Positions 1-52,517 of a DNA stretch of 52,517 bases are shown piece after piece. The stretch comes from a virus. Each line of letters starts with the position of its first letter. Positions within the stretch are counted from its first letter, which is position 1. The DNA lies in IMG/VR virus record IMGVR_UViG_3300033064_002377, positions 1 to 52,517 of that record. One strand, 5' to 3'. A program made the position numbers and the translations under genes. Below the pieces are notes generated by a model. That model saw only the letters and a program-made list of their open reading frames with translations. It had not been told where the DNA came from and did no database searches.

Positions 1-602
1 CCTGAAATTGGCCCAGCCAATGTCAATCCTGGTTGTACTTGTTTACTGCCAGTCCACCCGCCACCTGCTGGAGCCACAGCAGGTGTATATGCAGTATCCT
101 TGCTGAAGATACCCACAACTGCATCAGACACATACATTTCCACAGCCACATGACTTATAGAATTGCTATCGGTGATTGTGGTAACAATAGCACCGCTTAC
201 ACCTGTGGTACCGGTGTAAGCAGGCCCTACCAGGATCCAGGCAGTACCAGTATACACATTAAGCTGAGCATTGACGCTGTCGTACCATAAATCACCGGCC
301 ACATTTGATACTGAAGGAGCAGTGGAGCTGGCAGTAGCGCCCGAGATAACTTTAAAAGTTGATCCGGTATACACTTTCATAGTGCCAGTGGTCTGGTCGT
401 ACCAAAGTTGGCCTTGAATTGGTGCTCCCGGTGCTGTGGTATTGGCTCCGTTTTGTAGTAACCGGATGATATTATCATTGGTAAACTGTCCGTAGCCCGC
501 ATAGTTTTTACCCACCAGGGTCATGCTTGAGCTGGTGTTGATAGTACCATCGGGTATGGTTGCAAAGGTTGACCCATTAGTAAGAGTGATTGTGTATGAC
601 AT
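1..602 (-). CDS. Partial tail fibre-like structural protein (C-terminus beyond window)
   Basis: An open frame runs on the minus strand from an ATG at 602 to the window edge without a stop, giving 200 codons of N-terminal sequence. It contains two copies of a short fibre-type motif, GQLWYD..TG..KVYTG and GDLWYD..N..LNVYTG, about 45 residues apart. Motifs of this kind are common near the N-terminus of tail fibres of aquatic T4-like phages. No membrane segment or enzyme motif is visible. A late-promoter-like box lies 24 bases upstream, and it is the last gene seen in the minus-strand tail block. The role as a virion fibre or fibre adaptor is inferred from these repeats and from position; the receptor-binding end is not in the window. 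Confidence 0.65.
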   Translation of the reverse strand, partial: MSYTITLTNGSTFATIPDGTINTSSSMTLVGKNYAGYGQFTNDNIIRLLQNGANTTAPGAPIQGQLWYDQTTGTMKVYTGSTFKVISGATASSTAPSVSNVAGDLWYDSVNAQLNVYTGTAWILVGPAYTGTTGVSGAIVTTITDSNSISHVAVEMYVSDAVVGIFSKDTAYTPAVAPAGGGWTGSKQVQPGLTLAGPIS

Positions 603-625
603 GTTGTTGGTTCCGAATCTTAAAG

Positions 626-633
626 ATATTTAT
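626..633 (-). promoter_or_regulatory. Late-promoter-like box (ATAAATAT) before the partial fibre gene
   Basis: On the minus strand the box reads GCATAAATATC and ends about 24 bases before the fibre ATG at 602. It matches the TATAAATA core used by T4-type late promoters that depend on gp55. It overlaps the stop codon of the upstream gene. Confidence 0.45.
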
Positions 634-1259
634 GCAGCACTTAGGTTGGTCAAAGTCTGAATTCGCACAGTATAATCAATTTGTATCTGACGGTTTAGAC
701 TTTTTTGCACTGGGTGGAAAATCACATGTGTGAGCAAACGAAGATTTGTTGTGTCCCCATTTACCGCTTTGAGCCCTAGCTCATCAAACACATATTCACC
801 ATTGAAATTGGTTGAATTATCAAAAGGTTGTTGCCCCGGAGGTTCGCCGTAGTCCAACAAACAACTCACAAGAATATCAGTATACACTTGTCCTGACGTG
901 TGTAATACTTGCAAGTAATTGTTAGTTACGTCAGTGTTGGCAGCAGAATTGTCATCCACTACTTTGGCAAAGGTTTCATTGTACAAATCTGCATTGATAC
1001 CAGTGGTATTGGGAGGCAAATATGTGATCACACCAGTGGGATCAACTGAACTTCCTCCGTTGCCAAATGCCATGGCATAGATCCATCCGCCACCTTGAGC
1101 TAGAGTTCTATGGCTTAGTGTCTGGGCTAGAGCAATACTCATGTTTTCATAGTGTATACTATTATCTTTATCAACAAGCACCTGTGGATTTTGTTTGTCA
1201 GTTACATCTGTAATTTTAATGTGTCCTTTAACAATAGGACCGAATGTATTAATAAGCAT
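630..1259 (-). CDS. Conserved T4-like virion (baseplate/tail) protein
   Basis: This 209-aa product begins MLINTFGPIVKGHIKITD and carries the segments YENMSIALAQ and VFDELGLKA and a C-terminal HVIFHPVQKSLNR. I recognise these as typical of a small structural protein found beside tail fibre genes in T4-like phages of aquatic bacteria; its exact role is not known to me. The frame extends upstream to an ATG at 1334, but that start would overlap the preceding endonuclease by 86 bases. The ATG at 1259 has a good ribosome-binding site (GGTGGAAG) 6 bases upstream, so I chose it, leaving an 11-base overlap. The first part resembles the product of the small ORF at 1896-2042. Confidence 0.65.
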   Translation of the reverse strand: MLINTFGPIVKGHIKITDVTDKQNPQVLVDKDNSIHYENMSIALAQTLSHRTLAQGGGWIYAMAFGNGGSSVDPTGVITYLPPNTTGINADLYNETFAKVVDDNSAANTDVTNNYLQVLHTSGQVYTDILVSCLLDYGEPPGQQPFDNSTNFNGEYVFDELGLKAVNGDTTNLRLLTHVIFHPVQKSLNRQIQIDYTVRIQTLTNLSAA

Positions 1260-1899
1260 TTTTTTGTCTTCCACCTTTACCGCTACCGTATTTGACTGAT
1301 TTCCATCCGTTTTTAGAATAATAAATGTTGCCAAATGATAAATTATTTTTGCGACAAAATTCTCGCAAACCTTTAACTTTAACTATTTCCCCATTGGGAT
1401 AATGTATTTCCCATTCCAATGCATTAGGATTATTTTTTCCAGATGTTTGTTGGCTATGTAGTAATTTTGTTTCATCTGACACAACTACTCCAGTGCGCTG
1501 TGTACTCCACAGTTGTCTGGTTTTCGTAGATGGAATCCATCCTTTTTTACTATTTGACCAATTTTGTGTGTGTGCGTTACTTCGTTGGGGCATTTTCCCC
1601 CCTTTAGGAAATCCATCTGTTCCGTTTTCATTTACTAAATTTGCCCAGATTTTTTTTCCATCTGCATCTTTAGCCTCAACAATATTGTTACTTACAGAAA
1701 AATCCATAGCATATTTGGTTAATTCTTCTTTGCTATTGAATTTTTGATACCAAATTGTAGATACGTCATTACCGTGTATAGCTAAATGATTTTTCCAGTA
1801 TGTCCCAGATCCTAAGTAGGTTACTGGGTCAGTATTATCTGTTTTTCCAAAATATTTTAACCCAGTTTTATTATGTTGTTTAATATATAAAATGGTCAT
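1249..1899 (-). CDS. GIY-YIG-type free-standing homing endonuclease
   Basis: A 216-aa protein starts with LYIKQHNKTGLKYFGKT followed by a TYLGSG..W segment. This is a degenerate GIY-YIG core in which YFG stands in for YIG, as in many phage-encoded mobile endonucleases. The middle (about 95-160) is basic and asparagine/serine-rich, and the C-terminus (WEIHYPNGEIVKVKGLREFC) resembles the small DNA-binding modules of such enzymes. Its ATG overlaps the stop of the 48-aa ORF (ATGA) and its end overlaps the next structural gene, so it is wedged between two tail genes. A homing role is inferred from family and position. The target site cannot be seen without an uninterrupted relative. Confidence 0.7.
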   Translation of the reverse strand: MTILYIKQHNKTGLKYFGKTDNTDPVTYLGSGTYWKNHLAIHGNDVSTIWYQKFNSKEELTKYAMDFSVSNNIVEAKDADGKKIWANLVNENGTDGFPKGGKMPQRSNAHTQNWSNSKKGWIPSTKTRQLWSTQRTGVVVSDETKLLHSQQTSGKNNPNALEWEIHYPNGEIVKVKGLREFCRKNNLSFGNIYYSKNGWKSVKYGSGKGGRQKNAY

Positions 1900-2042
1900 G
1901 CTTGGGTCTCCACAAATATTTGTTTGGTCACAGGATCAGAGATTTTTAAAAATCCCAAAACTGCAATGGCACCACACTCGTCTGGACGAGCCTTAGGTGT
2001 TGGTTGAGGTGTATGTGGTTTGATCTGCTGATTTTGCTGCAT
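1896..2042 (-). CDS. Small ORF, 48 aa, resembling the N-terminus of the adjacent virion protein
   Basis: The ORF lies immediately downstream of the giant gene (stop at 2055) and ends in an ATGA overlap with the endonuclease start. Its C-terminal half, VLGFLKISDPVTKQIFVETQA in part, lines up by eye with KGHIKITDVTDKQNPQVLVDK of the protein at 630-1259. It may be a small independent structural gene of the same fold or a duplicated, cut-off copy. AAGG lies 11 bases before the ATG. Function unknown. Confidence 0.5.
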   Translation of the reverse strand: MQQNQQIKPHTPQPTPKARPDECGAIAVLGFLKISDPVTKQIFVETQA

Positions 2043-2054
2043 AATTTATTTACC

Positions 2055-5000
2055 TTAATTTTGTCCCAGGAAGAACCTTGCGGCGTCAGTTTGGGTAATT
2101 TGCAATGCTTGACCGTTTGACGGCTGACCGTTTGCTGGTTGATACCATCCAAACCCTTGACGTACCAAGATAGAAACTTGATATCCAGCGGTGGGTGCTG
2201 TATCAAATGTCACTGTGGCAGGTGCTACAGAATCCACAGTGTATCCTGTATACAATCGTATTCCGGCCACATACACCAGGATAGCTTGTTCAGCAAAACT
2301 CAAAGTCAACGAACTCAAATCAATATTTGGCGCAGAGAATGTTGCGCTAGATCCATCCGCTAGTGTATTAGTATACACCACACGATCTTGATATTCAGCT
2401 GGTGCTAGGTTTCCTCTGCCTATGTTGTATACCACGGAGTCTATATCATGTTCAGCCACTGCGGTTCCTGCTGTGCCACGCAACAAACTACTCACTGTGT
2501 TGTTGTTGGTGTCAAGCTCACGATACATGATACGTTCACCATTTATGGTAATAACACCCCAGATATTTGCTTGCAAATCAGGTTGAGTTAATGCGTTAGC
2601 ATTGACAACATAGATTGTGTCTTGATCTTTAAACAAGTTCTGTGCCAGTGTGGTTGTGGTATCTGGTGTCATTCTGTAAGTGGCTTGTACACCTCGCATG
2701 TCTTGAAAAATCCTAAATTCCATTGCTTCGGGTACCACTGAATCAGTAAACAATTCAGCCACAATAACTGTGTTTGAATCAATTGGTCCACCCTGTACTA
2801 TCAATTGTTCTCCAGAAATCAAATAATCGTCACCGTAGAAAATACGGTCGCCATTCTTGGTAACCCACATTCTGGTTGGATCTGTGATAATTCTGCCTAA
2901 TTGGAAATCATCAACCACAACTGTACCTTGTGTTACAGGACCTTGCCATAACAATGTAACTATACTTTGTTGTGCAGTATCATTCCAACTAGTGACTGAT
3001 ACTACATCGCCGTTCAGCGGATATAATCCAGTGGTGCGGAATACCAATTGATAATTATCCACACTGCTGCCATCGTCGTATATCACATAGTCAGCTTGGG
3101 TGATCACACTGATCAATACTTGTGATCCAACTGACGGAGCTGTGGTAAAATCTACATATCGAGTGTCACCACCTGTGAAGGGTTCTACAATATAGTCAGT
3201 GCCTAGGGTCAGCTTTTGATTGTTTACATATACCAACACTTCATTGTCACTTACCAATGCCAAACTATATCCTCCGCGATTGGGCAATGCATATCCTGAA
3301 CTGCCATCGGCAATATAAAATGCACCTTCATAAGGTCTTGCACGAATGCCGTTGACTTCTACTATCAAATTGGGAATGTTTGTACCCAACATAGAATTGT
3401 CAAGCATGTAATCCAACTGCCCATAACTGGTAAAGTATTGTGTCTGCGGAGTAGACCAAGTGTAAGGCAATGATCCATCAGTCTCCCCAATGGCTGTGAC
3501 ATTAATTTCATCAGTTGATGTATATGTATCAGCAAACACAATGTCTGTACTGAGGTCAATACCTGCACTGTAGGTATAGTTGGTTATGAATGTACCATTG
3601 ACAAAGATTGCCATATCAAATATTTCAGCATCAGCAACTGGAATATTCAAGAAGTTACCAACATCAGCACCATTGAATACATTCTTGAACAGTTGATTGC
3701 CGCCGCCAATGCCAAACACTGTGATAACCAATATGTCACCGTTGGCTGCTGGAGGTGTGCCGCCGCCAGACACAATAGTCACAACATTGTTAACCCAATC
3801 AATAGTATATGCCACGTCTTGCACAAGAGCATTGCCTTGTGTTTGATTAGTCACACGTACCTGCACCGGAGCCGTCACAATATTGTCAAAACTCTGTGTG
3901 TTGGCGGTGGTACTGTTGTAGACCCATTTTGTAATTTTCCAAGCAAATCCATGACCGTTGTTGTCCCAGTCTGATCCTGGACGAGTGTACACTCGGAAAT
4001 CAAGAGTATCAAATTCTGATCCGGGCACTAGTTCTTCAGGTGCGTGACTTTCGTAAGGACCCACAAACTCGCCGCCCACAACGTTGATATCAGTAGCACG
4101 CAGACCCAAGTAGGCGTCTAGGAATCTACTTTCATAGATGGCATCCAAGATTCCTGGATCATATGTTGGCAATCCTTCCGGACCATAAGCAATATTATCA
4201 AATGGATTTATGTCAAAATTACCCACATCAAAGCCGGTGTTTTGACCAAATGTGGGCGCACTAACTTGCACGCCAGGGTAATTTATACCATCAATTAACA
4301 ATCCTAGATCTAGGCCTGGCTCGTTCACCGTGGGCACATATAGACCCATTGTACGGTCTACACCGCTGAGTGTGGCAGCGTTTACTAGTTGCCATTGTTC
4401 AGGATCAAATGTAGTTGATTCAACTCCAGCCGAGTCGGAACTATCCGCTGCCCACACACGATTATCGTAACGCACCTGAGTGCCGTTGTCATAGTTTACA
4501 TCTGGCTCCCAGGGCACAATGGTTGATACATATTGATATCTATCATATTTCATTGTGATATTGAAACTGCGTACCAGGTTATAATACTGTGTATCACCGT
4601 AGTCTGCTGCGGTTGGATCTTGATCTTCACCCACACCTGGACCGGCCATTACCGCCACCAACTGCCCGCCGGTGCCGTTGCCACCGCTGAGAGTAATCAA
4701 TGCGGTAGTGGTATACCCCACTCCTGGATTGTTCACTACCACCCCAGTCAATTGTCCAGAACCGTTGATAGTCACTGAGAGTTCAGCAGGAACAACACAA
4801 TCACCTGTGACTATGGCCACTGGAGGAACAGTGTATCCTGATCCAGCTGCTGACACTGATGCACCCACCACTGACAGTGTGTAATTTTGATACCAGAAAC
4901 TCCAGGGTTGTGTTTGCCATATCAAACTGTCTGATGCAGTATCACTGGCATCATCTGGGGTGCCTGTGCCTACGGCTGTGCTTGCAGTGTATGGAGTCAG

Positions 5001-8000
5001 TATAGGACTCACAAACTGATTGGGAATTACATCAGTATCATAGAAAGCAGGAACATCAAAGTCAGTCATGGTTCCTTGATAGTCGTCCAGTCCTTTGTAG
5101 ATCAAATTGAATTCACGTATTTGCACATGATATGGTTTGACTTCTTGGATGTAATCCAACACAAAATCTTGATTGTCTCGTCGATATGTTTGGAATGGGA
5201 CTAATTCACGAATAATATGATCCACATCAATCAATGAAGTCTTTGACAACCAGTCTGGAGCTTCAAACTCACTGAGAGCAAAATTAAACATCAAGACCAA
5301 TGCGCGATTGCGTTCAATCAGCAGCTCATCGATCAATAGTTCTTGATTGATTGCTTGAATAATTCGACGTGTTTCAATCACAGGCTCTTGGTCAAAATAT
5401 TGTGCATCAAACACTTCCACATCAAACCCAAAGCGTCCCAATTCATAATCCCACAACACAGCAGAAATTTCTATAGTACCATCTTGCAGACCCACACGAT
5501 CCCATGTGTCAGTGGCCACACGCAGATATATTTCCCACTTGTTTTGTGAATTAGCAGTGACTCGCACACTGGATCCCACTGGCGCTTGATACAAACTCAA
5601 CTTGCTGAGACCACTGTATACACCCACTGTGGCAATAACTAATTTGCTGGGGTTGTAACCTGGTAGATACCAATTGATAAAACTCCAGTACCTACGAGTG
5701 TCGTAGTTTTGTACTCGTACAAGATCCAATGTGGCAAGTGTTTTTGTTGCTGTGACTTGGTAAATGGTCCATAGGCCATTCTGGCCGGAATCACTTGCCA
5801 CAAGATACAGATATCCAACTGAGACTGATGCAAGATTCTGATAACTCAATTCTTCCAGGTCCACTACTCTTTTGTCCCAGGCACCGGTGCCTGCTGTTGG
5901 CTCAGGTTCCCTGCTGTTCAACAATGCAAAACTACGAATTTCTGTGATAGGATACTGTGCCAACACTGAGTTTACTCGGACAAAATAGTTTTTCAGTGCC
6001 AGGAATCTATCCTCAAACATACTCTGTCGCGGACGGAACTGTACACCGTAACGATTGGCTGGACTTAGATTGATGTCAGGTACTTTTGCTCCAGTAGAAT
6101 TAACTCCGCAAAGACTGTCTGTAAATTTAAGATATAGATTGTCAGGAAGAAAACCATCAGCACGATCTTGGGGGATCAGACTGTATTGGGTATGAACATT
6201 GTCACTGGTTAATTCTTGATCAAATTCAATGCTGAGTATGGTATCTTGTGCAGAAATGTCATTGGTTGCATTGTAGATACCAGTTGCACTGGCGCTTAAG
6301 AATGCCACATACGGAATCCCTGAGCTGCGTGGATCTGCAATGTATGTAGAAATTCCAGCGACACTGAGTGTTTTTCCTGCTGTGGTATTGATTGTGGTAA
6401 TACCTTTTACCCAGAAATAATAAGTGATACTAAAAATTCCATTGGAGTTTATGCCATTAATTGCATTGTAACTCACGATATCTCGTGGTGTTCCTGGACC
6501 ACTGTATCCAGCTGGTGGTACTGTACTACTGACCCATTGATATACATCAATCACGGATCCTGGGAATATCTGTGCCCAACGTCGAGCTGCATAAGTGATG
6601 TTGTCTTGATTGGGATCAATAAATCTCACACTGTTGGTATCCCACCAAATTTCTCCCACATATGATTCAGCCCAGATTCTACCATAGTTGTTTACCGGAC
6701 CAACATTGTATGCAGCAGGATCTACCACACTGATATAGTTGATATTCTCAGCAGCAGCACCCAGTATCTTGCCTTGTAACGGATCAATAAAATCAAAGAA
6801 TGTGGTCTTGGCCCCTGTGACAGCATTGTAACTGTACACAGAATTAATCAATTTGATGTCCACCACAGGCAGTTGTTCATGTATCACTGCCCAAGCTGGT
6901 GTGAGTGTGTTGTTTTTAAATACTGCCACACGACCATAATTGAGTTCACTCAAGGTGCTGTCATCAACATCACTGCCTGGACTGCCTATCATCAGCACAC
7001 CATTGACATAATCTATTGCAGTTCCAAACTGATCTAGTTCACGCACACGTTGATCATAGATCTGTTGTCCAAATGCAAACTTGCCCGGATCAGCAACAGA
7101 GTCGGCTGCACTAGATAGATAATCATATGTATACACCACACCACTCTGATATAATGGTCCATTAAATGTGGTGCCACCACCATCAAAGTATGTGGTACCT
7201 TGATCAAATGTGTTTGGTCGATACAAGTTTCCGCCTGGTGCTCCCACAGTTAAGGTATCAGCAGACGTGTCAATGTTTAATGCTGCGCCAAAATTAGCAT
7301 TAATTGATGGTGCCGGACTGGTAATGGTTTGTGTGTATGCATAGGTGTTGAATCCCAGTGATTGGAATATAGTTCCAATCAAGCCAGGCAATACAGAAAC
7401 ACGATTGGTGGGGTCCGCTGCCAATACATTCTTCACACTCACTGTCAACAATCCAAATGTTGCTGTTCCACTAAAACCAGTACTGGCTATCACATTGGCA
7501 ATGCCCGATGTATTGATGTCGTTGGCCAACACTGCTACCCAGCTGCTGGTTCTCCAATAAGAAACGTCAGTGATTGCAGTTCCAATGGGTACTGTGCGTG
7601 TGGCCTGATATATTATCTGACTATCTTGTACCAGGCTATTAATTGGCCAACTCACTGTGCTAATCCATTGATCTGGATTGCTTAAGACCACTTCTTGATT
7701 GTTGATCCTAATACTTTGTCCCGGAGTCAACTCAGGATTGACGTTTTGACTAGTGGTAGTACCGTAAGAACGACTTTGATTTACGTTGCGTTGCACCAAT
7801 CCAGCGTTTGATAACACAGAACTATCTTGTGGTGCACCAATGTATATACTGCAACTGTATTGGCAAACATCCACACTAGCACCAAAGCCAGCAGCCACAC
7901 TTGGCGTATTGGCGTTTAGGACTTGCAAGAGACTGAATGTGTTTGGTTGTATTTGTAATACATCTCCTACTGCCAACGGAACTGATATTGTGACTGAGGC

Positions 8001-11000
8001 TCCACTTACCAGGAATGTTCCACCTATGTTGTCTTGGGCGTTGAGCAAGAAGTTGTTGTTTAGATTTACAAAGGTAGGTGCCACTAATACACCACCATCC
8101 ACAGTGTAAGCAGCTTGTGTGGGATCTGTTACAATAAAGGTCTGTACAGAACGGTCATATGCATAAACTGTACCAGCATCTGTCTTATTATCAGTATCAG
8201 TATTTGGTGCGCCAATTAGGATCTGTGTGCCATCAACGGTACAAGCAACACTTTGACCAAATCTACTGTCATCAGGCAATTTAGCTGTGATAGTGGTAGA
8301 TGCTGTGGTTTGCCCTGGCGACACAATATATGTGCCAGTGCCACCGGTGCCGCTGACCAGTGCTGTGATCCTGGTACCTTGTGTGACCCCGGTTCCACTG
8401 AGAATCATACCAACAGAAAGCAACGGAGAGCCAACAGGTATACTGGTCACTGTGAGTGTGGATCCAGTGATTGATGCTGTGAATTCAATAGTAAACTCTA
8501 AAGTATCAACAAATTTATAGTAACTGTTGGTAGTTACTGTGATGATTGAGTTGTCGGCCGGTGCCACAAAGAATATTAAATCTCTGCCTTCAAGGCTACT
8601 GTTGTCTGCATTGAATTCGTAATCAATATTTGGACGTTGCAGTATTCCGTTGACAGAAACAACAAAACTGTAAATGTCAACTGCGGTATACAAATCATCA
8701 TTCAGTGAGAACAACTCAGTTGTTCCATCACCGGTGTAATTCACAGACGTTCTGCGACTAATTTGTAAAACCAAATCTTTTGGTGGTGTTACGGTAAACT
8801 CCACACTAGTAGGTGTTAAAGTATAATCAGTTACAGGTGTTAGCAGTTGATTATTCAATACCACAGTGAGCTGATTAGGATATTGTGAATCAATCACAAT
8901 GTAGTTGCTGTAATTGAAAAATCTTGTAGTGCCGTCAGTTACATATTTTTTAGTTTGCTCTTGAACTTCTACCAAACCATATGCAAACACTTTGTTAATG
9001 CCTGGTGCACCAATGTACATCCAATGCTCATCTTGACTGATTGCCACACTGTAACCAAACTCAGCTGGATACACTAGATCAGTCACAATAGGAACAGTAA
9101 GCACACTGGAAGTTGAGAAAGTGGCGGTACCAGGAATTCTATAAACCGTGGCTGCATATCCCAGGTTGTTATCACTGGCCGGGGCTCCTATCACTTGCCA
9201 CGTTTGATTGCCAATGCTTACAGAATGCCCGTATCCAACAGTATCCAATGCATTCAGCTCAAGAACATAATTTTCTGCAAATGGGTTGACTGCTGATCGT
9301 ATATATGTGTATGCAGCACCAGTACCTAATGTGCTATCCGCGGCAGGATTATAACCTGGGCTACCAACAATTGCATAGACGTTATCTTTGCTTTGTGCCA
9401 AACTAGTACCAAATTGACTATTGTTTTGAGAGACAGCAGCTTTTATTTCAGTTGTGGATGTGAAAACCAATTGTTTTTCCAACACTTGCCATAATCCCAA
9501 TCCATTATTGTCTACCCATACCTTGTTGCCCGGAATCAAACTGTTGGCATAGGGCAATGTGATTACATCACTGGCCTGTGTCACTCGCTGAGTTTGCAAC
9601 ACAAACCCAATACCGTTGCCAACAGCAGTGATTTGATTGACGTTTACAAAACTAAACACAGCAACCAATTGTGTGATACTGGGTATACGTATTACTTCAT
9701 AAACTCCGTTGACTTCATCTGAAAAGAATCGAATGATAAACAAACGACCCACAGTTGTAATACCGTGAGGTTGACTGAAGGTGAACACACTAGTACCATC
9801 AAGATTTGTAGTAACTGTGCTTAGATATCCTGGCAGTTGGCTGGTTCTAAAAATTCCCCAATCGTAACTATTGACTCTTGCTACCCATATATCAGTTCCT
9901 ACATTGATATTGTCAATGTTGGCATTTATTTCCTCAGTGTTTGCAATATCAAATACAGTGATGTCAACATCATCAAAATTCACATAACCAGCACTGGGCA
10001 ATGCCGAATATTCTGTGGGTATGGTCACTGTGGTTAATATGTCTGGGCTGGTTATCTTGTAACTGGTTTTCCACAAGTTGCTCAACAGAACTGTTTGTTC
10101 AGCCAAACTGGGTTGGTTGGGCAAAATAACTTGAATGGTACTAGGGTTAGAAGTAAGCACGGCTTCGTTGAGTTGCAGTTCATAAAAACTGCGATTGGCA
10201 TTGGCACCGTATACTGCGCGAAGTATGGCCCAATTTTCGTAGATCTGATACTGTGCGGGGCCATTTCTTATATCAGCAAACGAGAATAAGTCAGTGGCAC
10301 GCAACGTGCCTTTGGTGCCTAAAAATTGTTGATATAAACTGACCTGGCTGGTGCTATCTAGTTCTAGATTTACCATGTACTGTCGAGGTTTCCATCCAAT
10401 CAATGCATATGAAAATAAATCTTGATTGAGTTCAAGGTTAGCAGTGTAGATATTATAACTGTTGGCCAATTGATTGCTCTTGTTGGACAAGTTAGGCAGT
10501 AATCCTTGTTGGATTAATGTGTAGTTAGACACTCTCCAGTTGTTGATATCAAACTCTGCAGATGGTTGTACTATGTTAATGGCACTGTAATAAGTATTTT
10601 TCCATTTTACAATTTCACCACGAGCATATTTCTTCAATGGATTCCATGGCTCAACGTTGTCTTGATTTAATACAAATCCCTGAGCATTTAATTGTCCATT
10701 CCATTCTGTAGTGGTCCAACCTACCAGTCTGATACGACTCTGTCGTGCCCCAGTTATGGAATCATAAATCAAGTCAGCAAAGATACTGGTATTGTCCAAT
10801 ACAATCATGTTCTCATAACTGGTGAACTTGATGTTGAGAAAGTTAATGGTCTCAGTAGTCAAACTGGTAATAGTAAAAGTATTATCCAGGCGTTCAATTA
10901 CCAAATCTCTAGCATTAAATGGCACACGGTCAGCTGTTAAAACCATGTTCTCTGTGGTTTGTACTGCAATGCTATCAACAATTGCACCAACACGCTGCAC

Positions 11001-14000
11001 AATCAATTTGCTTGCACCGGGATTCAAATTGATGATACTGCCAGTATTCCATCCTTGATTGCTCCAGTACAAGAATTCACTGACCATTTGATTCCAATTC
11101 AACTCATATCCATTTTCCAATGTGTTGAATACTAGACCTTGACGTTGTAACAATGCTCCGTAACTCAACAAGAAGTCAGCCACTAATGTTTGATTAGTAA
11201 ACACATAACCATATGGTATCTGTACCACATTATCAGTGTAGGTCACTGGCACACGAACTGTGCTGTTGCCAGCTGATATAATTCCCAAACTACCATTAAT
11301 TTTGCTTTGCAAAATGTTGAAATATGGTTGACTCATATTGTAACCATACACTGCCCATCCTGTGGCAGTGCTTTGCACAATCACACTTGAGTAAGTGAGT
11401 TGTGCAAATGGCACATTTTTGTAGAACAACAAATTATAACTGTCGTCGGGCAACAACAAACTGGAGTTTGAACTGTTGGGACTAGATTTTTCAGTATACA
11501 GTTCCAGTAGATTTTTGCCAGAGAATGATGCCATTCTATAGCATAGTCTCACATCAAGATTTTTAAGATCAGCTGTGAGAGCATCAGTTGAGTTGATACC
11601 ACTGACTCGGTTAAAGTCTACTATCCAATCAATATAGCTGGCCTTGCTGGTACCGTTGCCATACACTTCAACACCATTGGCATCTAATCTATAACGATTA
11701 TTGTAGAGATACTGCTCGTACTCGGTGTCAAACTTGTAAAGGTCTCTGTCAGCAAACAATGAGAAGAATTCAGCAGGTCGAGTCAATGCCAACAATCGCA
11801 TGATGGCGAATGGATATGCACTTGAGGTACGCCAGGCATTTTCTACAGGACCGTCGTCGCCTGCAGTCCAGCTCTTGCGGAAATCGGCTGAGTTGAAGTT
11901 GCCTACCATCACTTGTTGAGGACTTAACAATGCTCCTTCGCTATCAACTGGAATCACTTGCAATAATTCAGGGCGAACATATTCTGAAAGAACATAAGGA
12001 GCCACTGGATCTCTTACCAAGCCCGCAGCCAAATCGCCCCATAACACCAGGTTACCTGAAGTATAAGGTGCTGGACCATACTGGTTCTGCCACCATATTG
12101 GTCGTTCACTGAATCCCAGCAATTCCCAAGGACGTGTGGCTGGATAGATGGTGTCGTAGAAGTAATTGTAAATGCCGCGCCAGGCACCAATCAACAATGG
12201 ATCACTGTTGAGTTTGTTTGAGGCTGTGCTGTAATTCCAAGTAAACTCGTTGGTTGCAACATAATCTTGTGTTTTATAATCAAGTTTGTTCCAGCCCACC
12301 CAAGTCAAAAAGTCTTGATTTAGAATATTTTGTATCTCTACTAGACTATAATCAGTGGTGCGGAATTCTCCTGGAATCACTTGTGCCGCAGTCAATGGCA
12401 CTGGATTGCCATCCAGTTTCAAGTTGTTATAAACTCTAGTTTCAAATTCCAACAACAACTGATCACGGAAATCACCGAATGCTCTGGTAATAGATCCATC
12501 ATGCCCGCGAATGACAAATATTGGTGTTACATAAGTTTCATCCAGGAATATTTCAGGCACATAAGCTGGATACAATCCCAGTTTGGTAGGAGTGTTGGGA
12601 ACATAACTACCAAAAGTAGCTTCGTACTCTTGAATGGTCACAACTTCTCCCACTGTGAGAGGTATCAAGATTGTGATCACTGGTGCATCAACACTCACAG
12701 TATATTCTACGTTTCTGGTCAGCAGTTGATCATCGATGTATACCAACAATGCTTGATAATTAGCAGAAGTGTAATTGTACACTTGGTCAAGGTCAAACAC
12801 TTGTCCAGTGATAGGGGTCACAGTGGTCTGTAATTGAGTGTACACTGTGCCGGTGGGCAACATGTCTGACCAATAGAATGGGTTTGAACTGATACGGCCT
12901 GTGTTGATTTCTGAAAATACTGCATTGAGTATTTCTGCCACCGACATATTTGTGTAGTCACCTTGAGCTGCTGTGTTCAAGAACTGTGCTTTGAATTTTT
13001 CGTATTCTCTGGAATTGAATGCCAACGACGCAAAGATATCGTAATCAGGTTTGCGTAAAAAGTATCCAGCCAGTGTCATAGGTGAGCTTTGTTGCAAAAT
13101 GCTCAAACCGTAAGGAACAATATTGCCCAGGTCTCTTGTGTTGTTGGCACCATTCACACTGCCAGTGAGATTGACTAAATTTTCTGCAATAGAATCATAG
13201 TGTGTTCTTATGGTACCCAATGTAAAAAATGGACTGTTGCCGTTTAACGGATTGTTTTCCAAGTTGATAGGAACTTGGTAGAATCCAACTGCACTCACCT
13301 GATCGCTCAACACCAATACTTCAACGATATCTCCCAACACTATTTTTGTTGTGGGATTGAATCTAATAATTGTGGTGTCATCTGTGGTAGTGACTGTGTA
13401 ATTGCCTGGGTCTTGAAATAAACTACTGTAGTTTTGACTCACGCTGGTGGCATACACTTTGATACTGGGTATCATTCCAGTTGGCAGTGCAGCCACATCC
13501 AGAATCAATGGTGTGGTTGCTGTGATAATGCCCGACAGCACAGTTTGTGATGGAGTAATGGTATATGTGCCCACTCCGCCTGTGCCAGTGATTAATCCTG
13601 TGATTTCAGTGCCGGGACTGACTCCTTTACCACTAAGACTCTGTCCAATCAACAATGATCCATTGGCTGGGCCTTGTGTCACGGTCAAGGTGGTGCCTGA
13701 AATAGATGCTGTTATGGGTGTGGTACCATAGGTAAAACTAAATTGTTGATAAATTTCACTCTTGACCACTGCTGGCTGCCAACCAAGTTCTTTGGCATAC
13801 ACAGTTCGATTTTCATATTGTCGCACATGACCTATACTGATATTTTCAGTTTGTTGTACGTTGTCCTTGACGTAGATAAAAGTGTCTGCATAAAGATTGT
13901 TATCAAACACAATATCGCCAATGTTGTTCAAGCTAAGATACCTGAGTGGAAATCCCAACACAGTATCTGCCACAGTGCCCGGTCCAACAGCATAGCTGAA

Positions 14001-16169
14001 CAACGGGCTACCGCCGGTTGTGGTGCCAATATTGTTTTTAGTAGTTGAAAAAGTTGAACTTGGATATACCACACGATTGCCAAGGCTATATCCTGCTTGA
14101 TCGTACACATCAAACATGGGATTTTGATTCACAGTAGTTTTTTGCTGTGCCCGAATCCATTGTATACCATCATAATAAAAAGTCACACCTTGCAGTGAAC
14201 CACTTAAACAAACCACACATTGATCTATCAATGCCTGTGCGTCATCCGCAGGTACTAGATTAATGACCGGTTGTGGATAAAGTAATGTGCTGTCAAAAAA
14301 TTCATCATATGCAGGGCTAATAAAGTCCACCACATAAATCTTGTTACGTACTTGTAGATCGGTATCTTGTGCAAAAATTACCCTATTACCTTGTTGTAGC
14401 TGATACCCCGAGACACCCGACTCGTTGAGCACAGTGTATTGAGTTTTTCCATTAACTTGGGATAATGCGTCGGTTTGATTTAAATCAATTATGTTCACCG
14501 GCTGCTTGGCTTGGGTACCCATATTGTACAACCGTGTGCCTCCACGGAATTCAACAATTGGACGTTTGGCCCGATATTGGTTATCCACTACTGCATTTGT
14601 GTTATTATAGGCAGCTGCCGCGTTGATTACATCGATGTGAAACCAGCGATTTGATCTTGTCCATGCATTAAGATCAGCACTATCTAGTGCCATTGTGATA
14701 TAGTCAGGATCCAATGGTTGATTTAGTGTTCCGTCCCAATTGTCACTATCCCAGGCAACAAAATCCCAAGGAGTGCTAGCGGTACGTACAATCTCTGGAG
14801 TGACATAATCAGTTTCCAACAACAATTGTATAGCTGTGCCTACTCCGGCCACGTAATAAGTCTCAGCTTGATAACTAGCAGGCGTCACGGTGCCCTGAAA
14901 CGTGATTTTTAAATTGTTAGTGAATACCACTCCGTTGGGAGAAGTATAGTTTTGCTTGCCAAGAATGTCAGTGACCACATTGATAGTGGCAGATTGAGTC
15001 TGAGTTACCAGTCTAATTTGTCCAAAAATTTCTGGATTGGTTCCATCTTGATACCACAGTGTATCTTGTACAGCAGTCAGCAAAGGTATTTGTTCAAAGT
15101 AGCCTGATGCATTCACGTACCACTGTGTGGTACTGTATTCGGCACCAAACATAATGGTAAATCTGTTTAGACTAGGCACCGACAAAACCGGCACTAGTTG
15201 TATAGTCTCACCTGCTCCGCTGCCTATGTACTGTATTTGATATACATCAGTGGGTGCTGTGGTATTGTTGAATACCACTGTACGATTTTGAAGATTGGTT
15301 ATACCATCTATACCTGAAGGATAGTTGGTAAAAAATGTAGATACCAGCACACCATTGATTTGATTATAATCAATGTCAGTTAGCAAATCAACTTGTCCAG
15401 CTGTGGGCACAGTAGGAGCCAGGTCAAGATCGTAATAAAACTGTTGAGCAGTTTTAAAAGGCACACTAAAAGTAACAGTTCCTGAAGTTTCACCATTGTT
15501 AGTAACACCCAACACATCTCTAGAGCTGATGTTGGGAGCATATGACAACTGTCCATTTACTCCAGGTTCTGCTTGTATCCAAAAAGAGTTAGGAGCTTGA
15601 TTAACTGCAAACTCATAAGTTCCGCCACGTACCAAAGTGATCGCAGGGTTCTGGCCTTTGATGCTGGAAAATTCATACGATGTATCTGTTCTGGTCACAG
15701 TATATGTGGCTGTGATTGGAATTGTGTCTCCGCTTACTCCTACAGATATAGGGCCGCCGGGTAACCAGTAATACTGACTGTAATTTGTAAACTTGTCAAA
15801 GTTTATAAAAGGATCCCAGGTGTAGTAATCGCTGGTATACAGTCTTGCTGAGTTGTTGGTAAATCCACCTTGGCGGCCTATGGCATCAGTTATACCTGGA
15901 TAGGTCACTGCATCTGCAATAGTATTGGTGTCTGGTACTAAACTTATAACACCCGGTTCCAATTGATAATTTGAACGATCAGCAGTGGGTTCAATCACAT
16001 AATAGTCATTGGGGTTTACACCCGGGCCCACATGACGTCCAACAAATCCTTGTGTTTTTTTGAATTCAGGTTCCTGAACCAGTTGATCCAATGTAGCCGA
16101 TAAGAATTGTTTGTTGGTGCTGGTTTGGAATATTGGTGGTAGAAAATCTACCGACTTTGTTGTGGCCAT
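2055..16169 (-). CDS. Giant virion structural protein (4,704 aa) with integrin-like FG-GAP propeller
   Basis: This is the largest gene in the window, encoding a protein of roughly 0.5 MDa. Its ATG shares one base with the gp6 stop (TAATG), so the two are translationally coupled. The N-terminus contains RSNYQLEPG and [24 protein letters not shown], hallmarks of a very large baseplate-linked protein of aquatic T4-like phages. Seven FG-GAP-type blades lie at about residues 2250-3100. Two copies of a glycine-rich module (GTTLTV...GTGGVGTY) lie near 817-883 and 2564-2628. The C-terminal part has a conserved [12 protein letters not shown] segment. No enzyme motif or membrane segment was seen. A baseplate or long-fibre role is inferred from linkage to gp6/gp25. 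Long antisense ORFs within it are shadows. Confidence 0.8.
6870..9440 (-). repeat. Seven FG-GAP repeats inside the giant protein
   Basis: Seven blade starts can be picked out: QFGTSL (residue about 2250), GYGHSV (2311), EFGYSV (2370), RFGQSV (2634), GFGASV (2761), NFGAAL (2958) and QFGTAI (3047). Each is followed by an (I/V)G(A/S)P motif about 10 residues later and usually by an aromatic strand such as VYAYDR or VYTYDY. This is the pattern of integrin-alpha-type beta-propellers, which have seven blades. Long insertions between blades 3-4, 4-5 and 5-6 carry other beta-rich modules. Confidence 0.7.
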
Positions 16170-19100
16170 TAAATTACTCCGCTGCCAGGTGCAGTTCTAA
16201 TATTTGTTGAAGTCAAGGAAGTGATCACCTCAACTGAGCTTACACCAGCACCATTGACAAATATTTCATATGGTGCAGAACGTATTTCATACAAGTCACC
16301 AAAATATTTCAATGGATCCAATGGTACCAGGACTACTGAACTCACAATGCCGCCCATGTTTCTGTGTATGTAAGCAGCCAGTTCAGAGAAATAAAACGTA
16401 TCGCCAAAATTCCATTTGTCTATGCTGAAATATTCATTCAAATTGGCCACCACTAAGGTTCGGATTTCACTTTCGCTGGCAGTGGAATTGGCAGCACGTA
16501 TTACCTTGATAGTTGCACGTAGATTTTCAGCTGCTTTGGGACCAAACAACGGCTTGAATGATACTGAATTTAATACTATATTGTCAGATATCATTTTGTA
16601 AGAATCAAGTCCTTGATATGCTGTGTCAAGTTCATTGATTGTGGGAACATCAGGCTCGGGCACTGTGTTTGTTGAATCTCTAATCCAATTCTGATAAGCA
16701 GTATAATAGGCTTGTGTTACCACATACAAATCAATAATGTTGGTAGTGCCCGGATCAATACGATCTGTCAGCGGAGCATTGTGTCTGTATTGGAAATACA
16801 TGCCTGATCGGCCTACCTGGGCCAACCACTCTGCTGTGACATCTAAGAGACTTCGTGTACCATTGGTGCTGATTACCAATTGATAAAACGCACCCACTTG
16901 TCCAGTCAATGGACCTACGGTTATTGTTTGAGAATATGCATAAAAGATCTGCCCAACAACATATTGAGATTTTACAGCTTCAATGTCATTCATGGTGGCA
17001 TAATCACTATCAACAACCCCTGGAGCAATTAACAAATAACGTTGTAAATTATCAAAGTCAACAGTTTGTTGGAAGAACACATATTTTGTATTTGGATTCA
17101 CAGTGGGTGCAACAATCTCATTGAAGAAATCAGGGTCATCTGTAACCCCATCATTGTTACGATCTTCGTAGCTGACAGTGACTTGGAAATCGTCAACCAG
17201 ACCGTCTGACTGTACCGGCTGTCCAGTGATCTTGAGAAAGATATCCCCGGGCAGTGGACTATTTGAGTCAGGCAAACTGTTGACTTTGAGCACATTGATA
17301 AAGTCACTGACCACGTTGCCCAGTCGGGGATCATAAATTCGATTGCTGTTTTCAAAGAAAAATCTAGTCTGTAACACTGATCCCCAGTTGTATACCAAGG
17401 CACGACTGGTCACTGTGTATTTTGTTCCATCGGTCACTGCCTGGATCATCCAGCTGGCATCTTGATTTGTTCCAGACGTGCTGCCTGCATTTGCTAGACT
17501 AAATGTGGCATCAATATCTATGTTGTTAGAACTGATTAGATACCAAGTGTAAGGAGTACCAGTGATTGCACCTGTGTTGTCATAGCCTAGACCAAAATTT
17601 CTATACAGTAATATTTGCTGTGTGATTTCTGTAATCAAACTGCTGGGGAAATTAGTGATAAGCAATGGAATTACATCCGTTGGAATTGCACCAGTTGGTA
17701 CAAACACATTCAATGCCACAGGGCCAGTTCCGTCTACAAAGTCTCCTTGACCTTGGTTTGTTCCGTCTAAATAGATACTCAAAGGGCTGGCCCAGAAATA
17801 CAACCGTTCATCTGCCAGTGTGGGTATCCCTAATTTAAGACGATTGTTGGCATCAAAGAAATAGCCTGCTGGTGCTGCAAATTTAACCAAACTGCCCACT
17901 GTGATGAACTTTGAATTGGTACTGCTGTATATACTGATGGGTGCAGGATTCGGTGCAGCATTCTCAAAATATCCTGTGGTTTCATTGGCCAGGGTTGTGC
18001 TTTGCTTCCACGTCAAATTCAACGCTGATAGATTGGGTCTAGGGAAGTTGGCATAATAAAACTGTACAAATGCATCAGTTGATAACAGTGGTTGCACTTG
18101 ATTACTGATCACATCAGCAATTTCATTGTTAGTAAGCCAAGTAAACAAAAATGTAGGCAGCTGATTGTCTTCCCATATGGCACCATCGGATGCAAAAATA
18201 TTTGTAGAACTGTACTTGCCTGTGTTGTCCACTAGATCAAGATATCGACTGGTACCAATGCTGGCACGATTCAATGCATAACTCTTGATTATAGAATTGT
18301 ATTCAGTAAACGGAAAGTTGGTGTAATCTTCACCGTTGACCATGCGATTCTGCGTGTAATATCTAGCAGGCGCACGTTGTTTGATTTCATCTAGTGTTTC
18401 TCTAGCCTGAGCATTGCTCACTGGAGTTGTAATACCACAAGTGAATGTGATAGTTTCTAACTGTCCTGATCTGCTGATATAGCTGATGGGCAATACCACA
18501 CTTTGCATTTCTTCAGGATTGATAATGTACTGCAATCCGTTTGATGCACGAACATACGCACGGAACAATCCAGTAGGCACAGCTGAAAACACGCCGTCAC
18601 CAAATGTCAATGTTATTTGATCATTGGCTCTGGATGTGGCTGAATATAAACTGCGTTGTTCAGGAGCCAGTTGTTCTGCTGCCGCAGCATATACAGACTG
18701 CACATACTGCCATTCTCTAGTGACTGTGCCAACATTGTCTAATTGGAACAACCAACGATCTTCATTGTTTACACCCTCAATATTGATATTGACTGTGCGA
18801 TTAGGAATACGTTCAGCCAAGTTGAAATCTTGATTCTGCAACACACCTTGCTTGAAGTAGAAAAAGTATCCTGTGTTTGCTGCTGCATATCCCAGTGAAT
18901 CATTACGGAACAATATGTTGAAAATGCCGTTGGGTTGCGGTGCTGGTTCAAAAATAAACGGTGATGTAGATGGTGTTCCTACTGAAGTGGCATTCACTGC
19001 TTCAAATGGCATGTTGACTCCGTCCACAGTGGCGGTGTATGGTAACACTGGCAAAAATCCTGGAACCAAGTTGATTGAGTATTCAGATGTGTCCACACCC

Positions 19101-19639
19101 ACAATAGTTTCGCGGTTGCCTGGGCGACCAACTCTTTGTGAGTCAACCAATGCTGCATTGACGATGGCTGTGAACTGTTCTAACCAGTTGAAGTTGGTAG
19201 GATCGTTCCAATTGATTGTGACGTTGGCTAAATTTATACCATTAAAATCCGTGATGTTCTCTGTGGTTTGCACAGAAAATACTTTGAGGTAACCACTGGC
19301 AGCAGTGTTTCGTTTGGGTGTATAGCTTATTAAATTTGCCAGCCGAACCACACTGTCCCTACGTTCGGCTGTGTCTATGTAGTTTTCTCTGGTGTTGAGA
19401 TCATTACGAAAACTCATGGCCTGACCCATGAATGCTATTACATCTAGCAGTGCAATGAATTCTGAACTTTCAATGTAATCATTGAAGGTTTCAGGATAAT
19501 ATTGGCGCAGATAGTCTACAAAACTTTTGCGTAGGGTTTCAAAGTCGTAGCTTTGGAAATCCGCTTCTCTGTAGGTTTGGTAGATGCGTTTCCAATCTTC
19601 TACTCCGAATATAACTGTTTGTCTTGTAGTGGTTGCCAT
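16169..19639 (-). CDS. 6: Baseplate wedge subunit gp6
   Basis: A 1,156-aa protein with the typical gp6 N-terminus: an early aromatic/acidic segment, then [38 protein letters not shown] and [18 protein letters not shown] in the first 120 residues. In T4, gp6 forms the ring-like core of the baseplate that links the wedges and undergoes the hexagon-to-star change. T4 gp6 is about 660 aa, so this form is much longer, as in other marine and freshwater T4-like phages. Its stop overlaps the start of the giant gene by one base. A GTAAATAA box lies 20 bases upstream of the ATG, with GGA as a weak ribosome-binding site. Confidence 0.93.
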
Positions 19640-19658
19640 GATCGTCCGTTGTTATTTG

Positions 19659-19666
19659 TTATTTAC
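19659..19666 (-). promoter_or_regulatory. Late-promoter-like box (GTAAATAA) before gp6
   Basis: The minus-strand sequence GGTAAATAAC lies 19 bases before the gp6 ATG, in the short gap between gp25 and gp6. It matches the TAAATA core shared by several gene starts in this window. Confidence 0.4.
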
Positions 19667-19687
19667 CAAACATATAAACGGCTACGT

Positions 19688-20062
19688 TTATACAAACGAA
19701 GCTCTACGTTGTTGTTGATCAAAGAACACACTCAGCAATTGAGCATCGGTATTAGGAACAAACTGTACTTCAATTTCAATCAACACACCATTTTCCTGTG
19801 GGAATAAATTTACATCTGTAATTGCCACTCTAGGGTCACCGCTGGCCACACGCTGTACTTCCCGCAGGATAGCAGCCATGGTAGTTTGGTCTTGACTTTC
19901 AAACAAAAAATCCCAAAGTATAGTACCGTATGCAGGACGCCCAGGCAGTTGTCCTTGCAATATGTTAAAAGCGTTCAAGAGGTCACGCTTGATTAACTCT
20001 TGGTCTACTAGCGTAAACTTTTTGTTTTGATTTTGTGTGTTGAATCCAATGAATGTAGGCAT
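19688..20062 (-). CDS. 25: Baseplate wedge subunit gp25 (lysozyme-like fold family)
   Basis: This 124-aa product has the gp25/W family layout: KRDLLNAFNILQGQLPGRPAYGT, then LWDFLFE, then ILREVQRV with a following DPRV in place of the classical EPR, and a C-terminal strand IEIEVQFV. Length matches T4 gp25 (132 aa). gp25 joins gp6 and gp53 at the inner baseplate and starts sheath polymerisation. A GATAAATA box lies only five bases before the ATG and no good ribosome-binding site is visible. Confidence 0.92.
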   Translation of the reverse strand: MPTFIGFNTQNQNKKFTLVDQELIKRDLLNAFNILQGQLPGRPAYGTILWDFLFESQDQTTMAAILREVQRVASGDPRVAITDVNLFPQENGVLIEIEVQFVPNTDAQLLSVFFDQQQRRASFV

Positions 20063-20067
20063 GTTGA

Positions 20068-20075
20068 TATTTATC
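20068..20075 (-). promoter_or_regulatory. Late-promoter-like box (GATAAATA) hugging the gp25 start
   Basis: Minus strand: GATAAATA, then TCAAC, then ATG. If used like a T4 late promoter, the transcript would begin at or next to the start codon, giving a leaderless message. The same arrangement is seen before the portal gene and the 43,094 gene. Confidence 0.4.
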
Positions 20076-20095
20076 CATTGGATTCCAATGCAGAT

Positions 20096-21415
20096 TTACG
20101 CTGATGGTGCAAAATCTGGTAGGGATATCTTGCTATTGCCAATTATGGCCAATACTGCTTGATTCACAGTTTGTCTATTCACTGTGTTTGTAGCAGCAGG
20201 GGGTGTCACAGTGCCTGCTTCCAATGGATTGCCGCCGCCGCCTAGAAAAGAACTAGCAAAAGAAAATACTTGTGCAAATTGTGCAGATTGAGCAAATCCA
20301 TTTATTACCGATGATAATCCCGGTACTGATGATAATCCACTGGAAATCACCCCACCTACTCCGCCCGACAATAACCCTCCCACACTGCCGGACAACAAAC
20401 TGCCTGCACCCCCGGATAACAAACTGCCTACCCCGCCTGACAACAAGCTACCTGCACCTCCAGACAACAAACTGCCTACGCCGCCAGATAATAAATTGTT
20501 CACACTGCCAGATAATAAATTGTTCACACCTCCAGACAACAAATTATTCACACCGCCTGTTAACGCACCACCAATTCCGCTGCCCGAGATTAAACCACTT
20601 ATGTTGCCACCCAATCCACTGGTTATTGCGCTGGCAATACCCGACGCTCCTGTGGCACTTGCTAACCATTCAGTAGCGGTACCTGCACCAAATTTTGTAG
20701 CTACATTTATCAATGGGCCCAACTGTGTTGCTGATTCCAATCCGGTGATAGCACCCAGTTGCTTTAGCTGATCAAAGTTTACACTCATTAGTCCTTGTTG
20801 TACTGTTGTTTGTAAACTACTGCTGCTGAGTAAAGAACCAATGTCTGTAGCGCCTAGCTTACCTGTCCAGCTGGTAGGGCTTGATAGTATGCTGGTAAAT
20901 TTTGATGGATCAAAATTTATCTGATCAGCTAAACCTGGTTTGATCAATCCAGACAGTTGCAGTTGATCAGCATTGAGTCCAAATTGCCCCAGACCTTTGA
21001 TAGAGGAAATTGCATCAGTGGCTTGATTGACCGATGCAGCAGTTTGCGCCACTAATCCTTGTATCTGCGTAGCTCCAATGGATCCCAAGGCTTGTGATAC
21101 TGTTTTGGTATTTACAAAATCGCTGACTGTGATAGCGTTTGGTACTGGTAGGCCAGTTAAGTTTGGCAAATTAATAAAATTGCCTATTTGTTTTGTTAAA
21201 TTTATAGCTTGTGGGCCCAGTTGTGCCAACGCAGAACTCAGCCCGCCAGCTGATTGAGTAACAGCATTAACCAGCCCGCCCACTGGTAACCCAGTCAATC
21301 CACCTGTGGATGTTTGTTGAGAAAACACTGCTTGAGCTTGAGCAAACGTGGCATTGGCTGGGCCTTGTACTTCGTAAGTTGCGCCATCTGGGCCTGTGAA
21401 TGTAAAGTTACTCAT
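20096..21415 (-). CDS. Repeat-containing structural protein between gp5 and gp25
   Basis: A 439-aa protein begins FTFTGPDGATYEVQGPANAT, a short N-terminal motif seen in several phage virion proteins. The middle is alanine/serine/glycine-rich and probably helical. Residues about 290-353 hold eight copies of an octapeptide of the type (N/G)(N/S)LLSG(G/S)(V/A). The tail is FLGGGGNPLEAG followed by a proline/threonine linker. The ATG overlaps the gp5 stop in an ATGA four-base overlap, so it is co-expressed with the hub gene. No named T4 orthologue was recognised; the position suggests a baseplate hub or tail-tip component. Confidence 0.6.
   Translation of the reverse strand: MSNFTFTGPDGATYEVQGPANATFAQAQAVFSQQTSTGGLTGLPVGGLVNAVTQSAGGLSSALAQLGPQAINLTKQIGNFINLPNLTGLPVPNAITVSDFVNTKTVSQALGSIGATQIQGLVAQTAASVNQATDAISSIKGLGQFGLNADQLQLSGLIKPGLADQINFDPSKFTSILSSPTSWTGKLGATDIGSLLSSSSLQTTVQQGLMSVNFDQLKQLGAITGLESATQLGPLINVATKFGAGTATEWLASATGASGIASAITSGLGGNISGLISGSGIGGALTGGVNNLLSGGVNNLLSGSVNNLLSGGVGSLLSGGAGSLLSGGVGSLLSGGAGSLLSGSVGGLLSGGVGGVISSGLSSVPGLSSVINGFAQSAQFAQVFSFASSFLGGGGNPLEAGTVTPPAATNTVNRQTVNQAVLAIIGNSKISLPDFAPSA
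20357..20548 (-). repeat. Eight tandem 24-bp (8-aa) repeats, LLSGG type
   Basis: Eight in-frame 24-bp units encode NNLLSGGV, NNLLSGSV, NNLLSGGV, GSLLSGGA, GSLLSGGV, GSLLSGGA, GSLLSGSV and GGLLSGGV. Alternation of the NN and GS types suggests expansion by slippage or unequal exchange. Confidence 0.85.
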
Positions 21416-22929
21416 GATTTTCTTATGATACTCCAGTTTGTAGGAACTGGTTCTGCTGCTGGCGGTGGCGTAGGAGCTCCTTTGCCTCCAAGATTTACAC
21501 TGACTGCTACCCCTTTGTTGTGATACGGATATGGCTCATGAGTAGGAGCACGAGTAACAATACTTTCCAACGAATTGGGTTTTACTTTCCAACCAGTTGA
21601 ATTATCAAATTCAGTATCATCCAATGTGGTTTTGGGATACAGTCTAGGAGTTTGAACTGGGGTGGCTGGTAATCCATTTAGGTCTATTCTGAGTGCTTTG
21701 AGTCTCAGTGATGCACCACCATCAAATGATCCAGTTGTTGTGCTTTGCAATGCTAAAGAGCCGTCGGCTTTTATACCCACAGTTGATTGACCATACAATA
21801 CCATTTCACCTTGACTGGCTATGTTCAAGGTGCCCACTGCGCCTATGTTGGTGTCAGAATTTGATTTCATGTTGATTTCGCCGCCGGCATACATGTTGAT
21901 GTCTTTGTCAGCATGCAAGTTTATAGTACCTTGAGTACGAACATTTACTGAGTTAGTGGAAAAAACATCCACGGTGCCTTCCTCGCCAAACTCTATCCAG
22001 CTCTGTCCATTGGCATGAATGATCTGAAAGAAGTTTTCAGAATCATTCATCATGATCTGATGACCTTTGGATGTTCTCAATCTAAACAAGGCATTTTTAT
22101 TTTCCAGGTCACCATCGTCCATGACCAATGTATGTCCGCCCTTGCGTCCAATCACTGTGACGTCTTGCGGTTTAACTGTGCCTGCGCTGAGTTGTTTGCG
22201 TATGGTTGCAGGATCTAGACCACCTTGATAAATGGGCTGCCCTGGTGTAGATATTCCATAAACCGTGCTTGGACTTTCTCTCTGTGCATTGCTTATGATA
22301 GGGCCACGTTCAGGATCTCTATCTAGACCTTGCTGGAAAAATATAGCTGCTTGATAGCTATGTACCGGCTTGGGTTGTTCAAAGAATCGCGGATTCTGAT
22401 CTAATTCTTTATTTGCAGTATTGATCTCAGTAACTGGCAATTGTGGCGAATTTGCAAAATATGCTGTCTGCGTTTTGTTTTGTGTGACATACTGAGCTTG
22501 TTTAGCTGCTCCAATGGCAGGCAGCATGTGGTTCAAACTGTTGTCAATCACACTACCAACGTAATAACCTTGATCAGGGTCGCCTTCAACAAAAAAACAC
22601 ATGACTGAAGTTCCAATGTCCGGAGGAGTAAACCACATGCCGTAGCTTTGTTGATTGCCTGGATATGAACCTGCACCCGCACTGGTACTATTTTTTTCTG
22701 TAGCACCATAGAACGGTGATAGATATCTCACCCATCGCCAGGTCTCAGAATTGGTGCTGGGTTGTCCAGTAGCAAATTGTTCAATGAACACTTGTACACG
22801 ACCGGCTCTAGTGGCATCAATGTTGTTGACAATACGACCAATAAATGGTCCCATTTCGGCAGGTGTGCCGCCGCGATCAAACTTGAAATTCTTTGTTCTT
22901 CCTGAGGCTTGATTTATATTAGTTGTCAT
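21412..22929 (-). CDS. 5: Baseplate hub/spike subunit gp5-like (OB-fold plus beta-helix, no lysozyme)
   Basis: A 505-aa protein. Residues about 25-150 (GPFIGRIVNN...GRVQVFIEQF...PPDIGTSVMCFFVEGDPDQGYYVG) form the OB-fold typical of gp5/VgrG hub proteins. A GGHTLVMDDG segment near 266 and a run of short strands at about 310-400 (INLHADKDINMYAGGEINM, LNIASQGEMVLYG) match a triple-stranded beta-helix needle. The central lysozyme domain of T4 gp5 is not visible. gp5 trimers form the membrane-piercing spike under the tail tube. The ribosome-binding site AAAGGAAA precedes the ATG, and the end overlaps the next gene by four bases. Confidence 0.85.
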   Translation of the reverse strand: MTTNINQASGRTKNFKFDRGGTPAEMGPFIGRIVNNIDATRAGRVQVFIEQFATGQPSTNSETWRWVRYLSPFYGATEKNSTSAGAGSYPGNQQSYGMWFTPPDIGTSVMCFFVEGDPDQGYYVGSVIDNSLNHMLPAIGAAKQAQYVTQNKTQTAYFANSPQLPVTEINTANKELDQNPRFFEQPKPVHSYQAAIFFQQGLDRDPERGPIISNAQRESPSTVYGISTPGQPIYQGGLDPATIRKQLSAGTVKPQDVTVIGRKGGHTLVMDDGDLENKNALFRLRTSKGHQIMMNDSENFFQIIHANGQSWIEFGEEGTVDVFSTNSVNVRTQGTINLHADKDINMYAGGEINMKSNSDTNIGAVGTLNIASQGEMVLYGQSTVGIKADGSLALQSTTTGSFDGGASLRLKALRIDLNGLPATPVQTPRLYPKTTLDDTEFDNSTGWKVKPNSLESIVTRAPTHEPYPYHNKGVAVSVNLGGKGAPTPPPAAEPVPTNWSIIRKS

Positions 22930-22944
22930 TGCAACATATTTCCT

Positions 22945-24603
22945 TTATTGTGGTTTGCCCTGATCATCATTTACAATACCTTGTGGTGGGTTTGGAGAAA
23001 CAAACGCAGTGGTGTCTTCGTCACCCGCCACATAACCAGCACCTAATACTGGTGGTGCTGCAAATAGATCCGCCACTTGTACTCCCACATCCACTGTGGG
23101 TGGTATAGCTGGTCTAGGTTCTGCATTGTTAATTGATGCAATTGAATTGGCTGTTGATGAAGAATCAATATTTACTGCCGACTGAGCACTATCCGGATTA
23201 TTAATATTATACACAGATGCGCCTGCCAACAGTGTCCCAGAATTAACTGTGGTTGCTGGTGCAGTGTTCTGAACATTGCCAATGCTGCCTACTGATTTCT
23301 TTCCAGTCACAGGATCAGTTTTTCTACCTGTGTCGGCAGCAGCTACAGCATTCTTGGCAGGTGATTGTACCCAATTGCCTGATAGTTCTTGAGTAAATCT
23401 TCCACCGCGAAATCTACTTTTCACCCCAGTAGCTTGATATGACACTGCTTGTTGAGCAATACCTGCTGTACCAGCAATTCTGTTAGAGCCAAAGTTGTTT
23501 TGTCCCGGATCCATCAGACCAGTTGTGAGATTGTAATCAGTTGGCTTATTCCAGGCAAATTCAAAATATGCTGCGCTGGCTGTGAAGTTGATGCTGCCAT
23601 CAGGAAAAAATGCCGATGTACTAAATTGCCCCGGCTGTATGTTGGTTGGTGGCGGGATCCACGCAGGATCTCCCAATATGCTCAATTCAATATTGGCAAT
23701 ATTACTAGTGTAAAGATAATCTGCAGCATTAGCCCCAGGTTCAAATGTATTACCATCACCGCCTTGTCTAGCTTGATTACTGGCAGGCATGTATCGCTTT
23801 TTCCATTGCTCTCTGCTGTTGACTCGACTGGCTAGAGATTCATTGCCTGCTCTGACAGAAGCATCACTGGTCAAAGCCTGTGTCCAAGCATTGTTGTAAT
23901 TTTGTTCAAAGTTCAAAACTTGAGAATTTTGACCAGTGAACCAGTAGTTGTAAACTTTATGCACGCCTCTAAAACTGCCGTTGTCAAAGTATTCACTTTG
24001 AACAGGAACTTGATACGGTGCAATGATATAAGTTATTCTGTATGCAAAATCATTCTGCTTGGGATCATACTGCAATTGTTCAGCTTGACAAGAAATATTA
24101 AACCATGCAAAGTTCTGTGCAGGTTTTCCGTTGTATTCCCAACTATTTGTTTTTCCATTCCATGTAATTTTTTGCTGATCTGTGATATAATTACTGTTCC
24201 TCAATACTGTATCAATAAACTGTATGATTTGCTGTCCAGCTGTAGCTGATCGTTGTCGCACAGCCGGACTCATGTTTTGTTTTTCGCTCAAGAGCTCATC
24301 GGCAGCGGTGGCCTGTAAAGATCCACCAGCAAAATTTTTATCCAATGGACCAGGTGGTACCACGCTAGCATTGCTTAACAGTGGGTCAACAAATTTAATT
24401 TCGTATATGTCAGGTATTATACCTTTAGATTCAGCTATTTTCCCCCAATAGGAATTGAGTGCTGCTATCAACCCAGTGGCCACTTGAGTGGCCCCGGGCT
24501 TTGGGGCTGCATCAGCTTTGGCAGGTGCAGCCCCAGCAATAGCAGCAGCTGATCGATTCTCACCCGAGTTGTCAGAAGATCTTGGTGTTACATTAGTAGC
24601 CAT
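22945..24603 (-). CDS. Virion structural protein, probably baseplate hub-associated
   Basis: A 552-aa product starting MATNVTPRSSD. The frame opens earlier, at 24639, but that start lies inside the preceding gene; the ATG at 24603 follows AAAAAGGATAAT and sits two bases from the upstream stop. The first 45 residues are alanine-rich and disordered. The centre is aromatic-rich and beta-like (NFAWFNISCQAEQLQYDPK, RITYIIAPYQVPV, KVYNYWFTGQ). The last 130 residues are again low-complexity. It belongs with the neighbouring 505-aa protein and gp5 as a set of tail-tip genes. No T4 name can be assigned with confidence; a gp27-like hub role is possible but unproven. Confidence 0.6.
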   Translation of the reverse strand: MATNVTPRSSDNSGENRSAAAIAGAAPAKADAAPKPGATQVATGLIAALNSYWGKIAESKGIIPDIYEIKFVDPLLSNASVVPPGPLDKNFAGGSLQATAADELLSEKQNMSPAVRQRSATAGQQIIQFIDTVLRNSNYITDQQKITWNGKTNSWEYNGKPAQNFAWFNISCQAEQLQYDPKQNDFAYRITYIIAPYQVPVQSEYFDNGSFRGVHKVYNYWFTGQNSQVLNFEQNYNNAWTQALTSDASVRAGNESLASRVNSREQWKKRYMPASNQARQGGDGNTFEPGANAADYLYTSNIANIELSILGDPAWIPPPTNIQPGQFSTSAFFPDGSINFTASAAYFEFAWNKPTDYNLTTGLMDPGQNNFGSNRIAGTAGIAQQAVSYQATGVKSRFRGGRFTQELSGNWVQSPAKNAVAAADTGRKTDPVTGKKSVGSIGNVQNTAPATTVNSGTLLAGASVYNINNPDSAQSAVNIDSSSTANSIASINNAEPRPAIPPTVDVGVQVADLFAAPPVLGAGYVAGDEDTTAFVSPNPPQGIVNDDQGKPQ

Positions 24604-24604
24604 A

Positions 24605-26122
24605 TTATCCTTTTTCCCATAAACCAGTACCAGTACCATCTAGTATAGCTTGCATTTGCCGTTGAGATTCTTGTATATTGCTACTGACCGGCGGAGAGGT
24701 TTGTATAGGAATGCCATTTCTCACCTGATCACCAGCTGCTTGACTGGCTGTTTGTTGTACCACAGTTCCAATTAGGATGTCTTTCACTGTGGTTCCTTGA
24801 AATTGAAAGTTTTGTGGAATACTACCACGATTGGTACTGAAGCCTGTTGCTGTGCCCGGTACTGTGCCTGAAACTTGATATTCAACCAGCCGGTTGGCCA
24901 CTTTAAAGTCAATGTTGCTGATGATAAAAGGAATAAATTTTTCCACTGCTGCCTGACTGTCTGTGACCCCGGTGCGTCTTGCAATAGGTTGTACAAGATT
25001 TCCATTCACATCATATCCATAAAATCTTATCACTATCACATACACAGCCGAAGAGTAAGTTGGTGCAACTCCTGGTTTAATAATATTTTTCTTGCTGTAC
25101 AAATCTGCCACCGCACGGTACAAATTGTCCAACAACGAAATTCCGTTGGGCTCAGTAATAGTAAAAGTCAGCTTACCAAAGGCGGCTGCACCGCCGGTGG
25201 CAGTTCCTCCATATTTTATGTCAAATTCAAGATTGTCAATGTAATAATCCAATGGGAAAAAAGGACTACGTCCATACCCCACAGTGCCAGATGTTTGCAC
25301 AGTGGGATTGGTACCGTTGTTTGTGGGCGCTTGATTATTCACTGGTGCTCCGCCACTTTGTACCAAAAGGTAATAGCCTTCAAGATTTCTCTTTGGTGAT
25401 TTAACCAACTGATTATAAGTGGCAGGGTCCACTAGATACCAGCTGAGACTATAGGTATAGCTGGCATAAAAATCCAAGATATTGTCTTGTGATATAATAG
25501 CGTTGGATGCACCGCCATAAAGTTCATCCAGTCTGTTTCGCACAGCATTGGTAGTGGGTTGTGCAGCATCATCGCCGCGAGCGCCTACACCACCTTGTGT
25601 GGCATTATTAACTGGTGCAATGTCTTGTGGTGGAGGATCCAAGAATGACGGCGGTTCTGGCAATGCGCCGAATGGCTCCGGAGATGGTATAGCCTGAGTG
25701 GTGTTAATTGTTCTTGTTTCGGCATTGGTACCAGCATCTGCATTTCCATTTACAGTTGTTGCAGGCTCGTCAGCATTGGTAGGTGCCCCAGACAGTTTGT
25801 TAGTAATGCGTCCGTCTGGAGTTTCCACTTGCTGCTGCGGTGCTGTTGCAGTGGTATTGGCCTGATCATCTCTGGCCACTTGTGCTTGTGCAGTGGTATT
25901 GCCTGCGCTACTGGGTGCTGCATTGAGTTGCGTTTGTAAATCAGCTAGTTCAGCTTGTAAGGTAACTAGCCTTTGTTGTGTTCGGACTAGATTTCTCTCT
26001 GCGCTGGATCGTTGTAACGGCGTAAGAGTTGGATTTTGCAATCTTTCTTCAAACGCACGTATACTATCTTGCTCATACTCGATGTCCAATTTGATACGTA
26101 CAATATTACTTTGTATTGACAT
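24605..26122 (-). CDS. Virion structural protein with N-terminal coiled coil
   Basis: A 505-aa protein. Residues about 5-68 are charged and leucine-rich with heptad character (ERLQNP..., NLVRTQQRLVTLQAELADLQTQL), indicating a coiled coil. Residues 70-190 are a proline/asparagine/threonine-rich linker. From about 200 onward is a folded beta-rich part (DFYASYTYSLSWYLV, YYIDNLEFDIKYGG, KLTFTITEPNGISLLDNLY, YVIVIRFYGYD). The start follows the gp53-like stop by three bases, in the same orientation. This and the next gene look like consecutive parts of a hub or tail-tip assembly. No named T4 orthologue was recognised. Confidence 0.6.
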   Translation of the reverse strand: MSIQSNIVRIKLDIEYEQDSIRAFEERLQNPTLTPLQRSSAERNLVRTQQRLVTLQAELADLQTQLNAAPSSAGNTTAQAQVARDDQANTTATAPQQQVETPDGRITNKLSGAPTNADEPATTVNGNADAGTNAETRTINTTQAIPSPEPFGALPEPPSFLDPPPQDIAPVNNATQGGVGARGDDAAQPTTNAVRNRLDELYGGASNAIISQDNILDFYASYTYSLSWYLVDPATYNQLVKSPKRNLEGYYLLVQSGGAPVNNQAPTNNGTNPTVQTSGTVGYGRSPFFPLDYYIDNLEFDIKYGGTATGGAAAFGKLTFTITEPNGISLLDNLYRAVADLYSKKNIIKPGVAPTYSSAVYVIVIRFYGYDVNGNLVQPIARRTGVTDSQAAVEKFIPFIISNIDFKVANRLVEYQVSGTVPGTATGFSTNRGSIPQNFQFQGTTVKDILIGTVVQQTASQAAGDQVRNGIPIQTSPPVSSNIQESQRQMQAILDGTGTGLWEKG

Positions 26123-26125
26123 TGA

Positions 26126-26425
26126 TTAGAATCCTAATACACCACGCAATGTGGTTATTTTGGGTAGATAAATCTGTACCCCTGCTTTAAAATCCAGTGG
26201 CGGTGCAGCAAGTGTGTTGGGGTTGCGCTGATAAAACACCCACCAGAGGCTGGGATTGTCATACAAGTCCAAGGCCAACAGGTCAGGTCTATACTGATAT
26301 GTTTGATTGATCTGCATGAGTCGATCATCACTTTCTTTGGGGATAGCACGATTGGCCATCACATCCAAGAAAAATTGACTATACCCTGTGGTATAGTATG
26401 CACTAGTTGAGTCATATGTGGCCAT
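26126..26425 (-). CDS. 53: Baseplate wedge protein gp53-like (LysM-like)
   Basis: A 99-aa product with the gp53/LysM-like pattern: YQYRPDLLALDLYDNPSLWWVFYQRNP, followed by PPLDFKAGVQIYLPK. In T4, gp53 (about 196 aa) sits beside gp25 and gp6 in the inner baseplate ring; this form is short and consists essentially of the LysM-like core. Its ATG shares the last base of the upstream stop (TAATG) and its stop lies three bases before the next gene, so it is part of the same operon. Confidence 0.72.
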   Translation of the reverse strand: MATYDSTSAYYTTGYSQFFLDVMANRAIPKESDDRLMQINQTYQYRPDLLALDLYDNPSLWWVFYQRNPNTLAAPPLDFKAGVQIYLPKITTLRGVLGF

Positions 26426-27891
26426 TACCAGAATCCTCCTTTGATCAAGTCACCGTTGGCAAAACTCTTGAGACTGAACACTTGGCTGACCTGCGCCCGA
26501 GTCTGCATGGGCAATAAACTTATTACCATATCAATCTTGGTAGGCACATAGGTTGGTGAGTTTTTGCCCAATGTTGGTGGTGCCGGTGGAATTGAAATAG
26601 CACCTTTGTTGATACCTTGACTAGAAAACAAGTTTTCTAATCTCTTGACAGCGCCTGTTATAGGATTGGTAGGCAAGTCTTGTCTGGCTCTGCGAGTAAG
26701 TAAATTAGTACCATTGATGTTGGGGCTACCTGCACGGATATAATCTACATCATTGGGCAGATTGTATTGAAAACTGTTGACCACACAAGGATGTGCTGCA
26801 AACTGATATTCTCCAAGACCGGTTAGATATACCAGTGGTGGTGGTGCACCACGCTGTGCATCTTGACCATAAAACATTTTTGTCACTGATCTAAAAAAAT
26901 GTATCACCGCCAACAAATAATTGGCCTCAGATGTGTCTTGCGCTGTGAATGTTGCATTGAGAGTCACAGCATCAGTATAACTGCTTTTGTAAAAATAACC
27001 TTTGTAATTTGAATGTGTGAGCGAGTACGGTTCGTAGTCAGCTTTGTATCCTACATCAATCTTGGGCATGTATGGAAATATCACCCCGTTGGTCCGTTTT
27101 AAAGGCCAAAGTATGCCGTTTGGTGATTCATTGTACAAATAGTCAGCACCAGCGGCAAGACTGAGCCGCACACGCCAATCACCGTTGTTGACCAACTTTT
27201 TTTGAGCTTCTAATACTGCTTGTCTCTGTGCCAATTGTGTGCCGACCACAGCCTGTGAGTTCAAAGCAGTGGCACCAAACAGTTCAGCATCATCGGCCTG
27301 TGCCTGCTGAATAGCTGCCTGCTCGGCAAAAGATGCAGTATCCACTGGTTCAGGAGTTGGCGTAAGTCCAAACAGTTCAGCATCATCGGCCTGTGCCTGC
27401 TGAATGGCTGCCAGTTCAGTATCCACTGGTTCAGGAGTCGGCGTAAGTCCAAACAGTTCAGCATCATCGGCCTGTGCCTGCTGAATAGCTGCCAGTTCAG
27501 TATCCACTGGTTCAGCTTCAGTAAATGCAAACTCAGGGTCTATCTCAATGGTATTGTCTGCAAAGGGAAACGGTTGAGTAACTGTTGACGTAGTAGGCAG
27601 TGTTGTAGCTCTCACAATTATTCGTGGATCAATAGTTGGTACTGGTGCATTATTCAAAAAACCTTGTGCATCCACGGCTATACTGGGTTGTGTATAAGAC
27701 ACTTGCGTTAGGCCCGATTCAGCCACGGTTCCGCCAGCACCTGGAATTATTGCACTTGCATTGTCATTTGTACCTAATCCGTATGAGGCAGCATCAGTAC
27801 TGATACCTGACTCTACACTGGATTCATTCAACAATAGACCTTGTCGTATCAATTGATTGAATGTTGTTGCGTTATTTCTATTGTATGCCAT
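26425..27891 (-). CDS. Baseplate-tube junction / tail tube initiator-like protein (gp48/gp54 type)
   Basis: A 488-aa protein in two parts. Residues 1-230 are low-complexity and include three copies of a 27-residue acidic repeat (EPVDTELAAIQQAQADDAEL...). Residues about 240-450 form a folded domain (DWRVRLSLA, PYMPKIDVGYKADYEPYSLTHSNY, AQDTSEANYLLAVIHFFRSVTKMFYG, HPCVVNSFQYNLP). I recognise that domain from tube-initiator/baseplate-cap proteins of T4-like phages, though not well enough to choose between gp48 and gp54. It is the first gene of the leftward tail block. Strong ribosome-binding signals (AAAGGATAGGGA) lie before the ATG, and a GTAAATAA box lies upstream. Confidence 0.65.
   Translation of the reverse strand: MAYNRNNATTFNQLIRQGLLLNESSVESGISTDAASYGLGTNDNASAIIPGAGGTVAESGLTQVSYTQPSIAVDAQGFLNNAPVPTIDPRIIVRATTLPTTSTVTQPFPFADNTIEIDPEFAFTEAEPVDTELAAIQQAQADDAELFGLTPTPEPVDTELAAIQQAQADDAELFGLTPTPEPVDTASFAEQAAIQQAQADDAELFGATALNSQAVVGTQLAQRQAVLEAQKKLVNNGDWRVRLSLAAGADYLYNESPNGILWPLKRTNGVIFPYMPKIDVGYKADYEPYSLTHSNYKGYFYKSSYTDAVTLNATFTAQDTSEANYLLAVIHFFRSVTKMFYGQDAQRGAPPPLVYLTGLGEYQFAAHPCVVNSFQYNLPNDVDYIRAGSPNINGTNLLTRRARQDLPTNPITGAVKRLENLFSSQGINKGAISIPPAPPTLGKNSPTYVPTKIDMVISLLPMQTRAQVSQVFSLKSFANGDLIKGGFW
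27274..27513 (-). repeat. Three tandem copies of an ~81-bp (27-aa) repeat
   Basis: Copies at 27513-27433, 27432-27352 and 27351-27274 encode EPVDT..(L)AAIQQAQADDAELFG. The first two copies are nearly identical in DNA sequence. The third has an inserted ASFAEQ-type segment and a different end. The near identity points to recent duplication. Confidence 0.85.
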
Positions 27892-27907
27892 GATAGTTCC
27901 CTATCCT

Positions 27908-27915
27908 TTATTTAC
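27908..27915 (-). promoter_or_regulatory. Late-promoter-like box (GTAAATAA) for the leftward tail block
   Basis: Minus strand GAGTAAATAAAGGA lies 16-23 bases before the ATG at 27891, in the divergent gap shared with the gp55 promoter. The ribosome-binding site directly follows it. Confidence 0.4.
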
Positions 27916-27945
27916 TCAAAAAATAAACTGCCCAGTTTATAACCA

Positions 27946-27973
27946 TTGACAAAATGGAAAAACGTGCTATAAT
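27946..27973 (+). promoter_or_regulatory. Near-consensus sigma-70 promoter driving gp55
   Basis: A perfect -35 box TTGACA at 27946-27951 and a perfect -10 box TATAAT at 27968-27973 are spaced by 16 bases, with TG at 27965-27966 forming an extended -10. Transcription would start near 27980, so the true gp55 ATG must lie downstream. The ATG at 28002 with AAAGGA at 27986-27991 fits. The boxes imply use by host RNA polymerase before late gene expression. Confidence 0.8.
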
Positions 27974-28001
27974 AAATAATACTACAAAGGATCTCGCCCT
28001 A

Positions 28002-29870
28002 ATGTCGACCATTACAAGAGCAACACCAAAAACCAACTATCTCAACAACAGAGATATTCTCAAAGAAATTCATCTCAGCAAAAAGAATTATTGTGCGTTT
28101 AGAGATCCAGATCTGGATCATCAATACGACATTATCCTTCCAAGTGTAAGCAAGATCAATCAAAAGAGCACAGCCGAAGCACGTAGAAATCGTGCAGATC
28201 GTATCAAACGTGAAACCGGCGAGATCATTGATCCTAAAAAAATCCCCAACACAGATATTGTTTTTCGAGTCATGACCTGGGAACACATTCCTATGGCACC
28301 CAAAAAAATTACCAAAGCAGCGGCTAAAAAACGAAAATTAGAAGAGCTGCTGGAACTGGACGAGCCTGTGGAAGACGATCCATTAGTAGGATTGATTGAT
28401 GAACCCATGTTAGATCCCACACACATGCGGGTGAACTTCCCCCCATTTTTCCACTATCGCGTGGATGAGAACAAAGTTGCGTTCTTGGTGGGCAAAAGTC
28501 ATTGGCGAGGTGATCTTGAAACTGGTGAGTTTTCAAAAGATCACGGCGAGATGACTCGCACTTTGGCAAAAATGTTTATGAAACTGTGCGAACGCTATGC
28601 CACAAGATCAAACTGGCGCGGCTACTGTGTTGACGAAACCACAGAAGCTCTGACCAAGAGAGGCTGGCTTAAAGAAAATGAAATTACAGAAAATGATACT
28701 ATCTTATCGTACGAGGGCAATGATCTAACATGGTCTAAAATTAAATCTATCTATCGTAGCGAATTTGACGGGCTAATGCATAAACTAACCAATAGAGGAA
28801 TTGATGCACTTATTACACCTGGCCATAAAATTGTTACTGACCGCGGACTTGTTCCTGTAGAATACTTGTTGCAATCGGATAAGATTGTCATGCTCGGTAA
28901 TACAGTTAAAACCAATAATGAACAGAAATATTCCAATTCCATGGTTGAGTTATTGGGATGGATCCTTACCGAAGGAAATTATCAACCTAAAAAACAACTT
29001 GTCACAATTTATCAAAACGAAGGTGTGTATGCCGATCGAATTCGGGCTTGTCTACATGCTTTAAATTTTAAATTTAGCGAATCAACAGGTAAAAAGAATA
29101 TTAGCTTTTTATTAAACAGGCCAGCATCCGACAAGATTTTTAGTATTCTTCCTGTAAAAAATCTATCTATGGAGTTTATTCTTGATCTTACTTCGTCGCA
29201 ACGAGAACTATTAATTGCCACCATGGTTGACGGTGACGGCTGGGGTCGGGCATCTGGATGGAGTTATACGCAAAAAGATAAAACTCATGTTGATTTATTT
29301 CAGGCCCTGTGCGCAATCTCAGGGCACAAGACTAACTCAAATTTGGCAACACACAACTCGTTTGGAAAACAGGTCTTTTATTTCAATATTAATAAATTTG
29401 CAAGCAACACAACCAATGTCACTTCCATTGATTTTCACGGGGGTTCCCGTAACGGAAGAGACTTGATTGGCAGAGGCAAGGCCACGCACCCCAATCAACC
29501 AACCACACACTATAAAGGCCAAGTTTGGTGTCCTGAAACCGAGTATGGGTGTTTTGTTGCCCGCCGTGCCGGCAAGGTTTATCTTACCGGTAATACCTAC
29601 AATGAAGAAATGCGTGGACAAGCATTGTTGCAACTCAGCCAAATTGGACTGCAATTCGACGAATCAAAATCGCAGAATCCGTTCGCTTACTACACGGCTG
29701 CAATAACCAATTCGTTTACTAGAATTTTAAACATTGAAAAGAAGAATCAAAACATCAGAGACGATATCTTGGAAATGAATGGACTGAACCCATCATGGAC
29801 ACGACAGAACTCTGGCAAACACAGCATGGAAGCCATGTCTGGACCGGTTGTAAGTACATTGGATGAGTAA
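28002..29870 (+). CDS. 55: Late transcription sigma factor gp55, interrupted by an in-frame intein
   Basis: The 622-aa precursor splices to about 299 aa. The host protein resumes as TYNEEMRGQALLQLSQIGL, then SQNPFAYYTAAITNSFTRIL and EKKNQNIRDDILEMNGLNPSW, which is the sigma region 2-like part of gp55 that recognises late promoters. The upstream part (KSHWRGDLETGEFSKDHGEM, KLCERYATRSNWRGY) is typical of gp55 in T4-like phages outside the T-even group, and the protein is longer than T4 gp55 (185 aa). The frame opens at 27954 inside the promoter; I chose 28002 for its AAAGGA and its position after the -10 box. The intein (28626-29594) sits between GY and TYNEEM, so an unspliced precursor should lack an intact region 2. 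Confidence 0.88.
   Translation: MSTITRATPKTNYLNNRDILKEIHLSKKNYCAFRDPDLDHQYDIILPSVSKINQKSTAEARRNRADRIKRETGEIIDPKKIPNTDIVFRVMTWEHIPMAPKKITKAAAKKRKLEELLELDEPVEDDPLVGLIDEPMLDPTHMRVNFPPFFHYRVDENKVAFLVGKSHWRGDLETGEFSKDHGEMTRTLAKMFMKLCERYATRSNWRGYCVDETTEALTKRGWLKENEITENDTILSYEGNDLTWSKIKSIYRSEFDGLMHKLTNRGIDALITPGHKIVTDRGLVPVEYLLQSDKIVMLGNTVKTNNEQKYSNSMVELLGWILTEGNYQPKKQLVTIYQNEGVYADRIRACLHALNFKFSESTGKKNISFLLNRPASDKIFSILPVKNLSMEFILDLTSSQRELLIATMVDGDGWGRASGWSYTQKDKTHVDLFQALCAISGHKTNSNLATHNSFGKQVFYFNINKFASNTTNVTSIDFHGGSRNGRDLIGRGKATHPNQPTTHYKGQVWCPETEYGCFVARRAGKVYLTGNTYNEEMRGQALLQLSQIGLQFDESKSQNPFAYYTAAITNSFTRILNIEKKNQNIRDDILEMNGLNPSWTRQNSGKHSMEAMSGPVVSTLDE
28626..29594 (+). mobile_element. Intein with LAGLIDADG endonuclease in gp55 (323 aa)
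   Basis: The intein starts at Cys209 of the precursor (CVDETTEALTKRGWL, block A) and has a TPGHK block B. It carries two LAGLIDADG-type motifs (LLGWILTEGN and LIATMVDGDGWG), then a CFVARRAGKVYLTGN end (blocks F and G) finishing in Asn531, followed by Thr532 as the +1 nucleophile. The penultimate residue is Gly rather than the usual His. All splicing residues except that His are present, so splicing is likely. The endonuclease motifs look intact. Confidence 0.9.
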
Positions 29871-29941
29871 TAATAGAAATCGAATAATCAAGCAATTTTA
29901 GTAATGTCATACATAATCGTAGTAATACGCAAAGGTAATGT

Positions 29942-31678
29942 ATGACAATAGATCAGTTAAAGTTGTTAAAATATATCACGGTCGGAACGATACAACGTTC
30001 AGAAGTATGGGAATCAGCAGGCCCATACCTGCGGTTAAATTTATCAAATCCGCGGCAGTTGCTGCATCACCTGGAGCACAAGTTGCCCGAAATCCCAGTG
30101 TGCTTTTGTGGTAGTCCGCTGAACTGGCATCCGGACAAAAGACAATATCGAGCATTTTGTTCTAAAAAATGCACTGCAATCGGCAGCGTCAGCAAAGCTA
30201 AACAAACTTCGTTAGAGAAATACGGAACAGAGCACTACAGCCAATCTGCCGAATTCTCTAAACAAGTTAAAAGCACATCTATTGCTAAATTCGGGACGGA
30301 ACACTATAGTCAAACCGAGGAGTTTAAGGCTCGCATTATTTCTACAAATATAAAAAACTTTGGAGTTCCGTATGCTTCACAGAGTAATGAAATTCAACAC
30401 AAAACCGAAGCTACGTGTTTAGCACGGTTTGGTGAAACAAGCCCACTTAAATCTCAAAGAATAAAAGATCAAATTGAAAAAACTAATATAGAGAAATACG
30501 GTAATAGAAATCCATTATTAAACCCCAGTATTGCCGAAGCAGTTAGACAAACTAATTTAGCCAAATATCAAGTTGAGTATCCTTCCCAAAATCCCAATAT
30601 TGCTGCAAAGATAGGGAATACCCGAAAAACAAACTACTATGATCCGGACATACTAGCCAAGTTAAATGATTCAGGTTGGTTAATTGAACAAAATAAAAAC
30701 GTAACCATAAGTGAGGTTGCTAAAATACTAAATGTTAGCCCAAGCAATCTTTGTAAATATTACCATAAACATAATATTAACATTGTTTACCATTCTACTA
30801 CCGAACTAGAACGCAAATTTTTAAGTTATTTTACGTCAAAAAATATTAAGATTGAGATTAAGAATCGTAAACTAATAGCACCGAAGGAAATTGATGTTTT
30901 TTTTCCGGACCATAATCTAGGGATAGAAATTAACGGAGGTTACTGGCATACCGAGCAACACCGCCCGAATAAAAATGACCATCTCAATAAGACCATACTT
31001 GCTGAGCAGCATGGATTTGATCTTTGGCAATTTTGGGATTGGGAATTAAATAATAACTGGGAGTTGATTATCAGTAAGATTGAACATAGATTAGGATTGT
31101 CAACAAAACTGCATGCTAGAAAATTAAAAATTCAGTTAGTAACCAATCAAGAAAAAAATGAATTCTTAGATGCTAATCATGTGCAAGGACCATGTCAGAG
31201 CAAGGTCAATATAGCACTTGTGGATCATGAGAATAAGATATTAATGCTGGGAACTTTTGGCAAAAGTAGATTTAATAAAAACGCCACGTGGGAATTAATA
31301 CGCTTGGCCGCAACACAAAACACCTCTGTTACCGGTGGTGCTTCAAAAATTTTATCTCATTTTGTTAAAAATTATATGAATGGTCAAGAAACGTTGATTA
31401 GCTATTGCCATCGTCGATTTAGCAACGGCAACGTATATAAAAAATTAAATTTTGCACAAACACATATCACCGCGCCCGGTTACGTATATGTGAAACAAGG
31501 ACTACCTGCTGGATCTAGAAATCAATGGCAAAAACACTTGCTAAAAACAAAATTATCCGTTTTTGATGAAACGTTAACTGAAACAGAAAATATGAAAATA
31601 AACGGATATTATCGGGCATGGGATTGTGGACAACTGGTATTTACATTTACTAAAATAGTTCCAAATGATAGAAATTGA
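29942..31678 (+). CDS. Large Vsr/EDxHD-type homing endonuclease with KYG repeats
   Basis: A 578-aa protein. Residues about 50-80 contain a Cys-rich zinc-ribbon-like stretch (CFCG...FCSKKC). About 85-235 has six or so repeats of the form T(S/N)xxK(Y/F)G....SQ..E, as in DNA-binding regions of phage homing enzymes. About 250-275 is a helix-turn-helix (ISEVAKILNVSPSNLCKYY). About 300-385 has the Vsr-like nuclease core (EIDVFFPDHNLGIEINGGYWH, HLNKTILAEQHGFDLWQFWDWEL). The C-terminal 190 residues resemble the extra domain of Hef-like endonucleases of T-even relatives. It lies between gp55 and gp47. AAAGG precedes the ATG. Lower GC and many AAT/AAA codons set it apart from its neighbours. Confidence 0.78.
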   Translation: MTIDQLKLLKYITVGTIQRSEVWESAGPYLRLNLSNPRQLLHHLEHKLPEIPVCFCGSPLNWHPDKRQYRAFCSKKCTAIGSVSKAKQTSLEKYGTEHYSQSAEFSKQVKSTSIAKFGTEHYSQTEEFKARIISTNIKNFGVPYASQSNEIQHKTEATCLARFGETSPLKSQRIKDQIEKTNIEKYGNRNPLLNPSIAEAVRQTNLAKYQVEYPSQNPNIAAKIGNTRKTNYYDPDILAKLNDSGWLIEQNKNVTISEVAKILNVSPSNLCKYYHKHNINIVYHSTTELERKFLSYFTSKNIKIEIKNRKLIAPKEIDVFFPDHNLGIEINGGYWHTEQHRPNKNDHLNKTILAEQHGFDLWQFWDWELNNNWELIISKIEHRLGLSTKLHARKLKIQLVTNQEKNEFLDANHVQGPCQSKVNIALVDHENKILMLGTFGKSRFNKNATWELIRLAATQNTSVTGGASKILSHFVKNYMNGQETLISYCHRRFSNGNVYKKLNFAQTHITAPGYVYVKQGLPAGSRNQWQKHLLKTKLSVFDETLTETENMKINGYYRAWDCGQLVFTFTKIVPNDRN

Positions 31679-31706
31679 TGCTGGTATGGGTTTGGCAATC
31701 CACACG

Positions 31707-31735
31707 TTGCTCTCATTGATGATATCTGCTACAAT
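31707..31735 (+). promoter_or_regulatory. Possible sigma-70 promoter before gp47
   Basis: TTGCTC (31707-31712) and TACAAT (31730-31735) are spaced by 17 bases. The start codon lies six bases past the -10 box, so the message would be nearly leaderless; this lowers confidence. Confidence 0.35.
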
Positions 31736-31741
31736 ACAAAG

Positions 31742-32758
31742 ATGACTAATTTATTCCGCAAGGCCGCATTGATGACAGATATCCATCTTGGACTCAAATC
31801 TAATTCAACGTTACATAACGAAGACTGCTTGAATTTTGTAAAGTGGGCCACTGCCAAAGCCAAGGCAGAAGGTTGTGAAACATGTATGTTTCTTGGTGAC
31901 TGGCATAACAATAGAGCCAGTCTCAACATTGTCACACTGAACTACAGCCTCCGGGCACTGGAGCACATGAATGCAAATTTTGACCGTGTTTATTTTATTC
32001 CCGGTAATCATGATCTCTACTATCGCGACAAAAGAGATATACAAAGTGTTGAGTGGGCCCGCCATCTCCCCAACGTTGAGATATGCAATGATTGGTTCAG
32101 CAGCGGAGATGTCGTGATTGCTCCTTGGCTGGTGGGTGACGATTTTAAACGTATCCCCAAGCTGAAAGGCAAGTACATGTTTGGGCACTTTGAATTACCT
32201 GGGTATCTCATGAATGCCATGGTAGAAATGCCAGACCATGGCGAGGTGCGTAGAGAAGATTTCACAAACTTTGAACATGTGTTTACCGGGCATTTTCACA
32301 AACGTCAGACCAAGAAAAACATCACATACATTGGCAATTGTTTCCCGCACAACTACGCCGATGCTGGTGACGACGACCGCGGGCTTGCTATCCTAGAGTG
32401 GGGCAAGGATCCTGTGTATCATGCTTGGCCGGATCAACCCAGGTATCGAGTGCTAGGGCTAGCCAACATCATTGACAATGCAGCCACTTTGCTTGCACCC
32501 AGGATGCATGTTCGTGTAAACTTAGACATTGAAATTTCATACGAAGAAGCTACCTTTATCAAAGAAACATATATCCGAGATTATGCATTGAGAGAGATGT
32601 CTTTGATACCCAACAAGAATAGTTCAGTGGATACAGATATGGCACCGGGTGAGATCAAATTTGAATCAGTAGATCAAATTGTCACCGATCAAATTACCAA
32701 TATTGAATCTGAATTCTACGATAACAAACTACTACTGAAAATCTATCAGAATCTGTAA
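31742..32758 (+). CDS. 47: Recombination endonuclease subunit gp47 (Mre11/SbcD-like)
   Basis: A 338-aa metallophosphoesterase with the expected motif series: DIHLG (13-17), GDWHNN (52-57), GNHD (88-91), GHFE (148-151) and GHFH (183-186). These residues bind the two metal ions of Mre11-type nucleases. In T4, gp47 pairs with the ATPase gp46 to trim DNA ends for recombination and to help degrade host DNA. Length equals that of T4 gp47 (339 aa). An internal ATG at 31772 would remove the first beta strand, so I keep 31742. An HNH endonuclease separates it from gp46. Confidence 0.93.
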   Translation: MTNLFRKAALMTDIHLGLKSNSTLHNEDCLNFVKWATAKAKAEGCETCMFLGDWHNNRASLNIVTLNYSLRALEHMNANFDRVYFIPGNHDLYYRDKRDIQSVEWARHLPNVEICNDWFSSGDVVIAPWLVGDDFKRIPKLKGKYMFGHFELPGYLMNAMVEMPDHGEVRREDFTNFEHVFTGHFHKRQTKKNITYIGNCFPHNYADAGDDDRGLAILEWGKDPVYHAWPDQPRYRVLGLANIIDNAATLLAPRMHVRVNLDIEISYEEATFIKETYIRDYALREMSLIPNKNSSVDTDMAPGEIKFESVDQIVTDQITNIESEFYDNKLLLKIYQNL

Positions 32759-32764
32759 ACGGTA

Positions 32765-32772
32765 CTAAATAA
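32765..32772 (+). promoter_or_regulatory. Late-promoter-like box (CTAAATAA) before the HNH endonuclease
   Basis: CTAAATAA lies 31-38 bases upstream of the endonuclease ATG. Placement of a late promoter before a homing gene has precedents in T4 (late expression of I-TevI). ACGGAG further down may serve as ribosome-binding site. Confidence 0.35.
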
Positions 32773-32802
32773 AGTAGCATTAGCAACGGAGCCTACATAT
32801 CA

Positions 32803-33639
32803 ATGAATAAGTTTATTGAAAAATATATAAAAACTAAACGGTTTACTGACAAAGTAAATCGCAGTTTAACACCAGATGAAATACAAGCGTTAGAAAAAGT
32901 TATCAAAAAATACGGAGAGACTGCGTTTATTCGAAATAAAAGTATCCTTGACGATAGAGTCATTACTGATCGAATCCCAACAATGATAAAGCATAATGTG
33001 TTAACTATTGTTGAAAATTTAGAAAAAGTAAAAGATGTTCGCAGAAATTCACTCGAGCATTGGCAACTGTTTTACGGTAGTCACGCAAACGATCTTTACG
33101 CTGAGAGAACCAGGAAGTCTCGGCAGACAGAAAAAAATTTTGTTGAACGACACGGTGAAATCAACGGAAAAAAATTGTGGGCTGTTTTTAGTGACAAAAA
33201 ATCTAAAAAATCATCTTATACTAACTCAAAGGAATGGTATATTGATCGTTACGGCGAAGAGGCTGGGTATAAAAAATGGCAAGAAGTTGTTTACAAACGC
33301 ATCTATAAAAAATGGACGTTAGAAGGCCTTGTGGAGAAATATGGAGAATTTTTAGGAAACGAAAAATACAATAAGATGCTTAAGGAAAGAGAAAAATTCC
33401 CTGGTTATGCCAGGAAAGTTCACGGACTTAGTCAAAAAACTTATGAAGAAAATATTGATATTATTAATCCTAATAGATTTAAACGAACGCTATGTGGTGT
33501 TGAGGGCGGATATCAACTAGATCATATTATAAGTGTCCGAGAATGTTTTGAACAGAATATTCCTGTAGAAGAGGCATCAAGGGTAGAGAATTTAAGGATG
33601 TTGCCGTGGAAGGAAAATTTAATGAGGCAATATGATTAA
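32803..33639 (+). CDS. HNH-type homing endonuclease between gp47 and gp46
   Basis: A 278-aa basic protein. The C-terminus has the HNH-like core YQLDHIISVRECFEQNIPVEE followed by ENLRMLPWKEN, a form common in free-standing phage endonucleases. The earlier parts have repeats of the type (V/I)(E/D)(R/K)(Y/H)GE..G.KKW (about residues 110-190), a DNA-contact module seen in mobile nucleases. Its last eight bases overlap the gp46 ATG, so it is wedged tightly into the gp47-gp46 unit. AT-rich codon use matches the other mobile genes rather than gp47. Confidence 0.78.
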   Translation: MNKFIEKYIKTKRFTDKVNRSLTPDEIQALEKVIKKYGETAFIRNKSILDDRVITDRIPTMIKHNVLTIVENLEKVKDVRRNSLEHWQLFYGSHANDLYAERTRKSRQTEKNFVERHGEINGKKLWAVFSDKKSKKSSYTNSKEWYIDRYGEEAGYKKWQEVVYKRIYKKWTLEGLVEKYGEFLGNEKYNKMLKEREKFPGYARKVHGLSQKTYEENIDIINPNRFKRTLCGVEGGYQLDHIISVRECFEQNIPVEEASRVENLRMLPWKENLMRQYD

Positions 33640-33901
33640 AATAAACAATTTATCAGTTCGTAATTTTATGTCGGTTGGCGCGGTAACACAAGGTATCAAC
33701 TTTGATCGATCTGATCTCACCCTGGTACTTGGGGAAAATCTAGACATGGGTGGAGATGGATCTCGTAACGGAACTGGCAAGTGTTGTTGTACAAATACCA
33801 TTATAAAAGTTCGTAATACCGTAACAGGAGAAATATCCGAACTAACTGTGGGAGAACTATATCATGGCATCAAATCTGAGCAAACTAGAGATAGTGAATA
33901 A
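33632..33901 (+). CDS. 46: gp46 N-terminal piece fused to the N-half of a split intein
   Basis: An 89-aa product. Residues 1-50 are the start of gp46, the SbcC/Rad50-like ATPase (IKINNLSVRNFMSVG, then the P-loop start GSRNGTGK). Residues 51-89 (CCCTNTIIKVRNTVTGEISEL in part, then TVGELYHGIKSEQ) have the look of intein block A and its following strands. A TAA ends the frame. The P-loop GxxxxGK(T/S) is completed only by the Thr-Thr that begins the extein in the next ORF, so this piece has no complete ATP site. GAGG lies four bases before the ATG. Confidence 0.85.
   Translation: MIKINNLSVRNFMSVGAVTQGINFDRSDLTLVLGENLDMGGDGSRNGTGKCCCTNTIIKVRNTVTGEISELTVGELYHGIKSEQTRDSE
33782..33898 (+). mobile_element. 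Split intein N-half (about 39 aa)
   Basis: Begins with Cys51 directly after the Lys of the Walker A motif. Only block A and part of the next region are present; block B (CADDHI) is on the other ORF. The break is much closer to the N-terminus than in ordinary split inteins (about 100 aa), like the atypically split inteins known from environmental T4-like phages. Three Cys in a row leave a one- or two-residue uncertainty in the junction, but GK|TT restores a normal P-loop. Confidence 0.75.
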
Positions 33902-33937
33902 AGTTTTAGACCAACGGATTAAAAATCTTGAAGGTAA

Positions 33938-34054
33938 AAAACAAGAATTTATGTTCGAGATCAAGATTATGAAGTATTGGTAATTTGGGAAAGTGATTTT
34001 AAGAAAAATAAAGAGGAAGTAGTTAAAAAATGCATTCAATTTCTGACACAGTAA
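33938..34054 (+). pseudogene. C-terminal remnant of a Vsr-like homing endonuclease
   Basis: In the frame of the N-half but after several stop codons, the DNA encodes YVRDQDYEVLVIWESDFKKN then EEVVKKCIQFL and a stop. The DxGYxVLVIWExD pattern is the characteristic end of Vsr/EDxHD-family homing nucleases. Upstream, a different frame (ATG at 33864) reads DQRIKNLEGKKQEF, which could be preceding sequence offset by a frameshift. The catalytic part is missing. The remnant lies between the two intein halves, where fractured genes carry a free-standing endonuclease. Confidence 0.65.
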
Positions 34055-34401
34055 CTAGAAAATTTGTCGACGTCGTTGATCTTGACAATTTAGAAATAGA
34101 AACCGATACCGGGTGGCATCCTGTTTCTAAGATATTTAAAACAATACCATACCAAGTCTGGTCCGTTCAAACTCAATCGGGACTGACATTAAGGTGTGCA
34201 GACGACCATATTGTATTTGACCACAACTTGACTGAAATCTATGTAAAGAATCTCATACCAAATGTTTCAGTAATTCAAACCAATTCTGGACCAGAATTGG
34301 TTACTTCTGTAGTCCGGCATCCGCACATGGAAAACATGTACGATATTTCGGTGGATTCGGCCAATCACCGATATTTTACCAATGGAATTTTATCACATAA
34401 T
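34030..34401 (+). mobile_element. Split intein C-half (124 aa)
   Basis: Contains IETDTGWHPV, a block B with CADDHIVF (the His retained, the usual Thr replaced by Ala), MYDISVDSANHRYFTNG (block F) and ILSHN (block G) with the penultimate His and terminal Asn intact, followed by Thr as the +1 residue. No LAGLIDADG or HNH is inside. All residues needed for C-terminal cleavage are present, supporting active trans-splicing. Confidence 0.8.
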
Positions 34402-36015
34402 ACCACTATCATCAATGCATTGAGTTATGCATTGTATGGCCAAGCACTGTCAAATATTCGCAAAGACAATCTCGTAAACAAGACCAATTCTAAACACATG
34501 CTGGTGAGTCTTGACTTTGGGGTTGGCGGACAAAACTATCGAATTGAACGTGGCCGTAAACCCAACGTGCTCAAGTTCTATGTCAACGATGAACATCAGG
34601 CATCACAAGATGAAGCACAAGGCGACTCAAGAGAAACACAAGAAGCCATAGAGCGGGTGTTGGGCATGAGCCATGACATGTTCCAACACATTGTTGCTCT
34701 TAACACATACACTGCACCGTTCTTGAGTTTGAAAGCCAACGAACAACGTACCATCATTGAGCAATTGCTAGGCATTACCCTGTTGAGTGAACGTGCTGAT
34801 CGTATTAAAGAACTAAACAAAGCAACCAAAGACTCTATTCAGTCTGAAGAATTACGTATTCGTGCTGTTCAAGAAGCTAACAAACGCATCGAAGAACAAA
34901 TACAAAGTTTGGAAAAACGCCGTACACTATGGATTCGCAAACAAAGTGAAGATGTTGCTGCATTAACTCAAGGTATTGGTGATCTTGAACACATTGACAT
35001 CAACACCGAAGTACAATCACATAGAGATCTTGAAGCATACCATGTTCGTAAGAAATCGTTAGATGATGCAAATCGATGGATCAAACAAATCAATGCAGAC
35101 GATGCAAAATTACAAAAGCAACGAGATCAAATTCAACGAGATCTTGGGCAAATTGCATCGCACAAATGCTTTGCTTGCGGTACTGAAATCCACGACAACA
35201 GTCTTGACACTGTGAAAGTACAGCGTGAGAAAAATCTTCAAGAATTGGCTTTGCAATTGTTGACCAATGACACCCAAAGATTTGAACACCTGGCGACCCT
35301 AACAAGTCTTGGAACCCTGGGTGCTGTTCCTGTGGTGTTTTACGATAGTCTGGAACAAGCATTGAATCACAAAAACACTGTGGATACTTTACACAAGGAT
35401 CTTGCTGCAAGATCAGCAGATACTGATCCATATGCTGAACAAATTGTAGAAATGCAGCATCAAGCATTACAGGTGGTCAGCTACGATACTCTGAACGAAT
35501 TTACCAGAGTACAGGAGCATCAAGAATTCTTGCTTAAATTACTCACCAGCAAAGATTCGTTTGTGCGTAAGAAGATCATTGATCAAAATTTGAGTTATCT
35601 CAACAGTCGCCTCACACACTATCTGGACCGTATTGGTTTGCCACATACCGTGAAGTTTCAAAATGATCTCACGGTGAGTATTGAAGAACTGGGTCGTGAA
35701 CTGGATTTTGACAACTTATCTCGTGGTGAACGCAATCGACTGATCTTGAGCATGAGTTGGGCGTTCAGAGATGTGTGGGAAAGTCTATACCAACCCATTA
35801 ACATCTTGTTCATTGATGAGATGATTGATTCAGGCTTAGACACACAGGGTGTGGAGAATGCATTGGGCTTGTTGAAGAAGATGAGCCGAGAACGCCACAA
35901 GAGTATATGGCTGGTCAGCCACAGAGATGAACTAACCAGTAGGGTTGAGAACATTCTCAGAGTTGTTAAATCAGGAGGATTTACAGAATATAACACTGAT
36001 GTGGACACTGCATGA
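34030..36015 (+). CDS. 46: gp46 C-terminal piece fused to the C-half of a split intein
   Basis: A 661-aa product. Residues 1-124 are intein; residue 125 onward is gp46. The extein starts TTIINALSYALYGQA, completing Walker A. It has long coiled-coil segments with a zinc-hook CFAC at about 380-383, an ABC signature LSRGERNR near 563, and Walker B INILFIDEMIDSGLD near 590-602. After trans-splicing the protein would be about 587 aa, close to T4 gp46 (560). gp46 drives the gp47 nuclease in recombination-dependent replication. AGAGGAAG 11 bases upstream gives this ORF its own ribosome-binding site. Its start overlaps the endonuclease remnant. Confidence 0.9.
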   Translation: MHSISDTVTRKFVDVVDLDNLEIETDTGWHPVSKIFKTIPYQVWSVQTQSGLTLRCADDHIVFDHNLTEIYVKNLIPNVSVIQTNSGPELVTSVVRHPHMENMYDISVDSANHRYFTNGILSHNTTIINALSYALYGQALSNIRKDNLVNKTNSKHMLVSLDFGVGGQNYRIERGRKPNVLKFYVNDEHQASQDEAQGDSRETQEAIERVLGMSHDMFQHIVALNTYTAPFLSLKANEQRTIIEQLLGITLLSERADRIKELNKATKDSIQSEELRIRAVQEANKRIEEQIQSLEKRRTLWIRKQSEDVAALTQGIGDLEHIDINTEVQSHRDLEAYHVRKKSLDDANRWIKQINADDAKLQKQRDQIQRDLGQIASHKCFACGTEIHDNSLDTVKVQREKNLQELALQLLTNDTQRFEHLATLTSLGTLGAVPVVFYDSLEQALNHKNTVDTLHKDLAARSADTDPYAEQIVEMQHQALQVVSYDTLNEFTRVQEHQEFLLKLLTSKDSFVRKKIIDQNLSYLNSRLTHYLDRIGLPHTVKFQNDLTVSIEELGRELDFDNLSRGERNRLILSMSWAFRDVWESLYQPINILFIDEMIDSGLDTQGVENALGLLKKMSRERHKSIWLVSHRDELTSRVENILRVVKSGGFTEYNTDVDTA

Positions 36016-36115
36016 CCAGGCCACCACTCAATTGACTCCAAACACACAGGCAAAATTACACAAACACCAACAAAAGAGATAACTATAGTACCCAAGCAAA
36101 ACATCGTTCGCACAT

Positions 36116-36544
36116 ATGACATGGTTATATCAAAACACCCCAGTGGAGACATTGCCAGACTCATGTGCGGGATTCGTTTACTTGATCACAAATAATCTCA
36201 CTGGACGCAAATACATAGGCAAAAAACTGGCAAAGTTCTCAAAAACCACATACAGAACAGTCACACAAAAAAACGGCATCAAGAAGAAAAAAAAGATACG
36301 AAGCAAAACGGATTCAGATTGGCGAGAGTACTGGTCAAGTTCAGATGAACTTAAAAAAGACATTTTGTCTTTTGGACAAGATAATTTTACAAGAGAAATA
36401 TTATTTTATTGTAAAAGCAAATCAGAATGTACCTATATAGAAGCAAGAACCCAGTTTGAAAGAAAAGTATTAGAATCAGACGACTATTATAACGGGCAGA
36501 TAGTTTGCCGTATACATGGTAGTCATATTAAAAACAAAATTTAA
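36116..36544 (+). CDS. GIY-YIG nuclease
   Basis: A 142-aa protein with GFVYLITNNLTGRKYIGKK (GIY-YIG as GFVY...KYIG), a basic insert rich in lysine (NGIKKKKKIRSKTDSDWREYW), and ENFTREILFYC-like and EARTQFERKVL segments. The glutamate in YIEA is a likely catalytic residue. This compact form recurs in T4-like phages of cyanobacteria and other aquatic hosts and may be either a mobile nuclease or a resident repair enzyme. It follows gp46 after 100 bases and ends before the hairpin-rich non-coding region. No strong ribosome-binding site was seen. Confidence 0.78.
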   Translation: MTWLYQNTPVETLPDSCAGFVYLITNNLTGRKYIGKKLAKFSKTTYRTVTQKNGIKKKKKIRSKTDSDWREYWSSSDELKKDILSFGQDNFTREILFYCKSKSECTYIEARTQFERKVLESDDYYNGQIVCRIHGSHIKNKI

Positions 36545-36545
36545 C

Positions 36546-36790
36546 CCCCAACAGGCAACAATCACGACTGTGTGTTGAGTATTTGACTCAACCCCATTGA
36601 AGAACGGTGCAATACCCGGTCTGGACTTGGGCGTCAAAGGCAATTGCTAACTTAAGGCAAAAAATGGTCGGGGCTCTGTGAAACAGATACAACCCCTGCT
36701 CATAGGACTTGGATTTACGTTGGGTCACTAGGGTTCCGTTGATATGTGAAGCTTGAGTAGGGGGTACCGGTCAACCGCCTCCGCGTTCTT
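36546..36790 (+). ncRNA. Candidate structured RNA in a gene-free stretch
   Basis: No ORF of useful size lies here. Base pairing is visible: GGGG...CCCC enclosing CTCTGT-GAA-ACAGAT (about 36,672-36,700), and CGGT-CA-ACCG within a G-run/C-run stem (about 36,760-36,785). GC content is clearly above that of the neighbours. The strand is assumed from the flanking plus-strand genes. I could not match it to a named RNA: it lacks tRNA arms, the RNase P core and group I intron P/Q/R/S elements. Confidence 0.35.
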
Positions 36791-36978
36791 GTATGCTATT
36801 TGCAAATAGCAAATGAACAATCTCATTACCGTAGATGACTGCTGTCACTCAGATGATGCTTTTTTCACCGTGCATACGGTGAATTATGACCACAGTATCT
36901 AGATGATACTAAGTCAAGAAACAAAAACATTGATGAGCGATAGCGAATCAATAGACTTGCTACGCAAGTCTTGAACAC
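36791..36978. other. Hairpin cluster between convergent genes
   Basis: Four near-perfect inverted repeats lie in 188 bases: TGCTATTTGCAAATAGCA (36794-36811, an 18-base palindrome); TTCACCGT-GCAT-ACGGTGAA (36864-36883); AGTATC-TAGAT-GATACT (36894-36910); and AGACTTGC-TAC-GCAAGTCT (36953-36971), with ATTGAT...ATCAAT at 36929-36952. A run of six T precedes the second, so it could terminate minus-strand transcripts. The region separates a plus-strand block from the minus-strand gp26 pair. Confidence 0.6.
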
Positions 36979-37155
36979 TTAGAAAAATGGCAATCCACTT
37001 TTTTTAGTTGTTTCCAAGTTGTCTTTGATCAAGTTGTTTATGATCTCACGTTCATGCATGCCCAATGCCATGGCTTGATCATAAGTTAATCCACCTCGCA
37101 TAAACCAACTTATCTTGATCGCCTCCTGGCGTATGTTTTGACAATCTTTGTCCAT
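36979..37155 (-). CDS. 51: Small baseplate hub assembly protein, gp51-like
   Basis: A product of at least 58 aa: IRQEAIKISWFMRGGLTYDQAM, then HEREIINNLIKDNLETTKKSGLPFF. The WFMRGG core and the LETTKK...LPFF end match the short protein encoded after gp26 in T4-like phages of aquatic hosts and annotated there as gp51, the catalyst of baseplate hub assembly. The ATG at 37155 is the conservative start. The frame stays open to an ATG at 37260, which would overlap gp26 by 67 bases, and the upstream residues LNSSPEEISKLIEN look family-like. A CTG overlapping the gp26 stop (CTGA) is a possible true start. Confidence 0.6.
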   Translation of the reverse strand: MDKDCQNIRQEAIKISWFMRGGLTYDQAMALGMHEREIINNLIKDNLETTKKSGLPFF

Positions 37156-37193
37156 GTTTTCGATCAACTTGCTGATCTCTTCTGGACTAGAGT

Positions 37194-38030
37194 TCAGGAG
37201 GCGTTGACGAAAAAACTTGACAGATCCAAGGTAAACGGTTGTGAATACTGATGACTGCATTCCTTACAGGTCAATGCCAATGGTTGTATATCACTTTGTT
37301 GTTTGATTGCAATCACGTGATCTCGCAATTGGTTGAATATTTTGCTATCACAATTTCGTAGATATTCAATGATGTATTCTGTTTCACTTACCATTGCCTG
37401 CGGAGTTTTGATAGCAGCAATGCTTTGAGCAATGGTTTTTAATGTGGTTTCATTGATCAACATCATACTGCGATTTAGTTGATCTAGTTTTGTTTGGTCA
37501 TCTGCGTCACTGTTGAGCACACGCATGGCCTGTTGCTGCTCCATCTGCATCTGATTGTTGTCGTTGACAAATTTGTATGGAATAGGACAGAACCAAAATT
37601 CCAAATCACCAATGCTGATTGATTTTTCATAATTGCCTATTTTCAATGTGTCATTGACCACACGCAAGTCCACGCTGATTGATTCGTCAGTATTGCATGA
37701 TGGGCAGCTCACATCAAGATCCATGGCATGCCCGTAGCTGGCAATACGTATACCCACCAGCACAGCGTCAATGTCTGATGCTGGCATAGCCCATGGATCT
37801 CTTATGGATGGAACACAGCTTTTGATCACGTTCACAGTGGCTGTGCCGTTGAATAGTGCATCTGGAGTTCTATAAGTTATTTCATCCACTGAGGTCATGG
37901 GCAGCACTGGCAATTCACCGTTGGCAGGCATCATCAGTGCGCCTGGCGGATAAAATTTACCACCAGATGGTAAACGTATGTATATGGCCGGTTGACGGAA
38001 ATATTGTGTTAAAGGGTTGTTTGGTAGCAT
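37194..38030 (-). CDS. 26: Baseplate hub subunit gp26-like
   Basis: A 278-aa protein with the T4 gp26 family pattern: IYIRLPSGGKFYPPG, GELPVLPMTSVDEITYRTPDAL, SCVPSIRDPWAMPASDIDA and RIASYGHAMD. Two Cys pairs (CPSC at 109-112 and CKEC at 255-258) could bind zinc, as in related hub proteins. Residues about 160-240 are helical and glutamine-rich. T4 gp26 is 208 aa. The ribosome-binding site GAGGAAAA precedes the ATG, and the gene is divergent from the tape-measure-like gene. Confidence 0.82.
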   Translation of the reverse strand: MLPNNPLTQYFRQPAIYIRLPSGGKFYPPGALMMPANGELPVLPMTSVDEITYRTPDALFNGTATVNVIKSCVPSIRDPWAMPASDIDAVLVGIRIASYGHAMDLDVSCPSCNTDESISVDLRVVNDTLKIGNYEKSISIGDLEFWFCPIPYKFVNDNNQMQMEQQQAMRVLNSDADDQTKLDQLNRSMMLINETTLKTIAQSIAAIKTPQAMVSETEYIIEYLRNCDSKIFNQLRDHVIAIKQQSDIQPLALTCKECSHQYSQPFTLDLSSFFVNAS

Positions 38031-38041
38031 GATTTTCCTCG

Positions 38042-38049
38042 CTAAATAT
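38042..38049 (+). promoter_or_regulatory. Late-promoter-like box (CTAAATAT) before the head/tail run
   Basis: CTAAATAT lies 45 bases before the ATG at 38094 in the divergent gap with gp26. It would start the rightward late transcription unit that includes the portal gene. TATAAAGG just before the ATG supplies a ribosome-binding site. Confidence 0.4.
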
Positions 38050-38093
38050 AATTATGATCAAACCGATCCAGGATAAAATTATAAAGGCATAAC

Positions 38094-39995
38094 ATGGCAA
38101 CCGCACCCACAGCTGAAGCATTTGAAGTATTAGAAGAAAAAGTAAGAGGCCTAACAGAGGCCCTTAAGGACGCTAATAAAAACACACTTGGGTTTGGATC
38201 AAGTCTTTCACAAGCCGGCAAGCAATTTGGCACAGGACTTGTTGGATTAGCCACTTCTTTAGCCAATGGTCAACAAGGTGCTAGTGCGTTCAATGGTGTA
38301 ATCAATGCTGGATCCACAGCCCTGACCACCATGTTATCTGCCATAGGTCCATTAGGCACAGCATTTGGTGAACTTACCAAATTTGCCGCAGCATATGTTG
38401 TTAGAGCCAATGCCCAAGGTGATGCGTTATTTAAAAGTTTTCAAGACCTCAGTAGAGTAGGTGGTGCCGGGGCTGACGGAATGACTGGTGTGTTTAAAGA
38501 CATGCAGAAGTTTGGTCTTACCCTGAATCAATTGCCTGAGTTTGGAGCAATGATTGCTCAAAATAGTGAAGCCCTGGCTGTGTTAGGGGGCACAGTTAGT
38601 CAAGGTGCTAAACAATTTGCTGATGTATCTGCTAGTATACAACAGTCTGGACTACAGACTGAATTTCTACGCATGGGGTTGACCACTAAGAATATCAATG
38701 AAGGCACAGCAAGTTATCTTAGAATACAAACATTGACCAGTGCCGGGGCCGTTAAAACACAAGCTCAACTCAATGCTGGTGCAGAAGAATATATTCGGCA
38801 ACAAGATAAACTTAGTCGTCTAACAGGCAAATCAGCAGATTCATTAGCTAAAGAAGCAGAAGCACGACAAGCAAATGAAAGATATGCCGCAGTGACACTT
38901 GAATTGCAGATGAAGGCAGATGAAGCCCGTGCAGCCGGTGATGAAGCTGGTGCTAAAGCTGCTGAAGATCAAATGAAACAAAATGAAATTTTGTTGTCAA
39001 GAACTCCAGACGCATTAAAACAGGGTGTTATGGATTTAATGAGCGGATTTGTTAATAGTCCAGAAGCTCAAAAAATGTTTACTTCATTGCCTGAGATGTC
39101 TCAAACAATTATAAGTCAAAACTTCAAAGCCGCAAACGCCATTGACGCAGGTGCTAAAGAAGCCGATGCTAATACCAAAAGAAATGTAGGGTTGGCCAAG
39201 GCAGGGGTATCTGAGATTGCAGGTGCAAGTTTTGCTGGACAGCGAGCACTAACACGCTTGAAAGGAGACGAAGCTGAAAAAACCGCTACTACACAACAAA
39301 CCACACTGGCCAAAGGTGGTGATGTAGATATCAACAATCAAGTGGCCATGCGCCAAGCACAAACATCAACTACCCTGGCCATGGAACAGCTGGTGCAAAA
39401 AGGCGTGGGTCCTCTAGGTGAAGCAATGAGGATAGCAGCTACCAAAATTGAAGAAAACGTCAAAAAGATTCCTGGCCTAGATAAAAGTACATCAGTCAGC
39501 AATGCCGGGGAAGGAAGGGGAATGAATACTGCTGCCACAGCTGGTTACAGTAGCAATTTCAAACTAGAAGAGTTAGGAAAGTTTATTAAAGACAGTTTTT
39601 CCATAGCAAATAGTGAAGTGAAAAGTATTGGAAAACCTAAAGTAAACACTGGAGCAGAAGCCTTTGGAGTGTTGACCAATCAACCTCCAGTGACCACTGG
39701 AACACAAGCCGTTGGAGTGTTGTCGGGTAACAATCCTGGGCTTGCGGGTCCAACTAGTACATCTCCAGTGAACAATGGTGTAGATGCCTTTAATGTACTA
39801 TCACGAGATAACAATCAAACAAGATCATCTGGCACTGAATCTACTTTTGCAACAAGTCTGACAGACTTGCCGCGAAGCATCATGTCATTGGCCAACAATA
39901 TTGGAACGCAAACAACTAGTATAGGGGAATTGGTAAGACTTATGCAATCGAGCATTCGTGTTCAAGAACAAATACTGACCCAGACTAGAAATTAA
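38094..39995 (+). CDS. Tail tape-measure-like structural protein
   Basis: A 633-aa, alanine-rich and mostly helical protein. Residues about 1-30 look like a short coiled coil. About 45-130 is hydrophobic and glycine/alanine-rich (GLATSLANGQQG, MLSAIGPLGTAFGELTKFAAAYVV), as in many tape measures. Long charged helices follow (SADSLAKEAEARQANERYAAV, MKADEARAAGDEAGAKAAEDQ). The end includes three spaced GAEAFGVL / GTQAVGVL / GVDAFNVL repeats (about 520-580). T4 gp29 is 590 aa, so size fits. No direct motif match to gp29 was recognised, and the position between gp26 and the portal is the other support. Confidence 0.5.
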   Translation: MATAPTAEAFEVLEEKVRGLTEALKDANKNTLGFGSSLSQAGKQFGTGLVGLATSLANGQQGASAFNGVINAGSTALTTMLSAIGPLGTAFGELTKFAAAYVVRANAQGDALFKSFQDLSRVGGAGADGMTGVFKDMQKFGLTLNQLPEFGAMIAQNSEALAVLGGTVSQGAKQFADVSASIQQSGLQTEFLRMGLTTKNINEGTASYLRIQTLTSAGAVKTQAQLNAGAEEYIRQQDKLSRLTGKSADSLAKEAEARQANERYAAVTLELQMKADEARAAGDEAGAKAAEDQMKQNEILLSRTPDALKQGVMDLMSGFVNSPEAQKMFTSLPEMSQTIISQNFKAANAIDAGAKEADANTKRNVGLAKAGVSEIAGASFAGQRALTRLKGDEAEKTATTQQTTLAKGGDVDINNQVAMRQAQTSTTLAMEQLVQKGVGPLGEAMRIAATKIEENVKKIPGLDKSTSVSNAGEGRGMNTAATAGYSSNFKLEELGKFIKDSFSIANSEVKSIGKPKVNTGAEAFGVLTNQPPVTTGTQAVGVLSGNNPGLAGPTSTSPVNNGVDAFNVLSRDNNQTRSSGTESTFATSLTDLPRSIMSLANNIGTQTTSIGELVRLMQSSIRVQEQILTQTRN

Positions 39996-39996
39996 C

Positions 39997-40004
39997 AATA
40001 AATA
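39997..40004 (+). promoter_or_regulatory. Late-promoter-like box (AATAAATA) hugging the portal start
   Basis: AATAAATA, then ACTCACT, then ATG. No ribosome-binding site fits in the seven bases between, so a transcript from here would be leaderless. Read-through from upstream is the alternative. Confidence 0.35.
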
Positions 40005-40011
40005 ACTCACT

Positions 40012-43000
40012 ATGGCAGAACCAAACAAAGGCACCGGGTGGAAAAAATATTTCAAAGTCGCAGATTTATCTGGACAGATGAGCCCAATTGCGGGCGGCAG
40101 AGACCAAGGATTACCTGGCTATCCCAAAAACGACGGACGTCGAAGCAATCAAGCAGATACTGATTTTAGTTTTAGAAACTATGCCAGCCGATTACCAGAA
40201 GTTTATTCTGGCCATCCTAATCGTATTGAACGTTATAATCAGTACGAAAACATGGACGCTGATTCTGAAGTTAATGCATGTTTAGACATCATTTCAGAAT
40301 TCTCTACACAACTGAACGAACAAAACGACACACCGTTTGACATCACATACAATGATGATCCTACAGATCACGAAATTGAAATCATCCGTAAACAGATGCA
40401 GCAATGGGTCAAGCTAAACAAGCTGGATCAACGCATATTCAAACTGTTTCGCAACACAATCAAATACGGTGATCAAGTGTTTGTTCGTGACCCAGAAACA
40501 TTCGAAATGTACTGGGTGGACATGAGCAAAGTGGTGCGTGTGATTGTGAATGAAAACGAAGGCAAGCGGCCAGAACAATATATCATTCGAGACATCAACC
40601 CTAACTTTCAGAGTTTGACGGTGGCAGCTAAAACCACTACTGACTTTATGGTCAACCCAAGTTCAGGTGGCGCTGGTGGTATTGGCGGCAGTATGCAAGG
40701 CGGCGGCTACACAGCACCCAGTTCGGCTATGAGTGGAGCCAGCAGATTTAATCGTGCTGTGAATGAAACTTGTATTGACGCCAAACATGTGGTTCATTTG
40801 AGCTTGAACGAAGGCCTGGATACATTCTGGCCATTTGGCAAAAGTATCTTAGAAAACATTTTCAAAGTATTCAAACAAAAAGAACTTCTTGAAGACGCTA
40901 TGTTGATATATCGTGTACAACGTGCGCCTGAGCGGCGTGTGTTCAAAATTGATGTAGGTAACATGCCCAGCCATATGGCCATGGCTTTTGTGGAACGTGT
41001 GAAGAATGAAATGCATCAACGTCGTATTCCCACATATGGCGGCGGCGGTCAAAATATTATGGATTCAAGCTATAATCCTTTGTGTCTAGATCTCAGCACT
41101 CGTATTCCGCTATTAGATGGAAGAACGCTGACATTGAGTGAGATCATCTCTGAGTTTGATCAAGGCAAACAGAACTGGGTATACAGTTGCGATCCTGACA
41201 CTGGTGAAGTCATGCCTGGTGTGATTGACTGGGCCGGCGTCACAAGACAAAATGCTGAAACAATCAAATTGACATTTGACAATGGTGAAACATTGATATG
41301 TACCCCGGATCACAAAATACCTGTGTTTGGCCGAGGCTTTGTGGCTGCAAAAGACCTCACTGTACACGACAGTTTGATTGCATTTAATCGTCAAGAGGCC
41401 AAGATATCCAGCCGCAGTAGTGAGTATCAGCAGGTATGGGATCATAAATCTCAGTCTTGGGTGTGGACACATCGTATGGTAGGCGAATTCTTTAGGAAAC
41501 AAAAAAAGCATCAAGAGTTCACTTATTTGGAAGAAAATATCAAAAAAGTCAAACAGGTTATACACCACAAAGATTCTAATAGATTCAACAATGATCCTCG
41601 TAATCTTTCTTACATGAATCGTGAAGATCATATCTTGTATCATGCTGCTCAGAAAAAACAGTTCTGGGAAGACATGACACCAGAATATTGTGATGCTATG
41701 GCTGGCAAAATATCACACACGTTAAAAGCACGATGGGAAAATCTAGACGAACAACAGAGATTGATATCATTGTATCGCATAAGACAAGCACAAGTTCGAT
41801 CAGTGTGGATGCGACAAAATGATCCGGATGTGGCAGCACGTTATAGAAAGAACGCAGGGGAGTCACGTCGTCGATACATCAATGCCAATCCTGAATTTAA
41901 ACAAAAATTGTTGAAGAATTTAAAAAACAGAAAAAAATTCAGCAATCAGCCACTGGTGTTGACTTTTAAAATGCTGCAAATTGTTGCAGATACTGTGAAA
42001 ACACAGAGCAAGAACAAACACTCAGTGATGAAACTGTGTGCCGAAAACCCTACATTGATGAATTTGTTGCGTGATCACAATAGCATGAACAACCTGGGTG
42101 TTACACAAAACAAAATTGATATTGGCAGTTTTGGTTACAGCAAAATGAATAGATTGCTTGAAAAATTTGGCTATAAAAACTGGAAGCATTTTGTCAAGTC
42201 GCTAGACAACTTCAATCACAAGATTGTGAGTATTGAAACAGTGGAACCCAGGGACGTAGGAACTATCACAGTAGATGGCCTTGAAAAATGGCATGCTCAT
42301 CATACTTTTGCTATTGAAAGTGGAATTTTTGTCAAGAACTCAATCAATGAGGATTTCTTCTTTCCAGTAGGTGTAGATGGTCGTGGTAGCTCAGTAGATG
42401 TATTACCAGGTGGACAAAATCTAGGTGAAATTGACGATTTAAAGTATTTTAACAACAAAATGGCTCGTGGTCTGCGTGTGCCTTCCAGCTATTTGCCCAC
42501 AGCGCCAGATGATTCAGATCGTACCATGCAAGATGGTAAAGTGGGTACAGCACTGATTCAAGAGTATAGATTCAATCAATATTGCGAACGACTGCAAGCA
42601 TTGATCATGCAAAAGCTAGATGATGAATTCAAGATGTTTCTACGTTGGAGAGGATTTAATATTGATGCTGGACTTTTTCAAATCAAGTTTAATCCACCTC
42701 AAAACTTTGCAAGTTACCGTCAAGCTGAACTAGACACTTCGCGTATCACAGCGTTTACCAGTTTAGAAGCACTGCCTTACATGAGCAAAAGATTCTTGTT
42801 AGAGCGTTTCTTGGGATTAACACAAGACGAGATACAGCAGAATTCCAAACTTTGGAAAGAAGAACGGGATAAACCAGAACTACAATCAGCACAAGGTCAA
42901 GATCTACGCTCGGTAGGTATTACTCCTGCTGGTTTAGAAAGCGATGTAGAAATGGGACAAGACATGGCAAATATCGCACCAGCAGGTCAAGAAGGTGTGC

Positions 43001-43086
43001 CAGGTGCAGCACCTGGTGGTACAATTGGAACTACTCCAGCAGCACAGCCTCCCGGAGCAGGTGCACCAATTCCAGGTGCTGCATAA
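40012..43086 (+). CDS. 20: Portal vertex protein gp20, interrupted by an in-frame intein
   Basis: The 1,024-aa precursor splices to about 605 aa. Extein signatures of T4-like portals include LPEVYSGHPNRIERYNQYE near the start, MDADSEVNACLDIISEF, RNTIKYGDQVFVRDP, RVQRAPERRVFKIDVGNMP, and after the intein SINEDFFFPVGVDGRGSSV, DVLPGGQNLGEIDDL and KMARGLRVPSSYL. gp20 forms the dodecameric DNA channel at one capsid vertex. The C-terminus is proline/glycine-rich. The intein interrupts between NPL and SINEDF, in the middle of a conserved stretch; the unspliced protein should not assemble. T4 gp20 is 524 aa. Confidence 0.93.
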   Translation: MAEPNKGTGWKKYFKVADLSGQMSPIAGGRDQGLPGYPKNDGRRSNQADTDFSFRNYASRLPEVYSGHPNRIERYNQYENMDADSEVNACLDIISEFSTQLNEQNDTPFDITYNDDPTDHEIEIIRKQMQQWVKLNKLDQRIFKLFRNTIKYGDQVFVRDPETFEMYWVDMSKVVRVIVNENEGKRPEQYIIRDINPNFQSLTVAAKTTTDFMVNPSSGGAGGIGGSMQGGGYTAPSSAMSGASRFNRAVNETCIDAKHVVHLSLNEGLDTFWPFGKSILENIFKVFKQKELLEDAMLIYRVQRAPERRVFKIDVGNMPSHMAMAFVERVKNEMHQRRIPTYGGGGQNIMDSSYNPLCLDLSTRIPLLDGRTLTLSEIISEFDQGKQNWVYSCDPDTGEVMPGVIDWAGVTRQNAETIKLTFDNGETLICTPDHKIPVFGRGFVAAKDLTVHDSLIAFNRQEAKISSRSSEYQQVWDHKSQSWVWTHRMVGEFFRKQKKHQEFTYLEENIKKVKQVIHHKDSNRFNNDPRNLSYMNREDHILYHAAQKKQFWEDMTPEYCDAMAGKISHTLKARWENLDEQQRLISLYRIRQAQVRSVWMRQNDPDVAARYRKNAGESRRRYINANPEFKQKLLKNLKNRKKFSNQPLVLTFKMLQIVADTVKTQSKNKHSVMKLCAENPTLMNLLRDHNSMNNLGVTQNKIDIGSFGYSKMNRLLEKFGYKNWKHFVKSLDNFNHKIVSIETVEPRDVGTITVDGLEKWHAHHTFAIESGIFVKNSINEDFFFPVGVDGRGSSVDVLPGGQNLGEIDDLKYFNNKMARGLRVPSSYLPTAPDDSDRTMQDGKVGTALIQEYRFNQYCERLQALIMQKLDDEFKMFLRWRGFNIDAGLFQIKFNPPQNFASYRQAELDTSRITAFTSLEALPYMSKRFLLERFLGLTQDEIQQNSKLWKEERDKPELQSAQGQDLRSVGITPAGLESDVEMGQDMANIAPAGQEGVPGAAPGGTIGTTPAAQPPGAGAPIPGAA
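41083..42339 (+). mobile_element. Intein with HNH endonuclease in the portal gene (419 aa)
   Basis: Starts at Cys358 (CLDLSTRIPLLDGRTLTLSE, block A) and has a CTPDHK block B. An HNH domain (IHHKDSNRFNNDPRNLSYMNREDHILYH) occurs near residues 510-540. A basic helical region follows, with NUMOD-like repeats. Blocks F/G are VDGLEKWHAHHTFAIESG and IFVKN ending at Asn776, with Ser777 as the +1 residue. The penultimate residue is Lys, not His. No LAGLIDADG is seen, so it differs in nuclease type from the gp55 intein. Confidence 0.9.
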
Positions 43087-43089
43087 ATA
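43082..43089 (+). promoter_or_regulatory. Late-promoter-like box (CATAAATA) at the portal stop
   Basis: CATAAATA overlaps the portal stop codon and ends four bases before the next ATG. This is too close for a normal leader. It may be a leaderless late start or chance. Confidence 0.25.
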
Positions 43090-43093
43090 TATC

Positions 43094-43312
43094 ATGATCC
43101 TCAATGAGCTTTACGAACGTAGTCCCAGCGCATATCAAGATGTAGCAGCTGATAACACTCAGCCTCACCTGGGGCAATTGCGCAAGACCAAGCTCACACT
43201 CATGCAATTGAACAAATTGCGAAGAATGAATGATACTAGAACTTTTGAGTATAATGAAAAGCTAAAAGACATTAGAAATCAATATGCACCGCCAGCTGCA
43301 CCTGCGGTGTAA
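43094..43312 (+). CDS. Small conserved protein between portal and prohead core genes
   Basis: A 72-aa product: MILNELYERSPSAYQDVAAD, then LRKTKLTLMQLNKLRRMND and a YAPPAAPAV end. The pattern (acidic start, then basic helices with RKTKLTL and RRM) recurs in T4-like phages directly after gp20, where T4 has the small prohead core gene 67. A role in capsid assembly is inferred from position only. The frame opens further upstream inside the portal gene, but the ATG at 43094 gives the recognisable N-terminus. Confidence 0.65.
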   Translation: MILNELYERSPSAYQDVAADNTQPHLGQLRKTKLTLMQLNKLRRMNDTRTFEYNEKLKDIRNQYAPPAAPAV

Positions 43313-43330
43313 TATTTTTGTCTTAATTGA

Positions 43331-43361
43331 CAAAAAACCAGTCATAACTGGTGTATTTTTC
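43331..43361 (+). terminator. Rho-independent terminator
   Basis: AAAAAA, stem ACCAGT, loop CATA, stem ACTGGT, then GTATTTTTC. A 6-bp stem with a T-rich tail, 25 bases after the small gene. It separates portal transcription from the prohead core gene, which has its own promoter-like box. Confidence 0.6.
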
Positions 43362-43370
43362 TCTTAACTT

Positions 43371-43378
43371 GTAAATAT
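43371..43378 (+). promoter_or_regulatory. Late-promoter-like box (GTAAATAT) before the prohead core gene
   Basis: GTAAATAT lies just after the terminator and 55 bases before the ATG at 43434. The resulting leader would carry the hairpin at 43387-43406 and a strong TAGGAG site. Confidence 0.5.
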
Positions 43379-43386
43379 AGATATAC

Positions 43387-43406
43387 ATTTTGCCGGGTGG
43401 CAAAAT
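43387..43406 (+). promoter_or_regulatory. 5' leader hairpin before the prohead core gene
   Basis: Perfect 8-bp inverted repeat ATTTTGCC-GGGT-GGCAAAAT at the likely 5' end of the transcript, with the ribosome-binding site AGGAG 15 bases downstream and not included. It may stabilise the message; no T-run follows, so it is not a terminator. Confidence 0.45.
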
Positions 43407-43433
43407 TAACGAATATCTATAGGAGCCAGTTAA

Positions 43434-44294
43434 ATGAGTAAAAATCAGTTTGAAAAGTTGATTGAATATGTGATCAACGATGAAGATGCAAAAGCCAAAG
43501 AACTTTTTCATCAAATTGTAGTCGCCAAGAGTCGTCAGATCTATGAAAACCTCATGCAAGATGAAGCATTAGAAGAAGACAATGCCATGGGTGAAGAACC
43601 TACTGAAATTGACACTGACATGAGTGAGACCATGATGGGCGGAAGTCAAAGCGGCGACATGATCGACGATGTAGAGATGGAAGAGGCTGGCATGCATGAA
43701 GGTGAAGATAATGCCGATGCAGAGTTTGATGATCAAGCAGAGGACGACGGCGAAGACTTGACTCGCGACATGGAAGACGAGCGTGACATGGGCGACGATG
43801 AAGCTGCTACAAAAAGCGATGTGATGGATCTAGCTGACAAGTTAGACGACCTCATGGCTGAATTTGAGCAAATGATGGACGGCGGCATGGGCAACGACAT
43901 GGACGACAATGACATGGGCGACGATGACATGGATGGCGGCATGGATGACATGGAAATGGATTCTGACGAATTTGAAACTGAAGGCATGTACGAAAATGTT
44001 GATCTCAAAGCTGCTCCAAAACCAGTGACTTCTGAGCCAGCAGGCACTTACACCAGGTCCACCACTGCATTTAACAGTGGCGCAGCCGGTATGGCAGCTC
44101 ACCCTGTGCGAGCAGGTAAGAACGAAGGTGGACATCACGACACTGCTGCGTACAAAAACGCCACTAAAGATCTAATTGGTAAAGTTGGTAACTCACCTGC
44201 TCAATCCAAACAAGATTTACGTCCTGCAACCAAGCCACAATTGGGTCAAGCTGCTGGTGTAAACACCCGCACACCATTTCCACGTGGCAAGTGA
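43434..44294 (+). CDS. 68: Prohead core protein, gp68-like (acidic)
   Basis: A 286-aa protein that starts NQFEKLIEYVINDEDAKAKE, then LFHQIVVAKSRQIYENLM, a pattern I associate with gp68-type core proteins of T4-like phages. The middle (about 45-185) is extremely acidic and methionine-rich, with DMDDNDMGDDDMDGGMDDMEM-type runs. The C-terminal 90 residues are neutral to basic (RAGKNEGGHH..., TPFPRGK end). T4 gp68 is about 140 aa, so the acidic insert is an expansion. Such proteins fill the prohead core with gp22 and are cut by gp21. TAGGAGCC lies ahead of the ATG. Confidence 0.72.
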   Translation: MSKNQFEKLIEYVINDEDAKAKELFHQIVVAKSRQIYENLMQDEALEEDNAMGEEPTEIDTDMSETMMGGSQSGDMIDDVEMEEAGMHEGEDNADAEFDDQAEDDGEDLTRDMEDERDMGDDEAATKSDVMDLADKLDDLMAEFEQMMDGGMGNDMDDNDMGDDDMDGGMDDMEMDSDEFETEGMYENVDLKAAPKPVTSEPAGTYTRSTTAFNSGAAGMAAHPVRAGKNEGGHHDTAAYKNATKDLIGKVGNSPAQSKQDLRPATKPQLGQAAGVNTRTPFPRGK

Positions 44295-44300
44295 TCTAAC

Positions 44301-44942
44301 ATGAAATACTTACAGGAACATCTAAACTTCAACCAAGCCAAGATTCGCGTGTTGGTTGAAGATGGTCCTGACGGCGCAGGAAAGACATTGTATATGGAAG
44401 GTATATGCATCGAAGGCGGAGTAAAGAATGCCAACGAACGTGTGTATCCTGTAAATGAAATTGCCAAGGCAGTAGAAACTATCAATGAACAACTGCGCGG
44501 AGGTAATTCAGTACTGGGTGAAGTGGATCATCCTGAAGATTTAAAAATCAACCTAGACAGAGTCAGTCACTGCATTGAAAAAATGTGGATGGACGGCCCT
44601 GCTGGTTATGGTAAGTTAAAAATATTACCTACACCAATGGGACAACTGGTCAAGACCATGTTGGATTCAGGTGTAAAACTTGGAGTTTCGAGCCGTGGTT
44701 CCGGTAACGTGAACGACGGCAACGGACATGTCAGTGACTTTGAAATAGTCACTGTAGATATTGTTGCTCAGCCTAGTGCCCCGCATGCATATCCTCGTGC
44801 AATTTATGAAGGACTTCGTAATATGAAGTATGGTCATAAAGTGTTGGAGATTGCCAAGGACGCAGGACAGAACAGCAAGGTACAGAGATACTTGAGTCAG
44901 GAAGTAAAACGCCTTATTCGAGATCTCAAAATTAAGGAGTAA
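44301..44942 (+). CDS. 21: Prohead core protease gp21
   Basis: A 213-aa product with GEVDHPEDLKINLDRVSH (catalytic His77) and GVKLGVSSRGSG (catalytic Ser at 130-131), the signature of the T4 prohead endopeptidase family. Length matches T4 gp21 (212 aa). In T4 it cleaves the core proteins and gp23 after (L/I)-X-E once the prohead is complete. It lies six bases after the core protein gene and three bases before gp22. VTVDIVAQPSAPHAYP is also typical. Confidence 0.93.
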   Translation: MKYLQEHLNFNQAKIRVLVEDGPDGAGKTLYMEGICIEGGVKNANERVYPVNEIAKAVETINEQLRGGNSVLGEVDHPEDLKINLDRVSHCIEKMWMDGPAGYGKLKILPTPMGQLVKTMLDSGVKLGVSSRGSGNVNDGNGHVSDFEIVTVDIVAQPSAPHAYPRAIYEGLRNMKYGHKVLEIAKDAGQNSKVQRYLSQEVKRLIRDLKIKE

Positions 44943-44945
44943 AGC

Positions 44946-46043
44946 ATGCTAGATGCAATCAAACCATTGCTAGATAGCGGCCTGATCACAGAAGACGTCA
45001 GTCAAGAACTCAACGAAGCTTGGGAATCTAAATTGACAGAAGCACGTGAACAGGTTAGAGTAGAACTACGTGAAGAGTTTGCTCAACGCTATGAGCACGA
45101 TAAGACAGTGATGGTTGAAGCCTTAGACAAGATGATGACAGAAAGTCTCACTGGTGAACTTGAAGAGTTTGCTCAGGAGAAAACGGCCCTGCGTGAAGAT
45201 CGCGTGAAATTTCAAAACAAGATGAAAGAAAGTGCTGTGAAATTCAACAATTTCATGGTGACAAAATTATCTGAAGAAATCAGCGAACTTCGTCGGGATC
45301 GCAAGCAGCACAATGAAGGACTAGAAAAACTAGAACACTTCATGGTGCATGCATTGGCTCGTGAGATCCAAGAATTTGCCCAAGACAAACGTGATGTAGT
45401 GGAAACTAAAGTACGTTTGGTGCGTGAAGCACGTGGCAAGTTGGAAAATCTCAAAGCACGTTTCGTAACAGAAAGTGCTGAAAAAATGAGTCGAGCTGTT
45501 AGCCATCACTTGAAGGCTGAACTCAGTCAGTTACATGAAGACATCCAAACTGCTCGCGAGAACAGCTTTGGTCGTCGTATTTTTGAAGCGTATGCTGCGG
45601 AATTTGGTGCCACTCATCTCAATGAGAAAGCCGAAGTTCGCAAGTTGCAAAACATCATCGTGAACAGAGAACATCAACTGTCCGAGGCCATTAAACTCAG
45701 CCACAAGGCCAAAGTCTTGGTTGAGTCCAAGGAACGTGAAATACGTGTGATCCGTGAATCCAATGTGCGTCAGAACACATTAGACGATCTGCTGTCTCCT
45801 CTAAACGAAGAGAAGCGCGAAGTCATGCGTAATTTACTCGAAAGCGTGCAGACACCTCGTCTGAAGAACGCTTTTGAAAAGTATCTACCAGCAGTATTAG
45901 CTGAAGGCAAATCTACAAAAGCCCGCCAGGTGATTGCAGAACATGTGTCAGAAGTAACTGGTAATAAAACTGCTCCACGTCAAGATGACGATAACGCTGA
46001 CCACAGCAATGTTATCGAGATCAAGCGTTTGGCAGGGCTGTAA
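44946..46043 (+). CDS. 22: Prohead scaffold protein gp22
   Basis: A 365-aa, highly charged, almost wholly helical protein with heptad repeats and no beta-rich domain, as expected for gp22, the main scaffold of T4-like proheads. It lies exactly between gp21 and gp23. Candidate gp21 cleavage motifs occur (ITE near residue 18-20, LNE near 26-28). The C-terminus has LDDLLSPLNEEKREVMRNLLE and FEKYLPAVL segments typical of gp22. AAGGAG overlaps the gp21 stop, indicating translational coupling. Confidence 0.88.
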   Translation: MLDAIKPLLDSGLITEDVSQELNEAWESKLTEAREQVRVELREEFAQRYEHDKTVMVEALDKMMTESLTGELEEFAQEKTALREDRVKFQNKMKESAVKFNNFMVTKLSEEISELRRDRKQHNEGLEKLEHFMVHALAREIQEFAQDKRDVVETKVRLVREARGKLENLKARFVTESAEKMSRAVSHHLKAELSQLHEDIQTARENSFGRRIFEAYAAEFGATHLNEKAEVRKLQNIIVNREHQLSEAIKLSHKAKVLVESKEREIRVIRESNVRQNTLDDLLSPLNEEKREVMRNLLESVQTPRLKNAFEKYLPAVLAEGKSTKARQVIAEHVSEVTGNKTAPRQDDDNADHSNVIEIKRLAGL

Positions 46044-46059
46044 TTTAAAGGAGACTTAA

Positions 46060-47271
46060 ATGTCACAACAACTATTAGAAGGCCGCTGGGATGAAACCAA
46101 GGAAGCCCTTCTTGAAGGCCTAAAAGGCAACAAGCGTACCAGCATGAACGTGATCCTGGAGAACACCCGCAAGTATTTGAAAGAAAATGCAAGCTCAGGT
46201 TCTACTGGTTCTGGCAACATTGCCACACTTAATCGTGTGATTCTGCCAGTGATCCGTCGTGTTATGCCAACCGTTATTGCTAACGAATTGGTTGGCGTTC
46301 AGCCAATGACTGGACCTGTTGGTCAGATCCACACCCTGCGTGTGCGTTATGCCAACACCATGACTGACAACAGCACTGCTGCAACCAGCACTGCGGCTGG
46401 CCAGGAAGCATTGAGCCCATTCTTGATTGCTCAAGCATATTCTTCAGCATCAAGCACAACAGCTGGTGTGGTTGATCCAACACAAAACATCTATTCTGGT
46501 GCTAACACATCAGTGCTTGAAGGCAGCGGCGGTCGTCAGATCTCTGTGCAAATCTTGAAGCAAGCTGTTGAAGCTAAAACTCGTAAGTTGCAAGCTCGTT
46601 GGACTTTTGAAGCTGCTCAAGACGCTCAAGCAATGCATGGTATCGACGTAGAAGCCGAAATCATGGCTGCTCTGGCACAAGAGATCACAGCTGAGATTGA
46701 CCAAGAGATCTTGCTGAGCCTGCGCTCATTGGCCACAACTGAGTACACATACAACCAAGCTACTGTGTCTGGTACAGCTACATTCGTTGGTGACGAACAC
46801 GCCGCTTTGGCAGTTCTGATCAATCGTGTTGCTAACTTGATCGCCCAACGCACACGTCGTGGCGCTGGTAACTATGCTGTGGTTAGCTCTGCTGCGCTCA
46901 CAGTGCTGCAAAGTGCTACAACCAGCGCATTTGCTCGTACTACAGAAGGCACATTCGAAGCACCTACCAATACCAAGTTTGTGGGTACTCTCAACGGCGC
47001 TATGCGTGTGTTTGTTGATAGCTATGCTAGCGATACTACACCTGTATTGGTTGGCTACAAAGGTAGTTCAGAAGCTGACGCTCCTGCATTCTACTGCCCA
47101 TACATCCCCTTGATGAGTTCAGGCGTTGTATTGGACCCAACAACATTTGAACCAGTGGTCAGCTTTATGACAAGATATGGCTTCATCGAATTGACCAATA
47201 CCGCATCATCATTCGGCAATGCCGGAGATTATGTCGGCGAAATTGCGGTGAGCAATTTGTCATTCTCCTAA
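46060..47271 (+). CDS. 23: Major capsid protein gp23
   Basis: A 403-aa protein. The N-terminal scaffold-like segment (LLEGRWDETKEALLEGLKG) is followed by ILE (32-34) and LKE (40-42), both matching the (I/L)-X-E sites cut by gp21. The capsid fold follows: LNRVILPVIRRVMPTVIANE, GVQPMTGPVGQIHTLRVRYA, then KTRKLQARWTFEAAQDAQAM, all diagnostic of gp23. T4 gp23 is 521 aa; this one lacks much of the insertion domain. AAAGGAG seven bases upstream is the strongest ribosome-binding site in the window, matching the need for large amounts. A terminator follows the stop. Confidence 0.96.
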   Translation: MSQQLLEGRWDETKEALLEGLKGNKRTSMNVILENTRKYLKENASSGSTGSGNIATLNRVILPVIRRVMPTVIANELVGVQPMTGPVGQIHTLRVRYANTMTDNSTAATSTAAGQEALSPFLIAQAYSSASSTTAGVVDPTQNIYSGANTSVLEGSGGRQISVQILKQAVEAKTRKLQARWTFEAAQDAQAMHGIDVEAEIMAALAQEITAEIDQEILLSLRSLATTEYTYNQATVSGTATFVGDEHAALAVLINRVANLIAQRTRRGAGNYAVVSSAALTVLQSATTSAFARTTEGTFEAPTNTKFVGTLNGAMRVFVDSYASDTTPVLVGYKGSSEADAPAFYCPYIPLMSSGVVLDPTTFEPVVSFMTRYGFIELTNTASSFGNAGDYVGEIAVSNLSFS

Positions 47272-47296
47272 TCAGAGATTGGTATTTTACCAAATC

Positions 47297-47322
47297 AAAA
47301 AAGCACCTTTGGGTGCTTTTTT
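47297..47322 (+). terminator. Rho-independent terminator after gp23
   Basis: AAAAAA-GCACC-TTTG-GGTGC-TTTTTT: a 5-bp GC stem extended by A-T pairs with a TTTG loop and T-run, 25 bases after the capsid stop. Nearly identical to the one at 48387-48410. Confidence 0.85.
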
Positions 47323-47389
47323 GTTGACTAAAAAATTTAAAAATGTTATAGTTATTAGGAGATTTAGTTGTATTAAACTAAATAACAAT

Positions 47390-48136
47390 ATGAAACCCTA
47401 TACCTATCTAATCAAGCATCGTCCGTCCGGTAAAGTTTACTATGGATATCGTTCTGCGAATCGAGTAGACCCAGAACAAGATCTATGGAAACAATACTTT
47501 ACCAGCAGTCCAAAAGTTCAACAACTAATTGAAGAAACTGGAGTAGACAGTTTTGATGTAGAAGTGCGGCGAGTATTTGAAACTAAAGAACAAGCGAGCA
47601 ACTGGGAAACAAGAGTTTTACGCCGTTGTCGAGTATTAGAAGATGATCGTTGGATCAATCAAAATATTGCAGGATACATTGTGCCTACAGAAGAAAGCCG
47701 AAAAAAGATCAGCGACTATCACAAAGACAAGCCAAAGACTGAAGAGCACAAACAAAAAATTAGAGCATCTCAAAAAGGTAGCAAGCGCCCTTGGTCAGTT
47801 AGTAATCTTCCAAAAGACACTAAGGGCAAACATAATGGCATGTACGGCAAGTCTCATTCTGAAGAAACAAAAGCAAAGATTGGCGAACTAATGAGCAAAC
47901 GCATTAAGGGAGATAATAATCCTATGCGTAAAGTGGAGTGGACTGACGAGCGACGAAAAGCAATGGGAGATCGTGCTCGAGGTACCAAATGGACCCAAGA
48001 AGCAATTGCTGCTCGATCAGAAAAACTGCGAGGTCAAACAAGACCCAAACTACACTGTGAGCACTGCAAGCGAGACATAGCAGTGGGATGGTTTCACAGA
48101 CACGGTGACAATTGTAAACAAAAGGAAACAAAATGA
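47390..48136 (+). CDS. GIY-YIG homing endonuclease with NUMOD3 repeats
   Basis: A 248-aa product from the ATG at 47390; the frame opens at 47279 inside the terminator, which cannot be the real start. The N-terminus YTYLIKHRPSGKVYYGYRS is a GIY-YIG variant (YTYL...VYYGY). Several NUMOD3-like motifs follow (KPKTEEHKQKIRASQKG, GKSHSEETKAKIGELMSK, RGTKWTQEAIAARSEKLRG), each ending in a basic turn. A C-terminal zinc-knuckle-like CEHCKRDI...HGDNCK completes a layout common in phage mobile endonucleases. It sits between gp23 and the fibre gene and overlaps the next small ORF by ATGA. Confidence 0.82.
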   Translation: MKPYTYLIKHRPSGKVYYGYRSANRVDPEQDLWKQYFTSSPKVQQLIEETGVDSFDVEVRRVFETKEQASNWETRVLRRCRVLEDDRWINQNIAGYIVPTEESRKKISDYHKDKPKTEEHKQKIRASQKGSKRPWSVSNLPKDTKGKHNGMYGKSHSEETKAKIGELMSKRIKGDNNPMRKVEWTDERRKAMGDRARGTKWTQEAIAARSEKLRGQTRPKLHCEHCKRDIAVGWFHRHGDNCKQKETK

Positions 48137-48312
48137 ACTCAAGACAATATGAAAAAATGATGAACGAGATGTTGAATAAAACTTTAACAGAAGCTAATAT
48201 TACTGAATATAAAACTGTATTCTTATCTGCTGACAGAACACAGTATGAAGTCTCTCTCAGAGATGGATCTAAGAAAAATATTCCCAGTGGCTTTGAATAT
48301 CTTGAAGATTAA
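48133..48312 (+). CDS. Small ORF, 59 aa, coupled to the endonuclease
   Basis: The product is MNSRQYEKMMNEMLNKTLTE followed by a beta-like part (YKTVFLSADRTQYEVSLRDGS) and a FEYLED end. AAAGGA lies six bases before the ATG and the start overlaps the endonuclease stop (ATGA), so translation is likely. No family was recognised. It lies between the two twin terminators, as part of the same inserted cassette. Confidence 0.5.
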   Translation: MNSRQYEKMMNEMLNKTLTEANITEYKTVFLSADRTQYEVSLRDGSKKNIPSGFEYLED

Positions 48313-48386
48313 GTTATGCTAGCTGGCACGGTGTCAACTGTGCCAGCATAAAACATACTATAACAACCCTGGACTGGAAAGTTCAC

Positions 48387-48410
48387 AAAAGCACCCGAGG
48401 GTGCTTTTTT
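48387..48410 (+). terminator. Second rho-independent terminator, twin of the gp23 one
   Basis: AAAA-GCACC-CGAG-GGTGC-TTTTTT, followed by GTTG as in the first copy. The stem sequence is identical to the gp23 terminator; only the four-base loop differs. Confidence 0.85.
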
Positions 48411-48439
48411 GTTGGCCGAGAATTATTGTACCCAAATTG

Positions 48440-48447
48440 GTAAATAC
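48440..48447 (+). promoter_or_regulatory. Late-promoter-like box (GTAAATAC) before the fibre gene
   Basis: GGTAAATACAACC lies 17 bases before the fibre ATG and after the terminator, so the fibre would need its own start. AGAG is the only weak ribosome-binding candidate. Confidence 0.45.
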
Positions 48448-48464
48448 AACCAGAGCCCCTACAA

Positions 48465-51400
48465 ATGACACAATACACCATTGACATTGGCGCAGCGCCC
48501 GACGACGGACAAGGTGATCCGTTACGTACTGCCTTTAGTTACACTAATCAAAACTTTGATCAAGTTTTTGCTGCAGGCCCAGTACTGAGCAATGTGGCCA
48601 TAGCTAACAATACTATTCAAACTATCAATAGTAACGGCAACTTGATTTTGTCTCCAAACGGGATTGGTAAAATACAAGTAACCAATACGGTAATTCCCAG
48701 TTTGGATAATGTGTATGATCTAGGTAGTCCAACTCTGCGTTTCAACTCAATCTATGTGGGATCTGGTGGATTGATTATTACATCTATCAATGTGACTGGC
48801 AACATCAGTGCTAATAATTTTTCAGCATCTGGAACAGTATCAGCTGTGGGCAACATCACAGGCGGGTATATTCTCGGTAACGGATCTCAGTTGACTGGTA
48901 TTACTGCAACGTATGGCAATTCAAACGTAGCGACATTGTTGAGTGCTTTTGGCAGCAATACTGTCAGCACTACAGGCAACATCACAAGTGGTAACTTACT
49001 TACAGGCGGATTGATATCAGCTACAGGTAACATCACAGGTGGTAACGTCAGCACTGGCGTGATCACACTCACAAACGGTGCAGTGATGAAAGATACTGCC
49101 GGCGATGCAGTGGCCGTTGGTCAAGGTGCTGGTAATAACTCACAGGGCATCGGTGCAGTGGCCATTGGTGCACTGGCTGGGCAAAACACACAAGGCAGTC
49201 AAGCAGTGGCCGTTGGTGAAACTGCTGGCCAGACTGCACAAGGAATTGAAACAGTGGCCATTGGATATAGTGCCGGATTTACTACTCAAGGCAACACAGC
49301 AGTGGCCATTGGATCGGGTGCCGGCGCAACAAATCAAGGTGTCCAAGCAGTAGCACTTGGTGCCAGGGCAGGGCAAACAACTCAAGGTAACAATGCAACA
49401 GCAATTGGTGCTGATGCTGGTTACAGTGGACAGAGCGCAAATGCAACAGCAGTAGGCGGCGGATCGGCTCAAGTAAGTCAAGGTGACGCGGCAGTAGCAG
49501 TTGGACATCTTGCTGGCCAAACCTCACAAGGTATCTCAGCAGTAGCAATTGGTAAACTAGCTGGTAATACCAATCAAGGCAACAACTCAATCATATTGAA
49601 TGCCACTGGTTCAGCTTTGGATCAAACCACAGCCAACACATTCACAGTGGCTCCTGTTAGGAATGATGTAGCCAATACGGCCAACGTGATGTTCTACAAT
49701 GCTACTAGTAAAGAAATCACCTATGGCAATACCATAAGTGTTGCTGGCAACATCACAGGCAATTACTTTATTGGTAACGGATCACAACTCACAGGTATTG
49801 CAGCCAATTATGGCAATGCCAATGTGGTTGCTAATCTAGCTGCGTTAGGTTCCAATCCAGTATCAACCACCGGCAATATAACTGGTGGTAACTTGTTGTT
49901 TGGCACAGGCATTGTTAGTGGCACAGGCAACATCACAGGCAATTACTTTATTGGTAACGGTAGTCAGTTGACTGGAATATCAGCCAACACCGGCAATGTA
50001 ACATTCAGTGGCGAGATAGTGATAGGAACAGGCACAAGCAATGTCATCAGTGGATTGTATCTTGCACCCAGCAGTAGCAGCGCAAATGCCAATATGTACT
50101 TGCGAGTGCGGGGCAATATCAATGACGAACCCACTCACATACATTTTGACACCGGCAACAATGCATACTACAATCAGTTCATTGGCGATGACAACAAATA
50201 CATACAACTGGCCAACACCGGCAATATTGTTATCAACAGCAATGATAGTGTGGGCAACTCGGCACAATGGACTTTTGATTACAATGGTATATTGACATTG
50301 CCCGGTAACAGCAGAGTTGCTCCAGTAGGAGCCAACATTGAGCTACAAGCCGCTGCTGGTGGTTACGCAGAAATAGTAACTTCCGATGGCAACAATTATG
50401 TAGCGGTCACCAACAGCGGTGCAGAGATTGTTACCAGCGGAATTTACGTCTGGGACTTTAATAATGCGGGCAATCTAACATTACCTGGAAATACTTTTGC
50501 AGTAAACTATGCCAACGGCAACCCTGTTGTGATCTCAGGCGGTGCTGCTGGATTGCCCCTGGCCAATGGCACAAGCAACATCAACATTGCCACAGCCAAC
50601 GGCAATGTAACCGTCACTGCCAATGCCACCACCTGGACTTTTGGCTCTAATAGTAAAATAACATTGCCCAATGGTGCTTCACTCAACGATACATCAGGTG
50701 ACAGTGTGGCGTTTGGACAAAATGCTGGGTTGACCAGTCAAGCTCAACATGCTGTGGCCATTGGTGTTGATGCTGCTGGTAACACCCAGGGCGCAGGAGC
50801 AGTGGCCATTGGCGCTGGCACTGGTTTTAACACCCAGGGCATCCGCGCAGTGGCCATTGGTGATGATGCCGCTGGTAACAATCAAGGTTACCAGTCAGTA
50901 GCAATTGGGGCTGGTGCAGCCTACACCTATCAAGGTTTTGAAGCAGTGGCCATTGGCGCAGCCGCTGGCACAACTCGCCAAGGCACCTATGCAGTGGCCA
51001 TTGGTTCTGGTGCTGGTGGTGGCAGCAGTGCTGGAACTAACTATGTTTCTGGTGCTGTATCTCCATCTACCACCCTGGTAGTTGTGAGTACCACCAATAT
51101 TGTGCAAGGCATGGTCATAAGCGGCACTGGGTTTACTGGAAATCAAACTGTGGTCACTGTGACCAACGCAACAACATTAGAAATATCAGCATCGGCCAAT
51201 TCAACGCCAAGTGGAACATTATCTTTTACCGGCACTCAAGGCAATTCAGCAGTGGCCATTGGTAATGTAGCCGGTCTAACCGTTCAAGGCGAATACGCAG
51301 TGGCCATTGGTGACAGTGCTGGGCAACTCGCCCAAGGCACTGGTGCAGTGGCTGTTGGCAGCCTTGCTGGCTATAATTTACAAGGTGACAATGCAGTGGC

Positions 51401-52517
51401 CGTGGGCGGCCTTGCTGGTAATAACTCACAAGGCACCCAGGCAGTGGCCGTCGGTTTGTTTGCTGGCCAAGAAGACCAAGGTCAATTTTCAGTAGCCATT
51501 GGTGGCGGTGCTGGCCAACAAACACAAGGCGAAGAATCAGTGGCCATTGGTTCAGGTGCTGGATCAACTGCCCAAGGCAACGCAGCAGTGGCCATTGGTG
51601 GTAGTGCAGGAGCAGCAAATCAACGCATCAATTCGGTGGCTATTGGAGCCAGTGCTGGAGCAAGCACACAAGGTCAATACGCAGTGGCCATTGGTAGTCT
51701 TGCAGGGGAAAGTGCTCAAGGCAACAACTCAATCATATTGAATGCCACCGGTAACACACTGAATCAAACCACAGCTAACACGTTCACAGTGGCACCGGTT
51801 CGCAATGATGTAGCCAATACGGCCAACGTGATGTTCTACAATGCTACTAGTAAAGAAATCACCTATGGCAATACCATAAGTGTTGCTGGCAACATAACCG
51901 GCAACTATTTTATCGGCAATGGAGCACAGCTGACTGGTGTAGTAGCTACGTCGATTGGTACCTTGACCAGCTTGAGTGTAAGCGGTAATATCAATGCCGG
52001 TAATATTTCAGTAGCCGGCAACATCACCAGTGGCGCAATCAATACCAATGGCAACATCACACTGAATAATGGATTTGATCTTTCATTAACCAGTGCCGCA
52101 GGTGCAGGCGGCAACATCACTACCAATAGTACCATTAATGCTGCTCAACTGAGTCTAAGTGGCAACATCTTGAGCAATGCCAACATCGACGGCAATATCT
52201 CCACACCCGGATTCATCAGTGCCTCGGGCAACGTGACCGGTAACTTCTTTATTGGTAATGGTCGGGCCACGACTGGCATACTGTTCAGCAACACCAGTGA
52301 CGCCACAACTGCTGGTCTCACAGTGGATGATTTTTACCTTAGTGCAATCACTGCCCTGTCTGTGACCAATTCAGGGTCTCTTTACTATCTGTTTGACCAG
52401 TATCCAGGCAACAATCCCACTATCTATGCAACGGCTGGGTCAACCCTGGCATTTAGATTGGCAGTAGCTGGTCATCCATTCTTGATTCAAAGTTCCGGAG
52501 CCAACTACAGCACTGGA
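48465..52517 (+). CDS. Partial tail fibre with YadA-head-like repeats (C-terminus beyond window)
   Basis: From the ATG at 48465 the frame is open for 1,351 codons to the window edge. The N-terminus YTIDIGAAPDDGQGDPLRTAF is a common phage fibre anchor motif. Then come SVTGNI / GNGSQLTGI-type beta-repeats. Two blocks of 16-residue repeats (A-V-A-I/V-G-x-x-A-G-x-x-x-Q-G-x-x) follow: ten copies at residues about 215-374 and about 17 at 747-1088. These match the left-handed beta-roll of YadA-type trimeric adhesin heads. Each block ends in SIILNATG and TFTVAPVRNDVANTANVMFY, then KEITYGN. The second block is interrupted by a TTLVVVSTTNIVQGMVISGTG module. Function: trimeric host-binding fibre (inferred). 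Confidence 0.82.
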   Translation, partial: MTQYTIDIGAAPDDGQGDPLRTAFSYTNQNFDQVFAAGPVLSNVAIANNTIQTINSNGNLILSPNGIGKIQVTNTVIPSLDNVYDLGSPTLRFNSIYVGSGGLIITSINVTGNISANNFSASGTVSAVGNITGGYILGNGSQLTGITATYGNSNVATLLSAFGSNTVSTTGNITSGNLLTGGLISATGNITGGNVSTGVITLTNGAVMKDTAGDAVAVGQGAGNNSQGIGAVAIGALAGQNTQGSQAVAVGETAGQTAQGIETVAIGYSAGFTTQGNTAVAIGSGAGATNQGVQAVALGARAGQTTQGNNATAIGADAGYSGQSANATAVGGGSAQVSQGDAAVAVGHLAGQTSQGISAVAIGKLAGNTNQGNNSIILNATGSALDQTTANTFTVAPVRNDVANTANVMFYNATSKEITYGNTISVAGNITGNYFIGNGSQLTGIAANYGNANVVANLAALGSNPVSTTGNITGGNLLFGTGIVSGTGNITGNYFIGNGSQLTGISANTGNVTFSGEIVIGTGTSNVISGLYLAPSSSSANANMYLRVRGNINDEPTHIHFDTGNNAYYNQFIGDDNKYIQLANTGNIVINSNDSVGNSAQWTFDYNGILTLPGNSRVAPVGANIELQAAAGGYAEIVTSDGNNYVAVTNSGAEIVTSGIYVWDFNNAGNLTLPGNTFAVNYANGNPVVISGGAAGLPLANGTSNINIATANGNVTVTANATTWTFGSNSKITLPNGASLNDTSGDSVAFGQNAGLTSQAQHAVAIGVDAAGNTQGAGAVAIGAGTGFNTQGIRAVAIGDDAAGNNQGYQSVAIGAGAAYTYQGFEAVAIGAAAGTTRQGTYAVAIGSGAGGGSSAGTNYVSGAVSPSTTLVVVSTTNIVQGMVISGTGFTGNQTVVTVTNATTLEISASANSTPSGTLSFTGTQGNSAVAIGNVAGLTVQGEYAVAIGDSAGQLAQGTGAVAVGSLAGYNLQGDNAVAVGGLAGNNSQGTQAVAVGLFAGQEDQGQFSVAIGGGAGQQTQGEESVAIGSGAGSTAQGNAAVAIGGSAGAANQRINSVAIGASAGASTQGQYAVAIGSLAGESAQGNNSIILNATGNTLNQTTANTFTVAPVRNDVANTANVMFYNATSKEITYGNTISVAGNITGNYFIGNGAQLTGVVATSIGTLTSLSVSGNINAGNISVAGNITSGAINTNGNITLNNGFDLSLTSAAGAGGNITTNSTINAAQLSLSGNILSNANIDGNISTPGFISASGNVTGNFFIGNGRATTGILFSNTSDATTAGLTVDDFYLSAITALSVTNSGSLYYLFDQYPGNNPTIYATAGSTLAFRLAVAGHPFLIQSSGANYSTG
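49107..49586 (+). repeat. Block 1 of ten 48-bp YadA-like repeats
   Basis: Ten in-frame 16-aa units from AVAVGQGAGNNSQGIG to AVAIGKLAGNTNQGNN. The DNA core GCAGTGGCCATTGG recurs in many units. Confidence 0.85.
49662..49753 (+). repeat. 92-bp exact direct repeat, copy 1
   Basis: Identical by eye to 51804-51895. Encodes NDVANTANVMFYNATSKEIT and following residues at the end of repeat block 1. Confidence 0.85.
50703..51728 (+). repeat. Block 2 of about seventeen YadA-like repeats, interrupted by one module
   Basis: Seven units, then about 70 residues of a different beta-rich module (about 51,030-51,230), then ten more units. The final units repeat the ending of block 1. Confidence 0.8.
51804..51895 (+). 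repeat. 92-bp exact direct repeat, copy 2
   Basis: Second copy, 2,142 bases after the first, at the end of repeat block 2. The flanks are similar but not identical. Confidence 0.85.

What the first reader, a model, noticed from the sequence alone, without database searches (positions are those of the whole stretch)
33632..36015. Fractured gp46: Walker A loop cut by an atypically split intein
gp46 is encoded on two ORFs. The first ends GSRNGTGK followed by an intein-like segment of about 39 aa; the second begins with 124 aa of intein ending SHN and resumes TTIINALSYALYG. Splicing in trans would rebuild GxxxxGKT exactly. Each half has its own ATG and ribosome-binding site. The break lies far upstream of block B, which is the pattern of the rare 'short N-half' split inteins reported from environmental T4-like phages; I know of no such case in gp46. 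Active end-processing recombinase would then depend on trans-splicing.
Basis: partly seen in the sequence, partly recalled or inferred. Interest (0 to 1): 0.92.

Follow-up and report, generated by a model that had tools for sequence, protein, structure and literature searches.

The report
Phage recombination gene split by mobile intein
In this uncultured phage, the gene for the DNA-end-processing ATPase gp46 is cut in two inside its ATP-binding loop by a naturally split self-splicing element that must rejoin the two protein pieces; close relatives still carry the DNA-cutting 'homing' gene that spreads the element, while here only its two ends remain, so the locus shows a mobile element decaying into a permanently split gene.

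Summary
gp46 lies on two ORFs (33632-33901, 34030-36015). The first ends GSRNGTGK plus a 39-aa intein N-part; the second starts with a 124-aa C-part ending SHN, then TTIINALSYALYG. About 70 intein-free relatives read GTGKTTI without a break. The same two-ORF gp46 occurs in about 20 other distinct viral contigs. It is neither a sequencing error nor unique. It is an atypically split class 1 intein, broken after the first helix (S2 site), nearest by fold to VidaL.

In 15 relatives an intact ~365-aa EDxHD/Vsr-like endonuclease ORF fills the gap and overlaps both intein halves. In the window a 919-bp frameshifting deletion leaves only its ends, as shown by L084, whose C-part is 97% identical. Cassette DNA is ~96% identical to L084 but the flanking gp46 only ~81% (dS 0.12 versus 1.35), so the intein moved recently as a unit. 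This is the known 'fractured gene' arrangement with a short-N split intein in a host gene, gp46, that I found in no held paper. Trans-splicing is strongly inferred, not shown. Verdict: real, a new member of a known kind.

The parts
33632..33781 (+). gp46 N-extein, 50 aa, ending in the first part of the Walker A loop GSRNGTGK
   Evidence: PHROG 77 SbcC-like/gp46 match E 2e-5; continuous with TTIINAL in intein-free relatives
33782..33901 (+). intein N-part (IntN), 39 aa CCCTNTIIKVRN...GELYHGIKSEQTRDSE plus stop TAA 33899-33901
   Evidence: same stop in L084
33850..33855 (+). Shine-Dalgarno-like GGGAGA inside the IntN codons for Gly-Glu, 8 nt before the endonuclease start ATG 33864
   Evidence: same placement in nearly all relatives
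33864..33983 (+). 5' remnant of the homing endonuclease gene (conserved ATG; about 30 native codons, then out of frame to a stop; 39 codons in all)
33953..33956 (.). junction of a 919-bp frameshifting deletion relative to L084
   Evidence: junction sequence in no other viral contig
33955..34053 (+). 3' remnant of the homing endonuclease gene, ...RDQDYEVLVIWESDFKKNKEEVVKKCIQFLTQ*, overlapping the IntC start
34012..34019 (+). Shine-Dalgarno-like AGAGGAAG before the IntC ATG
34030..34401 (+). intein C-part (IntC), 124 aa, ending ILSHN
   Evidence: HINT fold model pLDDT 87.5, VidaL best Foldseek hit
34402..36015 (+). gp46 C-extein, 537 aa, starting TTIINALSYALYG, plus stop
   Evidence: AAA_23; PHROG 77 E 3e-79
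31742..32758 (+). gp47 (SbcD/Mre11-like partner subunit)
   Evidence: PHROG 100 E 5e-59; Metallophos

Best explanation
This is a fractured gp46 gene: an atypically split (S2-site, short-N) class 1 intein inserted at the Walker A GK|T junction of a Rad50/SbcC-like ATPase. The two polypeptides are translated separately, the 39-aa IntN and 124-aa IntC assemble into one HINT fold, and trans-splicing through Cys1, Asn124 and Thr+1 joins the 50-aa and 537-aa exteins into a 587-aa gp46 with GTGKTT restored. The gap originally held an EDxHD/Vsr-like homing endonuclease ORF, translated from a ribosome-binding site inside IntN and ending inside IntC, which drove spread of the whole IntN-endonuclease-IntC cassette into intein-free gp46 alleles. 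In this phage a 919-bp deletion has destroyed the endonuclease, leaving a split gene kept by the need for active gp46. Shown: anatomy, homology, conservation, recent movement of the cassette, endonuclease remnant. Inferred: trans-splicing, endonuclease activity, cleavage target.
For: Exact anatomy. Intein-free alleles at 90% identity read straight through. Same split with conserved halves in about 20 other distinct contigs. All intein blocks present and collinear with contiguous TerL mini-inteins. IntC profile hits VidaL (E 8e-9), gp41-1 and the Cat intein; model pLDDT 87.5 with Foldseek top hit VidaL at 1.1 A. IntC is under purifying selection (dN/dS 0.12, binomial p 3e-4). C-extein dN/dS is 0.045 and gp46 is single-copy in fractured contigs of 92-289 kb. 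Endonuclease intact in relatives and remnant here. Identity block 33800-34400 at about 96% versus 81% in the flanking gp46; nested among intein-free alleles on the tree. No Rfam intron.
Against: No splicing has been observed. IntN on its own shows no purifying selection between the window and L084 (7 nonsynonymous, 2 synonymous changes; short, and overlapping the endonuclease start). The 919-bp deletion is seen in one contig only. The phage genome is incomplete, so a second gp46 elsewhere in this phage cannot be excluded. Endonuclease assignment to the Vsr/EDxHD fold rests on motif and a weak PDB match (E about 0.1).
Confidence: 0.9

Rival explanations
1. The intein parts no longer splice and the two gp46 pieces work as a non-covalent complex, as reported for split NrdA of phage Aeh1 and split gp43 of phage 25.
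For: Split phage enzymes that work without splicing are known (PMC2988022).
Against: The break lies inside the P-loop, between Lys and Thr that both bind nucleotide; the catalytic intein residues are conserved across the gp46 family members aligned; IntC is under purifying selection.
Confidence: 0.05
2. gp46 is a broken gene in this phage or in this contig; no active protein is made.
For: The homing endonuclease here is clearly broken; the contig is a fragment.
Against: Both gp46 exteins are full length and the C-extein is strongly constrained (dN/dS 0.045); relatives with the same split have gp46 as the only copy found in contigs up to 289 kb.
Confidence: 0.03
3. Sequencing or assembly error in a continuous intein-containing ORF.
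For: Single uncultured contig; the deletion junction occurs in no other contig.
Against: The stop and the two-ORF layout are identical in L084 and the layout is conserved in about 20 other contigs, most from other samples. The deletion ends share only about 2 bases, so a repeat collapse is unlikely; a second loss of different extent exists in L086.
Confidence: 0.02

Closest known systems
Fractured genes (Dassa et al. 2009; known to me by citation and memory of the abstract, paper not held)
   Same: Conserved phage DNA-metabolism enzyme broken in two by a split intein with a free-standing Vsr-related endonuclease gene in between
   Different: Host gene gp46 (no gp46 case in any held paper; the original list could not be read); endonuclease deleted in the window; split at the N-proximal S2 site
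AceL TerL / GOS TerL atypically split inteins (S2 site; PMC13014065)
   Same: Break after the first alpha-helix, short IntN, long IntC; insertion in a phage ATPase; same IntC family found in TerL here
   Different: gp46 instead of TerL; IntN 39 aa against the reported 15-37 aa
VidaL split intein (PDB 6vgv)
   Same: Closest solved structure by sequence profile (E 8e-9) and fold (1.1 A, 29% identity)
   Different: VidaL is split earlier (S1, 16-aa IntN; PMC13014065)
Delftia phage PhiW-14 TerL (isolate)
   Same: Two-ORF TerL with same intein family and short IntN, no endonuclease in the gap
   Different: Host gene TerL; N-half not annotated in the record
Salicola phage SCTP-2 gp46 intein
   Same: Intein at the same GK|T site of gp46
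   Different: Contiguous, large, Ala at position 1, different intein subfamily

Membership tests
Split intein, class 1 | Nucleophile at residue 1, block B histidine, block F, block G HN, nucleophile at +1 | tested here: met
   Cys1; CADDH; YDI...HRY; SHN; Thr+1, conserved across family
Split intein, class 1 | HINT fold | tested here: met
   AlphaFold2 IntC pLDDT 87.5; 51 PDB matches at E<=0.001, the top ones inteins
Split intein, class 1 | Trans-splicing activity | not testable with these tools
   needs co-expression
Atypically split (S2) intein | Break after the first helix, IntN about 15-37 aa, IntC carries block B onward | tested here: met
   IntN 39 aa ends just after GELYHGIK; IntC holds the rest; collinear with contiguous TerL mini-inteins; definition from PMC13014065. 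IntN is 2 aa longer than the reported range
Fractured gene | Enzyme gene broken by split intein with separate endonuclease ORF between halves | tested here: met
   Met in 15 relatives; in the window only the two ends of the endonuclease remain
Fractured gene | Host gene whole in related phages | tested here: met
   about 70 intein-free gp46 relatives
EDxHD/Vsr-like homing endonuclease (relatives' gap ORF) | Catalytic motif E...D...E/xGxxWH...D...VxWE | tested here: met
   near-invariant D288, E297, W303, H304, D330, E349 in alignment A3; Vsr is the top but weak PDB match, E 0.1
EDxHD/Vsr-like homing endonuclease (window) | Complete enzyme ORF in the window | tested here: not met
   919-bp frameshifting deletion
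gp46 / SbcC-Rad50 | Walker A rebuilt on joining, AAA_23 domain, gp47 neighbour | tested here: met
Group I or II intron | Intron RNA at the break | tested here: not met
   no Rfam match in window; fold of the gap no better than shuffles, z -0.01

The most novel reading that the evidence does not exclude
After losing its endonuclease the split intein is kept as a timing switch: gp46/gp47 stays inactive until enough of both halves accumulates and splices, delaying DNA-end resection during infection. The element sits in the very enzyme that is thought to process the breaks its endonuclease makes, so splicing and homing could be coupled.
Probability: 0.08. Interest if true: 0.78.

Novelty: new member of a known kind. 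Interest (0 to 1): 0.52.

Why it matters
It adds gp46, apparently a new host gene, to the naturally split inteins. It also gives a matched pair, L084 with the endonuclease and the window without it, that maps one step in how a mobile element becomes a permanently split gene. A second, separate loss (L086) supports the same route. It offers a family of natural split inteins with IntN under 40 aa for protein labelling. It also puts recombination-driven phage replication behind an obligatory protein-splicing step, which can be tested directly.

Tried and rejected
RNA intron at the break: no Rfam match, no unusual fold. Second gp46 copy in related large contigs: none. Another contig with the same deletion junction: none. 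Close DNA relatives among isolated phages: none; the isolates listed carry this intein family in TerL, not in gp46 (278 further records were not listed). Literature on a gp46 split intein in the held library: none; Dassa et al. 2009 is not held. First structure model with 4 sequences was poor and was replaced by one with 27. Promoter and terminator scan found no more sites than shuffles. A scan of bacterial and archaeal genomes gave only 5 distant matches in metagenome-assembled genomes, which did not help with the host.

Full report
Observation. The window encodes gp46 on two ORFs at the stated coordinates. ORF 33632-33901 has 50 aa of gp46 ending GSRNGTGK and 39 aa of intein. ORF 34030-36015 has 124 aa of intein ending SHN and 537 aa of gp46 starting TTIINALSYALYG. 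About 70 related gp46 genes without an intein, the nearest 88-90% identical, read GSRNGTGKTTIINALSYALYG continuously, so joining the halves restores the Walker A loop exactly.

The split is real and shared. A profile of the C-part found 65 viral contigs. About 20 distinct gp46 loci besides the window have the same layout: a short IntN ending in a stop and a separate IntC starting with ATG (once GTG). The nearest, L084, has a 97% identical IntC and the same stop codon. An assembly error at 33899 is therefore very unlikely.

Intein anatomy. Cys1, the block B CADDH, the block F aspartate and histidine, the block G HN and Thr+1 are all present and conserved. IntN and IntC together align end to end with contiguous 159-179 aa mini-inteins in TerL of phages LIMEstone1 and VAP7; the break falls in the variable loop after the first helix, the S2 site of AceL and GOS TerL (PMC13014065). 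The IntC model (27 sequences, pLDDT 87.5) matches solved inteins, with VidaL best (E 2e-7, rmsd 1.1 A); VidaL is also the best sequence-profile match (E 8e-9).

In 15 fractured gp46 relatives the gap holds an intact ORF of about 365 aa. Its start codon lies inside IntN, after a GGAG-type ribosome-binding site that is at the same time the Gly-Glu codons of IntN, and its last codons contain the IntC start. Its C-terminal domain has the D, E/xGxxWH, D and VxWE pattern of the Vsr-related EDxHD endonucleases; the PDB match to Vsr is weak (E 0.1). In L114 and L119 the C-terminal domain instead looks like GIY-YIG, judged by eye.

Loss in the window. Against L084, a 919-bp frameshifting deletion removes the middle of the endonuclease and leaves about 30 codons at its start and 32 at its end. 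The junction occurs in no other viral contig, so this deletion rests on one contig. L086 shows a separate, in-frame loss that leaves 25 codons, and L097 has a frameshifted endonuclease. In all three the split persists.

Movement. Between the window and L084 the cassette DNA is about 96% identical from 33800 to 34400, and the flanking gp46 about 81%. dS is 0.12 in IntC and 1.35 in the C-extein. The C-terminal border of the identity block coincides with the splice junction to within a few bases; the N-terminal border lies 17 nt inside the intein. On the extein tree the pair sits inside a starred group of otherwise intein-free alleles. Other pairs also have lower dS in the cassette than in the extein. 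This fits recent spread of IntN-endonuclease-IntC as one unit. It does not show which phage was donor or recipient.

Function. IntC is under purifying selection (4 nonsynonymous, 9 synonymous differences, dN/dS 0.115, p 3e-4) and the gp46 C-extein is strongly constrained (0.045). gp46 is single-copy in five fractured contigs of 92-289 kb. Together with a break between the P-loop Lys and Thr, this makes trans-splicing the most likely route to active gp46. It has not been observed.

Comparison with what is known. The layout matches the fractured genes of Dassa et al. 2009, which I know by citation and memory of the abstract because the paper is not held. The split type matches AceL/GOS TerL. No held paper reports a split intein in gp46. 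In isolated phages the listed matches of this intein family are in TerL. Delftia phage PhiW-14 has a two-ORF TerL of this kind whose N-half is unannotated.

Verdict. Real and correctly read at the protein level; a new member of a known kind in an apparently new host gene, made more interesting by the endonuclease remnant and the matched pair with L084. Interest 0.52.

Noticed in passing
L128 1475-4513 and 1806-2783: A TerL with an intein of this family is one continuous frame across an out-of-frame endonuclease gene: 0 stops in about 327 codons, where synonymous shuffles give a mean of 19 (minimum 10) and the other endonucleases compared have 16 or more in that frame. It looks like a cis-intein overprinted on the endonuclease gene. 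One contig only.
   Followed up: partly
L232 about 1977-2520 (Delftia phage PhiW-14, NC_013697.1): Unannotated N-half of a fractured TerL ending in a short IntN; the record annotates only the C-half, which begins with IntC.
   Followed up: partly
L114 2214-3266 and L119 1787-2839: Endonucleases between gp46-like intein halves share the N-terminal part but carry a GIY-YIG-like C-terminal domain, suggesting catalytic domain exchange (L114, by eye).
   Followed up: no
L086 4940-5030: Split gp46 intein with no endonuclease: only an in-frame remnant MLRWNNTLEKIVKTKVKQCIQFLTR* is left (sequence).
   Followed up: partly
window 27954-29870: gp55-like late sigma factor carries an intein-like insert, about 28617-29592, absent from L084.
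   Followed up: partly
window 40012-43086: Portal protein gp20 contains an intein with an HNH domain.
   Followed up: no
window 32803-33639: Putative free-standing endonuclease, HNH-like by eye, between gp47 and gp46, overlapping the gp46 start by 8 nt; absent from L084.
   Followed up: no
window 29942-31678, 36116-36544, 47279-48136 and 1249-1899: Further endonuclease-like genes (PHROG 3339 homing endonuclease, SegE GIY-YIG, and two GIY-YIG-like by eye), so the window is rich in mobile endonucleases.
   Followed up: no
L052, L053, L055, L056, L073-L076: Intein-free gp46 genes about 106 aa longer than the others within the matched region; nature of the extra segment not examined.
   Followed up: no
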